Origin: an uncultured Prevotellaceae bacterium
Lineage (GTDB): Bacteria; Bacteroidota; Bacteroidia; Bacteroidales; Bacteroidaceae
Assembly: GCA_902761605.1 (NCBI GenBank)
Contig: CACWLC010000036.1
Coordinates: forward strand, 1 to 58,771
Reading direction: 5' to 3'
Length of the DNA: 58,771 nucleotides
Part shown: positions 1-58,771 of the stretch, in pieces
Position numbering within the stretch: position 1 is the first letter of the stretch
Layout of the letters: each line of letters begins with the position of its first letter
The notes under the pieces: generated by a model
Database searches by the model: none
What the model was told of the DNA's origin: nothing
The model's input: only the letters and a program-made list of their open reading frames with translations
Program-made: the position numbers and the translations under genes

Positions 1-1
1 A

Positions 2-301
2 GAGGGTCAGATTTCAGGTATCCCCCGTGGTGGTAAGGTAACAATCCGCGTTAAGGCAATGAACGACGGTAATAACGAGTTGGTAGCTTGGATGCTCGAT
101 CCGACAAGTCCAAAGAACGTATCAGTGAAGTTCGTGAACACTGTTGACGGCGCAGCCATGAAGGAGCTCAAGGGCACTAACTGCTACTGTATCCACTACG
201 TAGAGAAGTGGGAGGATGGACAGCAGCACTTCGAGGAGATCGAGATCGTATGCCAGAAGCTCGAGAACGGACCTGTTGGTTTCGACAATCCTTGGAAGTA
301 A
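2..301 (+). CDS. tssD: Type VI secretion tube protein TssD/Hcp, Bacteroidota type (5'-truncated)
   Basis: Only the C-terminal ~99 codons lie in the window; the frame is open from base 2. The peptide has the Bacteroidota Hcp pattern: a GIPRGGKVTIRVKA strand, then ELVAWMLDP, then a MKELKGTNCYCIHYVEKW block and a short tail ending PWK. TssD monomers form hexameric rings that stack into the inner tube of the contractile type VI apparatus. No other T6SS gene is visible downstream, so this is either the last gene of a locus lying to the left or an orphan Hcp. Family assignment rests on pattern memory; the missing N-terminus prevents a length check. Confidence 0.7.
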   Translation, partial: EGQISGIPRGGKVTIRVKAMNDGNNELVAWMLDPTSPKNVSVKFVNTVDGAAMKELKGTNCYCIHYVEKWEDGQQHFEEIEIVCQKLENGPVGFDNPWK

Positions 302-340
302 GCGATTAAGCGAGTAATCACAATAAAATATCTGAAATGG

Positions 341-376
341 AGAGGTGCGGCTTAAATAGTCGCGCCTCTTCTTTGC
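341..376 (+). terminator. Probable terminator after tssD
   Basis: AGAGGTGCG (341-349) pairs with CGCGCCTCT (361-369), allowing one G-U pair, around an 11-base loop. It is followed only by a weak T-rich stretch (TCTTTG). It lies 40 bases after the tssD stop codon. Confidence 0.5.
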
Positions 377-395
377 AAGTTTTAGCAGGTTTTTC

Positions 396-426
396 TTTGC
401 TGTCTTGAAAATTATCCTTATCTTTG
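396..426 (+). promoter_or_regulatory. Bacteroidota-type promoter for the DUF2147 gene
   Basis: TTTG at 396-399, exactly 19 bases, then TATCTTTG at 419-426, matching the TTTG-N19-TAnnTTTG consensus. The start codon is 24 bases further on. Confidence 0.7.
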
Positions 427-450
427 CACCCAAGATAAAATAAAGGAATT

Positions 451-849
451 ATGAAAAAAGTATTGTTTGTTATTGCCTTTGCTCTCGTTTCGATAGCAGG
501 TTATTCTCAGGATGTTCTGGGTAAGTGGTATACTGAGGCAGGTGATGCCCAAGTGGAAATCTATCAGTCGGGCGACAAGCTGAATGGTAAGATCGTATGG
601 CTGGCACAGGGCCCAGAGACAACTGATAAGCATAATCCAAATGAGAAGCTCCGTAGTCGTAAGCTGATGGGTGTTAATATCCTGTCTGGCCTTTCCAAAT
701 CTAAGAACAAGTGGGAGGGTGGTAAGATCTATAACCCCAAGAACGGCAAGAGCTACAAATGCTCTATGTGGCTCGATGGCGACAAACTGAAGGTAAGAGG
801 CTACATCGCCATGTTCTACGAGACTCAGACCTGGACTCGCAAGAAATAA
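451..849 (+). CDS. Secreted DUF2147-family protein
   Basis: 132 residues with an N-terminal signal peptide (MKKVLFVIAFALVSIAGYSQ, cleavage likely after the Ser-Gln region). The mature part matches the small beta-barrel DUF2147 family: DVLGKWYTEAGDAQVEIYQ near the start, an inner PKNGKSYKCSMWLDGDKLKVRGY segment and the terminal ETQTWTRK. The family is periplasmic or secreted and of unknown function. It has its own consensus promoter and is followed 39 bases later by the M23 peptidase gene, so the two may be co-transcribed. Confidence 0.75.
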   Translation: MKKVLFVIAFALVSIAGYSQDVLGKWYTEAGDAQVEIYQSGDKLNGKIVWLAQGPETTDKHNPNEKLRSRKLMGVNILSGLSKSKNKWEGGKIYNPKNGKSYKCSMWLDGDKLKVRGYIAMFYETQTWTRKK

Positions 850-888
850 GCCCAACTTCGGTACGAATCAACAAATAAGGTACTTATA

Positions 889-1398
889 GTGAAGCTGACA
901 ATTCAAAGGATACTCATAGTCATACTGGCCATCTGCAGCACAACGATGATGATGGCTGGGTGCTCTAGTTCCGTTTATCCGTCTGACACCACAAAAGTAT
1001 CTAAGCAATGGTGCTTCCCGTTGCCTGGTGCAAAAGTAATAAGTCCATTTGGCAAACGTGGTGGCAGGCTCCATTCTGGGGTGGATATCAAGACTAAGGA
1101 CAAGGACAATATATATGCTGCATTTGATGGTGAAGTGATTTTCTCTGGAAAATATTACGGATATGGTAATCTGGTGCGCATAAAACATGCCAACGGGTTG
1201 GAGACCTATTATTCGCACAACTCCAAGAATCTGGTTAAGGTGGGTGAAAAGGTCAAGGCGGGTCAGTTAATAGCCCTCACAGGTCAGACAGGTAGTGCCA
1301 CCACGCCTCATATGCATTTCGAAATACGCCTCAATGGTAAGGCTCAGAATCCTGCGAAATATTTTAATTTTACAAACTATACTCTCAGAAAAAGATGA
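889..1398 (+). CDS. M23 (LytM) metallopeptidase lipoprotein
   Basis: 169 residues starting at GTG. The N-terminus is a lipoprotein signal with lipobox MMAGC (Cys25), so the protein should be anchored in the envelope. The rest is a compact LytM domain: zinc ligands His62 and Asp66 in HSGVD, catalytic His110 in YYSH, and the H141-x-H143 pair in TPHMHFE. All expected active-site residues are present, so a peptidoglycan endopeptidase cleaving peptide cross-links is likely. It lacks the LysM or coiled-coil domains often fused to such enzymes. Its stop overlaps the next start by four bases (ATGA), indicating translational coupling. Confidence 0.85.
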   Translation: MKLTIQRILIVILAICSTTMMMAGCSSSVYPSDTTKVSKQWCFPLPGAKVISPFGKRGGRLHSGVDIKTKDKDNIYAAFDGEVIFSGKYYGYGNLVRIKHANGLETYYSHNSKNLVKVGEKVKAGQLIALTGQTGSATTPHMHFEIRLNGKAQNPAKYFNFTNYTLRKR

Positions 1399-1850
1399 AG
1401 AAGGTTTTGTTTTCGTTATTGGCTTTAGTGTTCATGGCAACGGTAATTTGTTGCGATGAGAGTGGAAATCCTGTTGAGAATGTCGCATTGAAGAACTTTG
1501 CCAATTCTGGCTGCAAGGGCAATACCAGAGCTGGCGACGAAGGCAGGGTGGAGATTGTGGAGTATTCCGTGATTCATAATGGTTATCTTTTCTTGAACCA
1601 TCAGAACGTGATTTTTAACTGCTGTCCTGGTGAGTTGGGTGCCAAGATCTCTGTCGATGGCAACATCATCACTATCACCGAATCTGAGACAGAGCAGGGG
1701 TGCAAATGCTTATGTCCCTACGATCTAAGCTATGAAGTCGGCCCTCTGACAGAAGGTGAGACCTACACTATCTGCATCAAGCGCAGAGACGCCGAGCCGA
1801 TAATGGAAAAGCTGGAATTCAAGAACTCGATATCAGGAGTCTGGAAATAG
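1395..1850 (+). CDS. Putative small lipoprotein of unknown function
   Basis: 151 residues. The signal sequence ends in ATVICC, with Cys19 or Cys20 a plausible lipidation site. The mature part is rich in cysteine (CKG, NCCPGE, QGCKCLCPYD), suggesting disulfides or metal binding, and looks all-beta. I do not recognise a family. The ATGA overlap with the M23 peptidase gene suggests a partner role at the cell wall, by inference only. A terminator hairpin follows 35 bases after the stop. Confidence 0.6.
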   Translation: MKKVLFSLLALVFMATVICCDESGNPVENVALKNFANSGCKGNTRAGDEGRVEIVEYSVIHNGYLFLNHQNVIFNCCPGELGAKISVDGNIITITESETEQGCKCLCPYDLSYEVGPLTEGETYTICIKRRDAEPIMEKLEFKNSISGVWK

Positions 1851-1884
1851 TTTAGTTGTTTTTATTCCAACCCTAACATAAATC

Positions 1885-1923
1885 TCGCGGAAGCCCAATG
1901 TTTATCGGACTTCCGCGATTTTT
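1885..1923 (+). terminator. Rho-independent terminator
   Basis: TCGCGGAAG (1885-1893) pairs perfectly with CTTCCGCGA (1910-1918), followed directly by five T. It closes the operon of the M23 peptidase and the small lipoprotein. Confidence 0.8.
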
Positions 1924-2121
1924 CAACCCTAACTTAAACCTAACAAATCCCTAACATAACCCTCACCTGCAAGTTTTTGACTACACCCAAGTAGTTAGGA
2001 AAATAATTGGACGATTTAACACATAATTGTTCATTATGTAATCGTTTTTCAATAATTGGCTTATTACCTGCTTTTTGCTACTATACTAAGAAAAACTATT
2101 TCCCTAACTAGGCTGCAAATT

Positions 2122-2136
2122 TTCCCTCGTTGGGAA
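2122..2136. repeat. TTCCC-N5-GGGAA palindrome (copy 1)
   Basis: TTCCCTCGTTGGGAA followed by TAAAAAC. The same palindromic frame and the same AATAAAAAC flank recur near 22.1 kb; further copies of the palindrome lie at 52.1 kb. Confidence 0.55.
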
Positions 2137-2431
2137 TAAAAACAGGCTTTTTAGCAAGTTATATATATTGTTAGAAAATTTCCCAAATGCCATCAAAAGC
2201 AATCTGATTAATATGTGAGAGGTAATGTTAGGGTTAGGTGAGGGATATGTTAGGGTTGATAGCATACCCTAACGTCACTAACACGTTTATTATAAGTCAT
2301 TTATGCCAAAAATGTTAGGGTTGGCTGCTTTCCTACGATAAGTACAATTTATTCAGCGTCCAAAGCCACTTATCCTCAAATAAGTCCATCGCCATTCTCG
2401 CTGCCAGTTTGATTACGCCTCTCTAACAATT

Positions 2432-3067
2432 CTAAATCTTGAGATAGTCCTTGAGAGCCGGAATCCAGTCTTCGTTGTTTTGAGGACAGAGGGTGTGAAT
2501 GCCGAGGGATTGGGCTACTGCACAATTCTTGGGGCTGTCGTCGATGAAGAGGGTTTCTTCGGGTGATGCCTGTTGCCCCTCGAGCATCATCTGGAAAATT
2601 ACGGGTGAGGGTTTCATCACCTTGCATTCATAGCTCAGATAGAGATGGTCGAAATAATAGTCGATAGGATGGCTGCCTCCATCGAACTCAGGGCTACAAG
2701 CCCATTGCATCATAAACGGATTGGTGTTTGAAAGCAGACAGACCTTATATCCCTGCTGGCGCAGCTGAAGCAACATATCGAGATTGCGCTGGGGAACAGA
2801 CTCCACATATCCGTGCCAGGCATAGTAACACTCATCCATCGTAAGCTTCCTGCCGATAATTCTGCCAAGTTCCTCGCAGAATGCCTCAGAGGATATCTTG
2901 CCGCTCTCAAGATCGCCAAATATACCATGCTGGCAAAAAGCATCGAGATGCCTGGATGCATCCCGAAGCCCTATTTCCTCAAATTTCCTAATGGCATTCT
3001 CATAACTCAGGGCAAGTACTACACCCCCAAGATCGAATGCGATATTCCTAATGTTGCATGTTGCCAA
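2432..3067 (-). CDS. HAD-superfamily (IA) phosphatase
   Basis: 211 residues. HAD motif I is FDLGGV with nucleophile Asp12; the usual second Asp is Gly, as is common in the YihX-like subgroup. Motif II is the LLSNTN segment, the conserved Lys is in VMKPSP, and motif IV is FIDDSPKN. The helical cap between motifs I and II identifies subclass IA. Such proteins dephosphorylate small sugar or nucleotide phosphates; the substrate cannot be read from sequence. It has a TACCTTTG promoter element 45 bases upstream and stands alone between the repeat gap and the GH3-like gene. Confidence 0.85.
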   Translation of the reverse strand: MATCNIRNIAFDLGGVVLALSYENAIRKFEEIGLRDASRHLDAFCQHGIFGDLESGKISSEAFCEELGRIIGRKLTMDECYYAWHGYVESVPQRNLDMLLQLRQQGYKVCLLSNTNPFMMQWACSPEFDGGSHPIDYYFDHLYLSYECKVMKPSPVIFQMMLEGQQASPEETLFIDDSPKNCAVAQSLGIHTLCPQNNEDWIPALKDYLKI

Positions 3068-3111
3068 CGTTGCGTAAGGTGCTTATTTTATATAAATTTT
3101 ATTTGACGGTG

Positions 3112-3119
3112 CAAAGGTA
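3112..3119 (-). promoter_or_regulatory. -7 promoter element of the HAD gene
   Basis: On the minus strand TACCTTTG, matching TAnnTTTG, 44 bases before the start codon. Confidence 0.5.
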
Positions 3120-3189
3120 AGGATTATTTTCAAGAAAGCAAAGAAAAACCGGCTAAAACTTCAGCCCTCACAAAAATATGGTATCTTCT

Positions 3190-4377
3190 TTACCCATCGA
3201 TGATAACAGTAGGGGTATCGTGATACCTGCCTACCACGAGGATAGTCTTTTTGGTCTTGTAGCGATAGAGACCTGACAGGGTGGTTACTATTAATTCGTA
3301 GCTACAACCTATCTCTAACTGGTCGAGGGTGAGCAGAGTATTATAGTTTGGTGTGGCCTTTGGCTTGAACTCATAGAACACACTATCAGGTATGAGCACC
3401 GTCTGCGGGTCATCGAGATTAAGGGCTGTGGAGAATGTTCCTTCTGGCGAACTGATGCCTGTGAACACGAAATGCACCTTACTGCCGCAATATGTGCGCA
3501 GCAACTCGAATCCTGCACTCAGACGATCGACATCGTATACTATTACGCAACGAAGTCCGGGCCACAACTGCCCCACCATCTGCGTTCCGATATGATGGGG
3601 CTCCATGATTTCACGAATGGCATGAGCCCTTTCCGGGTCGGGCTGGATGAATGGATTTCCTCGCTCGATATCATCAGCCAGCGCGGGCCAGTGCTTCTCG
3701 ACATATCGGAGCATCTCTATCAGATTGTCATAACGATCGCATATGGCAAGTGATATGTGTTCCTGCCTGAGGGCAAAGAGCGACTGCATATAGAGAATAT
3801 CGTTACGCTGTGGATAGTTGGTAACCTCAACTGGTATTACATACACCTGATCGTTGTCGAACTCCCGCTTTACAAGCAGTCGGCCAAGCATGTTTCCAAT
3901 TGTTATCCCTGAAGGCAGGCGCTCCACACTATTATCCACCAGATTAAGGGTCATTCCCTCAGTGAGGAATCCGTGATTACCAGCGATGTAGAATCCTGAG
4001 CAGAAGCTGTAGTCATAATTAACCTGCACACCCCATCTTGACTGGGGCATCTTCCTGAATCCATCCAAGATAGATATATGCTCTGTAAGATAAGCCGTCA
4101 GGACATTTTTCTCGCCATCGGCTATTCGTTCGAAATACGATGTATAGTCATCATAGTCTGTCAGAGGGATATAGCGTCTGAATTCATCCATGCTATGGAT
4201 CTTTCTGAAGCCGTGCTTACTTCCATATTCCGTCCTGGCATTCTCACGCAAGAGCCTCATAACGAAATCTTCCTGACTTCGCATCGGATTATATGTGATG
4301 TCATCAAGCCTGTTTCTTACATTCATGCCGTCAGTCCAGCGCGCCTCGTTTACTATCTTGATTACCCTCTCGTCCAT
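3190..4377 (-). CDS. GH3-family-like protein, degenerate active site, lid domain missing
   Basis: 395 residues, whereas GH3 acyl-adenylate/amide synthetases usually have 500 or more. The fold is recognisable: the LFALRQEHISLAICDRYDNL helix, LWPGLRCVIV, the motif-II equivalent ISSPEG and the motif-III equivalent LYRYK. Key ATP-binding elements are lost. The SSGTT loop is replaced by ILDGF near residue 110, and the YRYxxGD motif reads YRYKTKK. The C-terminal ~120-residue lid domain is absent, with no remnant in the 120 bases before the next gene. The frame is intact, so a retained non-catalytic role is possible. It starts 6 bases after the S66-like gene. An intact paralogue lies at 20.4-21.9 kb. 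Confidence 0.75.
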   Translation of the reverse strand: MDERVIKIVNEARWTDGMNVRNRLDDITYNPMRSQEDFVMRLLRENARTEYGSKHGFRKIHSMDEFRRYIPLTDYDDYTSYFERIADGEKNVLTAYLTEHISILDGFRKMPQSRWGVQVNYDYSFCSGFYIAGNHGFLTEGMTLNLVDNSVERLPSGITIGNMLGRLLVKREFDNDQVYVIPVEVTNYPQRNDILYMQSLFALRQEHISLAICDRYDNLIEMLRYVEKHWPALADDIERGNPFIQPDPERAHAIREIMEPHHIGTQMVGQLWPGLRCVIVYDVDRLSAGFELLRTYCGSKVHFVFTGISSPEGTFSTALNLDDPQTVLIPDSVFYEFKPKATPNYNTLLTLDQLEIGCSYELIVTTLSGLYRYKTKKTILVVGRYHDTPTVIIDG

Positions 4378-4383
4378 ATAGTG

Positions 4384-5364
4384 TTATTCTTCTTTTTCCC
4401 GCACTATTTGAGATTTATCTATGTTTACTTCATAAGGTTCCATATTTCCCTTGATATTGTAGGTAAGTACAACCTTGTCTATTGAGACATCGAGCGAACA
4501 TGGTGCCCCTTCAATCAGAGGGATACAACTGTTGCTACCTACTGGGAAACCACAGCATACAGGTATTTCGTAGTCATGAAGATGAGCTATCAACATCTGT
4601 TCCACGCTGCCATACTGAAGATCGTACTTGATAGAGCTGAACGTGCCGAAAATGATACCCTTTATCTTTTCAAAGTCATACTGCAGGCGCAGCATATAGA
4701 ACAATCGGTCAATATCATGCAGCGACTCTTCCACCTCTTCGATAAAGAGGATGATATCGTGTTTGCATGCGAGATGGATTTTTGTTCCTGCTACAGTAGA
4801 ATAGCTTGACAGGTTGCCTCCTATGAGGATACCCTCCGCATGTCCCACTCTATTATATGCATTGCCTTGAATCCTATATTGAGGTATCGTTCCAAAGAGA
4901 ATATTGCGGATGATAGAGGTGGCCGGCTCCTGAGCACTTGCTATCTGAAATGCCATAGGACCATGAATACACATCACGCCAGCAAAGGCGATGGCATAGA
5001 GAAGCATTGTGATGTCGCCATGACCAACAAGCCATTTGGGGTGTTGCTGATAGCATTCCACTGGTATGCGGTTAAGCAGATGAATGGAACCGTATCCGCC
5101 TCGCGAGCAGATGACGGCCTTGATAGTATCGTCTTCGAGTGCCCATAGCAAGTCGGCAGCACGCTCATCGGCTGTTCCTGCGTAGGCGTTTACATTAAGG
5201 TTATTTGTGTGGGGGCCTATTACTGGCTGCAAGCCCCAGCCCTTGATTACCTCTGCAGCCATCTGGAGTGCCTCTTGAGGCACCCAATAGGCAGGAGAGA
5301 TAAGAGCAACCTTATCTCCCGCCTTTAGATAGGGTGGTTGAACAATCTTTTTACCTTGACTCAT
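4384..5364 (-). CDS. S66 (LD-carboxypeptidase/MccF) family protein lacking catalytic Ser and His
   Basis: 326 residues with the full S66 two-domain layout: YLKAGDKVALISPA at the N-terminus, SRGGYGSIHLL, WLVGHGDIT, FIEEVEESLHDIDRLFYML and CGFPVGSN. Active family members use a Ser-Glu-His triad: Ser in GxSDIT, Glu in the LEE/LED segment, His in GFPxGH. Here Ser is replaced by Gly116 and His by Ser277; only the Glu near 209-210 remains. I checked both substitutions at codon level (GGC and AGC). The protein is therefore probably not a muramoyltetrapeptide carboxypeptidase. No signal peptide is visible, so it is cytoplasmic. It precedes the GH3-like gene by 6 bases. Confidence 0.8.
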   Translation of the reverse strand: MSQGKKIVQPPYLKAGDKVALISPAYWVPQEALQMAAEVIKGWGLQPVIGPHTNNLNVNAYAGTADERAADLLWALEDDTIKAVICSRGGYGSIHLLNRIPVECYQQHPKWLVGHGDITMLLYAIAFAGVMCIHGPMAFQIASAQEPATSIIRNILFGTIPQYRIQGNAYNRVGHAEGILIGGNLSSYSTVAGTKIHLACKHDIILFIEEVEESLHDIDRLFYMLRLQYDFEKIKGIIFGTFSSIKYDLQYGSVEQMLIAHLHDYEIPVCCGFPVGSNSCIPLIEGAPCSLDVSIDKVVLTYNIKGNMEPYEVNIDKSQIVREKEE

Positions 5365-5387
5365 TAACTAACTTAATTTTTGTCGTG

Positions 5388-5395
5388 CAAAGATA
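5388..5395 (-). promoter_or_regulatory. -7 promoter element for the S66-like/GH3-like pair
   Basis: Minus-strand TATCTTTG, 23 bases before the start codon of the S66-like gene; serves both genes if they form an operon. Confidence 0.55.
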
Positions 5396-5512
5396 ATCAT
5401 TTTTTAAAATATACCCTAAATCTTTTATTTTGCTATCGCAATATTTGTTATTTTTGAAACAACTTTGTAAATTCTGAAACAGTGAACCAGCCGTAGCAAG
5501 AATCGTTTCGGA

Positions 5513-5871
5513 TTATTCCAACTTTCCTGCCAGTCGCATGCGGACAGCGGATGACATTGTGGGAGCGGATATGCCGGCCGTTTTTACTATCTGCTGGTCG
5601 CCATCGATGTTGAACTGCAAGGTGGCTCCGTCTGCACGTATGGCATGGTCTCTACCATTCGCGCAAGGCGCCCCTGGGCATCGTACTCATAAGCATAGTT
5701 GAGACGTGTTCTGTTCAGCCTGGCGTTAATGATGTGCTGATTGTCATCATAGGTCAGCACCCATGATCTTTCAGTGGTCTGTATGCTTTCCAAACGGTCA
5801 CCCGTCCATTGGAAATTTGAGCCGCAAATAGTCAGGATGGCGGCAAGCACCCAATTCATTACTTTTTTCAT
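5513..5871 (-). pseudogene. Frameshifted small exported protein with Prevotella lipoprotein-type leader
   Basis: The first frame, from the ATG at 5871, gives MKKVMNWVLAAILTICGS, a leader typical of Prevotella exported proteins but without its lipobox Cys. It continues through LTYDDNQHIINA and YEYDAQGRLARMV and stops at 5587. A different frame stays open from about 5665 to a stop at 5513 and reads RADGATLQFNIDGDQQIVKTAG, which has the composition of a genuine continuation. A one-base shift near 5645-5670 explains both. The family is not recognised; the YDAQGRL piece resembles YD-repeat strands. It could also be an uncorrected sequencing error. Confidence 0.55.
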
Positions 5872-5975
5872 ACGTTCTATTGTCATTTCGTTAGCAATAA
5901 ATCAAAAACAAAGATAGTTTTAGAACCGTTTCGTTTGCAAAGATAACAAAAAGAATCGGTATTCAGAAAAAAACA

Positions 5976-6011
5976 ATGCACAAATTTGGGCTATGTACCA
6001 AATGCGTGCAT
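5976..6011 (-). terminator. Inverted repeat/terminator after the membrane AraC gene
   Basis: Arms 5976-5990 and 5997-6011 (ACCAAATGCGTGCAT) form an imperfect 15-bp stem with a 6-base loop, followed on the minus strand by TTGTTTTTTT. It touches the stop codon of the regulator gene. The right arm is identical to that of the element at 7526-7561. Confidence 0.65.
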
Positions 6012-7096
6012 CATTGAAGTTTCATCCATGCTGTAACGGTCTGGCCATTGAAGAACTTAAAGGCGGCAGCGAAAGTGCTGTAGCTATTGAAGCCGCAATC
6101 ATAAGCCAGCTGTTGGGCTGTGAAGGGTCGTAGTGACTCGACTGCCTCACGATAAATCTGCTCAAAATGCTCAATGCGCAGGCGGTTAATATAGGTATTG
6201 TATGTGATGCTCTGCTGAGCAAAATACTGGCTGACATAGGTACGATTGGTGCCAAGGGCCTCACTGAGCTGTGCCAATGTGAGGTCGTGCTGTAGGTAAA
6301 GTTTCGGCTCCTCACAGTATCTCTGGAGAAGTGCTCCGATATCTATTGTTGCGGGTTTATAGACATCATCCTCCTCGACATCAGGAGTGCTAGTTTCATC
6401 TGCTGACAACTTCTGCAACGTCTCCACTCGCCAGAGCAGGAAGCCGATAATGAGAATTGTGTTCACCTGCGACAGATACTCTCTGTACATCTCTCCCGGA
6501 TTCGTAGAATAGACATCATAGACGATAAAGAGAACGACGGCAAACAGCAGACTCTGCCACACCTCCTTGTGCTCCAGATCAGCATAGTTTTCATTCAGCC
6601 AACGACTGTATCGCACCAGCGCGTATATATAATAGATGCCGAAAATGGCGACGATAACCACCTGGCAGTTGTGCATCAGGTCCAAGCCGTATTCGTTGTG
6701 AGTGGCTACTCCCATAGCGGCTCCCCCTATGACAAGCACTTGGGGTATGAACCATGGCCAAATAGGACGCGGGCGATCCTGTAAGATACGAAGTAGCAAT
6801 GCCATCACAAGCGGTACCAGCATGATATGATCGAGCATTATGCAGATGATGTTACGTGTCAGACGGTCATCAGCCATCCAATAGGTACCTAACACATACC
6901 ACCACACGTGGCTCATCGCCGACATAAAGAAGAAAGCTGAAGTCCACCAGCGCAAAGCCCTCGGAGGAGTAACGTCGGAAACAATGGCATTGCTGCTCCT
7001 CAACGACAGATAAAGACTCGCTACTAGAGCAAAAATAGTCACCCCACCATAAAGCATAAGAAAGAGGGTGTCCTGAATACTCTGATACGCGTACAT
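6011..7096 (-). CDS. Membrane-anchored AraC-family transcriptional regulator
   Basis: 361 residues. The first ~225 are six or seven hydrophobic helices (for example FLMLYGGVTIFALVASLYLSL and VVIVAIFGIYYIYALV), a plausible membrane sensor. A linker is followed by a C-terminal AraC/XylS DNA-binding domain (~265-361): LTLAQLSEALGTNRTYVSQYF is the first helix-turn-helix, and LAYDCGFNSYSTFAAAFK the second. This layout is common in Bacteroidota. The ligand is unknown. It begins 20 bases after the stop of the solo HTH gene and is probably transcribed with it. The terminator palindrome sits at its 3' end. Confidence 0.85.
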   Translation of the reverse strand: MYAYQSIQDTLFLMLYGGVTIFALVASLYLSLRSSNAIVSDVTPPRALRWWTSAFFFMSAMSHVWWYVLGTYWMADDRLTRNIICIMLDHIMLVPLVMALLLRILQDRPRPIWPWFIPQVLVIGGAAMGVATHNEYGLDLMHNCQVVIVAIFGIYYIYALVRYSRWLNENYADLEHKEVWQSLLFAVVLFIVYDVYSTNPGEMYREYLSQVNTILIIGFLLWRVETLQKLSADETSTPDVEEDDVYKPATIDIGALLQRYCEEPKLYLQHDLTLAQLSEALGTNRTYVSQYFAQQSITYNTYINRLRIEHFEQIYREAVESLRPFTAQQLAYDCGFNSYSTFAAAFKFFNGQTVTAWMKLQ

Positions 7097-7116
7097 CTGT
7101 TAAAAAGGAATGGGGA

Positions 7117-7464
7117 TTAATCGTCGTCAATGGCTAGGCCGGCACGGTATTCTGCAGGTGTGATGCCGTAGCAACGTTTGAACTGTTCACGAAGGTTTGG
7201 AGCAGTAAAACCTACCTCACGGGCTATCTCTGTGATTTTCATCTCAGGGCGGTTGGTGAGCAAATCGTAGGCTATCTCCATACGGATGGAGTTGATATAC
7301 TGGGGAAAAGACATTCCATCGGCAAAGGCATTCATCTGGTCGTTCAGACGATGTCGGCCAATACCGAAACGCTCCATTATATCTTCACGCATAAGATTAA
7401 CTTGTGCGTAGAGACGCTCTTCGCGGATAATTTTGTCGATGGTCTTAAATAAGTCTTTATCCAT
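7117..7464 (-). CDS. Solo AraC-type DNA-binding protein, truncated paralogue of its neighbour
   Basis: 115 residues from the ATG at 7464 (MDKDLFKTIDK). I prefer this to upstream starts because a TACTTTTG promoter element lies in the upstream extension. The protein is almost only an AraC domain: MERFGIGRHRLNDQMNAF, then SFPQYINSIRMEIAYDLL and ITEIAREVGFTAPNLREQFKRCYGITPAEYR. It closely parallels the last ~110 residues of the adjacent TPR regulator, sharing FPQYINSIR and NLREQFKR. It lacks the sensor, membrane and TPR parts. It could compete for the same sites or serve as a stand-alone regulator; both are inference. Confidence 0.8.
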   Translation of the reverse strand: MDKDLFKTIDKIIREERLYAQVNLMREDIMERFGIGRHRLNDQMNAFADGMSFPQYINSIRMEIAYDLLTNRPEMKITEIAREVGFTAPNLREQFKRCYGITPAEYRAGLAIDDD

Positions 7465-7486
7465 TGCCGGTTTATAATTTCGACCA

Positions 7487-7494
7487 CAAAAGTA
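7487..7494 (-). promoter_or_regulatory. -7 element for the solo HTH gene
   Basis: Minus-strand TACTTTTG (TAnnTTTG), 22 bases before the ATG at 7464. The -33 region is only T-rich. Confidence 0.5.
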
Positions 7495-7525
7495 CAAATA
7501 ATATATTGGATTAGGAAGAAAATAT

Positions 7526-7561
7526 ATGCACGCATTTGGTATACGGACCAAATGCGTGCAT
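7526..7561 (-). terminator. Perfect 15-bp inverted repeat between two AraC genes
   Basis: ATGCACGCATTTGGT (7526-7540), six bases, then its exact complement ACCAAATGCGTGCAT (7547-7561). For the upstream TPR regulator it can act as a terminator (ATATTTTCTT follows on the minus strand). It also sits just upstream of the promoter of the solo HTH gene, so it could be an operator. A related element is at 5976-6011. Confidence 0.6.
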
Positions 7562-7587
7562 CGAAAACGGGATAAAAAGATATTTCA

Positions 7588-9321
7588 TTACAAATTTTGG
7601 CGATATTCACCAGGTGTTACACCATATTTTCGCTTGAACTGTTCACGAAGGTTGGCAGGGGTGAAACCCACCTCAGCAGCGATGGCAGAGATAGTCTTTG
7701 TTGGTTCATCGCGAAGCAGATGGAGAGCCTCTTCCAATCGGATGGAGTTAATATATTGTGGGAAAGAGAGTCCGTCTGCATGTTCTGCCAACAGGTCATT
7801 AAGATTATGACGACTGATGCCGAATCGGTCGCAGACGTCCTGACGCTGCAGATTGACATTCTTATAAAGATGCTCATTACGTATCTTCTGGTCGATATCA
7901 TTGAAAATAGAGGGCTCAGACGAGTCGGCAGGAACAGGTTGAGCAGACTCTGGCATCTGCTGTTCATTTATCAGACGAACCAAAACACGGTTTTTTTCGC
8001 TGACGATACGTTTCTGACGAAAAAAATAGACGGCAAAGGCCACAGCCAACAGGGCGATAGCGGCCACAGCCAGACTGATGATATGTGAACGCTTGGCTTC
8101 GGCCTGTTTCTCCTGGATCTCGAGCTGCTGCTCCTGAGCGTGATAGCGGGCGGCATAGTCGTGGGCCTTGCCTTTAATGAGGCTGTCGCTGAGTATTTTC
8201 GAGAGGTCAGCGTTGCGAGTCTGGTAGTAGTAAGCTTCCGCGTAATTTTTCTTTTCACATGCTGCGATAGCACGGGAACGGAGGATGATGGCATAGTCCT
8301 CATTGAGCGTGTCGGCAGCCATGCGACGCTCCAGTTCGTCGTAGGTGACCAGCGCCTCGTCGTACATGCCTAAGGCCATCTGCGAGGGGGCAATCATGCG
8401 GCGGGCGGAGAAGGTCTTGCCGTAGCCGCTGTTGTCAAAGAGCGACAGGTATTTCTTCGCCAGACTTAGGTAACGGCTCTCCTCGCCCTTCGGAGGGTTC
8501 TTGGTATGGCTATATGCTGTAGCCATAAAACCCCAGGCCTGAGCACGACTAAAGTCCAGATAGCGGTCACGGTCGCTGGGACGCTCGCTCCACGAGAGAC
8601 GGTAGCTGTCTTCGGCATAGTCCTTGATATGACTCTCGAAGTGGTCCAAGCGATCGAGGATGCGTTGTCCCAATGGGATAACCTCGTTGTAGCGTTGCAG
8701 TCCGTTGAGCGCATTGATCTTACGCTTACAAGCAACGACAAAGGCATCCATGCGGTCGATGCTGCCAGGAGAGTCCAGGTGGCTGATGGCCTCGTCGAGT
8801 TTTGCGAGTCCTTCATCCTCCTGCCCCAGATTCGTCATTACCAGACCGATGTCGGCCTCGGTGCGCCAGCGTTCGGTCTCCTCACCTTGCTGTTGACAGA
8901 GCTCGGCCTTTTGGGTGGCCCAACGTAGGTAAGCTTCGTTGTCGTATTTGGCACGAGCGGTGGCGATGAGCATGTCGAGGATGTTAGCCTGTTCAGTGGG
9001 CTCGTTGCGCACGGAGTCGTGGTTGAGTAGCGCCTTGCAGATCAGGATGGCGGAGTCTTGTTGCTGCTCCATGAGCGACTTGCTGTAGATCTTGGCACGG
9101 ATGAATTGTCCGCGATAATCGCTGATGTTGCCCAAAAGCAAGGCAGAGTCGAGCAGTCTGAGTGCCCGCTTTGGATTGGTGGCGTAGACCACCAGTATGG
9201 AGTCCTGTTGGTATGGGGTATCACCCAGATGGGATATACGCTTTATAGAGGCCTTATCCTTGCAACCTACACAGGTTAGTAGCACGGATAATATAATAAA
9301 AAGGTGATAAACTTTTCTCAT
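7588..9321 (-). CDS. Lipoprotein-anchored TPR / AraC hybrid regulator
   Basis: 577 residues from the ATG at 9321, chosen because it begins the lipoprotein-like signal MRKVYHLFIILSVLLTCVGC; the upstream extension covers the promoter. After Cys20 comes a long helical TPR-like region (~30-400; for example KRALRLLDSALLLGN and AIAACEKKNYAEAYYYQ). A coiled stretch follows, then a membrane segment (~413-434, SLAVAAIALLAVAFAVYFF) and a cytoplasmic AraC domain at the C-terminus with HTH segments RFGISRHNLNDLLAE and IAAEVGFTPANLREQFK. This is a periplasmic sensor linked to a DNA-binding domain through one membrane pass. The signal bound is unknown. Confidence 0.8.
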   Translation of the reverse strand: MRKVYHLFIILSVLLTCVGCKDKASIKRISHLGDTPYQQDSILVVYATNPKRALRLLDSALLLGNISDYRGQFIRAKIYSKSLMEQQQDSAILICKALLNHDSVRNEPTEQANILDMLIATARAKYDNEAYLRWATQKAELCQQQGEETERWRTEADIGLVMTNLGQEDEGLAKLDEAISHLDSPGSIDRMDAFVVACKRKINALNGLQRYNEVIPLGQRILDRLDHFESHIKDYAEDSYRLSWSERPSDRDRYLDFSRAQAWGFMATAYSHTKNPPKGEESRYLSLAKKYLSLFDNSGYGKTFSARRMIAPSQMALGMYDEALVTYDELERRMAADTLNEDYAIILRSRAIAACEKKNYAEAYYYQTRNADLSKILSDSLIKGKAHDYAARYHAQEQQLEIQEKQAEAKRSHIISLAVAAIALLAVAFAVYFFRQKRIVSEKNRVLVRLINEQQMPESAQPVPADSSEPSIFNDIDQKIRNEHLYKNVNLQRQDVCDRFGISRHNLNDLLAEHADGLSFPQYINSIRLEEALHLLRDEPTKTISAIAAEVGFTPANLREQFKRKYGVTPGEYRQNL

Positions 9322-9339
9322 AAAAGTACAATTTGCTGA

Positions 9340-9347
9340 CAAAATTA
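9340..9347 (-). promoter_or_regulatory. -7 element of the TPR/AraC regulator
   Basis: Minus-strand TAATTTTG, 18 bases before the chosen start codon, with a TTTTC stretch 19 bases further upstream. Confidence 0.5.
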
Positions 9348-9461
9348 CTAATTGTTTCGCAGAAAATGTATTCTTTCTGAAAGAAATAAATATTTTTTGT
9401 AAATTCTGAGAACGATTTGTATAATATGAAGGAGTCTGCAAAGAAAAAAACTCTTTAATTC

Positions 9462-9492
9462 TTGCTGATATTGCTAAAAATGGTTACCTTTG
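9462..9492 (+). promoter_or_regulatory. Promoter of SDR-cbiB, with almost no leader
   Basis: TTG at 9462-9464, then 20 bases, then TACCTTTG at 9485-9492. Only seven bases separate the -7 element from the ATG, so the mRNA should be leaderless or nearly so. Confidence 0.65.
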
Positions 9493-9499
9493 CATTGTT

Positions 9500-10258
9500 A
9501 TGGATAGACAACGAAAGGCAATCGTCATTGGAGCTACTTCAGGAATAGGCATGGAAGTGGCGAAGGTATTGGCATCAAAAGGCTGGCTGGTGGGCATCGC
9601 TGGACGAAGGCAGGAACTGCTTCAGCAGCTGCAACGTAAGCATCTGAACATCGTAGCCACAGAGTGTATCGATGTAACAAAAGCAGATGCTCCAGAGCGC
9701 CTACAGACACTCATCGGCAAGACAGGAGGAATGGATCTATATTTCCACAGTTCTGGCATAGGATATCAGAACACAGAACTTGATATGAATCTTGAGTTGG
9801 CTACTGTCGAGACAAACGCCTTGGGAATGACTCGTATGGTTGGTGCCGCATTCCATTATTTTGCTGAACATCCTGAGCAGAAAGGTCAGATAGCCGTAAT
9901 AAGCAGTATCGCAAGAACAAAAGGCTTAGGCCCTGCCCCAGCCTATTCTGCCACCAAGAGATACACAAGTCATTATCTGGAGTCTCTCACTCAGCTGAGT
10001 CATATCCGAAAGCTCACAAACATCAGCATCCACGATATCCGCCCTGGTTTTGTCCGTACTCCATTAATAAATGGCAGTAACTATCCTATGCAGCTCAAAG
10101 CCGACAAGGTGGCCAGGCAAATAGTAAATGCTTTGGAACGGGGACGCTCTATCATTACCATCGACTGGCGATATAAGATATTGGTATTTTTCTGGCGGCT
10201 TATCCCACGCTGGATTTGGATAAGAATGCTTGGGGGAATCGACAAGAAATCTGTTTGA
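9500..10258 (+). CDS. Short-chain dehydrogenase/reductase (SDR)
   Basis: 252 residues. A classical SDR: cofactor loop GATSGIG (residues ~11-17) with GRR after strand 2, suggesting NADP preference; the SSG segment at strand 4; catalytic Ser in ISSIA; and the YSATK Tyr/Lys pair. The C-terminus (YKILVFFWRLIPRWIWIRMLG) is hydrophobic and may touch the membrane. The substrate is unknown. It lies 3 bases before cbiB and shares its promoter, but no SDR step is known in this part of cobalamin synthesis, so the co-transcription may be incidental. Confidence 0.85.
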   Translation: MDRQRKAIVIGATSGIGMEVAKVLASKGWLVGIAGRRQELLQQLQRKHLNIVATECIDVTKADAPERLQTLIGKTGGMDLYFHSSGIGYQNTELDMNLELATVETNALGMTRMVGAAFHYFAEHPEQKGQIAVISSIARTKGLGPAPAYSATKRYTSHYLESLTQLSHIRKLTNISIHDIRPGFVRTPLINGSNYPMQLKADKVARQIVNALERGRSIITIDWRYKILVFFWRLIPRWIWIRMLGGIDKKSV

Positions 10259-10261
10259 TAT

Positions 10262-11236
10262 ATGGGAACAAATCCGTTTGCACTATTAGTTGGATGGTTG
10301 CTTGATTTTATCTTTGGCGACCCGCAGAGACTTCCCCACCCTATTGTGTGGTTTGGGAAGATGATTGCTGCTGGGGAGCACAGGCTAAATAAAGGTAATG
10401 CTCGCAAGGCAAAGGGAGCGATATTAGCTATTGGGCTGATTCTTATGGTGTTTGGTCTTGCATGGGCAATAAGATATGTATTGAGCATTTTCGCACTCTT
10501 TATCTTTGATGGCACCAATCAGACTATTTATCAGATTCCTATATTCCTCTATATCTTTGACGTTATTGTAGTGTTCTTCTGTCTTGCAGGAACAACGCTG
10601 ATTAAAGAGGTCCGTGAGGTGTTTCTTGCATTAGACAGATCGCTCGAGGAAGGAAGGACTCAGGTAGCTCGTATCGTTGGTCGCGACACATCAGAACTCT
10701 CTGCCCAGGAAGTGCGCACAGCTGCCTTAGAGACCCTTGCAGAGAATCTGAGCGACGGAGTGATAGCCCCACTCTTCTGGCTCGCACTGCTTGGTACTCC
10801 AGGCATGCTGGCATATAAGATGGTGAACACGCTCGATTCGATGATAGGCTACAAGACGGAGAGATATAAGGACTTCGGCTGCTGGGCCGCACATATCGAT
10901 GACATCGCCAACTATATCCCAGCCCGTCTTACAGCTATATTAATGGTTCTGGCCTCTGGGCGATTAGGTTTGTTACAATTCGTCTGGAAGAACGGCAGAA
11001 ACCATGCATCGCCAAATAGCGGATATCCAGAAGCGGCACTCGCAGGAATTCTGAACTGCCGTTTTGGAGGACCGCATTACTATTTTGGCGAGCTTTTCGA
11101 CAAACCATATATTGGCGAGAATGAACGAGTCCTCACCACAGGAGACATGAAAAAAGCAGTACGCGTGAATCGTACTGCCGAGATTATTATGTTTGCTATA
11201 GTTCTTGCCGTAAGTCTTTGGGGGGCATTTTGTTGA
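10262..11236 (+). CDS. cbiB: Adenosylcobinamide-phosphate synthase CbiB/CobD
   Basis: 324 residues, the usual length. The diagnostic N-terminus LLVGWLLDFIFGDPQRLPHPIVWFGK is present, followed by membrane helices, the ETLAENLSDGVIAPLFW block, KMVNTLDSMIGYK and SPNSGYPEAALAG. This inner-membrane enzyme attaches (R)-1-aminopropan-2-ol O-phosphate to adenosylcobyric acid. The amine donor is made by the CobD decarboxylase encoded at 14.3-15.3 kb in the facing operon, so the two transcripts supply one pathway. Its stop codon directly abuts the stop of the convergent HAD gene with no space for a separate terminator. Confidence 0.93.
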   Translation: MGTNPFALLVGWLLDFIFGDPQRLPHPIVWFGKMIAAGEHRLNKGNARKAKGAILAIGLILMVFGLAWAIRYVLSIFALFIFDGTNQTIYQIPIFLYIFDVIVVFFCLAGTTLIKEVREVFLALDRSLEEGRTQVARIVGRDTSELSAQEVRTAALETLAENLSDGVIAPLFWLALLGTPGMLAYKMVNTLDSMIGYKTERYKDFGCWAAHIDDIANYIPARLTAILMVLASGRLGLLQFVWKNGRNHASPNSGYPEAALAGILNCRFGGPHYYFGELFDKPYIGENERVLTTGDMKKAVRVNRTAEIIMFAIVLAVSLWGAFC

Positions 11237-11950
11237 TTACAGGATATCCATCAGCTGACGCAGAGAGGTGACTTCATAGTCTATCGGCTCTGTGGCAGGA
11301 TATTCAGGATAACGATTGAAATAAGCCACACGAAGACCAGCCCTCTTGGCTCCAAGGATATCCGTCTGGAAGTTATCACCAATCATAAGAGTAGACTCTT
11401 TCTTTGCGCCCGATTTTTTGAAGGCGTAATCGAAATACTCTGGGGCGGGCTTGTTATAGCCAGCATCTTCGCTGAGGATAATCGTATCGAAGTATTCGTA
11501 GAGACCACATGCTCGAAGTTTCTTATATTGAACCTCATGGAATCCGTTACTGCACATGTGCAGACGATAACCTCTATTACGAAAGTAATCCATCAGCTCT
11601 TTAGCTCCTTCAACGAGTCCTGGCTTACAACTGCAGAAATCAAGGAAACGGTCGCTTGCCTCAAGACAGTAAGCCTCATCTGTAGTAAGACCCTCACCAA
11701 AGCTGAAAGGTTTACGGAAACGCTCCACAATGAGGTAGTCGCGAGTTATCTCTCCCTTTGAATAGCGAGTCCATAGATCGATATTTGCCTTCCAATACTC
11801 ATCATAGAAAACCTGAGGATCATGGAAATAACGCTCAAGATGAAGCAGATCGAAAAGCTCATGCAGAGCTATCACCGCATTGCCATGAGTATCATAGAGG
11901 GTATCATCGAAATCGATAAAGAGGTCAGAAATATTTTGTAATCTTTGCAT
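11237..11950 (-). CDS. HAD-family hydrolase, YjjG-like nucleotidase
   Basis: 237 residues. Motif I FIDFDDTLYDT has both aspartates. Motif II is MCSNGF, the conserved Lys is in GYNKPAPEYF, and motif IV reads MIGDNFQTDI, the pattern of the YjjG noncanonical pyrimidine nucleotidase subgroup. The helical cap between motifs I and II is intact. It overlaps the 3' end of cobT by 26 bases and is the last gene of the cobalamin operon. A role in removing a phosphate in the pathway (for example alpha-ribazole phosphate) is conceivable but is inference; nucleotide-pool cleaning is the family's usual role. Confidence 0.85.
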   Translation of the reverse strand: MQRLQNISDLFIDFDDTLYDTHGNAVIALHELFDLLHLERYFHDPQVFYDEYWKANIDLWTRYSKGEITRDYLIVERFRKPFSFGEGLTTDEAYCLEASDRFLDFCSCKPGLVEGAKELMDYFRNRGYRLHMCSNGFHEVQYKKLRACGLYEYFDTIILSEDAGYNKPAPEYFDYAFKKSGAKKESTLMIGDNFQTDILGAKRAGLRVAYFNRYPEYPATEPIDYEVTSLRQLMDIL

Positions 11951-13004
11951 TGTCGAAGTTGTTCATTTCGTTAATCATCCTCACAGCAGAATCAACTATT
12001 GGGAAGGCACAGAGGGCACCAGTACCCTCACCAAGCCTGAGACCAAGATTGAGCAGAGGTTTGGCATCTACCATATCAAGCATCATCTTATGAGCCTTCT
12101 CATCACCACAATGAGTGAAGATCATATAGTCCTGGGAGTCTGGATAAAGTCTGATGGCAGCAAGAGCACAAGCAGTCATGATAAATCCATCGACTAAAAT
12201 AATAAGGTGCGCCTCAGCAGCACGGAGCATCGCTCCGATGGCTGCAATCATCTCAAAGCCACCAAAGTAACGGAGCACCTCACATGGGGACAGGCACGTG
12301 TGTGATGTCTCTGACCTCACATCGTGCCTGTCCCCATGTGAGGTAAATCTCTCTTTGGCTTTGGAAAGGATTTCGTATTTATGACGGATGCCAGGAGTGT
12401 CGAGACCTGCACCAGCACCAATACAGTCGATGAGAGGGATGTCACCAAAAAGACTCAGCCAGATACTCGAAGGAGAGGTATTGCCTATGCCCATCTCGCC
12501 AATACAGAGGATTCGACAACCTTCTGATATGCAGTCATCCACAAGGTCGGAGCCTATTTGTATCGCTTTATCAAATTCCTCTTCGCTCATGGCTGGTTCA
12601 TAGAGGAAATTCTTGGTTCCTCGGGCAATTTTGCAATCAACGATATTTTCTATGCCTGAGAAGTCATAATCCACACCCACATCAACGATACGGAGTTTGA
12701 AACCATGCTGGCGACAGAACATGTTTACTCCTCCACCACCATGAGTGAAGTTAATCATCTGTTGCCACGTTACCTCGCGAGGCGATACACTAACGCCCTC
12801 ACGCTCTATCCCATGATCACCACCAAGCAGAAGATGACAAGGATGAGCCAAAGAAGGAGTTAATGTCTGCTGGATAAGACAAACCTGCATGGCAAGATCT
12901 TCAAGACGTCCCAAACTGCCCTTAGGCTTATTGAGGTTGTCTATCTTAGCCTGAATATCTTGTTGAATCGCCTTGTCTGAGCTTTTTATGCAAAACGTCT
13001 TCAT
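11925..13004 (-). CDS. cobT: Nicotinate-nucleotide-dimethylbenzimidazole phosphoribosyltransferase CobT
   Basis: 359 residues. CobT makes alpha-ribazole phosphate, the activated lower ligand of cobalamin. Family blocks present are LNKPKGSLGRLEDLA, LGGDHGIEREGVS, the glycine-rich THGGGGVNMF, GEMGIGNTSPSS, CIGAGAGLDTPGI, GGFEMIAAIGAML, LVDGFI and the GLRLGEGTGA block with its catalytic Glu. Between KAKERF and the EVLRYFGG segment lies an unusual stretch of about 22 residues. It is encoded exactly by a 68-base hairpin element (12277-12344) that keeps the frame. The insertion falls between conserved blocks, so activity may survive. Confidence 0.92.
   Translation of the reverse strand: MKTFCIKSSDKAIQQDIQAKIDNLNKPKGSLGRLEDLAMQVCLIQQTLTPSLAHPCHLLLGGDHGIEREGVSVSPREVTWQQMINFTHGGGGVNMFCRQHGFKLRIVDVGVDYDFSGIENIVDCKIARGTKNFLYEPAMSEEEFDKAIQIGSDLVDDCISEGCRILCIGEMGIGNTSPSSIWLSLFGDIPLIDCIGAGAGLDTPGIRHKYEILSKAKERFTSHGDRHDVRSETSHTCLSPCEVLRYFGGFEMIAAIGAMLRAAEAHLIILVDGFIMTACALAAIRLYPDSQDYMIFTHCGDEKAHKMMLDMVDAKPLLNLGLRLGEGTGALCAFPIVDSAVRMINEMNNFDNAKITKYF
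12277..12344. repeat. REP-like 68-base hairpin inserted in frame inside cobT
   Basis: Arms 12277-12298 and 12323-12344 are perfect 22-base inverted complements with cores GGGGACAGGCAC and GTGCCTGTCCCC. The 24-base interior is itself nearly self-complementary (TGTGATGTC against GACCTCACA, one mismatch), so the whole element can fold into one stem with a TCT loop. The GTGCCTGTCCCC core resembles palindromes mobilised by REP-associated tyrosine transposases. No other copy was noticed in the window. Confidence 0.8.
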
Positions 13005-13034
13005 TCCCCTTTCTTTTTTTACCTTTTTACTTTA

Positions 13035-13547
13035 TTACCCTTTTACCTTTAAAGGTATTCCGCTGACCATTAGGATTACCTCATCAGCCTTAGAGGCGAT
13101 ATACTGGTTCATCCAGCCTTCGAGGTCAGTAAATTTCCGTTGTATGGCATTCTCGCTCACACCTCCGCTACCAATCTCATTCGTAACGAAGATATAAGTA
13201 GCATCATGAGAGGTAAAAGCATCGAATTCAGCTTTTGCCATTTCCAACGATTTATCTACATCAGATTCGTTGTTAAAGAAGAAATTCGTAAGCCAGAGAG
13301 TCACGCAGTCGATTAATACCACACGTCCTGAGAGATTGTGATGGCTGAGATACATCTCCTCCTCGATGTTTGTCCATTGAGGCCCTCTCCTCTCCTGATG
13401 CCTGCGAACCCTTTCGCGGAACTCTTCATCCCAGATATGAGCCGTTGCCACATATACAGGATTATCTGAGAGGCTCAGAGCAATCCTTTCTGCCTCGCTG
13501 CTCTTTCCTGAGCGCTGACCTCCAGTGATAAGAATTATTCTACTCAT
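13035..13547 (-). CDS. cobU: Adenosylcobinamide kinase/guanylyltransferase CobU
   Basis: 170 residues from the ATG at 13547, which directly opens the MSRIILITGGQRSGKS P-loop (GGxRSGKS is diagnostic); upstream in-frame sequence belongs to cobS. Other landmarks are VYVATAHIWDEEFRERVRRHQERR, including the guanylylated His, then VLIDCVTLWLTN and FVTNEIGSGGV. The enzyme phosphorylates adenosylcobinamide and transfers GMP, giving AdoCbi-GDP for CobS. Its start overlaps the cobS stop by four bases (ATGA), so translation is coupled. 30 bases separate it from cobT downstream. Confidence 0.95.
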   Translation of the reverse strand: MSRIILITGGQRSGKSSEAERIALSLSDNPVYVATAHIWDEEFRERVRRHQERRGPQWTNIEEEMYLSHHNLSGRVVLIDCVTLWLTNFFFNNESDVDKSLEMAKAEFDAFTSHDATYIFVTNEIGSGGVSENAIQRKFTDLEGWMNQYIASKADEVILMVSGIPLKVKG

Positions 13548-14338
13548 AACGGCCACAAATAATTTGATGCACAGACATACAGATAAATCGACAGTTCTAC
13601 CAACAGGCACACAGCCCCACAACAATCGCCAGTATAGCCTCGCAGTTTGCTCCAAATAAACATGTAGAGCATATACATAACTACAGCAGGGATAAAAATA
13701 AGCGCCTCCCATGAGATACCCATAATGAAAATAAAGGCTATCATAGGCAGAAGGCCTTGTACAGCGAGACTTAACCCTGCCCAAGCACCAAACTTACGAT
13801 ATATGGTCTTCGATTTTGCCTCCTCCTCACTTCTGGCGTAAGGCATCATCAGTATCATCTGCGATGTCACCATCTTAGAATAAGGGTCGGCAGCAAAGAC
13901 CAATAATGTAGCAATGTATGGAGGAATAGAATAAAGAGCAGTTGTAAGAATCAGGAAATAGAATATCAGTCCCAGCACACCATAAGTTCCGATATGAGAG
14001 TCTTTCATTATGTTGAGAATCCTCTGGCGGTCACTGCCGCCGCCGAAACCATCAATGAAGTCAGCAAGCCCGTCTTCATGCAAGGCTCCAGTGATAAGAA
14101 TACGCACAAGGATGGCCAACAGCACCCCAACATATCCAGGAAAAATAAGAGTGGCGAAATACAAAGTCAGACCCATTGCTCCACCTGTAAGCCATCCTGT
14201 AAGAGGCCAATGCTCTACAACAGTCTGATAACAAGCTACTGGTGGTTGGCGTAATCTCCAAAACGGCAATCGCGTAAAGAAGATAAACGATGCCAAGATA
14301 CGGTCATACCACTTTGTCTGGTCAATGCTCACCTCCAT
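13544..14338 (-). CDS. cobS: Adenosylcobinamide-GDP ribazoletransferase (cobalamin synthase) CobS
   Basis: 264 residues with about six membrane helices. The hallmark LHEDGLADFIDGFGGG (residues ~86-101) supplies the metal-binding acidic residues, followed by ILNIMKDSHIGTYGVLGL. RGYTGDCCGAV near the C-terminus is the second conserved block. It joins AdoCbi-GDP and alpha-ribazole (phosphate) in the inner membrane, the last assembly step. It overlaps cobD upstream by 17 bases and cobU downstream by four, which indicates a tightly coupled operon. Confidence 0.95.
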   Translation of the reverse strand: MEVSIDQTKWYDRILASFIFFTRLPFWRLRQPPVACYQTVVEHWPLTGWLTGGAMGLTLYFATLIFPGYVGVLLAILVRILITGALHEDGLADFIDGFGGGSDRQRILNIMKDSHIGTYGVLGLIFYFLILTTALYSIPPYIATLLVFAADPYSKMVTSQMILMMPYARSEEEAKSKTIYRKFGAWAGLSLAVQGLLPMIAFIFIMGISWEALIFIPAVVMYMLYMFIWSKLRGYTGDCCGAVCLLVELSIYLYVCASNYLWPL

Positions 14339-15347
14339 CCTTAAACTCCTTTATTGCGTTGATTAGAGCATTGTTCTCCTCAGGACTCTGGGCAGCAACA
14401 CGGAAACAGTGAGCATCAAGACCATGAAAATTAGATGCATCACGAATAAGAATGCCATGATTCTCGATAAGCCAGTTTTTCAGTTCCAGACTTGTTGCCC
14501 AGTCGATATTCACAAGCATATAGTGAGTCTTGGTGTCCATCACCATAATACCATCGATGGCCTGCAGTTCATCATGCAGTCTCTGAGCCTCAGCAATATA
14601 GTCCTTAATATCAGGTATAACCTTGGGATCATTCTTAATAAGCCATTTACCAGCTTCGATAGCCAAGGTGTTTACTGTCCAAGGCTGACGGATATCCCTG
14701 AGACGTTCTATTATGATTGGAGAAGCAGTCATATAACCAAGTCTTAAACCTGGTATGCAGTATTTCTTCGACAACGAATGGAGAATCATTACATTGTAAC
14801 AATCCAACAATTCCTTGGGCTTGAGCATAGGCTGTAAGGTATAGTCAGCATAACTCTGGTCAATTACATGCAGGTATCTTGGATGTTTCTTTATCACATA
14901 AGCCAACAATTGCTTCAACATCACATTGCCTGTTGGATTATCTGGATTACAGATCCAATAGATACGATCCTCAGGAAGTATATTTAGTTCGTCTGTACGT
15001 TCATAAGAGATGATATGATCGAACATTCTACATGCATCGGCATATTCTGTATAAGTAGGCTGAGGAATGACAGAAGCCCAACCACGATAAAGCTGTGCAA
15101 TAAGGTAAATAGCCTCATTGGCGCCATTGGTAACCATCACCATCGAAGCAGGTATCTCCAGCTTTTCGGCTATCAGTTCCTCCAACTCTTTAGGCTCAGG
15201 CTCAGGATAGTTGCCAATAGCATCAAGACGAGTGGTAAGATATTGCTTCAGTTCTGTAAGATCAGCATTCTGGTAGATATTTGAGCTGAAATTCACCTTC
15301 ACCTTTTCGCCATATCGGTATGTGTCGTCCCCGTGTCCGTATATCAT
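14322..15347 (-). CDS. cobD: L-threonine-O-3-phosphate decarboxylase CobD (PLP, HisC-like)
   Basis: 341 residues, fold-type I aminotransferase family. The start MIYGHGDDTYRYG and VNFSSNIY are typical of CobD rather than HisC. PLP-site features are TNGANEAIYL, CNPDNPTGNVM (Asn/Asp ligands), DQSYADY and HSLSKKYCIPGLRLGY, where the Lys near 213 forms the Schiff base. The C-terminal FRVAAQSPEENNAL carries the substrate-binding Arg. It makes (R)-1-aminopropan-2-ol phosphate for CbiB. It lies 6 bases after the ABC ATPase gene. Confidence 0.88.
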   Translation of the reverse strand: MIYGHGDDTYRYGEKVKVNFSSNIYQNADLTELKQYLTTRLDAIGNYPEPEPKELEELIAEKLEIPASMVMVTNGANEAIYLIAQLYRGWASVIPQPTYTEYADACRMFDHIISYERTDELNILPEDRIYWICNPDNPTGNVMLKQLLAYVIKKHPRYLHVIDQSYADYTLQPMLKPKELLDCYNVMILHSLSKKYCIPGLRLGYMTASPIIIERLRDIRQPWTVNTLAIEAGKWLIKNDPKVIPDIKDYIAEAQRLHDELQAIDGIMVMDTKTHYMLVNIDWATSLELKNWLIENHGILIRDASNFHGLDAHCFRVAAQSPEENNALINAIKEFKDGGEH

Positions 15348-15353
15348 AAATCG

Positions 15354-16160
15354 TTATTTAGCTACTGTTACAGATAGATTTTGTGGGTCGAATGTAATTC
15401 CTGGTCGCTCAACATATCGAGCCAAAGCTCCATTAGAAGCAAGTTCTTGTGGAGTGCCAATATGGAGTTTAGGCTGTCCGTTGTCAGTTTGCGACTTTTC
15501 CATAAGCCATAGTGTATCGGCCACCTGAAGGGCAAGCTCGAAATCGTGAGTAGAGAGAAATATGGTCTTGTCTTTTTCCTGGGCCAGTCGCCTGAGCAGC
15601 TGCATCATCTCAACCTTACTTGGGAAATCAAGAAAGGCCGTTGGTTCATCGAGATAGATAACCGGTGTCTGCTGAGCCAGAGCCTTAGCTATCATCACCT
15701 TCTGACGCTCTCCATCAGAAAGAGTATGTATCATTCTCTGACTGAGACTGCTTATTCGCACAGCATCAATAGCATCGTCAACCTCATGCCAGTCGTCATC
15801 GTGAAGTGTTCCCCAGAATCCTGTATAGGGAGAACGTCCTAATGCTACCAGTTCACGAACAGACATATTCCTGATGTCAGGCTTCTCTGTAAGCACAACG
15901 CCTATCACACGACTAAGTTCCCTGTCATTAAAAGTCGAGATATTTCGACTTTCTATCAGAATCTCTCCTTCCAGCTTGGGCTGAAAGGCTGAAAGAGTTC
16001 TTAACAACGTAGACTTTCCAACACCATTAGCACCAAGGAGGCAGGTTAATTCGCCTCTCTTTATACTCGCATTGATACCGCTGGCCACAACCCTTGTTTC
16101 GTGGTTCTTAACCCGATATCCGATGCTTAGGTTCTGTAGTGTTATTGTCTCGCTATTCAT
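15354..16160 (-). CDS. ABC transporter ATP-binding protein, FecE/BtuD type
   Basis: 268 residues from the ATG at 16160; a start further upstream would lie inside the promoter. All NBD motifs are present: Walker A GANGVGKST, Q-loop region VLTEKPDIRNMSVRELVALGR, signature TLSDGERQKV, Walker B VIYLDEPTAFLD and switch His in LSTHDFELAL. The GRSPYTGFWG segment is typical of iron-siderophore/cobalamin importers. As first gene of the cob operon, a role in cobalamin or cobinamide uptake (BtuD) is likely. The matching permease and binding protein are not in the window, so substrate specificity is inferred from context. Confidence 0.85.
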   Translation of the reverse strand: MNSETITLQNLSIGYRVKNHETRVVASGINASIKRGELTCLLGANGVGKSTLLRTLSAFQPKLEGEILIESRNISTFNDRELSRVIGVVLTEKPDIRNMSVRELVALGRSPYTGFWGTLHDDDWHEVDDAIDAVRISSLSQRMIHTLSDGERQKVMIAKALAQQTPVIYLDEPTAFLDFPSKVEMMQLLRRLAQEKDKTIFLSTHDFELALQVADTLWLMEKSQTDNGQPKLHIGTPQELASNGALARYVERPGITFDPQNLSVTVAK

Positions 16161-16163
16161 ATC

Positions 16164-16201
16164 TTTGGTGCAAAGATACACCAAATCAATCAAACAGCCA
16201 A
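16164..16201 (-). promoter_or_regulatory. Cobalamin operon promoter with flanking inverted repeat
   Basis: On the minus strand TTGG (16201-16198), 19 bases, TATCTTTG (16178-16171). The -7 element is bracketed exactly by a 7-bp inverted repeat: TTTGGTG on one side and CACCAAA on the other. This could be an operator. The start codon follows 10 bases later. No cobalamin riboswitch fits in the 74-base gap. Confidence 0.65.
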
Positions 16202-16234
16202 ATTTTTCGTAAACTATTTTTAACGATAACGTTA

Positions 16235-17665
16235 TTAACAGCTAAGCAGACGATGGCCTAAATCTTTTTCCTTACATACAGATACTATCTGCCGTATTAC
16301 ATCATCCATCTTTGGCACAGAGGCAATATAATATGTGGGATAGTCAGGACATAGTACAACAAGATTCATCGCCTTTACATGTATGCCATAGTAAGTTTCC
16401 AGCATATAACGATAGAGGTTCTGTTGGATACAATAATGATAAAAAGCCGTATCAGGCAGATTGATGCCATTAAATCCCCGTTTGCCTCCAAAACCCTCTA
16501 CAATAGGAGCACCTTGGGTATTCACAACCTTACCACTACGTTTCCAGTCATAGATAGTAAACTCTCCATCGCTCTCACGACAGATAAGGTCGATTGTGCC
16601 AGCAACGTTAAGCTCTTGGTCATATACAGGCCATTCCTGACGATAAGGACGAATCTTGTAATCCTCGACAAAATGAAGGAAATGCTGTTTCTCTCGTTCT
16701 ACGCTAATATCTTCTGTCTTGCCATTATATGTAAAATGACACACTTCCTCAAAGAACCCACGTTGGAAATAGTTCTCTGTCTGAAGATGAACGAAAGTAC
16801 CCACCTCACTGGCAATACGGCCGATGCGATCCCATTGTTCCAGACTCTCCTCTACAGGGATATGGTAACGTGCATATTTCCGTTCAGCAGCAGCCAAAGC
16901 ATCAAACTCCTCGAAGAAATATGCTATCAGCGAACTGACAGGAAGGAATCGCTCCTGACCAGCATAAGTATAGATATGCTCATCTGGTTCGAAATCGATA
17001 AACTGATCCTGTTCATATAGGCCAGAATCTCTGAAAGTCGACATCTTCTCTGCCATATCCTCTGTACGAGGGAGTGCCTTAACTAATTGTTTGCATCTCT
17101 TTTCCTCCTCAGAGAAAACCAGAAGCCTGTTGGGTAGAGGAACCTCCTCTGGATATTGTTCTCCTTTGGCAGCTATCTTCAATGCCTCACTGCGAGTCCA
17201 ACGGTTTATTTGAGGTGTGAAGTTAGTGATGAGAGGTGAGAGTGAGAGGAGAGAGAGAATATATTCTGCACAAGCCAGAGGAGCTCTCTGAATCTGCAGG
17301 ACAGCAAATCTTATTACCGTCCAACCATGACGATTCAAGAGGCTGTCTCTATACTGATCACCACACGACAGATAATGAATAGGTTTGCGATCAATGGTAT
17401 AAGGCTCATCGATTTCTACATCAATGCGTATTTCTGGGCGACCATCAACCAAAAGAGCAATATCTGGATAATAAGGAGGCTGGTGTTCCGACACATTAAT
17501 ACATACATCCTGGAGTATCTGAACCTGCTCAGGCAAAACCTTCTGGAGATACTGAATGAAATAAGCCTCCAAACGACCTGTACGAGGTCTCTGGATTCTG
17601 CGATAAGGATAGAGCACCGTACCTGCTTCCGGACGGCTTACGATAGGATATGTCTCTAAAGCCAT
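16235..17665 (-). CDS. Two-domain PD-(D/E)XK nuclease-like protein
   Basis: 476 residues. The N-terminal ~120 residues resemble the DUF559/Vsr-like restriction-endonuclease fold: YPDIALLVDG, IDVEIDEPY (acidic pair ~84-86) and RDSLLNRHGWTVIRF. After a linker with HIYTYAGQERFLPVSSLIAYFF, residues ~280-476 show a complete RecB/Cas4-like set: His293 in GTFVHLQTE, Asp359 in AGTIDLI, D373-x-K375 in YDWKRS, and QNLYRYMLE as the Q-x3-Y motif. Two nuclease folds in one chain are unusual. It is last in an operon with envelope proteins, 3 bases after DUF3108, which offers no clue. Role unknown: DNA repair, processing or defence are all possible. Confidence 0.65.
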   Translation of the reverse strand: MALETYPIVSRPEAGTVLYPYRRIQRPRTGRLEAYFIQYLQKVLPEQVQILQDVCINVSEHQPPYYPDIALLVDGRPEIRIDVEIDEPYTIDRKPIHYLSCGDQYRDSLLNRHGWTVIRFAVLQIQRAPLACAEYILSLLSLSPLITNFTPQINRWTRSEALKIAAKGEQYPEEVPLPNRLLVFSEEEKRCKQLVKALPRTEDMAEKMSTFRDSGLYEQDQFIDFEPDEHIYTYAGQERFLPVSSLIAYFFEEFDALAAAERKYARYHIPVEESLEQWDRIGRIASEVGTFVHLQTENYFQRGFFEEVCHFTYNGKTEDISVEREKQHFLHFVEDYKIRPYRQEWPVYDQELNVAGTIDLICRESDGEFTIYDWKRSGKVVNTQGAPIVEGFGGKRGFNGINLPDTAFYHYCIQQNLYRYMLETYYGIHVKAMNLVVLCPDYPTYYIASVPKMDDVIRQIVSVCKEKDLGHRLLSC

Positions 17666-17668
17666 AGC

Positions 17669-18478
17669 CTATTTGATCTTTGACGTCATTGGACTACGTA
17701 CACCAGTATAACTCTTCAAGAACGCCTTAGCAGAACCGAATGAGAGGAACATATCAAGACGTACTGGGATATGATTCTGATCGTCAGTGATATAGAATCT
17801 GATAAGTTCGTGGCTCTTATTGTTCTCACGCTCATAGAATGAGAAAACCAGGCAACGGAACTTCTCCTTTGTGCCGTTCATCTTGAAATTCTCCTTACCT
17901 CGATATTCAAGCCATGAGTTAGTAAGACTACGGGCATCGCTTACAGGCATAGGTATCGTCTGATGCTTCTTCATCTTTGAAGCATCGAAGTTTCTGGCAC
18001 GAAGGAATATCGACATCATATCATAGATACAACTCTTATAAGTACTAGTCTTCCAATGCTGCTCTCCATCGGCATCAACACGATGCTTCTTCAACTGGCA
18101 ATAGTCATTAGGATATGAATACCATATCTCATCGATATAATATCTGTCACCCTCACGAGCTCCCTTACGGAAATAGAGTGGAGAAAGATCTGGATTACAA
18201 TAGCTCAACAAGGTATCACGCATAAGGAAATACTTGTCGAGTCTGTTATTGCCTCGAGTTATCAGGTATGACTTCCAGGCATCCTTGCCTTCAAACGTTG
18301 TCATCTTAGTATCCATTTCAGCAGTACCAACCTTTACCCATATAAACTGCCAGTTGAAATACAGATCATATTCAAGCATCTCGCCTGACTTAAAGGCTGT
18401 ATTCTCTATGCCACACTGAGCGGAAGCAGTGAATAGTGAGCAGTGTATGGTGAACAGTATCAATAATATCTTCTTCAT
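17669..18478 (-). CDS. Periplasmic DUF3108-domain protein
   Basis: 269 residues. The signal peptide MKKILLILFTIHCSLFTASA precedes a mature DUF3108 beta-rich domain: FKSGEMLEYDLYFNWQFIWVKVGTAEM, LITRGNNRLDKYF, SPLYFRKGAREGDRYY and the terminal DDQNHIPVRLDMFLSFGSAKAFLKSY. The family's function is unknown; its members are exported envelope proteins. The hydrophobic core of the signal peptide is encoded by a degenerate 7-bp tandem repeat. It sits between the Ig-like lipoprotein (3-base gap) and the nuclease (3-base gap) in one operon. Confidence 0.8.
   Translation of the reverse strand: MKKILLILFTIHCSLFTASAQCGIENTAFKSGEMLEYDLYFNWQFIWVKVGTAEMDTKMTTFEGKDAWKSYLITRGNNRLDKYFLMRDTLLSYCNPDLSPLYFRKGAREGDRYYIDEIWYSYPNDYCQLKKHRVDADGEQHWKTSTYKSCIYDMMSIFLRARNFDASKMKKHQTIPMPVSDARSLTNSWLEYRGKENFKMNGTKEKFRCLVFSFYERENNKSHELIRFYITDDQNHIPVRLDMFLSFGSAKAFLKSYTGVRSPMTSKIK
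18426..18460. repeat. Degenerate 7-bp tandem repeat encoding a signal-peptide core
   Basis: Five consecutive heptads on the plus strand: GCAGTGA, ATAGTGA, GCAGTGT, ATGGTGA, ACAGTAT. On the minus strand they encode residues ~7-18 (LFTIHCSLFTAS) of the DUF3108 protein's signal peptide. Confidence 0.65.
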
Positions 18479-18481
18479 TTT

Positions 18482-20440
18482 TTATTTTTTCTCTAAATTA
18501 ATACCTTTTGATTTCATATATTCGATGCCGAGCTGTTTGGCTCGCTCAATATTACGGTTCTTAAGTTTCTTAGCCTGATCAGGTTTTTGTTTTACGATTG
18601 CCTGAGGTTTTTGACGAAAACGTGGTGTAGCCGTGAGGTTCCACGACTCTGTGACATCCCATTTCTCCTTACATTCCAGTTCCTTAGAATAGTAATATAC
18701 AGCCTCAGCCTGCCTGTCGGCATCATAGTCACCAGTATCCCAAACGCCATTACCGTTAGCATCAATAAATGCACGGAGATAGAATTTACCTGGTGTGACA
18801 TACTTAAACTCTGCCTTACCTTTAGTTACTCTTACTTCTTGCGTGACAGCATCTTGTGAAGTAAGCATCTGAACTATAATGGTTGTGTCGACAGCCTCTA
18901 CCCCACTAATATTAAGAGTCAGTGAACTAAACTCATCGAGTGTCTTAACCTTTATACCTTGTTTATATTGGTTAGACACTAATCCATAGATATCCACAAA
19001 TGCAGCAGAATCGATCTCAAGACTGTACTCTACCCCAAGCTTCCAGTCTGCCAAAATCTCATATTGACGGATACTATTCTCCACAGGACGGAACACGCAT
19101 TCAGCATCATACCACAGGGAGTCGATCTGAGAATAAAGATGAACTGCCGATGTATCACAATGCATAAGAGGTGTTGGCATCTCAACAGTTATCTTCTGTC
19201 CTGGAACCATTGATGCTGGAACAGCAAACTTTGGTTCAAGAGGTTTTACTGGATAGATACTATCGTATTTCTCTTCACGTTTCTTTTTCTTATCCTGTTC
19301 CTTCTGCCACTTCTCAATCTCCTTAGCTTTTTCTTTCATACGTTTCTCGTACGATACCTTTGGTACAATATCAACGGCAGAGTCTGTCTGTAGCACAAGA
19401 TTGCCAAGGGTGTCAGTAACATGATAAGTGATATCCATACTGAGAGTATCCTGATTAACTAACGTTGTATCACGAATCCAGTAATGGATAGTATCTCGCT
19501 TTTCATTTGTCTCGATGATAAAGGCACTGTCAGCCTTGAAGTTAAGACCTTTTATCTGTGGCAACAGAGAGTCGCCATAAGTAAAATACATCGAGATCTT
19601 ATTCGGCTCCACACGCTCAGTCTTCAACAGCGTACGATCAGTCTGAAGTTGCTTAAAGGCAAGCAGAGTGATATCGTCAGGCAGAAAGTGAGTATATGGC
19701 TTCTGCAACAAAGCATCGATATGAAGAGAATCGCGCCATACAGTATCCACTCTTGTGTCTGGCTTTGATGATGGCTCAAATGTATCATGATTAAAAGCTA
19801 TCATCTCACCCTTCTGGGTAAAGCGGAAATCACCATCAGCATCTTGTAGTGCATAAGCACGATAAGTACCTGGAGCAACACCCTTAATAACGAAATGGCC
19901 ACTTCCATCAGTACGTGATATTCGCATCAATGGCTTTGTCTTAAAGGCAGAATCAGCAAGATCATCATATAGACCTACGGCAATACCTTTTATTGGTTCC
20001 AGATTGCTTGCGTCAAGTACATATCCTGAAACCTCAAATGTATCGATTTGCTCTCCTGTTGAGAAACTATAAGTATAGTTACCCATAGGGTTGCCCTCAT
20101 TATTATCGCTTATGGCATCGCTGAAGTCGATGGTATAAGTTGTGTTATCTTTAAGGGTGTCCTGAAGCTCAACGATGATTTTCTTACCTGATGCCTTAAT
20201 CTCAGGCTGCTCCAGTTGTGGTGGAGACACAATAACCTTATTTGTGGCATCTTCAAGTTTTATAAACTCATCGAAGAGTATTGTTATCTTCTTTGACTTC
20301 ACGTTTGTTGCCTTATCTTCTGGTGTGGCACCAATAACCCTTGGAGGATCGTCATCATACCATCCACCATCGGGCGAACCCATTCTCGCACATCCAACGA
20401 TGATACTTGCTATACAGAAAATATAAAAGAGCTTCTTCAT
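18482..20440 (-). CDS. Ig-like (Big_5) domain lipoprotein
   Basis: 652 residues. The lipoprotein signal ends IIVGC (Cys17). A Big_5-type Ig-like domain follows (~32-135: PPRVIGATPEDKATNV through YTYSFSTGEQ), then a carboxypeptidase-regulatory-like beta sandwich (VSGYVLDASNLEPIKGIAVGLYDD ... GTYRAYALQDADGD). A charged Lys/Glu helix lies near ~375-400 (KEKAKEIEKWQKEQDKKKK), with further beta domains and a basic C-terminus. This set is widespread in Bacteroidota as an outer-membrane-anchored lipoprotein of unknown function. It overlaps the GH3 gene upstream by four bases (ATGA). Confidence 0.8.
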   Translation of the reverse strand: MKKLFYIFCIASIIVGCARMGSPDGGWYDDDPPRVIGATPEDKATNVKSKKITILFDEFIKLEDATNKVIVSPPQLEQPEIKASGKKIIVELQDTLKDNTTYTIDFSDAISDNNEGNPMGNYTYSFSTGEQIDTFEVSGYVLDASNLEPIKGIAVGLYDDLADSAFKTKPLMRISRTDGSGHFVIKGVAPGTYRAYALQDADGDFRFTQKGEMIAFNHDTFEPSSKPDTRVDTVWRDSLHIDALLQKPYTHFLPDDITLLAFKQLQTDRTLLKTERVEPNKISMYFTYGDSLLPQIKGLNFKADSAFIIETNEKRDTIHYWIRDTTLVNQDTLSMDITYHVTDTLGNLVLQTDSAVDIVPKVSYEKRMKEKAKEIEKWQKEQDKKKKREEKYDSIYPVKPLEPKFAVPASMVPGQKITVEMPTPLMHCDTSAVHLYSQIDSLWYDAECVFRPVENSIRQYEILADWKLGVEYSLEIDSAAFVDIYGLVSNQYKQGIKVKTLDEFSSLTLNISGVEAVDTTIIVQMLTSQDAVTQEVRVTKGKAEFKYVTPGKFYLRAFIDANGNGVWDTGDYDADRQAEAVYYYSKELECKEKWDVTESWNLTATPRFRQKPQAIVKQKPDQAKKLKNRNIERAKQLGIEYMKSKGINLEKK

Positions 20441-21930
20441 CGATTGAGGTTTAAGAGTTGTTCAATACTGTCACGACTATTACTCAAACGAGGCACCTTA
20501 TGCTGACCACCCAGCTTACCACGTAGCTTAAGCCAGTCATTAAACAGATTCTGCCGAGCCTCGATAATCTCAAGTGGCTGAAGGGTGATATTCTTATATC
20601 GCTTGGCTTCATAGTCGCTGTTTATCTCTTGCAGACGCTTGTCGAGCAGTTCAGCAAACTTATTGATATCCTGAGGAGGCTTGGCAAACTCAATGAGCCA
20701 CTGATGGCGACATTTTGCATTAGCATCCATAAATACTGGTGCTGCTGTATATTCGCTTACTTCTGCCCCTGTCTGTTCACAAGCGTATGCCAATCCCTTC
20801 TCTGCATTATCCACTATCAGCTCCTCACCAAAGGCATTTATAAAGTGCTTCGTACGGCCAGAGATGATGAACTTATATGGATTGACAGATGTGAACTGGA
20901 TGGTATCGCCTATCTCATAGCGCCACAAACCACAACAGGTTGAAATCACCATCGCATAGTTCTTACCTGTCTCAACAGCCCAAAGGGGCACAATATCACC
21001 CCCGTCCATTGGAATGAACTCATAGAAAACATCATAGTCGAGCATCAGGAGCATAGACTTGTCTGATGGATCGTCCTGAAGTCCGAAGAATCCTTCGCTG
21101 GCATTATAGGTTTCCATATAATGCATTTTTGGTGAAGTGATGAGTTGTTCATACTGCTTGCGATAAGGCGTAAAAGCCACACCACCATGAAAGAACACCT
21201 CGATATTTGGCCATACCTCTTCGAGATGCTGCTTCCCTGTTATCTCCATCATCCTGGTAAGCACAGAAAGCATCCATGAAGGCACACCAGAGATGTTTGT
21301 CACATTCTTGTTCATCGCCTCACGAGCTATACGATCGCGCTTTATCTCAAAATCACTCAGTAGAGCTGTCTTCTTCTTGGGAACTCGTACGAGATTCGCC
21401 AGAGGATTGATATTTTCGATAAGAATAGCACTAAGGTCACCTACCAGAGAATCCTTCACGTTATAGTTAGGAGCATGGCTACCACCAAGTATCAACGACC
21501 TTCCGTCGAAGATACGTGACTTAGGATTGTTCTTCAGATACATCGCCACAGCATCAAAACCACCCTTGTAATGCATCCGTTTCAGACCTTCCTTACTTAC
21601 TGGTATGAACTTTGACTTATCGTTAGTGGTGCCAGACGATTTGGCATACCATTTCACACGTCCTGGCCAAAGAACATCAGTCTCACCATGACGCATACGA
21701 TCGATAGATTCCTTAAGTTCCTCGTATGTATTAACAGGGATATGTTTTATGAATTCTTCGTATCCTTTAATGCTGTCAAAGGCGTGTTTACGTCCATATT
21801 CTGTATCTTTGGCCTCAGCAATCAGACTGCTAAGCACTGCCCTTTGCAGCACTTCTCCTCCTGTCTGATGCTTGTCCAGTTCCCTTTGCCGAGACTCAAA
21901 GACCTTTCTTACTATACTTGTTACACTCAT
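20437..21930 (-). CDS. GH3-family acyl-adenylate-type enzyme (complete)
   Basis: 497 residues, full family length. The three ATP/AMP-binding motifs are intact: SSGTT at residues 98-102, YNASEG near 275 and WRYEIGDTIQ. The C-terminal lid domain is present (FINAFGEELIVDNAEKGLAYACEQTGAEV). Plant GH3 enzymes conjugate amino acids to acyl acids through an acyl-adenylate; the substrate of the widespread Bacteroidota homologues is not known. It heads an operon with the Ig-like lipoprotein, DUF3108 and nuclease genes, and has its own TAATTTTG element. Comparison with the degenerate relative at 3.2-4.4 kb is informative. Confidence 0.85.
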   Translation of the reverse strand: MSVTSIVRKVFESRQRELDKHQTGGEVLQRAVLSSLIAEAKDTEYGRKHAFDSIKGYEEFIKHIPVNTYEELKESIDRMRHGETDVLWPGRVKWYAKSSGTTNDKSKFIPVSKEGLKRMHYKGGFDAVAMYLKNNPKSRIFDGRSLILGGSHAPNYNVKDSLVGDLSAILIENINPLANLVRVPKKKTALLSDFEIKRDRIAREAMNKNVTNISGVPSWMLSVLTRMMEITGKQHLEEVWPNIEVFFHGGVAFTPYRKQYEQLITSPKMHYMETYNASEGFFGLQDDPSDKSMLLMLDYDVFYEFIPMDGGDIVPLWAVETGKNYAMVISTCCGLWRYEIGDTIQFTSVNPYKFIISGRTKHFINAFGEELIVDNAEKGLAYACEQTGAEVSEYTAAPVFMDANAKCRHQWLIEFAKPPQDINKFAELLDKRLQEINSDYEAKRYKNITLQPLEIIEARQNLFNDWLKLRGKLGGQHKVPRLSNSRDSIEQLLNLNR

Positions 21931-21949
21931 TTTTGCGCATATTTGGCTG

Positions 21950-21957
21950 CAAAATTA
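21950..21957 (-). promoter_or_regulatory. -7 element of the GH3 operon
   Basis: Minus-strand TAATTTTG, 19 bases before the GH3 start codon. Confidence 0.5.
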
Positions 21958-22031
21958 AACAAAACCATTGTAACAGCACAAAAATTTACGTTTTTTTTAT
22001 ATAATAAGGTATAAAAAGCAAGAAGCCAAGA

Positions 22032-22100
22032 TTTTATTCCCAGCGTGGGAACAAAATATTCCCAGCCTGGGAATGAAATGTTCCCACGCTGGGAATAAAA
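22032..22100. repeat. Three TTCCC-N5-GGGAA palindromes at 22-bp spacing
   Basis: Units at 22037-22051 (TTCCCAGCGTGGGAA), 22059-22073 (TTCCCAGCCTGGGAA) and 22081-22095 (TTCCCACGCTGGGAA) have centres exactly 22 bases apart. The outer units with their flanks (22032-22053, 22079-22100) form a perfect 22-bp inverted repeat. The cluster lies 12 bases after the rnc stop and about 100 bases upstream of the GH3 gene; it could be an operator array or an intergenic mobile palindrome. Confidence 0.75.
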
Positions 22101-22111
22101 ACAAAGGTATA

Positions 22112-23152
22112 TTATCCCTCAGCAAAGGCAGCAGCCTCAGCTTCAGCAATTATATCTTCGCGAGATTTCTCCTTATGGGTGATGTCGGAAAGATCGAATT
22201 CATCCTCCAGTTTAGAGTTTGCTGCCGCTACAGATTTTTCCTCGAAAGATTCCTGTGGAGCGGTAGCAAACTCTACACTCTCAGTTCTAAACTCTCCACT
22301 ATCATTACTTATAATAAAATCCTGCTGCTCTTTCTCAGGATCAGGCACCATCATCGTTGGCTCTTCCTCCATCTTCGTACGATCAGACTTCGCCTTGAAG
22401 ACAGCCTCAACAAACTGGGGTTCACGCTTTAATCTCTGAAGAGTATCTTTTGATGCAAGTTGCTGGGCCTCCTTTTTAGAAAAACCAGAACCTTTCTCAC
22501 CCTCAACTCCTTCGAGCATCACCTGAAAACTGAATATCGGACTACCATTATCATCCTTTTTCTGTTTCAGCATGCGATACTCCATGCGTACCTTATTCTT
22601 CTGACTCCACTCAAGCAACTTAGACTTGAAGTTTACCTCCTTGAAAGCCACCTTGTCGAGATCAATATATTTTCCAAGTACACGATTCTCCCAAAACCAC
22701 ATGCAAGCATCATATCCACGATCCAGATAGATTGCCCCCACAAGAGCTTCGAAGGCATTACCACCTACGTAGCTGTTATGAGAATTACTGCGTCCTGCAG
22801 ACAGTATGAGTTGGGAAAGTCCCATCTCTGTGGCAAGTTTTCCAAGAGTCTCACGAGAAACGAGCTTACTACGGGTATTAGTAAGAAATCCTTCTCGTTT
22901 ACCTTCATAATGACGATATACGATATCGCCCACAGCAGCATCGAGTATAGCATCTCCAAGAAACTCAAGACGTTCGTTATTCAGAGGTTTTCCCTTGTCA
23001 TTACGCCTTCCGATGCTCTTGTGCATAAGTGCCTGTTGATAATATTTGATATCACGAGGGTAGAATCCAAGTATATCGTAGAGAGCAGAAAAAAGCTCCT
23101 TCTCCTTACGGAAAGGGAGCTTTATATAATCAATAATGTTATTAATCCACAT
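22112..23152 (-). CDS. rnc: Ribonuclease III with acidic C-terminal extension
   Basis: 346 residues. The RNase III signature NERLEFLGDAIL (residues 59-70) supplies catalytic acidic residues, and the second catalytic Glu lies in GGNAFEALVGAIYLD. A dsRNA-binding domain follows (~174-243: NFKSKLLEWSQK ... GFSKKEAQQLASKDTLQRL). About 100 extra residues beyond the dsRBD are Glu/Ser/Thr-rich and probably disordered; E. coli RNase III is only 226 residues. The enzyme processes rRNA precursors and structured mRNAs. Its start overlaps the fabF stop by 11 bases; acpP-fabF-rnc is a recurrent Bacteroidota cluster. Confidence 0.95.
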   Translation of the reverse strand: MWINNIIDYIKLPFRKEKELFSALYDILGFYPRDIKYYQQALMHKSIGRRNDKGKPLNNERLEFLGDAILDAAVGDIVYRHYEGKREGFLTNTRSKLVSRETLGKLATEMGLSQLILSAGRSNSHNSYVGGNAFEALVGAIYLDRGYDACMWFWENRVLGKYIDLDKVAFKEVNFKSKLLEWSQKNKVRMEYRMLKQKKDDNGSPIFSFQVMLEGVEGEKGSGFSKKEAQQLASKDTLQRLKREPQFVEAVFKAKSDRTKMEEEPTMMVPDPEKEQQDFIISNDSGEFRTESVEFATAPQESFEEKSVAAANSKLEDEFDLSDITHKEKSREDIIAEAEAAAFAEG

Positions 23153-24404
23153 ATTTCTTGAATACTACACAAGCGTTATGACCACCAAATCCGAAGGTGT
23201 TGCTGAGTCCAGCACGTACCTCACGCTTCTGAGCCTTGTTGAATGTGAAGTTCAGGTTATAGTCGATTTCAGGATCCTCATCGCCTTCCTCATGGTTGAT
23301 GGTTGGAGGAACAATGTCGTTCTTTACTGCGAGTACAGTTGCCATTGCCTCAACAGCTCCAGCAGCACCAAGCAGGTGACCTGTCATCGACTTTGTAGAT
23401 GAAATATTCAATTTGAATGCAGCATCGCCAAATACCTCCTTGATAGCCTTGGCCTCAGAGATATCACCAACGTGGGTAGAAGTACCATGAACATTAATAT
23501 AGTCGATGTCCTCAGGTTTCATACCTGCATCTTCGAGAGCATTCTTCATCACAAGCTTAGCACCCAGACCCTCAGGATGAGAAGCAGTGATATGATGAGC
23601 ATCAGCACTCATACCAGCACCAACCATCTCAGCATATATCTTAGCACCACGAGCCTTTGCATGCTCCAACTCCTCAAGAATCAGACAGCCAGCACCCTCA
23701 GCCATGATGAATCCATCGCGACTGGCACTGAAAGGACGGCTTGCCTTCTCTGGCTCATCATTACGGGTAGAGAGAGCCTTCATGGCATTGAATCCACCTA
23801 CACCAGTAGCACAGATGGCAGCCTCAGCACCTCCGGCAAGAATCATGTTAGCCTTGCCTAAGCGGATAAGGTTGAAGGCATCAGCAAGTGCATTTGATGA
23901 AGAAGCACATGCAGAAGCGGTAATATAATTGGGGCCGTGGAAGCCATACATAATAGAAATCTGACCTGCTGCGATGTCGGCAATCATCTTCGGAATGAAG
24001 AAGGGATTGAACTTAGGACCATCGGCCTCATGCTGACCATAGTATGTTACTTCTTCCTCGAAGGTCTTAATTCCACCGATACCTACACCAAAAACCACAC
24101 CAATACGGTCTTTATCCTCAGTATCGAGATCCATCTTGCTATCCTCAACAGCCTGCTTGGCGGCAATCATGGCCAACTGTGTATAGCGGTCCATCTTACG
24201 AGCCTCCTTGCGATCAAGATACTCATTCACATCAAGGTTCTTCACCTCACAAGCGAACTTTGTCTTAAAATTGGTTGTATCGAAAAGTGTAATAGGTGCT
24301 GCTCCGCTTACTCCGTTGATGAGATTATTCCATGTCTCTTCAGGATTATTACCAACAGGAGTTACTGCGCCCAGACCTGTTACAACTACTCTTTTTAATT
24401 CCAT
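23142..24404 (-). CDS. fabF: Beta-ketoacyl-ACP synthase II
   Basis: 420 residues, typical KAS II. The Cys-His-His triad is visible: TASACASSSNAL (Cys near 168), INVHGTSTHVGD (His near 307) and STKSMTGHLLGAAGAVE (His near 344). The N-terminus VVVTGLGAVTPVG is typical of the family, and the C-terminal GLSNTFGFGGHNACVVFKK is diagnostic. It performs the elongating Claisen condensation of fatty-acid synthesis on malonyl-ACP and sits directly after acpP. A 16-bp hairpin in the 65-base gap probably tunes read-through from acpP. Confidence 0.96.
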   Translation of the reverse strand: MELKRVVVTGLGAVTPVGNNPEETWNNLINGVSGAAPITLFDTTNFKTKFACEVKNLDVNEYLDRKEARKMDRYTQLAMIAAKQAVEDSKMDLDTEDKDRIGVVFGVGIGGIKTFEEEVTYYGQHEADGPKFNPFFIPKMIADIAAGQISIMYGFHGPNYITASACASSSNALADAFNLIRLGKANMILAGGAEAAICATGVGGFNAMKALSTRNDEPEKASRPFSASRDGFIMAEGAGCLILEELEHAKARGAKIYAEMVGAGMSADAHHITASHPEGLGAKLVMKNALEDAGMKPEDIDYINVHGTSTHVGDISEAKAIKEVFGDAAFKLNISSTKSMTGHLLGAAGAVEAMATVLAVKNDIVPPTINHEEGDEDPEIDYNLNFTFNKAQKREVRAGLSNTFGFGGHNACVVFKKYVD

Positions 24405-24419
24405 AAGCTAATTTTAAAG

Positions 24420-24456
24420 CATAATGGTTGCTTCGTAATCCGAAGCAACCATTATG
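24420..24456 (-). terminator. Hairpin between acpP and fabF
   Basis: Perfect 16-bp inverted repeat (24420-24435 and 24441-24456) around a 5-base loop. No T-run follows, so an attenuator or an mRNA-stabilising end of acpP is more likely than a full terminator. Confidence 0.6.
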
Positions 24457-24469
24457 TTATAATACAAAT

Positions 24470-24706
24470 TTATTTTGCGTTCTCCTCGATATAAGCGATA
24501 GCATCACCTACAGTACCGATCTTCTCAGCCTTATCGTCGGGGATAGAGATACCAAACTCCTTCTCAAACTCCATGATGAGCTCAACGGTATCCAGTGAGT
24601 CTGCGCCAAGATCATTTGTGAAACTTGCCTCTGGCTTAACCTCAGCCTCATCAACACCCAGTTTGTCTACGATAATAGCCTTTACTTTGCTTTCAATTTC
24701 TGACAT
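24470..24706 (-). CDS. acpP: Acyl carrier protein
   Basis: 78 residues, strongly acidic. The phosphopantetheine attachment Ser is in [15 protein letters not shown] (residue ~39), flanked by FTNDLGAD. The family's helix-III and IV segments [23 protein letters not shown] are present. It carries growing acyl chains for FabF and the rest of the cycle. It is the first gene of acpP-fabF-rnc; a near-consensus TTACTTTG lies about 36 bases upstream (24742-24749). Confidence 0.97.
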
Positions 24707-24896
24707 AATTTTCTTTCTTTAAAATGTTAATTTTCGGGGTGCAAAGTAACACATTTTCTTTCACTTACGCAAATTTTTTTAAGAAAAACTATCATAACTT
24801 TGCACATTTATGGTATAATTGTGCATAAAATAAACCTTTTTGTGTGCGTTACCAGCACTAAAAATGCAAAAATCACATAAATATATGCAGAATTAG

Positions 24897-24927
24897 TTGG
24901 ATAATTAAAAAGGTTTCTGTATCTTTG
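24897..24927 (+). promoter_or_regulatory. Promoter of the DUF4254-GT9-rubredoxin genes
   Basis: TTGG at 24897-24900, 19 bases, TATCTTTG at 24920-24927. The start codon at 24955 follows 27 bases later. Confidence 0.7.
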
Positions 24928-24954
24928 CACCTAAACAATAGATATAACAAAAAA

Positions 24955-25557
24955 ATGTCATTTACACAACACGCTAATCAGATTTTTAATCAGGTGATAA
25001 AAGATTACCATCTGAAAGACAATGTAGACACTCCTATAAACAATCCATACGATAGGGATAGTATTGATTACAGTCTTTATCTGAAGTGCTGGATTGATAC
25101 AGTTCAGTGGCATTATGAGGATATCATTCGCGATCCTCATATCAACCCTGTTGAGGCATTGGCTTTAAAGCGTCGTATCGATAGTAGTAATCAGGACCGT
25201 ACAGATCTTGTTGAGGAGATTGACTCTTATTTCCGTCAGTACTATAGCGATGTTAAGCCTATGGCTGATGCACGACTCAATACAGAGAGTCCTGCTTGGG
25301 CTGTGGATCGTCTTAGTATCCTTGCCTTAAAGATTTACCACATGAAAGAACAGGTGGATCGTAAGGATGCATCACCAGAACATATTGCAAAGTGTCAGGC
25401 AAAACTGGATGTACTTCTTGAACAACAGGAAGATCTTTCTCTAGCTATCGACCAGTTGCTTGAAGACATTCAGGCAGGAAGGAAATATATGAAGGTATAT
25501 CGACAGATGAAGATGTATAACGACCCATCAACTAACCCCATCTTGTATAAGAAGTAA
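24955..25557 (+). CDS. DUF4254-family protein
   Basis: 200 residues from the ATG at 24955; an upstream TTG would fall inside the promoter. All-helical, with NPYDRDSIDYSLYLKCWIDTVQWHYEDIIRDP near the N-terminus, an ALKRRIDSSNQDRTDLVEEID segment and NTESPAWAVDRLSILALKIYHM. This matches the DUF4254 family, found mainly in Bacteroidota beside GT9 glycosyltransferase genes. That is also the arrangement here (19-base gap), suggesting a role in envelope glycan or LPS assembly. No signal peptide or membrane helix. Molecular function unknown. Confidence 0.8.
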   Translation: MSFTQHANQIFNQVIKDYHLKDNVDTPINNPYDRDSIDYSLYLKCWIDTVQWHYEDIIRDPHINPVEALALKRRIDSSNQDRTDLVEEIDSYFRQYYSDVKPMADARLNTESPAWAVDRLSILALKIYHMKEQVDRKDASPEHIAKCQAKLDVLLEQQEDLSLAIDQLLEDIQAGRKYMKVYRQMKMYNDPSTNPILYKK

Positions 25558-25576
25558 TAATATAGCTCAAAGTTCA

Positions 25577-26629
25577 ATGAAAAAAGAGCATATCCTTGTC
25601 ATAAGATTCTCGGCTCTTGGCGATGTGGCTATGACAGTGCCTGTTATTTGGGCACTTGCTCATCAGTATCCTGATATACGTATTACAGTACTTAGCAGAA
25701 AGTACGCTCGTACGCTCTTTGAAGATTTGGCACCAAATGTAAATTTCATGGAGGCAGACCTCAAAGTCGAGTATCATGGTATAAAGGGTCTTAATGCTCT
25801 TTATCGTCGTCTTGTGGCAAAACAATTTACTAAGGTGGCTGATCTTCATAATGTTTTGCGTTCTGAATATCTTCGCCTGAGATTTAATTTCGGAAGATAC
25901 AGGGTAGAACATATCAACAAACACAGAAAAGATCGTCGTAAGCTAATATCTCAGAAGAGAAAAGGTATTCAGCAATTACCTACATCTTTTAATAATTATA
26001 TAGATGTGTTTGAGAAATTAGGATATCCTATAGATATCAGCAAGTTCCACTCTATCTTTCCTGAAGAAGGTGGTAATCTGAATATGTTGCCAAAAGAGAT
26101 AGGACCTAAGAAGAACTTTGAAAAATGGATAGGCATTGCCCCTTTTGCTGCACATGAAGGAAAGATATATCCTCCTCGTCTAATGGAACAGGTTATCTTC
26201 GATTTGGTACAGAAATATCCCCAATGTCGCATATTCTTCTTTGGAAGAGGCGAGAGCGAGGATAATTACTTTGGACTCTGGTGTGCACAATACAGACAGT
26301 GTATATGTGTAAACCGTTATACAGAGAATATGTATCAGGAACTGATAATCATGAGTCATCTCGATGTTATGCTCTCGATGGACTCTGCTAATATGCATCT
26401 GGCATCACTTACGGCTACTCCTGTAGTAAGCATCTGGGGAGCAACTCACCCATATGCAGGATTTATGGGATTCGGACAACCTGCTGACAATGCCATACAG
26501 TTGGATCTCGACTGTCGTCCTTGTAGTATCTATGGACAGAAACCATGTCAGCGAGGCGACTATGCTTGTTTAAAGAACATTCCGCCAGAGCGGATTGTTG
26601 AGAAAATAGTATCTATCATTAATAACTAA
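25577..26629 (+). CDS. Glycosyltransferase family 9 (heptosyltransferase-like)
   Basis: 350 residues with GT-B layout. The N-terminal domain begins HILVIRFSALGDVAMTVPVIWALA, the classic GT9 start, then VADLHNVLRSEYLRL. The C-terminal domain has IGIAPFAAHEGKIYPP, the FFGRGESED loop, the MLSMDSANMHLASLTATPVVSIWGATHP nucleotide-sugar block and CSIYGQKPCQRGDYACL. The last cysteine-bearing segment is usual in Bacteroidota members. It probably adds a core sugar to LPS on the cytoplasmic face. It is cotranscribed with DUF4254 and possibly with the rubredoxin gene 14 bases downstream. Confidence 0.9.
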   Translation: MKKEHILVIRFSALGDVAMTVPVIWALAHQYPDIRITVLSRKYARTLFEDLAPNVNFMEADLKVEYHGIKGLNALYRRLVAKQFTKVADLHNVLRSEYLRLRFNFGRYRVEHINKHRKDRRKLISQKRKGIQQLPTSFNNYIDVFEKLGYPIDISKFHSIFPEEGGNLNMLPKEIGPKKNFEKWIGIAPFAAHEGKIYPPRLMEQVIFDLVQKYPQCRIFFFGRGESEDNYFGLWCAQYRQCICVNRYTENMYQELIIMSHLDVMLSMDSANMHLASLTATPVVSIWGATHPYAGFMGFGQPADNAIQLDLDCRPCSIYGQKPCQRGDYACLKNIPPERIVEKIVSIINN

Positions 26630-26643
26630 ACTTTTAGAAGATT

Positions 26644-26808
26644 ATGAAAAAGTATGTATGTGACGTGTGCGGTTATGTTTATGACCCTGCAGAAGGTGAT
26701 GCTGATAGTGGTATAGCTCCTGGAACAGCATTTGAAGACATCCCCGATGATTGGGTTTGCCCAGTTTGCGGAGTTGGTAAGAGTGATTTCTCTCCTGTAG
26801 ACGAGTAA
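26644..26808 (+). CDS. Rubredoxin
   Basis: 54 residues, read directly from the bases. The two iron-binding knuckles are CDVCGY (Cys6, Cys9) and CPVCGV (Cys39, Cys42). Between them lie the typical [22 protein letters not shown] and acidic surface. It is a one-electron carrier for oxygen or peroxide reduction in anaerobes. No rubrerythrin or oxidoreductase partner is adjacent. It lies 14 bases after the GT9 gene and ends at a strong bidirectional terminator. Confidence 0.95.
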
Positions 26809-26814
26809 AGAAAC

Positions 26815-26847
26815 AAATAAGGTGGAAAAATAATTTCCACCTTATTT
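26815..26847. terminator. Bidirectional terminator, rubredoxin / TrmH-like gene
   Basis: 14-bp perfect inverted repeat (26815-26828 and 26834-26847) with A-rich and T-rich flanks, between converging genes. The stop codon of the minus-strand gene lies inside the right arm. Confidence 0.8.
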
Positions 26848-27375
26848 ATTTATAATCATCTTTGCAAAATGCCATATTATTATTCCTGCTGTTACTGATA
26901 CATTCATTGAGTGCTTGGTACCAAACTGTGGAATCTCAAGACAACCATCAGATGCATCTATTACTTCCTGATGAACACCTTTTACCTCATTTCCAAGAAT
27001 AACAGCATACCTATTATTATATATAGGTGTAAACTCCTGTAGCATTGTAGAGCCATAGGCCTGTTCTACAGAATATATCTCATAACCATTAGACTTTAAA
27101 GCTTCAACAGCCTCCAATGCTGTATCGAAATATTTCCATTCTACGCTATCCTCAGCTCCTAATGCCGTCTTGTGAATCTCAGCATTCGGAGGTGTAGATG
27201 TTATACCACATAAATACACAGCCTCAATACGGAATGCATCACCAGTACGGAACACACTACCAACATTATGCATTGATCTAACATCATCAAGCACCACTAT
27301 CAATGGTAACTTCTCTGCCTGTTTGAACTCATCAACAGACAGCCTTTGCATTTCTATAGTACGTAATTTTTTCAT
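26842..27375 (-). CDS. TrmH/SpoU-family RNA 2'-O-methyltransferase
   Basis: 177 residues with the SPOUT trefoil-knot landmarks: motif 1 LDDVRSMHNVGSVFRTGDAF with its Asn-Arg pair, motif 2 YAVILGNEVKGV and motif 3 CLEIPQFGTKHSMNVSVTAGIIIWHF. It is short, without an N-terminal L30-like RNA-binding domain, so it resembles TrmL/TrmH more than RlmB. The substrate (tRNA wobble position or rRNA) cannot be fixed. The -7 element lies only 8 bases before the start, implying a leaderless mRNA. It diverges from nadA across the candidate origin. Confidence 0.88.
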   Translation of the reverse strand: MKKLRTIEMQRLSVDEFKQAEKLPLIVVLDDVRSMHNVGSVFRTGDAFRIEAVYLCGITSTPPNAEIHKTALGAEDSVEWKYFDTALEAVEALKSNGYEIYSVEQAYGSTMLQEFTPIYNNRYAVILGNEVKGVHQEVIDASDGCLEIPQFGTKHSMNVSVTAGIIIWHFAKMIINK

Positions 27376-27383
27376 TTTGCCGA

Positions 27384-27391
27384 CAAAGGTA
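27384..27391 (-). promoter_or_regulatory. -7 element of the TrmH-like gene (leaderless)
   Basis: Minus-strand TACCTTTG followed after only 8 bases by the start codon. Confidence 0.6.
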
Positions 27392-27411
27392 CAAATAATA
27401 GTTGAAAAACC

Positions 27412-27625
27412 TGTTGATAAGTATGTGGAAAACTCATTTAATAACTAACAAAATACCATTAACAATATATGATAGTGGGATATCAACCAGTTTATTATCA
27501 CGATTTACGCAACTTTTCCACTTATTTTTGCTGAAAAAAGATATAAACTTATTAATTTTGCACCAGAATTTGAAATTGTGGATAAAATACATTATCGATT
27601 AATAATCAATAAGAAAGAATCCACA
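27412..27625. other. Cluster of DnaA-box-like sites, candidate oriC
   Basis: In the 390-base AT-rich gap between divergent genes lie TGTGGATAA (27577-27585, exact complement of TTATCCACA), TGTGGAAAA (27424-27432), TGTTGATAA (27412-27420), TTTTCCACT (27514-27522) and GAATCCACA (27617-27625). The first two match the DnaA-box consensus; the others have one or two differences. A very AT-rich stretch (27721-27764) follows. Two parS sites 27 kb away support an origin-proximal location. The TGTTGATAA/TGTGGAAAA pair, 3 bases apart, is a common oriC arrangement. Confidence 0.45.
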
Positions 27626-27641
27626 TCGATAGTTAATAAGT

Positions 27642-27662
27642 AATAGTGAATAGTGAATAGTG
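27642..27662. repeat. AATAGTG tandem repeat (three perfect copies)
   Basis: AATAGTG repeated at 27642, 27649 and 27656, followed by AAT. The same heptad theme occurs in degenerate form inside the DUF3108 signal-peptide region at 18.4 kb. Confidence 0.7.
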
Positions 27663-27767
27663 AATTATGCAAGGAAAAAGGCAAAAAGTTACCAACATAT
27701 TCACGGCATATCATACTATTAATTTCATTTTTAAAAAGAAAAAGAATAAAATAAAAATAATATTGTG

Positions 27768-28757
27768 ATGTTGAAAAAGGAGTGGATTGAACAGGGTTTT
27801 ATTGATGAACCAGTAGCTGATGGTGTAGATATTAAAGCTGAAATAAGAAAATTGTGTGAGGAAAAGGATGCTATAATTCTTGCCCACTACTACACTATTG
27901 GTGATATTCAGGATATCGCTGACTTCGTAGGTGACTCTTTGGCTTTAGCTCGTAAGGCTGCAGAGACAGATGCTAAAGTGATGGTGATGTGCGGTGTTCA
28001 CTTTATGGCTGAGACATGTAAATTGTTGTCGCCAGATAAGAGTGTATTATGTCCAGACCTTAATGCTGGTTGTTCATTGGCTGATTCGTGTAAGGCTGAG
28101 GATCTTAAGAAATATAAAGACGAGCATCCTGGTTATCAGGTAGTATCTTATGTTAATACTACAGCTGCTGTAAAGGCTCTGACTGATGTTGTTGTTACCA
28201 GTGGTAATGCAAAGAAAGTAGTAAATCAGTTACCTAAGGATGCAAAGCTTATTTTTGGTCCTGATTATAACTTAGGTAATTATATCAATGAGGTAACAGG
28301 TCGCGAGATGCTGCTTTGGAATGGTGGATGTCATGTCCATGAACGTTTTTCTGTTTCTAAGATAGCAGAGCTAAAGAAACAGTATCCTGATGCTATTGTT
28401 ATGGCTCACTTGGAGTGTAAAGGTCCTGTATTGGCACTTGCTGATGTTAAAGGATCTACCGCTACGATGCTTAATTATGCTCAGCAGAGTGAAAAGAAGC
28501 AATTTATTGTGGCTACAGAGGCCGGTATTTTGCACGAGATGCAGCGAACTTGTCCTGATAAGGAGTTTATCCCTGTGCCTCCAGAAATAAGCGAGAGCGG
28601 GCTCGAATGCAGCTGTAATGAGTGTCAGTATATGAAGATGAATACACTCTTGAAAATATATAATTGCCTGAAATACGAATGGCCTTCAGTAGAAGTAGAA
28701 CCTGAAATAGCAAAAGATGCAGTAAAGCCAATAGAAAGAATGCTGGAGTTAAGTTAA
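27768..28757 (+). CDS. nadA: Quinolinate synthase NadA
   Basis: 329 residues from the ATG at 27768 (a GTG directly before it is an alternative). Type NadA: IILAHYYTIGDIQDIADFVGDSLALA at the N-terminus and VMVMCGVHFMAETCKLLSP with the first cluster Cys. Further landmarks are NTTAAVKAL, FGPDYNLGNYI, HVHERF, MAHLECKGPVLALAD with the second Cys, and CSCNECQYMKMNTL with the third. The [4Fe-4S] enzyme condenses iminoaspartate with dihydroxyacetone phosphate in NAD synthesis. nadB and nadC are not adjacent. A strong terminator follows directly. Confidence 0.95.
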   Translation: MLKKEWIEQGFIDEPVADGVDIKAEIRKLCEEKDAIILAHYYTIGDIQDIADFVGDSLALARKAAETDAKVMVMCGVHFMAETCKLLSPDKSVLCPDLNAGCSLADSCKAEDLKKYKDEHPGYQVVSYVNTTAAVKALTDVVVTSGNAKKVVNQLPKDAKLIFGPDYNLGNYINEVTGREMLLWNGGCHVHERFSVSKIAELKKQYPDAIVMAHLECKGPVLALADVKGSTATMLNYAQQSEKKQFIVATEAGILHEMQRTCPDKEFIPVPPEISESGLECSCNECQYMKMNTLLKIYNCLKYEWPSVEVEPEIAKDAVKPIERMLELS

Positions 28758-28776
28758 TCTCCAGCATTCTTTTTTA
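28739..28776 (+). terminator. Terminator of nadA
   Basis: AATGCTGGAG (28739-28748) pairs with CTCCAGCATT (28759-28768), then C and seven T. The stop codon is in the loop. Confidence 0.85.
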
Positions 28777-28777
28777 T

Positions 28778-29738
28778 CTATCTCACTAAAAATTTCCTCC
28801 TATTTTGGATATAAATGTCCCTTGCTTGTTTCTCAATACGTTGACCTTTCAGATTATATATGATATGTTTATCAGTTATATTGTAATAAGGGTGATTTAT
28901 TTTTGTATCTATAGGAAATACATTTTTATCCAAATATGTCATGTGGCGAATAATCCAGTCATTTATATATTCTATTTCCTTTTCAAAGTTAATATCTTCA
29001 CCATTAACATCACTATCTTTTGACCATTTTTGTTCTTCTCGTAGTGCTGCACCACTATTCTTTATGAGTTCATAATATGTGTTATAGCGTTGAATAAGAT
29101 TCTGTGTAGAAAGATAACTGGTATATCGAAGTATTCTGCCACATGATTAATAAATTCTTCATCACTACTGTTAGCTACGAAGTTAATAGCATTCCATAAT
29201 GTGCTATAGTCTGTTTCTTCTATATCATCCAATTCTGGATATTTCACTTCAAAAACATCCCATATTTCACTTTTATTATCATACATAGTTTTTACGTCCC
29301 ACATCAGTGAACTACCATAACTTTCAGACTTCCACAACCCCCATGTATTTCACCTGTTTTCTTATCAAACTTCTTTATTTTCAGTTGCTTTCTATCCATA
29401 CATTCCGTCAGACAATATATCCCTCTATATTCATTATTAAGATAGACTTCTACGACTTGTCCTCTTACACCAGTTAGTACATCAGTTTCCTGATCAGCAT
29501 AATAAGGTTTAGAGGCTATATCATTCCATAGTTCTGTAGCTATTCGATTACGTAATCGAAAGAGATCTGCCTGTCCTGCATCCAAAATCCAATTATTGTC
29601 TTTGCGCATTCCAAAGAATTGTTGGTCCTCAGCGAATTTTATCTTATAGTTTCGTTTATGTTTGTCGTTAGTGTTTGTTGAACCTCCACGCCATTTTATT
29701 TTACCGGCCATGTTTTCTTTTTTCGTACCATTAGGCAT
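28778..29738 (-). pseudogene. Decayed CotH-kinase-family protein
   Basis: Three pieces of one CotH-like protein lie in different frames. Piece 1 (29738-29304) contains KIKWRGGSTN and WILDAGQADLFRLRNRIATELW, then YLNNEYRGIYCLTE. Piece 2 starts WKSESYGSS and is joined to piece 1 by a one-base loss after GEIHGG (~29337). It reaches AEYFDIPV, where roughly 100 residues seem to be missing. Piece 3 reads NLIQRYNTYYELIKNSGA to INDWIIRHMTYLDKN and a typical Prevotella C-terminus (IYNLKGQRIEKQARDIYI), stopping at 28778. The N-terminus with its signal peptide is also lost. A functional product is very unlikely. Confidence 0.75.
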
Positions 29739-29767
29739 GACAAGTCTTGTCAGTAAATAGAGCTATC

Positions 29768-31201
29768 TTATTTTTTAATGACATCAATATCTTCATGATT
29801 TATTATCCAGACACAGTCATATTGCTTTTTATTTAGAGTTTCCAATCCTAGTTTCTTCGCATTTTTAATAGCATCAGCAGAACGTTCTATGGTAGTGTCT
29901 TCAATGGCTTCTGGCCACTTATAGTTTGTTTCATATCTTACAGCTTGACCCCATCCGAAAGCTTCATTAGGAATAACACAAAACGAAGACAATTTAGGAT
30001 AGTCGTCTTCGATAATAATAACATATACTGACTTGACAGGCTTTCCTGTCTTTTGTATTGCTTCCTGAGCCATATTTTTACCTACGCGTCCTGATTTGAT
30101 AGACTCGTCTATCAAATGAATATCGATTAGTACAGCAGTAACTACCCATAACAGGAAAGCAAAGGCCATAGGTTTTATATGGTTTATCAGACTGATAGAA
30201 TAGGCTGCAATGATGGTTATCATAGCCAAACCTGCATAAACGTGCATCATGCTGAATACGGTGCCTAAATGTGGTGCAACTGCAATGATAAGTCCAATCA
30301 TGGTGCAGACTATTTTCTTATCAGCAAACTGCTTGATGTAACACAGAAAACAAAAATACATGAATGGTGTAGCCAACAAGAAGGAAATAGCTGCCAACAA
30401 CAAGTTGCGATTGGGATAGTGGAGCAGGTAGATATAGTCGACAGTTGTAAATGACAGAAATAGGAATTTTATAATATTCTTAATGGTCTTAAAGTTGTCG
30501 GGCACATATTCCGGATGAATAGTTATATCCTTTGGCAGCAACAGGATAGCTAAAGCATAAACTGCCATCAGAGCTGTGCCAAGCAGCAGGTCCTTTTTTA
30601 AGGTTTTTTTATCTATAAAATCAAAGCCAAACGCTAGTATAGGACACATCCAAACCCACATCAGTCCGTTTTCCTTAAACAGCGTGGCCAGAAAAACCAA
30701 TGTCAGCCAAACTGCATATTTTCCTTTTTTTAGTTTAATGTAAAGCAGGAAGGATATGATGCCAAAAGTCAGCGCATATACTTGGTTCTGGCTGTCAATG
30801 GCTGATACCGTAGCCATCGTAGCTGGTGTGAGGAAAAAGAATATGGTAGCAATGTTTCTTGCAGCCTTATTAAATCCGAGTACTGCCAATAATCGATAAA
30901 CAGCTAATGAACAGAGCAAATGTCCTATGACGACAAGAATATGATTAAATTTAGGCCATAAGGCTTGTGGATTACGTCCCACAATATATCCTATCCATGT
31001 GTCAAATGGTCTCCAATGATAACCATAGAAGAAAAAATGTTCCTTAATAAAAAAGGGATTAAAATCAGGTTTTGTTGTTCCTGCCCAATCATCATGTGTA
31101 GGCAATATAGGTAAGACAGCACATAGTAAAATTGGTGCTAGAACAAAGATAATTACTATACTCCAATGCTTTTTGATTAGTTGATGATAGCTATCTTGCA
31201 T
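29768..31201 (-). CDS. Multi-pass membrane protein, GT-C glycosyltransferase-like
   Basis: 477 residues with roughly ten hydrophobic helices up to ~375, then a soluble ~100-residue C-terminal part. The early THDDWAG loop, acidic residues after the first helix, the HWRPFDTWIG segment and the ATMATVSAIDSQNQVYALTF segment resemble lipid-linked-sugar-dependent GT-C enzymes. An O-mannosyl or undecaprenyl-linked sugar transferase is possible. It overlaps the porZ-like gene by 25 bases, so the two are probably translated from one transcript. I cannot name a substrate; a different integral membrane family remains possible. Confidence 0.55.
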   Translation of the reverse strand: MQDSYHQLIKKHWSIVIIFVLAPILLCAVLPILPTHDDWAGTTKPDFNPFFIKEHFFFYGYHWRPFDTWIGYIVGRNPQALWPKFNHILVVIGHLLCSLAVYRLLAVLGFNKAARNIATIFFFLTPATMATVSAIDSQNQVYALTFGIISFLLYIKLKKGKYAVWLTLVFLATLFKENGLMWVWMCPILAFGFDFIDKKTLKKDLLLGTALMAVYALAILLLPKDITIHPEYVPDNFKTIKNIIKFLFLSFTTVDYIYLLHYPNRNLLLAAISFLLATPFMYFCFLCYIKQFADKKIVCTMIGLIIAVAPHLGTVFSMMHVYAGLAMITIIAAYSISLINHIKPMAFAFLLWVVTAVLIDIHLIDESIKSGRVGKNMAQEAIQKTGKPVKSVYVIIIEDDYPKLSSFCVIPNEAFGWGQAVRYETNYKWPEAIEDTTIERSADAIKNAKKLGLETLNKKQYDCVWIINHEDIDVIKK

Positions 31202-33099
31202 ACTGTTCCTTTTTCTCCTTTACTTGTTGCTGTAGCTACCATATAGATACCTGAGGCTACTCTCTTACCATTTTTGTCACACGCATCCCAAACATACGTA
31301 CCACCATTACTATGTCCCTCATTAATGATAGTACCATTTGGTGATAGAATCTTAATGTCAGAATTCATCGAAAGACCGGTGATAGTAATAAGACCCGTAT
31401 AGTTTGGTTCTACTGGATTTGGATAAGCCCATACGTTGTCAGATGTCATTTCTGTGTTTGTCTCTGTGGCATCGCTGATATATGAACAAAGGCCATTTTC
31501 TGTTCCAAAGAACACTTCACCAGAGATTGGATTAATAGCAATAGACATGACAGTATTTGAAAGCAATTTACTGTTTTCAGTGGTGAAATGATTTATTTGT
31601 GTCATATTATCAGCATCGATTAGATAGACACCATTATTTTTTGTTCCCATCCACTTTCTATTACCTCCATCTATTGCAATACTTGTAATGTCTATTGAAG
31701 CTAAAAGATAGTCAGCATAGTTTGTACCATCATTTCTTGGTACTTTGATTTGAGTAAAAGAATTACCATCATTATTTATTTCACTACGCTCAAACATTAG
31801 AGGACCAGCACTGGTACCTATCCATATATTATTGTTTAAATCTTCCACAACACATCGTACACCATCAGCAATGTTAAATAATATGCCGTCTTGGTTTCTA
31901 AAAGTTTCAAATGCAGTAATTTGATCATTATCTATATCATATTTGTATAGTGCTGGCGTAACCCAGTTATTATTAACAAACCACATTAACCCTTGGGAAT
32001 CAATGATAATATTACTCAAATTACCATTACTTTTATTTGTAAATCCTCCATCATTAAGTTTCATCAATTCTTTTTTGTTATACTTCGTAAACTGGCCATT
32101 ATTAAACTTGATAAGCGAAGTAGTTGGAGCTTGACTGTTCAATATCCAGAGATTACCTTTTTTATCAGTTTTTACTGCAGAAACTATCTGATAGTTTTTA
32201 CTTTTTCCATTAAATGACTCAATAGGGCTGTTATCACTATTATAAAAATTGAATAATTCTCCATTATTGAATTCATAAAGACCATTTCTGCTGCCAGTGA
32301 AAATATGTTTTTCGTTTAATGGATCAATATCAAAACAATAAGCTCCTTGATAAGATACACCAGTAACGGCACTGATTCCTTCATTTTGAAATATCTCCCA
32401 TTGGTTATCCTTTAGAATCTGAATACCCGTAGAATGATCAAAGTCACCATTGCAGGTATAAAGTTTACCATTATAGAAACGCATAAAGCCAAAGTAATTA
32501 TATTTCGGACCATCTGGTTTTAATGTATTTACAATAGAGATGTATTTATCGTAGTCACTATTGTCTTCTTCAGGCAGTGATGTTGGATATTCAGGATGGT
32601 TTGGTGTATATGTATCAGTAATCTCTGCTCGTTGCATATTCACTTTTACTATGCCAAAACCACAAATAAGATATGCATATATGCCATCAATGCGGATACT
32701 GCTGACAGTTTTATCTTCTGTAGTAGTTTTTGTGTAGAGTGAAGAGATATTTGTGATATTATTATTTGTGTCTATCAAATCTATGTTAGAGTTCTGATAT
32801 ACGGCAATGAGGCGCTTAGCCTGACGATTCCAGGCTATAAGTTTTATGTTGGTATCTGAAAGACCGTTTGTCTTGTCATAAGTATATATGCTCTGGTCAT
32901 TTTGATTATATTGATAGAGTCCATTGCTGGCCCTTACAAAAATATCATCTCCAGCGGCACATATTTGCTGGACTTCTGAGTATGCAAGATAGTTACGCCA
33001 TGTGCCAACTTGAGCTTTTACAATAACAGATGACAGATGACAAATGATAAATGATAAACCTATCATCCATATTCTGATATTATTTCTCAGTCTCAGCAT
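31177..33099 (-). CDS. PorZ-like beta-propeller protein of type IX secretion
   Basis: 640 residues. Signal peptide up to VIVKAQ, then VGTWRNYLAYSEVQQICAAGDDIFVRASNGLYQYN, the usual PorZ opening. Regulator-propeller repeats follow to about residue 540 (KGNLWILNS, NNIWIGTSAGPLMF, NRKWMGTKNNGVYLID, SGEVFFGTENGLCSY). The C-terminal ~90 residues form a sorting-domain-like sandwich (VWAYPNPVEPNYTGLITITGL ... GKRVASGIYMVATA). PorZ is part of the attachment complex that links type IX cargo to anionic LPS at the cell surface. P. gingivalis PorZ is longer (~776 residues). A generic two-component-propeller protein is the alternative. Confidence 0.7.
   Translation of the reverse strand: MLRLRNNIRIWMIGLSFIICHLSSVIVKAQVGTWRNYLAYSEVQQICAAGDDIFVRASNGLYQYNQNDQSIYTYDKTNGLSDTNIKLIAWNRQAKRLIAVYQNSNIDLIDTNNNITNISSLYTKTTTEDKTVSSIRIDGIYAYLICGFGIVKVNMQRAEITDTYTPNHPEYPTSLPEEDNSDYDKYISIVNTLKPDGPKYNYFGFMRFYNGKLYTCNGDFDHSTGIQILKDNQWEIFQNEGISAVTGVSYQGAYCFDIDPLNEKHIFTGSRNGLYEFNNGELFNFYNSDNSPIESFNGKSKNYQIVSAVKTDKKGNLWILNSQAPTTSLIKFNNGQFTKYNKKELMKLNDGGFTNKSNGNLSNIIIDSQGLMWFVNNNWVTPALYKYDIDNDQITAFETFRNQDGILFNIADGVRCVVEDLNNNIWIGTSAGPLMFERSEINNDGNSFTQIKVPRNDGTNYADYLLASIDITSIAIDGGNRKWMGTKNNGVYLIDADNMTQINHFTTENSKLLSNTVMSIAINPISGEVFFGTENGLCSYISDATETNTEMTSDNVWAYPNPVEPNYTGLITITGLSMNSDIKILSPNGTIINEGHSNGGTYVWDACDKNGKRVASGIYMVATATSKGEKGTVCKIAIIN
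33026..33060. repeat. 7-bp tandem repeat encoding the PorZ-like signal-peptide core
   Basis: Consecutive plus-strand heptads ACAGATG, ACAGATG, ACAAATG, ATAAATG, ATAAACC. On the minus strand they encode LSFIICHLSSVI inside the signal peptide. Confidence 0.7.
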
Positions 33100-33118
33100 A
33101 AGTCTATCATTTATATCA

Positions 33119-33763
33119 TTAATTGTTTAATAGGAACTCTGCTAGTTTCTGTGTGGCTCGGGCTCGGTGGCTGATATGATTCTTTATGTCCATACCTAAT
33201 TCTGCGAATGTCTTGTCATAACCATCAGGCTGGAAGATTGGGTCGTATCCGAAACCCTCCACTCCCCTACGCTCTTTGATAATCTCGCCTTCTACGATGC
33301 CTTCGAATTTAAGAATCTCTTTGATGCTCGTGCACCCACAAGGACAGACGTCCTTTTTCTGTATTAACGCAATGACAGTACGAAAACGAGCTTTACGATT
33401 ATCCTTACCGTTTAGTTCATAAAGTAATCTGGTCATATTTGCATCAGAGTCATGTGATGATGTAGCACCTTCTGATTTCACAGGATTATCTGGTAGAGCA
33501 GCATATCTGGCCGAATATACTCCTGGAGCACCATCGAGAGCCTCAACCTCAAGGCCAGTATCATCAGCGAAACAGTCTATATGATAGTTGTCGTATACGT
33601 ACTGAGCCTTCTGAAGCGCATTCTCCTCAAGAGTCTTTCCTGTTTCAGGAATATCCACATTGCAACCAATATCTTTGAGTGATAAAACTTCTATGCTATC
33701 ACCAAGGATGCTACGAATCTCATCAAGTTTATGTTTGTTATTTGTAGCAAATACTATCTTCAT
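33119..33763 (-). CDS. rdgB: Non-canonical purine NTP pyrophosphatase (RdgB/HAM1)
   Basis: 214 residues. Family motifs: [17 protein letters not shown] at the N-terminus (SxNxxK-type phosphate site), [42 protein letters not shown] with the catalytic Asp, [30 protein letters not shown] and [10 protein letters not shown]. It removes ITP, dITP and XTP from nucleotide pools. A ~20-residue insertion with cysteines ([17 protein letters not shown]) interrupts the usual strand pair and is unusual; its CPCGC pattern might bind a metal. The start overlaps the YitT-family stop by four bases. Confidence 0.93.
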
Positions 33764-34725
33764 GACTTATCTAACTTTTTCTGACTCTTTTTATCCTTTT
33801 CAATTTCTTTAATCTTGACCTTCATCTCGTCGAAGCCTTCACCATAAACACCAATTACAGCGCTCTGAGATACAAAAGCCTGGGGATCGATCATCTTTAT
33901 CAGACGGAAGATATTAACGCTCTCATTCTTCTTAGCAAGAATACAGAGTACCTTCATGTCTTGGCCTGTATACCATCCATGTCCGTCGAGAATAGTAACT
34001 CCATGATCCATCTCTGTGCCGATAGCGTTAGCTATCTCCTGCCATTTACGTGTGAAAATCATAAATTGTACAGACTGACGACGGGCATTCATCACATAGT
34101 CGAGAGTATAGTTCTCCATTGCCATCACACAAAAACCGAACATAACCTTATGTGCTCTTTCCAGATATGTACCGAATTGTGGGAAGAACATACATGATCC
34201 GATGATACAGAAATCGACAGCTATCAATACTGATCCAAGCGACACGTTATGGTATTTATTCACTGAGGCAGCTATGATATCTGTTCCTCCTGTGGAGCCA
34301 TTGTGCATGAATACCGTAGCGAGTGCGATACCTGTAAGAACACATCCTATAATCATCGACATAAAGTCTTGGCCCTCACCCATCAGTTTGAATGGAAGAC
34401 CATTATCCTGCTTTGGTATTATCTCCTGAGCAAACATCAGCATGAAGTAAAGAGTGAAGATGGCAAAGATGGTTTTCATCAGGAACTTCAATCCTAATAT
34501 TTTCAGGGCAACTATAAGCAGAATACCATTAATAATGATATAAGTATTCTCCAGATGGAATCCTGTGGCATAGTAGATGATAGCTGAAAGACCTGTCACA
34601 CCTCCTGACACAATCTGATAAGGCATCAGGAAGACTGTGAAGGCAATGGTATAAATGAAGAGACCAAGGGCTATAAAGAAATAGTCCTTGGCTTCATTCA
34701 TTATCATTTTGTGGTGTATAGTCAT
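33760..34725 (-). CDS. YitT-family (DUF161/DUF2179) membrane protein
   Basis: 321 residues. Five or six hydrophobic helices ([63 protein letters not shown]), with the GGVTGL and GSTGGTDI repeats diagnostic of the family. A cytoplasmic DUF2179 domain ends the protein ([47 protein letters not shown]). The transported substrate is unknown. The start codon overlaps the leuS stop (ATGA), and rdgB follows in the same manner, giving a tightly coupled leuS-yitT-rdgB unit. Confidence 0.88.
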
Positions 34726-37544
34726 TTCTTCAGAACAATGTTCACCATACGCTTAGGGACGATGATAACCTTTGCTACCTGGAAGCCTTCGAGATACTTC
34801 TGAGAGCGCTCATCTGTCAAAACAGCGTCCTGAATGATCTTATTGTCCGCATCAGCAGGGAACGACATCTCGAAGCGATTCTTACCATTGAAGGCGATAC
34901 CAAGCTTCACCTGGCTCTCTACGAGATATTCCTCATTCCACTTAGGCCACTGAGAGTCGCAGACACTACCCTGCTCGCCAAGCATCTCCCAGAGCTCTTC
35001 AGCAATATGTGGAGCAAATGGAGCAATGAGGATCACGAGTGTCTTCAACAGTTCCTTGTTCTTGCACTTCTGCTGAGAAAGCTCGTTTACACAGATCATG
35101 AAGGCAGAGATAGAGGTGTTGTAAGAGAATACTTCTATATCTTGTGATACCTTCTTGATAAGCTTATGAACGCTCTTAAGGCTTTCTGCTGTTGCCTCGC
35201 CCTCATCGAATCCATTCTGGAAGAGGTTCCAGAACTTACGCAGGAATCTGTGACAACCATCTATACCATTTGTATCCCAAGGCTTACTCTGCTCAACAGG
35301 GCCCAAGAACATCTCGTAGAGACGAAGGGTGTCGGCACCATACTTCTCAACGATCATATCCGGATTAACTACGTTGAACATAGATTTCGACATTTTTTCG
35401 ATAGCCCAGCCACAGACGTATTTGCCATTCTCGAGGATAAACTCAGCATTCTCGTATTCAGGACGCCAAGCCTTGAAGGCCTCAATGTCAAGGATATCAG
35501 CAGAAACGATGTTCACATCAACGTGGATAGGTGTTACCTCCTTATAGTTCTCTTTCAGGTTCAGACTTACGAACTTACCCTTATCTGCTCCCTCGTCCTC
35601 AATACGATAAACGAAGTTTGAGCGACCCTGAATCATACCCTGGTTCACGAGCTTCTTGAATGGCTCATCCTCGCAAGAGTAACCAGAGTCATAAAGGAAC
35701 TTATTCCAGAAACGAGAGTAGATCAAGTGACCTGTAGCATGCTCTGTACCGCCTACATAGAGGTCTACATTGCGCCAGTACTCATCAGCATCACGACTAA
35801 CGAGAGCCTTCTCGTTCTTTGGATCCATATAACGGAGATAGTAGGCTGAAGAGCCAGCAAAACCAGGCATTGTGTTAAGTTCCAATGGGAATACGGTCTT
35901 GTTGTCGATCTCATCCTTGCTCACAACCTTGTCGAACTTAGTATCCCAAGCCCACATCTTAGCACGACCCAATGGTGGCTCGCCTGTTTCTGTTGGTTTA
36001 TACTCATCAATCTCAGGAAGCTCGAGAGGCAGACACTCCTTTGGAATCATATAAGGCATATTATCCTTATAGTAAACAGGGAATGGCTCACCCCAATAGC
36101 GCTGACGAGAGAAAATAGCATCGCGCAGACGATAATTAACTTTCACACGTCCGAGACCTTGCTCAGTTACATATTTCTTTGTAGCAGCGATGGCCTCCTT
36201 AACGGTGAGTCCGTTCAGAGAGAATTTAGCTGATGCAGAGTTGCATACAATACCCTCTTTGGCATCATAGCTTTCCTCTGATACGTCTGCACCCTCAATC
36301 AATGGGATGATAGGTAGATTGAAATGTTTGGCAAAGGCGTAGTCACGAGAGTCGTGAGCAGGAACAGCCATGATGGCACCAGTACCATAACCAGCCAATA
36401 CATATTCTGCAATCCAGATGGGGATTTTTTCATCTGTAAATGGATTAATGGCATAGCTTCCAGAGAATACACCAGTAACCTTGTGGTCCATCTGACGATC
36501 ACGTTCTGTACGTTTCTTTACGTACTCGAGATATTTCTCAACTTCCTCTTTCTGATCAGGAGTGGTAAGTTCTGCTACGAGATCACTCTCAGGAGCAAGT
36601 ACCATGAAGGTTACACCAAACATTGTATCAGCACGAGTAGTGAAGATTGTGAAGTGCTTATCTGAATCAGCTACATTAAACTCAACCTCAGTACCCTCAG
36701 AGCGACCAATCCAGTTACGTTGGGTTTCCTTCAGAGAGTCTGTCCAGTCGATTTCCTCCAGCCCATCGAGCAGGCGCTGGGCATAAGCAGATACACGAAG
36801 ACACCACTGACGCATCTTCTTCTGTTCTACGGGATAGCCACCACGTTCAGAAACACCATTGATCACCTCATCATTGGCCAATACAGTTCCAAGTGCAGGA
36901 CACCAGTTCACCATCGTCTCAGCTAGGTAGGCAATACGGTAGTTCATCAGCACCTCCTGCTTTTTCTTCTCTGAGAAACCAGCCCAGTCAGATGCCGTGA
37001 AGTGCAGCTCCTCAGTACCAAGAGCATGACAATTCTCAGTACCCATTAATTCGAAATGCTCAATAAGCTTGATGGTTGGCTGAGCTTTGTGAGATGAAGT
37101 GCTGAAATAGCTCTTGAACATACGCTGGAAAGCCCATTGTGTCCACTTGTAGTAGATAGGGTCGCAAGTACGAACCTCACGCTCCCAGTCGAAAGAGAAT
37201 CCAATCTTATCCAATTGCGAACGATAACGGTCGATGTTCTCAAATGTTGTCTTCTCTGGATGCTGACCTGTCTGGATTGCATACTGTTCTGCTGGAAGTC
37301 CGTAAGCATCGTATCCCATTGGATTCAGCACGTTGAAGCCCTGTTGACGCTTATATCTGGCGTAGATATCGCTGGCAATATAACCAAGTGGGTGACCTAC
37401 ATGTAAACCTGCTCCACTAGGATAGGGGAACATATTGAGCACATAGAACTTTTTCTTCTTTTCATCCTCCACAACGCGATAGGTTCCATTTTCAACCCAT
37501 CGCTTCTGCCATTTCTGTTCGATTTCTCTGAAATTGTAATCCAT
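34722..37544 (-). CDS. leuS: Leucyl-tRNA synthetase
   Basis: 940 residues from the ATG at 37544 ([16 protein letters not shown], the usual LeuS start); an ATG ten codons upstream is an alternative. Class-I motifs are [16 protein letters not shown] (HIGH) and [13 protein letters not shown] (KMSKS). The editing domain CP1 is present ([38 protein letters not shown]), as are the anticodon-binding helical domain and the C-terminal extension. It charges tRNA-Leu and edits mischarged Ile/Val. It has its own promoter in the 170-base gap shared with the fucose-isomerase pseudogene. Confidence 0.97.
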
Positions 37545-37588
37545 TGTATCTTTGTTTTTATTGTTTCCGTACATTATTAATGTGGCTG

Positions 37589-37596
37589 CAAAGGTA
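37589..37596 (-). promoter_or_regulatory. -7 element of leuS
   Basis: Minus-strand TACCTTTG, 44 bases before the chosen leuS start. Confidence 0.55.
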
Positions 37597-37646
37597 CGAA
37601 TAATTTCCGAATATACAATGTTCTTATGTTATTTTTCCTAAATAAT

Positions 37647-37677
37647 TTGGTTATTTGCCGATAATTATTTAATTTTG
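37647..37677 (+). promoter_or_regulatory. Promoter of the fucose-isomerase-family gene
   Basis: TTGG (37647-37650), 19 bases, TAATTTTG (37670-37677). The ATG is 40 bases further on. Confidence 0.65.
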
Positions 37678-37717
37678 CGGCTTGAATTGTATTCATTACT
37701 TTATAAACAAATTCAAT

Positions 37718-39141
37718 ATGAACAACGTACCTAACATTAAGATTGGAATCGTCGCTGTATCTCGCGACTGTTTCCCAGAGTCATTGGCTGTTAACCGTCG
37801 TAAGGCCGTTATCGCTAAGTATGAAGAGAAATTTGGTAAAGAAGGTATCTACGAGTGCCCTATCACTATCGTTGAGAGTGAGATTCACGCTCAGCAGGCT
37901 CTTGCTGATGTACAGAAGGCCGGATGTAACGCTCTGTGCGTATATCTGGGCAACTTCGGACCTGAGATCTCAGAGACCATGATTGCTGACTGGTTCCAGG
38001 GTCCGACAATGTTCTGCGCTGCAGCTGAGGAGTCTCAGAATGACCTTATTGATGGTCGTGGTGATGCTTACTGCGGTATGCTGAACGCAAGTCAGGCTCT
38101 GTCACTGCGTAAGACCCGTGCATATATTCCTGAGGAGCCTGTAGGCGATGCTGCCCAGTGTGCTGAGATGATTCACGAGTTCCTGCCTATTGCACGTGCT
38201 ATCGTAGGTCTGCAGAACCTGAAGATCATCAGCTTCGGTCCCCGTCCTAACAACTTCCTGGCTTGTAACGCTCCTATCCGTGCCCTCTATGATCTCTTGA
38301 CGATGTAGTTAAGGATATGGCTGCTGAGCTGGGTCACGGTAACAAGATTCCTTCAGTTCTGCCTAAGCTGGCTCAGTACGAGCTCACTCTGCTCGACTGG
38401 ATCGAGGGTCATAAGGGTTCACGTCAGTTCGTAGCTATGGCTAATAAGTGCTGGCCTGCATTCCAGACCATGTTCGGTTTCGTACCTTGCTACGTTAACA
38501 GCCGTCTGACAGGTCGCGGTATCCCCGTAGCTTGTGAGGTTGATATCTATGGCGCTTTGTCAGAGTACATCGGTACCTGCATCAGCCAGGATGCTGTAAC
38601 CCTGCTTGACATCAACAACACCGTTCCTCAGGATATGTTCGAGGAGAGCATCAAGGGCAAGAAGTTCGCATGCGACAGCTATACCGAGAAGGAGATCTTC
38701 ATGGGCTTCCACTGTGGTAACACCGCTTCTTCTAAGGTTTGCAACTGCCAGATGTGCTTCCAGCGCATTATGGCCCGCGCTCTGCCTATAGAGGTAACCA
38801 ATGGTACCCTTGAGGGAGACATCCAGCCAGGTCTGGCTACTGTATATCGTCTGCAGTCAACAGCCGACACCAAGCTCCGCGCTTACATTGCTCAGGGTGA
38901 GGTCATCCCAGTAGCTACCCGCTCATTCGGTTCTATTGGTATCTTCGGTATCAAGAACATGAGCCGCTTCTATCGTCACGTCCTCATCGAGAAGCATTAC
39001 CCACACCACTGCGCCGTTATGTTCGGCCATCAGGGTAAGTACCTCTGGGAGGTTCTCAAGTACATGGGTATTCCCGTTGACGAGATCGACTATAACTTCC
39101 CGAAGGGTAACTTCTATCCAACAGAGAATCCATTCGCATAA
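37718..39141 (+). pseudogene. L-fucose/arabinose-isomerase-family gene disrupted by an internal deletion
   Basis: The first part (37718-38308) reads MNNVPNIKIGIVAVSRDCFPESL through CNAPIRALYDL and then meets a stop. The second part is open from about 38291 in another frame (SLDDVVKDMAAELGHG) to the end at 39141. It includes RLTGRGIPVACEVDIYGALSEYIG, FHCGNTASS and HHCAVMFGHQGKYLWEVL, with the Glu/Asp/His region expected of the isomerase. Both parts look well preserved. Intact relatives have roughly 20-30 extra residues at the junction, so a deletion of a length not divisible by three near 38291-38299 is the simplest explanation. Two separate functional polypeptides are less likely. Confidence 0.75.
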
Positions 39142-39166
39142 TAAAGCGATAGTTCCCTACCCTATT

Positions 39167-39206
39167 CCGCCTTGCGAATCATTTGAAACGCAAGGCGGAT
39201 TTTTAT
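39167..39206 (+). terminator. Terminator before mutS
   Basis: CCGCCTTGCG (39167-39176) pairs with CGCAAGGCGG (39189-39198), followed by ATTTTTATTG and a T-run. Confidence 0.85.
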
Positions 39207-39214
39207 TGTTTTTT

Positions 39215-39245
39215 TTTGCCATTTCAGAAAAAAGCAGTAACTTTG
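39215..39245 (+). promoter_or_regulatory. mutS promoter
   Basis: TTTG (39215-39218), exactly 19 bases, TAACTTTG (39238-39245); ATG 25 bases later. The -33 box overlaps the T-run of the preceding terminator. Confidence 0.75.
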
Positions 39246-39270
39246 TCGCTCGAATAAAAAAACAAAGGTA

Positions 39271-41889
39271 ATGGCAAAGAAAGATGGTGAACTCACCCCG
39301 ATGATGAAGCAGTTTTTCGACCTTAAGGCAAAGCATCCTGATGCTGTGCTGCTGTTCCGTTGTGGTGATTTTTACGAGACATACTGTGAGGATGCCGTTA
39401 CGGCTGCAAAGATATTGGGTATCACTCTTACTCATCGTAATAATGGTTACAATAAGGGCGACGAGATGGCCGGATTTCCTCATCACGCCCTTGATACCTA
39501 TCTTCCAAAACTGGTGCGTGCAGGTAAGCGTGTAGCTATCTGTGACCAGCTTGAAGACCCTAAGCTCACAAAGAAGCTCGTTAAGCGAGGTATCACAGAA
39601 CTTGTGACCCCTGGTGTCGCAATGTCGGATAATGTGCTGAACTATAAGGAGAACAATTTCCTGGCTTCTGTGCATTTCGGAAAAGTGTCTTGTGGTGTGG
39701 CTTTCCTTGATATCTCTACAGGTGAATTCCTTACTGGCGAGGGAACAACTGATTATGTGGAGAAGCTGTTAGCTAATTTCTCACCAAAGGAGGTGCTCTA
39801 TGAGAGAGGCAGGAAACAACAGTTTGAACAGAAGTTCGGTAATAAATTCTTTACCTTTGAACTTGATGACTGGGTATATACAGACCAGACGGCCCGTCAG
39901 AAAATGCTAAAACATTTTCATGTAAAGAATCTTAAGGGATTTGGTGTTGATCATCTGCAGAATGGAGTTATCTCTGCTGGTGCTATTTTACAATACCTCG
40001 AACAGACACAACATACCCAAATAGGTCATATCACATCTATCTCTCGTATTGAAGAGGATAAATATGTGCGTCTCGATAAGTTCACTATCAGGAGTCTTGA
40101 ATTGGTTCATCCCATGCAGGATGATGGCAAGTCGCTGCTTGATGTTATCGATAAGACAGTGAGTCCTATGGGAGGACGATTATTACGTCGTTGGCTGGTG
40201 TTCCCGTTAAAAGATGAGAAGCCTATCAACGAGCGTTTGGACATCGTAGATTATTACTATCGTGAGCCGGATTTCCGTCAATGCATCGATGAGCAGATTC
40301 ATCGTATTGGTGATCTTGAACGTATAATCTCAAAAGTAGCTGTAGGACGTGTTTCGCCTCGTGAGGTAGTACAACTTAAGATTGCTTTGCAAGCCATTCA
40401 GCCAATCAAGACTGCTTGTCAATGTGCTGAAAATGAGGCTCTTAAAAGGGTAGGGGAGCAGCTTAATCTTTGTGAGAGCCTTCGTGACAGAATTGAGAAA
40501 GAGATACAGAATGATCCACCTCAACTGGTAGCTAAGGGTGGTGTTATCCGTAATGGAGTAAATGCCGAACTTGACGAACTACGTCAGATAGCCTATTCTG
40601 GAAAGGATTATCTCCTGAAGATACAGGAAAGGGAGGCTGCTGAGACTGGTATTTCGAGTCTTAAGATAGGTTATAATAATGTATTCGGATATTATCTCGA
40701 GGTGCGCAATACTTATAAGGATCTGGTGCCGCCAGAATGGGTTCGTAAGCAGACATTGGCTCAGGCGGAGAGATATATTACTCAGGAACTGAAAGAATAC
40801 GAGGAAAAGATTCTTGGTGCTGAGGATAAGATATTAAGCCTTGAGGCTAAACTCTTCAACGAGCTTATTCTTGGTATGCAGGAATATATTCCTCAGATAC
40901 AGATTAATGCTAATATTATCGCGCATTTGGATTGTTTGTTAAGTTTTGCAAAGGCAGCTGAGGAGAATAGATATATCCGTCCTGTGATAGATTCTACTGA
41001 GGTGATAGATATCAAACAAGGTCGCCATCCTGTGATTGAAAAAGAACTGCCTTTAGGTGAGCGCTATGTGCCTAATGATATCCTTCTCGACAATGAGCGT
41101 CAGCAGATCATCATCATTACCGGTCCGAATATGGCGGGTAAATCGGCGCTGTTGCGTCAAACGGCATTGATAGTACTACTGGCGCAGATTGGTTGTTTCG
41201 TGCCCGCAGAAGCCGCGAGAATCGGTCTGGTGGACAAGATATTCACGAGGGTAGGGGCTTCAGATAACATCTCGCTTGGGGAATCTACCTTTATGGTGGA
41301 GATGACAGAGGCGTCGAATATCCTGAATAATGTGTCTTCTCGCTCGCTGGTGCTTTTCGATGAGTTAGGCCGAGGTACCAGCACCTATGATGGTATTTCC
41401 ATCGCTTGGGCCATTGTAGAATATCTCCACGAAAACGCCAAAGGCCATCCTCGTACGCTTTTCGCCACGCACTATCATGAGTTGAACGAGATGGAGAAAA
41501 ACTTCTCACGTATCAAGAACTATAATGTCTCTGTGAAGGAGGTTGACGGCAAGGTGATTTTCATGCGTAAGTTGGAGCGGGGTGGGAGTGAGCACAGCTT
41601 TGGTATCCATGTAGCAGAGATTGCGGGTATGCCTCGCAGCATCGTGAAGCGTGCTAACGTGATTTTAAAGCAGCTGGAGGCCGAGAATGCCCAAGTGGGT
41701 ACTGTCGGCAAGCCCACGGCTGAAATCGCCGCCTCTCGCGAAGGAATGCAACTCTCGTTCTTCCAGCTCGACGATCCCGTCCTCTCTCAGGTGCGCGATG
41801 AAATCCTCGGCCTCGACGTGAACAATCTCACGCCCCTCGAGGCTCTCAACAAGCTCAACGATATCAAGAAAATTGTCTCTGGGAAATAA
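39271..41889 (+). CDS. mutS: DNA mismatch repair protein MutS
   Basis: 872 residues. The mismatch-binding domain I is at the N-terminus: [30 protein letters not shown], where the Phe-x-Glu wedge is FYE, rather than F-Y-E within GDFYEMF of E. coli. Connector, lever and clamp domains follow ([15 protein letters not shown]). The ATPase domain contains Walker [16 protein letters not shown], the [16 protein letters not shown] signature, Walker [17 protein letters not shown] and FATHYHEL. The C-terminal HTH dimerisation region is present. It has its own consensus promoter and a strong terminator on each side, so it is monocistronic. Confidence 0.97.
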
Positions 41890-41907
41890 GTGCATCTTAT
41901 CACGAAA

Positions 41908-41949
41908 TAAGCGCCACTTCCCAAGCGAGAAATGGCGCTTAATTTTTTT
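41908..41949. terminator. Terminator between mutS and the TonB-domain gene
   Basis: TAAGCGCCA (41908-41916) pairs with TGGCGCTTA (41933-41941), followed by A and seven T; the reverse strand has a similar A/T flank, so it can serve both converging genes. Confidence 0.8.
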
Positions 41950-41962
41950 AACTTTGCGCTTA

Positions 41963-42466
41963 TTATTTGTAGGGATTGACGAAGCTGATACGGACGTTGT
42001 ATTTCATCCGCGTGATTTTTCCATTGCGCTTGCCAGGAGCCCATTTCGGCATCTTCTTGATCACACGGTAGCCCTCCTTGGCGAAGAGTTTAGCGAATTG
42101 TTCTTTCAGCTCTTTCTGCTTGGATTCCGTCTCCTGTGAGAATCTGGTTGTATTGAAGCGGTTAATCTTGCAGTCGCGGGCAGAGATGTCTGATAATGAG
42201 CCGTCTTCATTGACGAAGAACGTCATGATAATTTGTCCTTCTACGTCGTAGTCCTGTGCAGCATCAGGATACTGCACGTTCTTCTCAAGAAATTGCATCA
42301 GCGCTTTCTGCCCGCCAGGGAACTGAGGAAAAGTCTCAGCGATCTCACCGAAAATCTTCTTCTTCGTTCCTATTGTGTCGTTTTTAACGCGAATGCTGTC
42401 TGTGTTTTGTGCTACTGCACCCATCGTCAGGGCTGCAAGCATGATAGATAGAATCGTTTTTTTCAT
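41963..42466 (-). CDS. Secreted TonB C-terminal-domain protein
   Basis: 167 residues. The cleavable signal MKKTILSIMLAALTMGAVA is followed by a short linker and a TonB/energy-transducer C-terminal fold: FPGGQKALMQFLEKNVQYPDAAQDYDVEGQIIMTFFVNEDGSLSDI and the terminal KWAPGKRNGKITRMKYNVRISF. Canonical TonB is anchored by a non-cleaved N-terminal helix and has a Pro-rich spacer; neither is present here. The protein is therefore probably a free periplasmic TonB-like domain. Bacteroidota carry many such variants; function unknown. It precedes no ExbB/ExbD genes. Confidence 0.8.
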   Translation of the reverse strand: MKKTILSIMLAALTMGAVAQNTDSIRVKNDTIGTKKKIFGEIAETFPQFPGGQKALMQFLEKNVQYPDAAQDYDVEGQIIMTFFVNEDGSLSDISARDCKINRFNTTRFSQETESKQKELKEQFAKLFAKEGYRVIKKMPKWAPGKRNGKITRMKYNVRISFVNPYK

Positions 42467-42478
42467 GTTATCTGTGTC

Positions 42479-43321
42479 TTATTGTTTTACTTTCTTGGCC
42501 CTTATCATACAATAGACACCAATAATGATGAAGGGAATCGAAAGAATCTGTCCCATATCGAGTGGGAGAGTGGCCTCGAAGGCTTCCTGGATCTCCTTGG
42601 TGTACTCGATAAGGAAGCGGAAGGTGAAGATATAGGTCAGGCAGAAGCCGAAATACCAGCCAGTGCTGATCTTCTCAGGCATCTTCTTATGCAGTGCCCA
42701 CATGATAAAGAAGAGTAAGGCATAGGCGATAGCCTCGTAAAGCTGTCCTGGATGACGGGGCACAGCATCCACTTTCTCGAAAATAAAGGCCCAGGGAACG
42801 TCAGTAATCTTACCGATAATCTCAGAATTCATGAGATTACCCAAGCGAATAAAGCAGGCTGTGATTCCTGTGGCGATGGCGATATTGTCGAGTACCATCC
42901 AGATGCTGAGTTTTGTCTTGCGGACATAGAGCCAAAGCGCAATCATCAGACCTAATGTACCACCGTGCGAGGCAAGACCAGCATAGCCTGTAATCTTCCA
43001 ATCCCCATCAGGCAGGAAATGGATAGGCAACAGCATCTCCACAATACCCTGCCAAGAGGTCAGGAAATCCTGTGGCTGGTAGAAGATACAATGACCTAAG
43101 CGGGCACCAATCAAAATGCCGAAGAAGCAATAGATAAAGAGGGGGTCGAAATATTCATCTTTAATCTTTTGCTCCTGATAGAGTCGCTTCACGACGAAGT
43201 AGGCAAGAGCCAGTCCGATGATCCACATCAGACCGTACCACCTTATCGTTATCGGCCCTAAATGAAACGCTTCCAAATCCGGATTCCAAACAATAAAACT
43301 TAATAAATTAATCATAAGCAA
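42479..43321 (-). CDS. lgt: Prolipoprotein diacylglyceryl transferase
   Basis: 280 residues; the start could also be the ATG two codons further in. About seven membrane helices. Conserved landmarks are [21 protein letters not shown], the [15 protein letters not shown] region, [18 protein letters not shown] and [24 protein letters not shown] (the lgt signature Arg-Asn-Glu), then [12 protein letters not shown]. It transfers diacylglycerol to the lipobox Cys of prolipoproteins, a step needed by the several lipoproteins encoded in this window. It lies 12 bases upstream of the TonB-domain gene and follows a GC-rich inverted repeat. Confidence 0.95.
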
Positions 43322-43331
43322 AACTATCTAT

Positions 43332-43428
43332 TTCCCCTCCTGAGTAGGAGGGGTTAGGGGTGGTCTGAGCAGCCTGATGATCTGCCATTGATCAGACCCC
43401 CTCTAACTCCCCCTACTCAGGGGGAGAA
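43332..43428. repeat. GC-rich imperfect inverted repeat, REP/MITE-like
   Basis: The left arm (from 43334: CCCCTCCTGAGTAGGAGGGG, then TTAGGGGTGGTCTGA to ~43368) is mirrored by the right arm (from ~43391: ATCAGACCCCCTCTAACTCC, then CCCTACTCAGGGGG). The left arm also folds on itself around GAGTA. It fills the lgt-ychF gap. The composition differs sharply from the surrounding AT-rich gaps. Confidence 0.7.
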
Positions 43429-43433
43429 TGGGA

Positions 43434-44534
43434 TTACACATTGAAGCGGAAATGCATGATATCACCGTCCTGGACGATGTAGTCCTTGCCCTCGACAGCG
43501 AGTTTTCCGGCTTCGCGGACAGCGGCCTCAGAGCCATATTGGATATAGTCATCGTACTTGATAACCTCTGCGCGGATAAAGCCCTTTTCGAAGTCGGTGT
43601 GGATAACACCGGCACACTGCGGCGCCTTCCAGCCTTTCTTATAGGTCCAGGCTTTCACCTCCATTTCACCAGCTGTGATAAAGGTCTCAAGGTTCAGCAG
43701 GGCGTAGGCCTTCTTAATCAGACGATTCACGCCACTCTCTTCGAGGCCCAGTTCTTCGAGGAACATCTGCTTATCCTCATAGCTTTCGAGCTCAGCGATA
43801 TCTTCCTCTGTCTTGGCAGCGATAATCATTGCTTCTGCACCTTCTTCTTTGGCCAGTGCCTCGACTTTCTTGGTGAAGTCGTTACCTGATTTTGCATCAG
43901 CCTCACCCACGTTGCAGACATAGAGCACAGGCTTCGAGGTCAGCAGGAAGAGATTCTTGGCGCAATCCTGCTCATCCTTGCTCTCAAACTCCACGATACG
44001 GGCGTTCTTACCCTGCTCCAACACCTCTTTATAGGCCTTCAGCACCGTCACTTCTATCTTCGCGTCCTTATTGCCGGCAGCAGCGGCTTTCTCTGTCTTG
44101 GCAAGGCGACTTTCGATGGTTTCGAGGTCCTTCAACTGAAGCTCTGTATCGATGATTTCCTTGTCGCGGATAGGGTCAATCGTACCATCCACGTGGGTGA
44201 TATTCTCATCCTCGAAACAGCGTAAAACATGAATAATCGCATCCGTCTCGCGGATATTTCCTAAGAACTTATTTCCTAAGCCTTCACCCTTCGAGGCACC
44301 CTTTACGAGACCTGCGATATCCACGATTTCACAGGTGGCAGGTACGATACGACCAGGATGCACCAACTCTGCCAATTTTGTGAGTCGCTCATCAGGAACG
44401 GTAATTACACCCACGTTGGGCTCAATGGTGCAGAAAGGAAAGTTTGCTGCCTGTGCTTTCGCGCTCGACAGACAATTAAACAACGTAGACTTGCCCACAT
44501 TCGGCAGTCCCACAATACCACATTTTAATGCCAT
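43434..44534 (-). CDS. ychF: Redox-regulated ATPase YchF (Obg-family)
   Basis: 366 residues, family length. G1 GLPNVGKSTLFN; the G4 position is the altered YVCNVGE (Asn-x-x-Glu), which gives the family ATP rather than GTP preference; G3 is DIAGLVKGASKGEGLGNKFL. The coiled-coil insert and C-terminal TGS domain (LETFITAGEMEVKAWTYKKGWKAPQCAGVIHTDFEKGFIRAEVI) are present. YchF binds ribosomes and affects stress responses. It has a TACCTTTG element 28 bases before the start. Confidence 0.96.
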   Translation of the reverse strand: MALKCGIVGLPNVGKSTLFNCLSSAKAQAANFPFCTIEPNVGVITVPDERLTKLAELVHPGRIVPATCEIVDIAGLVKGASKGEGLGNKFLGNIRETDAIIHVLRCFEDENITHVDGTIDPIRDKEIIDTELQLKDLETIESRLAKTEKAAAAGNKDAKIEVTVLKAYKEVLEQGKNARIVEFESKDEQDCAKNLFLLTSKPVLYVCNVGEADAKSGNDFTKKVEALAKEEGAEAMIIAAKTEEDIAELESYEDKQMFLEELGLEESGVNRLIKKAYALLNLETFITAGEMEVKAWTYKKGWKAPQCAGVIHTDFEKGFIRAEVIKYDDYIQYGSEAAVREAGKLAVEGKDYIVQDGDIMHFRFNV

Positions 44535-44562
44535 TTTCTTCTATAAACGTTTATTTCGGCTG

Positions 44563-44570
44563 CAAAGGTA
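44563..44570 (-). promoter_or_regulatory. -7 element of ychF
   Basis: Minus-strand TACCTTTG, 28 bases before the ychF start. Confidence 0.5.
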
Positions 44571-44613
44571 CTTCAAAAAGTGCGAAAAACAAAATATATT
44601 AAGATATTTTGCT

Positions 44614-44621
44614 TATCTTTG
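44614..44621 (+). promoter_or_regulatory. -7 element of the DUF3237 gene
   Basis: TATCTTTG, 31 bases before the start codon, in the divergent gap with ychF. Confidence 0.5.
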
Positions 44622-44652
44622 CACCATCGAACAACAAAAATGATTACTAAGA

Positions 44653-45171
44653 ATGAAAAAGTTATTGTTATCAACTATCATGTTGCTGGGTCTGAATCTG
44701 ATGGCCAGCGCACAAATCGAAGAACCAAAGAATACTCCAGAACTAGAGTTTGCCCTACAGCTGAAAGTAACTCTTGGAGATGCCTATTCCTGTGGTGAGA
44801 CCCAGCATGGACGACGCACCATTATCCCCATTACAGGCGGCACTTTCGAAGGGCCAAACATCAAGGGTACCATTATAAATGGTGGCGCGGATTACCAGAT
44901 AGCCAATACAGCCCTGAATCGTACAGAATTGGAGGCAATCTACTGCATCAAGACAGACGACGGCGTGAATATCCATATCCGCAACCGTGGTATCATAACA
45001 AGTGGTAAGGATGCGAATGGCAATCCTAGTTTTTATTTCAAATGTGCTCCTCAGTTCGAGGCACCAGCCGATAGCAAATATGCGTGGTTGAACAACAGTC
45101 TTTTTGTTTGTTCTCCCGACTTTTCTCAGCAGTTCAAAGGCATTGTTCTTAATGTCTGGAGGGTGAAATAG
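44653..45171 (+). CDS. Exported DUF3237-family protein
   Basis: 172 residues. The signal peptide MKKLLLSTIMLLGLNLMASA precedes a complete DUF3237 domain: LEFALQLKVTLGDAYSCGETQHGRRTIIPITGGTFEGPNIKGTIINGGADYQ, then AIYCIKTDDGVNIHIRNRGI, PQFEAPADSKYAWLNNSLFVCSP and the terminal KGIVLNVWRV. The family is a small beta-barrel of unknown function, usually cytoplasmic in other phyla, so export here is notable. It converges with polA, the two stops only a few bases apart. Confidence 0.85.
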   Translation: MKKLLLSTIMLLGLNLMASAQIEEPKNTPELEFALQLKVTLGDAYSCGETQHGRRTIIPITGGTFEGPNIKGTIINGGADYQIANTALNRTELEAIYCIKTDDGVNIHIRNRGIITSGKDANGNPSFYFKCAPQFEAPADSKYAWLNNSLFVCSPDFSQQFKGIVLNVWRVK

Positions 45172-45176
45172 CCACC

Positions 45177-47942
45177 TTAGTGGGCCTCAAGCCAATTGCT
45201 GCCGAAGCCGGAATCAGCTACGAGGGGAACAGCAAGTGAGATGGCATTCTGCATCTCTTCGAGGACGATTTTTTCTACTTTTTCTTTCTCTTCTGGGAGG
45301 ACGGAGAAGTTGAGTTCGTCGTGCACCTGGAGGATCATCTTTGACTTGATATTTTCGGCCTTGAAGCGTTGGAAAATTCGAATCATGGCTACCTTGATAA
45401 TATCTGCGGCAGTGCCCTGAATTGGAGCATTGATAGCATTACGTTCTGCAAAGCCTCTGACGGTAGCATTATGTGAGTTGATATCAGGCAGATAGCGGCG
45501 ACGTCCGAATAGGGTAGTGACGTAGCCTTTCTGACGCGCTATCTCCTTAGATTTCTCCATATAGTCATGTACTTGTGGGAAGGTGGCAAAATACCCGTCT
45601 ATCAGCATCTTTGCTTCCTCACGAGGGATATCCAGGCGCTCAGCTAAGCCAAATACGGTGATGCCATAAATGATACCAAAGTTGGCTCGCTTTGATTTTG
45701 TCCGTTCATCGCGAGTCACTTCTTCTATTGGCTTCTTATAGATGTTCGCAGCTGTGGCAGCATGTAGGTCTTTGCCTTCGCTAAACACACGAATCATGTT
45801 TTCATCCTGCGAGAGATGGGCCATAACACGCAATTCTATCTGGCTATAGTCTGCTGAAAAGAACAGACAGCCTGGCTCTGGAATAAATGCTTTGCGAATC
45901 TCCTTACCATCTTCGCCTCTGATAGGAATATTCTGGAGATTTGGATCTGATGATGATAAACGCCCTGTAGCTGTGATTGTCTGGTTAAACGAGGTATGGA
46001 TATGACCTGTTCGTTTATTAATCAACGAGGGTAGGGCATCGATATATGTGCCAAGAAGTTTCTTTAAACCTCTGTGTTCCAAGATATCAGCTACTATCTC
46101 ATGTTTGTTTTTTAATTGCTGAAGCACTTCTTCTGAAGTTACATATTGGCCAGTCTTGGTCTTCTTGGCCTTTTCAACAATTTTGAGTTTCTCGAAAAGG
46201 ATATCGCCGACTTGTTTAGGCGAGGCAATATTGAATTGTTCGCCTGCAAGTTCGTAAATACGTTTTTCGATATCAAGCATTCGTTTTGTCAAAATCTCTG
46301 ACGTTTCTTTCAAAGATTCTGTATCCAGACAGACACCGTTCATTTCCATCTCTGCTAATACCGGCATCAATGGCATCTCTATATTATAGAACAGATCTTC
46401 GCACTCGAACTTCTTTAGTTCCGGCTCGAGTTTGTTTTTTAGTCGAAGTGTGATATCTGCGTCCTCAGCTGCATACTCATAAACTTGAGAGGGTAGGAGG
46501 TCGCGCATTGATTTCTGACCTTTACCTCGAGGACCTATAAGCTCATCGATATGGATAGTCTGATAGTTGAGATAGATCTCAGCCATGTAGTCCATGTTGT
46601 GACGTAGTTCAGGTTGGATGAGGTAGTGGGCGATCATCGTGTCCCACATAGGACCTTTCAACTCGATACCATAATTTCTCAAGACCTCGAGATCGTATTT
46701 CAGATTTTGTCCGATTTTCAAAGTCTTATCGTTTTCATACACCTCTTTAAAGATATTAACAATTCTCAACGCTTCTTCACGTTTTGCTGGAATCGGCACG
46801 TAAAATGCCTCGAATTCCTTCACAGCGAAGCTCAAACCCACCAATTCTGCATCGATAGGAGAAGTTGAAGTCGTTTCTGTATCTAGACTGAGAATTTCAT
46901 TTGTCAAGAAATAGTCACGAAGTTTTTCTAAATCTTCCTGATTTTCAACGAGTTTATAGTCATGAGCGACAGTTTTTAGGCTCTCAAAACTTGAATTTTC
47001 TCCCAAATCTTTCCCGTCGGACGGAAATTCTGCAAAGAGATCGAGTTGTCCGTTAACAGGTTTTTGCGGCTTTTGGCTTTTTTTAAGAACTCGGTCGGCA
47101 AATGATTTCATCTCGAGTTCGAGCAACAATTTACCAAGCTCGTCTTCATTTGGCTCGATAAGTTTCATATTTTCCATATCGAGTTCAATTGGGACATCGG
47201 TTCTGATTGTTGCCAGGAAGTAACTCATTTTGATATCCTCAACATGCTCTTCAACTTTTTCGCGAAGTTTACCTTTGATTTCTGATGAACGAGCAATCAA
47301 TTGTTCAATGCTTCCGAACTCGTTAATCAGTTTTACGGCTGTCTTCTCTCCAACGCCAGGACACCCTGGGAAGTTATCTGCTGAGTCACCCATAAGTGCC
47401 AAAAGGTCGATGACGGAATTTGTCGATGGAATGCCATATTTTTCACAAACCTCTTTCGGTCCCATCGTCTCATAACCGCCTCCATGACGAGGACGATAGA
47501 TAAAGACATTTTCGCTCACGAGTTGTCCGTAATCTTTATCTGGTGTCAGCATAAAAGTCTCGATTCCATCAGCTCCAGCCTTTGTGGCTAGGGTTCCGAT
47601 GACATCGTCAGCCTCGAATCCATCGACTTGCAATACAGGTATACGATATGCTTTTAGCAGCTCTTTGATGATTGGCACTGCTTTCTTGATATCCTCAGGT
47701 GTCTCTTCACGCTGAGCTTTATACTCAGGAAATGCTTCACTACGGAAAGTAGGGCCGTGAGGATCGAATGCCACACCGATATGAGTGGGTTTCTCTTTTG
47801 TGAGTACCTCATTGAGGGTATTCAGGAAGCCCATAATAGCGCTGGTATTCAGACCTTTCGAATTGATTCGAGGATTCTTAATGAACGCGTAATAACTGCG
47901 ATAAATGAGCGCATAAGCGTCTAAAAGGAACAATTTCTGCAT
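45177..47942 (-). CDS. polA: DNA polymerase I
   Basis: 921 residues. The N-terminal 5'-3' exonuclease (FLLDAYALIYRSYYAF, VQVDGFEADDVIGTLA, PDKDYGQLV, LMGDSADNFPGCPGVGEKTAVKL) is complete. The 3'-5' proofreading domain keeps its acidic residues (SLDTETTSTSPIDAELVGLSF; YDLEVLRNYGIEL; EYAAEDADITLRL). The family-A polymerase domain has DPNLQNIPIRGEDGKEIRKAF, FFSADYSQIELRVMAHLS, RANFGIIYGITVFGLA and ILQVHDELNFSV. The enzyme fills gaps and removes RNA primers, and works with UvrC-initiated repair. It ends 6 bases from the convergent DUF3237 gene. Confidence 0.97.
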   Translation of the reverse strand: MQKLFLLDAYALIYRSYYAFIKNPRINSKGLNTSAIMGFLNTLNEVLTKEKPTHIGVAFDPHGPTFRSEAFPEYKAQREETPEDIKKAVPIIKELLKAYRIPVLQVDGFEADDVIGTLATKAGADGIETFMLTPDKDYGQLVSENVFIYRPRHGGGYETMGPKEVCEKYGIPSTNSVIDLLALMGDSADNFPGCPGVGEKTAVKLINEFGSIEQLIARSSEIKGKLREKVEEHVEDIKMSYFLATIRTDVPIELDMENMKLIEPNEDELGKLLLELEMKSFADRVLKKSQKPQKPVNGQLDLFAEFPSDGKDLGENSSFESLKTVAHDYKLVENQEDLEKLRDYFLTNEILSLDTETTSTSPIDAELVGLSFAVKEFEAFYVPIPAKREEALRIVNIFKEVYENDKTLKIGQNLKYDLEVLRNYGIELKGPMWDTMIAHYLIQPELRHNMDYMAEIYLNYQTIHIDELIGPRGKGQKSMRDLLPSQVYEYAAEDADITLRLKNKLEPELKKFECEDLFYNIEMPLMPVLAEMEMNGVCLDTESLKETSEILTKRMLDIEKRIYELAGEQFNIASPKQVGDILFEKLKIVEKAKKTKTGQYVTSEEVLQQLKNKHEIVADILEHRGLKKLLGTYIDALPSLINKRTGHIHTSFNQTITATGRLSSSDPNLQNIPIRGEDGKEIRKAFIPEPGCLFFSADYSQIELRVMAHLSQDENMIRVFSEGKDLHAATAANIYKKPIEEVTRDERTKSKRANFGIIYGITVFGLAERLDIPREEAKMLIDGYFATFPQVHDYMEKSKEIARQKGYVTTLFGRRRYLPDINSHNATVRGFAERNAINAPIQGTAADIIKVAMIRIFQRFKAENIKSKMILQVHDELNFSVLPEEKEKVEKIVLEEMQNAISLAVPLVADSGFGSNWLEAH

Positions 47943-48002
47943 AACTTTCTTAATTTTCGGTGTAAAATTACTTAAAATTATTCGAATTCCAATGATTTTT
48001 GC

Positions 48003-48010
48003 TAATTTTG
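48003..48010 (+). promoter_or_regulatory. -7 element of the polyprenyl synthase gene
   Basis: TAATTTTG, 19 bases before the ATG at 48030. The -33 box is weak (TTCG). Confidence 0.45.
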
Positions 48011-48029
48011 TATCGAAAATCGGATGTAG

Positions 48030-49004
48030 ATGGACTATTTATCAATTATAAGGCAACCAATTGAAAGTGATTTCAAAGATTTCCAGCAGAGATTTCAGGA
48101 TTCTCTGTCGCATTCTGATGGCTTACTTTCACAGGCATTGAGTCATATACGCCAGCGTGCAGGTAAGCAGATGCGCCCGATGCTGACACTACTATCTGCA
48201 AAGAATTATGGTGAGATATCTGATGTTACTCAGGATGCCGCGATTGCCCTTGAGTTACTACATACTGCCAGTTTGGTTCACGATGATGTGGTGGATGAGA
48301 GTAGTGAGCGACGCGGACAGCCCTCTGTCAATGCTTCATATAATAATAAGGTGGCTATTCTTGTGGGTGATTATATCCTTTCTACCTGTCTGCTTCATGT
48401 GTCTTATACAGAGAATCATAAAATTTTATATTATCTTTCGGAATTAGGTCGCACATTAGCTGCTGGAGAGATACTCCAGTTGCAGAATATTAATAATCAG
48501 GAAATTTCTGAAGAGGTTTATTACCAGGTTATTAAACAAAAGACAGCTGCTTTATTTGAGACTTGCTGTGGCATAGGTGCATTATCTGCTGGAGCTTCTG
48601 ATGATGAGGTAGAAAAGGCTAAAAAGTTCGGACAAGACCTTGGTATAATTTTTCAGATTCGAGATGATATCTTTGATTACTTTGATTCAAAAGAAATAGG
48701 TAAGCCTACGGGTAACGATATGGCTGAAGGCAAACTGACTCTACCTGTTATCTATGCCCTTAACAATACCGATTTTGAGGCGATGCTCACACTTGCAAAG
48801 AAAGTTAAGGCTCGCACGATTAATCCTGATGAGATAGCAGTTTTGGTGGAGTTTACTAAGCAGCATGGTGGTATTGAATATGCTGAGCAAAGGATGGAAG
48901 AAATTGCTCGTGAGGCTCAGGAATATATCAACCACTTCGTAAAACCCGAATTAACAGAGTCTTATACTGCTTATCTTGAATATGTAATTCAACGAAAATT
49001 ATAA
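48030..49004 (+). CDS. Trans-polyprenyl diphosphate synthase (IspB-like)
   Basis: 324 residues. Both aspartate-rich motifs are present: SLVHDDVVDESSERRGQPS (first) and FQIRDDIFDYFDSKEIGKPTGNDMAEGKLTLPVIYAL (second), with GKQMRPMLTLLSAK and VAILVGDYILSTCLLHVS. It extends farnesyl diphosphate with isopentenyl diphosphate to the long side chain of menaquinone. That quinone would serve the fumarate reductase encoded at the right edge. Chain length cannot be read exactly; small residues before the first motif suggest C35-C50. A perfect terminator follows. Confidence 0.92.
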   Translation: MDYLSIIRQPIESDFKDFQQRFQDSLSHSDGLLSQALSHIRQRAGKQMRPMLTLLSAKNYGEISDVTQDAAIALELLHTASLVHDDVVDESSERRGQPSVNASYNNKVAILVGDYILSTCLLHVSYTENHKILYYLSELGRTLAAGEILQLQNINNQEISEEVYYQVIKQKTAALFETCCGIGALSAGASDDEVEKAKKFGQDLGIIFQIRDDIFDYFDSKEIGKPTGNDMAEGKLTLPVIYALNNTDFEAMLTLAKKVKARTINPDEIAVLVEFTKQHGGIEYAEQRMEEIAREAQEYINHFVKPELTESYTAYLEYVIQRKL

Positions 49005-49011
49005 AGAAAAA

Positions 49012-49038
49012 CCCTCGCAATTGCGAGGGCTTTTTATT
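49012..49038 (+). terminator. Terminator after the polyprenyl synthase gene
   Basis: CCCTCGCAATTGCGAGGG (49012-49029) is a perfect 18-base palindrome followed by CTTTTTATT. Confidence 0.85.
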
Positions 49039-49053
49039 TATTAGATGATATCT

Positions 49054-49977
49054 TTAGAAGAACTTTGTCTCTACTCCAGTGAGCTCGCTTAAGAGCAGGT
49101 TTGCCAGACGACTGGTACCTAAACGGAAGAGTTCGTTGGTGAGCCATTTTTCGCCCAGGAGCTCTTTTACGATGGTGTAGTAGGTGAGAGCATCCATAAC
49201 GGTATTAATGCCTCCAGCGGGCTTAAAACCAACCATAATGCCCGTTTCGTCGTAGTATTCCTTAATGGCTTGGCACATTACGTAAGCTGCCTCAGGTGTA
49301 GCGCTTATTTTCTCCTTACCTGTAGAGGTCTTGATATAGTCTGCACCTGCATACATAGCGAGTAGAGAGGCCTTCTTTATGTTTGCGCATGAGCCAAGGT
49401 CGCCTGTTTCGAGTATTACCTTCATTGGAACCTCTCCACAGGTCTCTTTCTGTTGCTGGATTTCGTCGCATACAGTCTCGTAATCGCCACTAAGGAACTC
49501 GCCTACGTGCATCACGATATCTACGTTGCCGGCTCCGTCACGGATGGCTAAGCCTGTCTCTACTGTCTTTACCTCGATCAGTGCCTGTGATGATGGGAAA
49601 GCACCGCTTACGCAAGTAGGTATAACTCCCTCAACCTCAAGCGATTCGCTAACCAGTTTAGTGAAACGTGGGTAAGTTACAACCGTAGCAACATGTGGCA
49701 TCTGAGGATACTCGTTGTCGAACTTATTTACCTTCTCAACTAAAGCCAAAACACTTTCCGCTGAGTCCTGTGTGGTAAGTGTCGTTAGCTCGATACTTCC
49801 GAACATAAATCGTTTTACTTCGGGGGTATCGTTTTGTGGAACTTTCTCAGCAATAATCTTCTTTACTGCTTCTTTTACTTCCTCGTCGGTAATTTCGAGG
49901 TTGTACTTGCTCAAAGCCTCTTCAATTCTGCTCTTTTGTGGCATCTCGTGATGATGCTCATGATGATGTTCTGCCAT
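49054..49977 (-). CDS. deoC: Deoxyribose-phosphate aldolase with His-rich leader
   Basis: 307 residues. The aldolase barrel contains VATVVTYPRF, DIVMHVGEFLSGDYETV with a catalytic acidic residue, MKVILETGDLG, AGADYIKTSTGKEK with the Schiff-base Lys and VGFKPAGGINTVMDAL with the second active-site Lys. It cleaves 2-deoxyribose 5-phosphate to acetaldehyde and glyceraldehyde 3-phosphate. The N-terminus MAEHHHEHHHEMPQ carries six His, a possible natural metal-binding tail, and ~50 extra helical residues precede the barrel (bacterial DeoC is often ~220-260). It is the last gene of the dtd-mazG-deoC run. Confidence 0.93.
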   Translation of the reverse strand: MAEHHHEHHHEMPQKSRIEEALSKYNLEITDEEVKEAVKKIIAEKVPQNDTPEVKRFMFGSIELTTLTTQDSAESVLALVEKVNKFDNEYPQMPHVATVVTYPRFTKLVSESLEVEGVIPTCVSGAFPSSQALIEVKTVETGLAIRDGAGNVDIVMHVGEFLSGDYETVCDEIQQQKETCGEVPMKVILETGDLGSCANIKKASLLAMYAGADYIKTSTGKEKISATPEAAYVMCQAIKEYYDETGIMVGFKPAGGINTVMDALTYYTIVKELLGEKWLTNELFRLGTSRLANLLLSELTGVETKFF

Positions 49978-50002
49978 AATCGTAATTGTTTTAGAGTTAA
50001 AC

Positions 50003-50350
50003 TTATGCTAATAATTTCTTGTTATGAATGTGTCGTAATGAGTCGCGCTGAGTCTTCTTTTCGATGCTCTTTTCGAGCTCCTGAGTGAGGTCTACGCCTG
50101 TCTGATTCGCCAGACAGAGCAGTACCCAGAGCACATCGGCCATCTCTTCGCCGAGGGCTTGTTTGCCGTTGTCCTCGCCGCGCGGATCTGTAGCCTTCCA
50201 CGACTGGTCGCCATATCTGCGAGACATGATGCGCGCCAGTTCGCCTACTTCCTCCGTAAGAACTGTCATATTTGTCAGCTCAGAGAAGTACCGCACGCCG
50301 TATTCCTTTATCCAGCGGTCTACCAATTCTTGTGCTTCTTTTATTGTCAT
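50003..50350 (-). CDS. MazG-like nucleotide pyrophosphohydrolase
   Basis: 115 residues from the ATG at 50350, which overlaps the previous stop (ATGA); upstream in-frame sequence belongs to the small membrane gene. All-alpha MazG fold: TNMTVLTEEVGELARIMSRRYGD carries the first E-E-x-x-E metal motif, and LGEEMADVLWVLLCLANQTGVDL the second (EExxD). It probably hydrolyses non-canonical (d)NTPs. With Dtd, UvrC and Apt nearby the neighbourhood has a quality-control and nucleotide theme. It lies 25 bases upstream of deoC. Confidence 0.9.
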   Translation of the reverse strand: MTIKEAQELVDRWIKEYGVRYFSELTNMTVLTEEVGELARIMSRRYGDQSWKATDPRGEDNGKQALGEEMADVLWVLLCLANQTGVDLTQELEKSIEKKTQRDSLRHIHNKKLLA

Positions 50351-50595
50351 TTTGCTCGCAACATTTGAATGAATAATATGATTATAGTCAGCAGGATAAT
50401 GACGATATATTGCTTGTTCTCGCGCTCGTATTCCTTCCAATGGAAAGCCTTATACAGAAAAACTAACAGGAACAGCACTATGCCGATTCCACAGAGCCAG
50501 CCGCCGTATATGGCGCCCCATACAAGGGAACTAACGATACCTATTATCGCCAGAATCACTCCAGCCATCTCTATTTCACGAAGATATTTTTTCAT
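50347..50595 (-). CDS. Small membrane protein (1 of 4)
   Basis: 82 residues from the ATG at 50595 (MKKYLREIEMAGVIL), which overlaps the preceding stop as ATGA. Two or three hydrophobic segments (VILAIIGIVSSLVWGAIYGGWLCGIGIVLFLLVFLY, then YIVIILLTIIILFIQML) flank a cytosolic-looking FHWKEYERENK loop. No family recognised. The loop's HWK pattern recurs in the next two proteins, suggesting a common ancestor. Function unknown. Confidence 0.6.
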   Translation of the reverse strand: MKKYLREIEMAGVILAIIGIVSSLVWGAIYGGWLCGIGIVLFLLVFLYKAFHWKEYERENKQYIVIILLTIIILFIQMLRAK

Positions 50596-50864
50596 TCTCT
50601 TGTCAAAAACCAATCTATACCGATCCAATTTATAAGCGATGCTGTGACTATGATTACTAATGCTAACAAACCTATCGCCTCGTAATTCCTGCGCATCGTA
50701 TTCTTTTTCCAGCCAGTTAGTATCCAGATTGAGAGTAATGCAACTACTGTAAACAATATCAGTAGGGTAGGGCGACTACCTATAATTAAACTCAGTATCA
50801 ACCAGATAATGAATCCGATGAAACCTCTGAACCAGTCGTTCTTAAGGAGTTCTTTTATTTTCAT
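50592..50864 (-). CDS. Small membrane protein (2 of 4)
   Basis: 90 residues with three or four helices: FRGFIGFIIWLILSLIIG, TLLILFTVVALLSIWIL, then after the loop GWKKNTMRRNYEAIG, LLALVIIVTASLINWIG. The loop W-K-x-N-x-M-x-x-Y and preceding SIW match the third protein (SIWTIIHWKQNDKMSNY), so the two are probably tandem duplicates. The start codon overlaps the stop of its downstream neighbour by four bases. Unknown function. Confidence 0.6.
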   Translation of the reverse strand: MKIKELLKNDWFRGFIGFIIWLILSLIIGSRPTLLILFTVVALLSIWILTGWKKNTMRRNYEAIGLLALVIIVTASLINWIGIDWFLTRE

Positions 50865-50867
50865 TTG

Positions 50868-51089
50868 CTATAATCCGAAGAGAGACAGTCCGACGAGCAC
50901 TAAGAAAGCGACGGAGATGTAGTTTGACATCTTGTCGTTTTGCTTCCAATGGATGATGGTCCAGATGCTTGAAAGTGTCATGATACCAAGGCCGATCCAG
51001 ATGAGGATGCCCATGTTTAATACGCGCCCTAAAATGTAACTAATCAGGGCTGCAAAATTTACGTAGTTTGTTAATTGTCTTCTGTCCAT
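50868..51089 (-). CDS. Small membrane protein (3 of 4)
   Basis: 73 residues, three helices (FAALISYILGRVLNMGIL, IWIGLGIMTLSSIWTII and VAFLVLVGLSLFGL) and the HWKQNDKMSNY loop shared with protein 2. It lies 3 bases upstream of protein 2 and 3 bases after protein 4. Unknown function. Confidence 0.55.
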   Translation of the reverse strand: MDRRQLTNYVNFAALISYILGRVLNMGILIWIGLGIMTLSSIWTIIHWKQNDKMSNYISVAFLVLVGLSLFGL

Positions 51090-51092
51090 ATT

Positions 51093-51353
51093 TTATATTT
51101 TTATTGCTCCTGTATAAAGTAGTCCACCCACTAATGCGTAAGCTATCATTAAATTATAAAGTAGACATATCAATGTTGTCGTTTTATATTTCTTTTTTAG
51201 CATGATCGCTGATGTTATTAACCCAATAATGGATATTATGCTCATTCCTATTGTTAGGTTGACCAAGATGTTTTCATTTAAGTTTGAATCCATAAGCATA
51301 AACCACATTATTGTTGGTATAATCGTACACGTATATGTTATTTTTTTAATCAT
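51093..51353 (-). CDS. Small membrane protein (4 of 4)
   Basis: 86 residues, three hydrophobic stretches (TYTCTIIPTIMWFMLM, ILVNLTIGMSIISIIGLITSAIML and ICLLYNLMIAYALVGGLLYTG) separated by a short KKKYKTTT loop. It is less like the other three. Its ATG overlaps the dtd stop (ATGA), so it is translated from the dtd transcript. AT-rich codon use compared with dtd. Unknown function. Confidence 0.55.
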   Translation of the reverse strand: MIKKITYTCTIIPTIMWFMLMDSNLNENILVNLTIGMSIISIIGLITSAIMLKKKYKTTTLICLLYNLMIAYALVGGLLYTGAIKI

Positions 51354-51802
51354 TCTTTATTCTTTGTATCCATACAGATGGTGACAGGGCCGTTGTTAAG
51401 CAATTCTACCTTCATGTCAGCCCCGAATTCACCTGTGCCTACAGATTTCCCTATGGCATCGCTGAGAGCGCCGCAGAAGGCCTCGTAGAGCGGTATAGAG
51501 TGCTCGTGGGAGCCTGCTCGGAACCAGCTCGGACGGTTGCCCTTCTTGTAGCTGGCGTAGAGCGTGAATTGACTGACCACAAGGGCCTCGCCATGAACGT
51601 CTATGATGCTGCGGTTCATCACATCGTTCTCATCGCCAAACACACGCAGGTTGGCGATCTTCTTTACCAGCCAGTCTACATCATCCATCGTGTCCTCGTC
51701 GCAAATGCCTAATAGGATCAGAAATCCTTGGCCAATCTGGCTCTTTACATTGCCCTCGATGGTGACGCTGGCGTGGGTAACTCGTTGTATGACTGTTCTC
51801 AT
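51350..51802 (-). CDS. dtd: D-aminoacyl-tRNA deacylase
   Basis: 150 residues, canonical DTD: MRTVIQRVTHASVTIEG at the N-terminus, GFLILLGICDEDT, SQFTLYASYKKGNRPSW (catalytic Thr region) and LNNGPVTICMDT, where the Gly-cisPro dipeptide gives chiral selectivity. It hydrolyses D-aminoacyl- and Gly-tRNA errors. A TATCTTTG element ends only five bases before the ATG, so the transcript is probably leaderless. It heads the run of small membrane genes, mazG and deoC. Confidence 0.97.
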   Translation of the reverse strand: MRTVIQRVTHASVTIEGNVKSQIGQGFLILLGICDEDTMDDVDWLVKKIANLRVFGDENDVMNRSIIDVHGEALVVSQFTLYASYKKGNRPSWFRAGSHEHSIPLYEAFCGALSDAIGKSVGTGEFGADMKVELLNNGPVTICMDTKNKE

Positions 51803-51807
51803 GCGTG

Positions 51808-51815
51808 CAAAGATA
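51808..51815 (-). promoter_or_regulatory. -7 element of dtd, leaderless configuration
   Basis: Minus-strand TATCTTTG followed by CACGC and the ATG; transcription would begin at or next to the start codon. Confidence 0.65.
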
Positions 51816-51880
51816 CGAACTATTTTTTATTCTACCAAATCTTTTTTATTCTATTCACTCTTATTGTTTTTTTACGGTCT

Positions 51881-52038
51881 TCACAGTTTCACAGTTTATT
51901 TTTCGAGGGGGCACTCCCATGTTTAGATAGATTTCTATCTATTTTTATATACATATTTATATATATTTAAATATAAATTAACACTTCCCTCGCAAGTTTG
52001 AGCAGTAGGGGGTTCGAAATAAAACTGTGAAACTGTGA
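51881..52038. repeat. Long inverted repeat with doubled CTGTGAAA motif
   Basis: TCACAGTTTCACAGTTT (from 51881, continuing to TTCGA at ~51906) is mirrored by TCGAAATAAAACTGTGA (from 52014) followed by AACTGTGA, with a small indel. The ~108 bases between are very AT-rich and hold a TAGATAG/CTATCTA hairpin. The whole 51816-52392 gap has no supportable gene; repeats at 52077 and 52331 are listed separately. Confidence 0.6.
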
Positions 52039-52076
52039 AAGTACGCTTTTTTGCGGCCCAACGGGGTAACTTTTTT

Positions 52077-52091
52077 TTCCCAAGCAGGGAA
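52077..52091. repeat. TTCCC-N5-GGGAA palindrome (distant copy)
   Basis: TTCCCAAGCAGGGAA, same frame as the three units at 22.0-22.1 kb and the one at 2122. A further near-copy, TTCCCACTAAGGGAT, is at 52321-52335. Confidence 0.5.
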
Positions 52092-52330
52092 CAATTGTTA
52101 GCATTAATAGTAGCATTTGCAGGCATTAATGCTATCAATCCATATCTATATCTGATATCGTTCTTGCTTCTGTATAGCCGATTCACATAAATTAACAATT
52201 TGTTTTTTAATGCCCAATATCTACCGTTTATCTCCTATAAACATGTCTTTTAGCACTACTAAATATACTGTTTTCGCGCAGTAAGTGGATAGTATTTTCT
52301 ATTGCTTTAAGAGAGAACTATTCCCACTAA

Positions 52331-52374
52331 GGGATTGCAGTATTTTCTCTATGGGATTGCAGTATTCAATTTAT
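52331..52374. repeat. 22-bp direct repeat downstream of uvrC
   Basis: GGGATTGCAGTATT occurs at 52331 and again at 52353, each within a 22-base unit ending TAT. A weaker AGTATTTTCT copy precedes it near 52290. No known role. Confidence 0.55.
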
Positions 52375-52392
52375 GGGTTTCCTACGTCCTCT

Positions 52393-54225
52393 TTATTGCT
52401 CTGAAGGATGAAAATGGTCGTAGATAATCCGTGCCTTTGAGGGTCCAATGATAGCTGCCAGATCTTCCAGTGATGTAGCTTTGATTTGCTTGACCGATTT
52501 AAGGCCGTTTAGAAGCGTGTCGCGCGTCTTGGTTCCGATGCCTTGTATGTCATCCAGCTCGGAGTGCAAAGCCCGCTTAGAACGCTTGTTTCGATGGAAT
52601 TCGATAGCAAAGCGATGCACCTCATCCTGGATCTGTGTGAGGACATGAAAGAGCTCAGAATCTGTCTTCAGCGCGACGTGAATAGGAGGGAAACCATAGA
52701 GCAGTTCGTTGGTGCGATGACGGTCGTCTTTTGCAAGTCCGGCGATAGGAATATCAAGGTTCAGTTCGTCTTGAATCACCTCGCGGATGACGCCCATCTG
52801 CCCCTTTCCGCCATCAGCAATAATGAGGTCGGGTAGGGGTTGTTCTTCATCGAGCATTCGTCTGTATCTGCGACCTACAACTTCCTTCATCGAAGCATAG
52901 TCATCAGGCCCTACAACGGTCTTAATATTGAAGCGTTTATAGTCTTTTTTGCTGGGCTTCATTCCCTTGAAAACGACGCAGGAAGCAACAGCATCCGTAC
53001 CCGATATGTTCGAGTTGTCAAAGCACTCGATATGATACGGCAGCTTCGGCAGGTGAAGCTTCTCCTGAAGTTCTTTCATCAGACGTGTCTGCTTCTGTTC
53101 TGGGTTGAGTTTCTCGGCTTGTTTCAGACGGTCGAACTTATATTGTTTGCCGTTCATAATGGAGAGGTCGAGCAGGGTCTTTTTATCGCCTCTCTGGGGT
53201 ATTGTGAAGGTCACATTTTCGAGTTCTACATCCACCTCCTGAGGCACGATAATCTCCTTTGCATCGCTCTTGAAACGCTCCCTTAACTCCACGATACCAA
53301 GCTGTAGAAGTTCGTCATCTGTCTCGCTCAATTTCTTTTTGTACTCGATGGTAAAGCTCTGGTTGATGCTTCCATTCGATACGTGGATATAGTTGATGAA
53401 GGCCATCTTTTCATCTGACGTGATAGAGAATACGTCAACGTTATTTATCGTATGGCTTACCACTTCACTCTTACTTGCGAATGTATCGAGAGCAATGTAC
53501 TTTTTCTTTATTTCCTCTGCCTCCTCAAACCTCAATTCTTCAGAAAGTCTGATCATTTCATCCTTGAGATCTTTTAGTACCTGGCGACTGTTTCCCTTCA
53601 GAATCTCACGAGCCTGATTTATGTTCTTTTGGTAGTCCTCATACGTTTGTTTTCCTACGCATGGACCCATGCATTTCTTTATGTGGTAATCGAGGCAAAC
53701 TTTATATTTCCCTGTTTCAACGCCATCTTTTGTGATGGGCTGATTGCAAGTTCGAGGATGATATAGTTCTTTGATGAGTTCGAGGATAGCATACATGCTT
53801 CCTATATGAGAGTAAGGACCATAATATGAACCCCATTTCTTGTTGATGGTTCTGGTTTTAAATATACGTGGGAAGAATTCGTTTGTAACGCAGATGGAAG
53901 GGTAGGTCTTACCATCTTTGAGAAGAACATTATAGCGAGGATTATATTTCTTTATGAGTGAATTTTCCAGAAGTAATGCGTCCTCTTCTGTATTCACAAC
54001 GGTATAGCTGATATCGTGAATCTTGCTTACGAGAACTTTTGTCTTGAATCGATCTACTTCCGTATGGAAATATGATGAAACTCTTGATTTAAGATTCTTG
54101 GCTTTACCTACATAAATAATCGTATGTTCATCATCATAGAATTGGTAGCTGCCTGGCTTATCGGGAAGTCTGCTAACAATTCCTTTTAGGTATGATATTC
54201 TCTTCTCGTTTTCTTCCCTTGTCAT
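52393..54225 (-). CDS. uvrC: Excinuclease ABC subunit C
   Basis: 610 residues from the ATG at 54225 (MTREENEKRISYLKG); an ATG eleven codons upstream is an alternative. N-terminal GIY-YIG nuclease (LPDKPGSYQFYDDEHTIIYVGKAKNLKSRVSSYF), the CLDYHIKKCMGPCVG cysteine block and a UVR domain (LKDEMIRLSEELRFEEAEEIKKKY). The RNase-H-like 5' nuclease follows (IECFDNSNISGTDAVASCVVFK, LIADGGKGQMG, ELLYGFPP). Tandem helix-hairpin-helix motifs end it (LDDIQGIGTKTRDTLLNGL). It makes both incisions in nucleotide excision repair. A parS palindrome lies 40 bases before the chosen start. Confidence 0.96.
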   Translation of the reverse strand: MTREENEKRISYLKGIVSRLPDKPGSYQFYDDEHTIIYVGKAKNLKSRVSSYFHTEVDRFKTKVLVSKIHDISYTVVNTEEDALLLENSLIKKYNPRYNVLLKDGKTYPSICVTNEFFPRIFKTRTINKKWGSYYGPYSHIGSMYAILELIKELYHPRTCNQPITKDGVETGKYKVCLDYHIKKCMGPCVGKQTYEDYQKNINQAREILKGNSRQVLKDLKDEMIRLSEELRFEEAEEIKKKYIALDTFASKSEVVSHTINNVDVFSITSDEKMAFINYIHVSNGSINQSFTIEYKKKLSETDDELLQLGIVELRERFKSDAKEIIVPQEVDVELENVTFTIPQRGDKKTLLDLSIMNGKQYKFDRLKQAEKLNPEQKQTRLMKELQEKLHLPKLPYHIECFDNSNISGTDAVASCVVFKGMKPSKKDYKRFNIKTVVGPDDYASMKEVVGRRYRRMLDEEQPLPDLIIADGGKGQMGVIREVIQDELNLDIPIAGLAKDDRHRTNELLYGFPPIHVALKTDSELFHVLTQIQDEVHRFAIEFHRNKRSKRALHSELDDIQGIGTKTRDTLLNGLKSVKQIKATSLEDLAAIIGPSKARIIYDHFHPSEQ

Positions 54226-54264
54226 TTCATTAATCCCTTTATATAAAAGCCTTTTCAAATGTTT

Positions 54265-54280
54265 TGTTCCACGTGGAACA
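54265..54280. other. parS partition site (variant palindrome)
   Basis: TGTTCCACGTGGAACA, a perfect 16-bp palindrome. It differs by one base from the consensus TGTTnCACGTGAAACA bound by ParB. It lies in the uvrC-apt gap. Confidence 0.85.
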
Positions 54281-54286
54281 TATAAA

Positions 54287-54356
54287 TTAACCTCTTTCCC
54301 AGATGACTTCTTTGGCGTGCTTAATGGCTAATCCCAATAAGTGGGAGAGAGGTTAA
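54287..54356 (-). terminator. Inverted repeat between apt and uvrC
   Basis: TTAACCTCTTTCCC (54287-54300) and GGGAGAGAGGTTAA (54343-54356) pair at 13 of 14 positions around a 42-base loop, directly after the apt stop. No strong T-run; a structured mRNA end or a protein site is possible. Confidence 0.5.
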
Positions 54357-54368
54357 TTCATAATCTTA

Positions 54369-54896
54369 TTATACTGTCATTAATGTGGTAAGTTCGATAC
54401 CGTCGAAGAGATCACGACCATGAAGTCCCTCATCTGTGATTTCGATGATAAAGTTCATATATATCTTCTTTGGGTGGAAATAATTCACAAGTTTGTATGC
54501 AGCCTTAGCGGTACCACCAGTTGCTAACAAATCGTCGTGGATAAGAACAATATCATTTTCATCGATGGAGTCGATATGCATTTCTACTGTATCCACTCCG
54601 TATTCTTTTGAGAAACTCTCTTTGATAACTGTTGCTGGTAGTTTGCCAGGTTTACGTGCTAACACCACGCCGCATCCTAATCTTCCAGCAAGTGCCGAAG
54701 CCATCACAAATCCTCTACTCTCTACGCCTACGATTTTGGTAATACCCTTATCTTTGTATAGGGCTTCCATTTCGTCCAACATGATTTTCATACACTCTGC
54801 ATTTTTGTAGAGAGTAGTAACGTCTCGGAAGTTGATTCCTTTTCTTGGGAAATCTGGTACGCAGCGCAGATTGTCCATCAATGTTTTGTTATTCAT
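54369..54896 (-). CDS. apt: Adenine phosphoribosyltransferase
   Basis: 175 residues from the ATG at 54896 (an upstream TTG is a weaker alternative). Type I PRTase: LRCVPDFPRKGINFRDVT at the N-terminus, VGVESRGFVMASALAGRLGCGVVLARKPGKLP and the PRPP loop VLIHDDLLATGGTAKAA. It converts adenine plus PRPP to AMP. It lies between mnmG and uvrC with a parS site on each side. The C-terminus FDGIELTTLMTV is normal length for the family. Confidence 0.95.
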   Translation of the reverse strand: MNNKTLMDNLRCVPDFPRKGINFRDVTTLYKNAECMKIMLDEMEALYKDKGITKIVGVESRGFVMASALAGRLGCGVVLARKPGKLPATVIKESFSKEYGVDTVEMHIDSIDENDIVLIHDDLLATGGTAKAAYKLVNYFHPKKIYMNFIIEITDEGLHGRDLFDGIELTTLMTV

Positions 54897-54930
54897 AATC
54901 AATGAGTTATAATTGTTAAATATTCATATT

Positions 54931-54946
54931 TGTTTCACGTGAAACA
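54931..54946. other. parS partition site (consensus)
   Basis: TGTTTCACGTGAAACA, exact consensus ParB-binding palindrome. It directly abuts the mnmG stop codon (54947-54949). Typical chromosomal parS sites lie near the replication origin. Confidence 0.92.
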
Positions 54947-56836
54947 TTACCTCCCCATCAGCACCAAGAGTACATTAATGTCGCTTGGGGATACACCCGG
55001 TATGCGACTTGCCTGAGCCAATGTCTCAGGGTCAATCTTCGTAAGTTTCTGACGGCATTCGGTAGACAAGCCCTGAAGCTCTTCATAATTGAAATGTCCG
55101 CGGATCTTGATGTTCTCGAGTCGATGCATCTTATCGGCAACAATGCGTTCGCGTTCGATGTATCCTTTATACTTCATTCTTATCTCTGCTGCCTCCGCAA
55201 TCTCTTCCTTACGATTAGAAGGACGATTTAATACTTCCTTTAATTGCGGAATTACCTCTGAAAGGTTTGAGAGATTAAGCTGAGGGCGGTTTACTAAATC
55301 TACCAGCTTGCAGCCAAATTGGAGTGGGGTAGTGCCAAGAGCTTCCAAAGCCGAATTTATCAGTCTTGGTTTTATCGCAAAGTTCTGGCAGAAACTTTCT
55401 ATTTCTTCGATGGCTTGTTTTTTCTCCATCCACCAATCATACCTATCGCGCTTAGCCAAACCAAGATTATATGATTTCTCTGTCAGTCTCGCATCGGCAT
55501 CATCCTGACGGAGCAGGATACGGTATTCGGCTCGTGAGGTAAACATACGATATGGCTCATCAACGCCTTTTGTCACCAAATCATCGATGAGCACGCCAAT
55601 ATATGCCTCGTCGCGATGAAGCACGAAAGGATCAAAAGAGGATTCGCTTCCTGCACATCCAGCCTTAAGCGCCGCGTTGATTCCAGCTAATGTACCTTGT
55701 CCACCTGCCTCCTCATAACCAGTGGTACCATTTACCTGACCAGCCATAAACAGACCTGAAATAATCTTCGATTCCAACGAATGGTTCAATTGTGTAGGAT
55801 CGAAGAAATCGTATTCTATTGCATATCCCGGACGATATACTTTTATGTCTCTGAAAGCGGGAATCTTCTTTAGTGCCTCTATCTGAACATCCATCGGAAG
55901 AGAAGATGAGAATCCGTTAAGATACATCTCGTTGGTATCTTCGCCTTCTGGTTCGAGGAACAAAGGATGCTTATCGCGATCAGGGAAGGTAACAAGTTTC
56001 GTTTCTATCGAAGGACAATATCTCGGACCTATCGATTGAATCTGGCCGTTATAAAGTGGGGAGTCACAAAGACCGCTATTAAGAATCTTATGAACCTCCT
56101 CGTTAGTATTCACCGTCCAACAAGGTAATTGTTTCAGTGCCCCAGTCTTGTCCATATAGCTGAACTGGTATTTGCGGTTCTCGCCAGGCTGGATCTCCAT
56201 ATCCTCGAAATGAACAGACCGCTTATCAATACGTACAGGTGTGCCCGTCTTCATTCTTGCAGAAGTGACGCCATGACGAGTGATGCTCTCTGTGAAGTTC
56301 GCAACAGCTGGTTCTGCGATGCGCCCTCCAGCAACCATCTTCCTACCAATATGCATCAGTCCGTTGAGGAAGGTACCAGCTGTAATAACTACACACTTCG
56401 CATATATCTCTGCTCCCCAAATCGTCTTGACACCTATCGCCTTTCCGTCTTCAACAATAAGCTCATCTGCTTGGTCTTGCCATATCTCCAGATTCTCTGT
56501 TTCATCGAGATGTTTGCGCCATTGCCAGATAAACTTTCCTCTGTCGCATTGTGCCCGAGGACTCCAGACAGCGGGACCCTTACCTACATTAAGCATCCGG
56601 AATTGAATCGATGTCGCATCGGTAACCAGACCCATTTGTCCACCAAGGGCATCTATCTCGCGAACAATCTGACCTTTGGCGATACCACCAATAGCAGGAT
56701 TGCAAGACATCTGCGCAATCTTGTTCATATCCATCGTTACGAGGCAGGTCTTGGCACCCATATTGGCACTCGCGCAAGCTGCTTCACAACCAGCATGACC
56801 TCCACCCACAACGATCACATCATACTTTAAAATCAT
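54947..56836 (-). CDS. mnmG: tRNA uridine-5-carboxymethylaminomethyl modification enzyme MnmG (GidA)
   Basis: 629 residues. The FAD-binding start YDVIVVGGGHAGCEAACASANMG, then CNPAIGGIAKGQIVREIDALGG and the GTPVRIDKRSVHFEDM segment. Further blocks are PRYCPSIETKLVTFPDRDKHPLFLEPEG, GLFMAGQVNGTTGYEEAGGQG, FTSRAEYRILLRQDDADARLT and the C-terminal helical domain ending SRIPGVSPSDINVLLV. With MnmE it forms the cmnm5 group on wobble U34 of several tRNAs. mnmG is a frequent neighbour of bacterial origins, in agreement with the parS sites here. A TACCTTTG element lies 22 bases upstream. Confidence 0.97.
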   Translation of the reverse strand: MILKYDVIVVGGGHAGCEAACASANMGAKTCLVTMDMNKIAQMSCNPAIGGIAKGQIVREIDALGGQMGLVTDATSIQFRMLNVGKGPAVWSPRAQCDRGKFIWQWRKHLDETENLEIWQDQADELIVEDGKAIGVKTIWGAEIYAKCVVITAGTFLNGLMHIGRKMVAGGRIAEPAVANFTESITRHGVTSARMKTGTPVRIDKRSVHFEDMEIQPGENRKYQFSYMDKTGALKQLPCWTVNTNEEVHKILNSGLCDSPLYNGQIQSIGPRYCPSIETKLVTFPDRDKHPLFLEPEGEDTNEMYLNGFSSSLPMDVQIEALKKIPAFRDIKVYRPGYAIEYDFFDPTQLNHSLESKIISGLFMAGQVNGTTGYEEAGGQGTLAGINAALKAGCAGSESSFDPFVLHRDEAYIGVLIDDLVTKGVDEPYRMFTSRAEYRILLRQDDADARLTEKSYNLGLAKRDRYDWWMEKKQAIEEIESFCQNFAIKPRLINSALEALGTTPLQFGCKLVDLVNRPQLNLSNLSEVIPQLKEVLNRPSNRKEEIAEAAEIRMKYKGYIERERIVADKMHRLENIKIRGHFNYEELQGLSTECRQKLTKIDPETLAQASRIPGVSPSDINVLLVLMGR

Positions 56837-56858
56837 ATCTTATTTTTATTTCTGACCG

Positions 56859-56866
56859 CAAAGGTA
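56859..56866 (-). promoter_or_regulatory. -7 element of mnmG
   Basis: Minus-strand TACCTTTG, 22 bases before the mnmG start codon. Confidence 0.5.
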
Positions 56867-56910
56867 CTAAAAATATTTTGTATAAATAGCGAATTTTTTC
56901 ACGAAAACGT

Positions 56911-56941
56911 TTGCGTCTTTCACAAAATTTTATTAACTTTG
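56911..56941 (+). promoter_or_regulatory. Promoter of the fumarate reductase operon
   Basis: TTGC (56911-56914), 19 bases, TAACTTTG (56934-56941). It leaves a leader of about 70 bases, the longest among the promoters read here. Confidence 0.65.
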
Positions 56942-57014
56942 TACCCTAAACGTGTGCGCGAGTACCTAAAAATAAGTATTAAACAAATTATAATTCATTT
57001 AAAATCAACAACTT

Positions 57015-57740
57015 ATGTGGTTAATCAATTCATCAATTGGTAGAAAAGTGATCATGTCAGTAACAGGCGTGGCGCTTATCTTGTTTTTGACGTTCCACTG
57101 TTGCATGAACATTGTTGCGCTGTTCTCAGGCAAGGCTTACAACATGATTTGTGAGCTCCTGGGTGCCAACTGGTATGCGGTAGTGGCTACGTTGGGTTTG
57201 GCTGCTTTGGCAGTAATTCACATCGTTTATGCCTTCATTCTGACGGCTCAGAATCGTACGGCTCGTGGTGACAACCGTTATGAGGTGTCTACAGTCGTTA
57301 ATGCCGGTAAGGTAGAGTGGGCTTCTAAGAACATGCTCGTGCTGGGTATTATTATCTGCTTGGGTTTGTTGCTCCACCTGTTCAACTTCTGGTACAACAT
57401 GATGTTTGCTGAGCTCCTTGGCCTCGAGGGTCTGGCTCATGCTCCTGGCGATGGTTTCGGCTGGATCGTTGAGACATTCTCTTGTCCAGTTTATGTAGGC
57501 CTCTACATCATCTGGCTCGTAGCTCTCTGGTTCCATCTCACTCATGGTTTCTGGTCAGCAATGCAGACATTCGGTTGGAGCGGTAAGATCTGGCTGAAGC
57601 GCTGGCAGTGCATCGGTATGATCTACACAACTCTGCTGATTCTGGGCTTCCTGGTAGTGGTTCTGGCTTTCGCTTTCGGTTGCGCTCCTTCGCTCTGTGA
57701 GAACGGCTGCTGTGCAGCTACAAGCTGTGGCGGATGCTAA
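57015..57740 (+). CDS. frdC: Succinate dehydrogenase/fumarate reductase cytochrome b subunit
   Basis: 241 residues with five membrane helices. Typical Bacteroidota start: SSIGRKVIMSVTGVALILFLTFHCCMN, with the first haem-ligand His. More His residues are in AVIHIVYAFILTAQNR, LLLHLFNFWYN and LWFHLTHGFWSAMQ, giving the four axial ligands of a di-haem subunit. It anchors the FrdAB catalytic dimer and exchanges electrons with menaquinone, the final step of fumarate respiration. The C-terminus CAPSLCENGCCAATSCGGC packs six Cys into 19 residues, unusual for the family. frdA follows 29 bases later. Confidence 0.92.
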   Translation: MWLINSSIGRKVIMSVTGVALILFLTFHCCMNIVALFSGKAYNMICELLGANWYAVVATLGLAALAVIHIVYAFILTAQNRTARGDNRYEVSTVVNAGKVEWASKNMLVLGIIICLGLLLHLFNFWYNMMFAELLGLEGLAHAPGDGFGWIVETFSCPVYVGLYIIWLVALWFHLTHGFWSAMQTFGWSGKIWLKRWQCIGMIYTTLLILGFLVVVLAFAFGCAPSLCENGCCAATSCGGC

Positions 57741-57769
57741 TTATCAACGTTTAAATTACGAAAAAGATT

Positions 57770-58771
57770 ATGGCAAAAGTATTAGATTCAAAGATTCCCG
57801 CAGGTCCAGTACCTGAGAAATGGAAGGAATATAAGGCTCATCAGCGTCTCGTGAACCCCAAGAACAAGCTGAAGCTCGATGTGATTGTGGTTGGTACCGG
57901 TCTGGCTGGTGCTTCTGCAGCTGCATCACTCGGTGAGATGGGCTTCAATGTGATTAACCTGTGTATCCAGGACTCTCCCCGTCGCGCTCACTCTATCGCC
58001 GCTCAGGGTGGTATCAACGCCGCCAAGTGCTACCAGAACGATGGTGACTCTATCTACCGTCTGTTCTACGACACCGTAAAGGGTGGTGACTATCGTGCTC
58101 GCGAGGCCAACGTTTATCGTCTGGCAGAGGTGTCTAACAATATTATCGACCAGTGTGTAGCTCAGGGTGTTCCCTTCGCTCGTGAGTATGGTGGCATGCT
58201 GGCCAACCGTTCGTTCGGTGGTGCCCAGGTGAGCCGTACGTTCTATGCCAAGGGTCAGACGGGTCAGCAGTTGCTGCTCGGTGCTTACTCTTCGCTGAGC
58301 GCACAGGTGCAGGCCAAGAAGGTGAAGCTCTATACACGCTACGAGATGGAGGATGTCGTCATCGTTGATGGTCGCGCTCGTGGTATCATTGCCAAGAACC
58401 TCGTTACCGGTAAGTTGGAGCGCTTCAGCGCCAACGCCGTTGTCATCGCTACCGGTGGTTATGGTAACACCTACTTCCTCTCTACCAACGCTATGGGTTG
58501 TAACTGTACCGCTGCTATCCAGTGCTATCGTAAGGGTGCTTTCTTCGCAAATCCCTCTTACGTTCAGATTCACCCCACCTGTATCCCCGTTCATGGCGAC
58601 AAGCAGTCTAAGCTGACGCTGATGTCTGAGTCGCTGCGTAACGATGGTCGTATCTGGGTTCCCAAGAAGATAGAGGATGCCAAGGCTCTGCAGGCTGGTA
58701 CTAAGCAGGGTTGGGAGATTCCTGAAGAGGATCGCGACTACTACTTGGAGCGCCGCTATCCCGCCTTCGGT
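57770..58771 (+). CDS. frdA: Fumarate reductase/succinate dehydrogenase flavoprotein subunit (3'-truncated)
   Basis: 334 codons up to the window edge, with no stop. Start [24 protein letters not shown] site [24 protein letters not shown], then [13 protein letters not shown] (the His that carries FAD covalently and the following loop). Substrate-site segments are [21 protein letters not shown] and [12 protein letters not shown]. The [16 protein letters not shown] region completes the FAD fold. It reduces fumarate to succinate in the cytoplasm with electrons from FrdB. The N-terminal extension before LDVIVVG is normal in Bacteroidota. The rest, and frdB, lie beyond the window. Confidence 0.96.

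Follow-up and report, generated by a model that had tools for sequence, protein, structure and literature searches.

A palindromic TIR-like repeat forms the CobT linker of a Prevotella-like bacterium and shares its core with the flanks of Y1 transposase genes in relatives

The window (the whole stretch of 58,771 nucleotides that was analysed) carries a 359-aa ORF that matches the CobT model TIGR03160 at 391 bits, with a cut-off of 319.3. The gene adjoins a cobS-like ORF whose best NCBIfam match (170 bits) lies below the cut-off of 273. A preliminary description of this DNA had placed in cobT, in frame, a palindrome of 68 bases with perfect 22-nt arms, and on both points it was right: the 22 nt at 12277-12298 pair without a mismatch (100%) with the 22 nt at 12323-12344, leaving 24 nt between the arms, and the element lies within the frame of the 359-aa ORF. 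It is the sole perfect palindrome among the 13 inverted repeats listed for the window by a search with arms of at least 16 nt and a distance limit of 80. Folded as RNA in the cobT sense it reached -55 kcal/mol, whereas 200 shuffles had a mean of -22.2 (sd 3.3) and 0/200 were as low (z -10); the 24-nt interior forms a short extra stem. The flanks read cggagc followed by ACCTCAC on the plus strand and agattt followed by ACCTCAC on the minus strand, and no target site duplication is visible at the ends of the palindrome, for which there is no clean empty site for comparison. The architecture of the element, two hairpin units in inverted orientation, is given in Table 1.

Table 1. Position and parts of the palindromic element in cobT (positions of the window)
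Feature	Position	Strand	Basis
cobT, nicotinate-nucleotide--dimethylbenzimidazole phosphoribosyltransferase, 359 aa	11925..13004	-	TIGR03160, 391 bits
23 codons TSHGDRHDVRSETSHTCLSPCEV, variable linker between ...AKERF and LRYFGGFEM	12276..12344	-	alignment to relatives
Palindrome of 68 bp, made of two hairpin units as an inverted dimer	12277..12344	.	arm, unit and fold analysis
Second unit ACCTCACAT-GGGGACAGGCACG-TGTGTGATGT, stem imperfect, inverted relative to the first unit	12277..12308	+	unit alignment
Core GGGGACAGGCAC, includes GGGGWSAS	12286..12297	+	core search
Spacer CTCTG, 5 nt, separates the two units	12309..12313	.	sequence
Perfect unit ACCTCACAT-GGGGACAGGCACG-ATGTGAGGT, 9-bp stem, core in loop	12314..12344	-	unit alignment, DNA folding
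Core GGGGACAGGCAC, inverted copy	12324..12335	-	core search

All of the CobT linker in the window's genome (G000) is derived from the element (23/23 residues). The GAG-to-GGFEM stretch measures 47 residues in G000; among the 21 relatives listed, 15 have 33-39 residues and the other 6 have 43-52. It spans 34-39 residues in 7 and 43-47 in 4 of 11 other cobT genes of the genus, and 33-37 in 8 of the 10 sister genomes listed, the last 2 having 48 and 52 (cobT was present in 11 of the 14 sister genomes searched). Since the usual length is 36-37 residues, cobT has gained about 10 codons net and not the roughly 22 first proposed, even though 23 codons are occupied. Solved CobT chains, to which the linker was aligned, have a shorter stretch here, by 14 residues in the top two matches and by 13 in the third.

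The sequence that fills this linker differs between close relatives, several of which bear RUG names and are presumably rumen MAGs. The CobT of RUG12212 is 92% identical to that of G000 at the protein level and 91% at the nucleotide level over aligned columns, but its gene has no palindrome and holds in the same linker a CTCACCT-type tandem repeat without a hairpin. Repeats of the CTCACCT type also fill the linker in RGIG7297 and SRR11784296_bin.24; an AATTGTC tandem is found in Tb.RUG.441, a TGCATT-type repeat in G018 and an ACTCTAA-type repeat in G022. RUG12989 carries at the same boundaries (RFT...EVLRYF) a collapsed 26-bp copy of the window's element. Internal repeats were longer than in codon shuffles (p < 0.05, uncorrected for the 26 tests) in 9/26 cobT linkers, with p <= 0.005 for 8 of these and 0.045 for the other, which comes from outside the genus; the test parsed 26 of 27 linkers (L253 was unparsed), and L247 and L248 are identical. 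The cobT linker is a hot spot for repeat turnover between sister species. The preliminary description had suggested comparing sister strains for an empty site, and the site does differ between sister species, but an empty cobT site with otherwise identical flanks was found in none of them: as 21/21 relatives listed carry another linker, insertion and replacement of an older linker both fit. The linkers of relatives are not all equally long, non-palindromic segments.

If the hairpin were a selected RNA element of cobT, one that slows translation, as the preliminary description had raised, or sets mRNA stability in the cob cluster, its very stable fold would be expected. The 92% identical sister CobT is however encoded with a tandem repeat in place of the hairpin, the same element lies in unrelated genes, and no known Rfam RNA was found at the gathering threshold in 9400-17500. 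Because the element occurs in unrelated genes and the cobT of RUG12212 is without it, there is no support for a control specific to cobT, which we rejected; we regard a selected RNA element here as very improbable.

Other repeats of the window were recorded in passing. An inverted repeat of 24 nt (88%, AGTTTAGAGTTTGC type) at 22209-22279 falls in the 3' part of an ORF on the minus strand (22112-23152) that we take to be rnc, as its product looks like RNase III; the repeat resembles the ACTCTAA-type repeat in the cobT linker of G022 and is possibly another repeat-derived protein segment. Three copies of TATTCCCAGCGTGGGAATAAAA units lie just downstream of the apparent rnc (22032-22100) and a TATTCCCACTAAGGGATTGCAG array lies beyond the end of ORF 52393-54258 (52319-52377); the units and the array may represent another repeat family. 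A hairpin with 40-nt arms, 83% complementary, is present at 43332-43428.

The genome search that had been suggested for the repeat found it dispersed, and the repeat is thus not unique to cobT: the exact core occurs at 10 places in G000 and its reversed control at 0. The hosts are a HisKA two-component gene, a PAP2 gene (two cores), the genes of PrmC and an acyltransferase, cobT itself (two cores), a GH92 glycosidase frame in which the core sits between the two Pfam domains, and a protein of unassigned family that has the core near its C-terminus; the tenth core occupies a frame without a family match, close to the end of a contig. With at most one mismatch the core is found at 24 places, and since the control gives 7, some of the 14 extra places are due to chance; mnmA and a U32/DUF3656 gene are hosts of one-mismatch copies. 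Four sites in G000 (control 0) fit the stem pattern CCTCACA-N12-24-TGTGAGG, of which 3 hold the exact core and 1 a one-base variant, and eight aligned units of this genome preserve the core and most of the stem. When eight hairpins were folded as DNA, one was no better than shuffles and the mnmA unit was weakly better.

Of the nine scored cores of G000, eight (in 6 genes) count as intragenic, a class defined by an open frame of at least 200 aa with at least 40 aa on each side of the core. This scoring left out copies less than 400 bases from the end of a locus as well as duplicates; for G000, L010 was dropped, L004 and L009 were merged with L003 and L008, and the one-mismatch copies L015 and L019 were unscored. 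The wide variation of linker length and sequence among relatives would agree with a chance palindrome in an ordinary hypervariable CobT linker, or with an artefact of assembly. Against this, the unit recurs elsewhere in G000 with a control of zero, and the element stands at the same boundaries in the cobT of RUG12989 and in the prmC of named MAGs. We rejected a chance palindrome on the genome copies, the perfection of the arms and the fold relative to shuffles, and an assembly artefact on the presence of the element in several named MAGs; the probability left to either is close to negligible.

The copies in prmC and mnmA were compared with their counterparts in relatives. In prmC, G000 has a double element of 59 bp between ...CRWI and IDIGTGSG, and the stretch exceeds that of G013 by 9 residues but is 3 residues short of that of G007, in which the core was not seen. 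The prmC element is common to RUG12989, RUG12212 and, up to the contig end, RGIG7297. Its arms are CACTC/GAGTG in G000 and CACGC/GCGTG in RUG12989; as the differences fall at paired positions, the symmetry of the arms is kept between these two genomes, while in RUG12212 it is not. The element in mnmA covers residues that are present in relatives and leaves the length unchanged with respect to G018, G013 and G020. The mnmA of G018 has like stems around a degenerate core in the opposite orientation to that of G000, a difference that may reflect an inversion or two independent insertions; the G000 form is also found in RUG12212.

These comparisons bear on an explanation without a transposase, in which errors of DNA replication, such as template switching at quasi-palindromes or gene conversion between copies, spread the element and keep it perfect and the linker is simply a place that tolerates them. 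Paired differences in two prmC copies that are both palindromic (a symmetry that the RUG12212 copy lacks), opposite orientations of the mnmA cores between like stems, and the other, tandem repeats in the same cobT linker of sisters would all suit such errors. They leave unexplained, on the other hand, how one unit came to be dispersed to several unrelated genes and why it is tied to Y1 transposase genes (see below), and we think replication errors unlikely to be the main cause.

At the ends of a transposase gene of G200 (L132) like stems occur with the loop core inverted in one of them, as between the mnmA copies of G000 and G018. Other repeat-like coding stretches are found at the same places in relatives, in the prmC of G011 (L159) and in L204, L205 and L192 (U32 gene of relatives); these linker stretches read GRPNRES.LQLGRPQGVPLR, CGMRNEECGMRN and SPHTSHPLPLTPH and are consistent with a wide turnover of repeats in linkers.

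The core is held by 54/200 genomes of the genus. In 60 genus regions, hand-picked from the core places listed (for G088 the listing comprised 20 of 34 places), 19/72 copies were intragenic, where random positions in the same loci gave 0.57; in named contigs the count was 8/25, with 0.72 for random positions. As both values are below those of random positions, genes are not a preferred target and are rather avoided, and G000 is unusual in the location of its remaining copies. A pattern scan for the form CTCACA-N-core returned 29 stretches in GTDB species genomes, among which records of the own genome may be left out; 26 are labelled Prevotella, Prevotellaceae or Bacteroidales and the other 3 Collinsella, Lachnospiraceae and an unnamed bacterium. 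These labels, together with the 92% identity of the RUG12212 CobT, are the grounds for calling the host Prevotella-like.

A Y1 transposase was found above the Pfam cut-off in 108/200 genus genomes. In G196 and G099 the exact 12-nt core flanks such a gene as an inverted pair, and in G018 it lies upstream of one on a contig that ends soon after the gene. Proteins of this type match PF01797 above the cut-off and reach 66-68 bits with the NCBI model for REP-associated transposases (NF047646), below its cut-off of 80; no C-terminal Pfam domain was found in the Y1 transposases by profile search. Relatives of the G099 protein occur at E <= 1e-20 in 42/200 genomes. A TIRYT gene is present in 10/12 genomes with at least 3 cores and in 32/188 others (Fisher p = 3e-6), and at thresholds of 1, 2 and 5 cores p was 0.003, 7e-4 and 7e-5, all of these values being uncorrected for the kinship of the genomes and G000 being scored as lacking a TIRYT gene.

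Flanks, stems and tyrosine motifs were analysed at 30 transposase loci among the matches listed. The strict motif (GGGGACAGG/GGGGACTGG/GGGGTCAGG/GGGGACAG) stands on both sides in 6/30 of these genes, and an inverted pair of any kind flanks 20/27 (3 of the 30 loci, with a short flank, were excluded), with GGGAC/GTCCC in 18 of the 20 pairs. A control with mismatched flanks reached the pair score in 8.7% of 300 draws (best score 30), probably because some genes share ends. By a scripted rule applied without a shuffle control, 14/20 transposase ends have a perfect stem of at least 5 bp; the GGGAC loop is framed by a stem that differs between genes, as in GTACACAAAAGGGACGGTTCCTTTTGTGTAC, AGATCAGGGGACGGTTCTCTGATCT and CTGACAGGGGACAGGTACCTGTCAG. 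The ends of L112 and L114 are inverted dimers built on the same plan as the cobT palindrome. All 30 listed genes encode the tyrosine motif YIHQNP, followed by tails of 123-158 residues, in proteins of 251-298 aa.

Profile search found no Y1 domain (PF01797) in the contigs of G000, a genome that is 85% complete. In a search that covered part of the extracted loci, contig C61 of G000 was seen to end inside the 3' end of a G018-like transposase gene (23 identical residues, one more and the stop). The TIR after this fragment has a GTCAT stem and not CCTCACA, which leaves the CCTCACA stem without a known cognate transposase.

The likeness to REP palindromes moved by TnpA-REP transposases, which had been proposed from the core, holds in that Y1 genes of relatives are flanked by it and fails in that the hairpin foot has no GTAG or GTGG and the core matches the GGGGWSAS motif of TIRYTs. 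Canonical REP, BIME and REPIN elements of E. coli and Pseudomonas are, like the cobT element, inverted pairs of short hairpins with a Y1 transposase as partner, but the foot of their hairpins bears a GT[AG]G guide and they are extragenic, whereas the cobT element lacks the guide, has its shared motif in the loop and belongs to a set in which 8/9 scored G000 cores are intragenic. A canonical GTAG REP was rejected on the hairpin foot.

Among the closest likenesses is that to the terminal inverted repeats of TIRYTs, the TIRs of "TIRtrons" (Di Nocera et al. 2013, PMC3733652). As far as the part of that paper used here describes them, TIRs share GGGGWSAS with the cobT core, flank Y1 tyrosine transposase genes as the core does in G196 and G099, and are dispersed as single, dimeric or clustered copies, some self-complementary, as they are here. 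Both cobT cores contain the motif as GGGGACAG, and flanking of the kind that marks the TIR family was found for the 12-nt core and not for the CCTCACA stem. In the same part of the paper, intragenic insertion is described for GTAG and CGTC repeats and not for TIRs, whereas the cobT-type repeat is both TIR-like and intragenic; the GGGAC loop in a variable stem, a feature of the present repeats, is not described there for TIRs. The word Prevotella is absent from the paper.

In-frame palindromes have precedents. According to the passages of PMC3733652 concerned, Rickettsia palindromic elements (RPEs) and other intragenic REPs (O. terrae etc.) are short palindromic repeats inside unrelated protein genes, more than half of them dimers or grouped, and code for 20-30 residues; they resemble the G000 copies in sitting in frame in unrelated genes, but they carry a GTAG or CGTC tag, and both tags are absent from the cobT element. 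CGTC repeats are given in those passages as having no known dedicated transposase, while the cobT core is tied to Y1 genes.

For the transposases, the relevant account in PMC6006769, cited here from part of its text, defines a Bacteroidetes subclass 2.6 of TnpA-REP (RAYT group 5) with the motif YIH[QN]NP and with atypical secondary structures that flank the gene and are copied elsewhere in the genome, and a subclass 2.1 without REP-like hairpins that probably equals the TIRYTs. The transposases studied here have YIHQNP but are 251-298 aa long, compared with a median of 179 aa for subclass 2.6. In that part of the text the 2.6 structures are given without sequence or in-frame copies, and the GGGG motif is assigned to TIRYT/subclass 2.1. 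Judged from sequence, the partner would be 2.6-like in YIHQNP and have a TIR motif as in TIRYT/2.1, and part of the present finding may already be covered by the atypical structures of subclass 2.6. Among the matches listed from PMC full-text literature we found no description of a TIR-like repeat family in Prevotella or Bacteroidetes and, by title, no bacterial-repeat paper containing the core sequence strings. In-frame palindromes have been reported in Rickettsia and other bacteria, and the present family, TIR-like and placed in genes of Prevotella type, seems to be a further, novel form.

Taken with the dispersal of the core and its place beside Y1 genes, the cobT palindrome is in our judgement quite probably a non-autonomous element of mobile type, an inverted dimer of the terminal hairpin repeat of an HUH/Y1 transposase (RAYT/TIRYT type) of the Prevotella-like group. 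Each unit would consist of a short, element-specific stem, here CCTCACA/TGTGAGG, around a GGGGACAGGCAC loop, and our best guess is that the Y1 transposase recognises single-stranded hairpins that share this loop. Such a transposase is the likeliest agent by which dimers and single units would be copied or moved across the genome. Most copies that hit genes would be lost and those in frame in tolerant linkers would survive selection. In cobT the element would then have become the linker itself, filling the stretch between two conserved blocks and encoding its 23 residues, presumably without strong harm to CobT.

More broadly, and tentatively, since we would put its chances at somewhat less than even, a distinct Prevotella-like class of hairpins of HUH/Y1 transposases, with a GGGAC loop, an element-specific stem and often the form of an inverted dimer, could be a continual source of linkers. 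Tolerant linkers of housekeeping enzymes would be landing sites where these and other short repeats settle in frame time after time, and linker sequence would thus turn over between sister species, with the remainder of the gene at about 90% identity. If true, this would extend in-frame palindromic insertions, best known from Rickettsia, to Prevotella-like bacteria, and the shared core would tie the insertions to transposase genes and make the mechanism testable. It also points to terminal repeats that, for these transposases, are hairpins read by both a shared loop and a variable stem, where subclass 2.1 is reported, in the part of PMC6006769 cited above, to be without REP-like hairpins. The case further shows how protein linkers can be rewritten by short repeats from one species to a close relative, a point that bears on annotation and on the reading of indels in MAGs.
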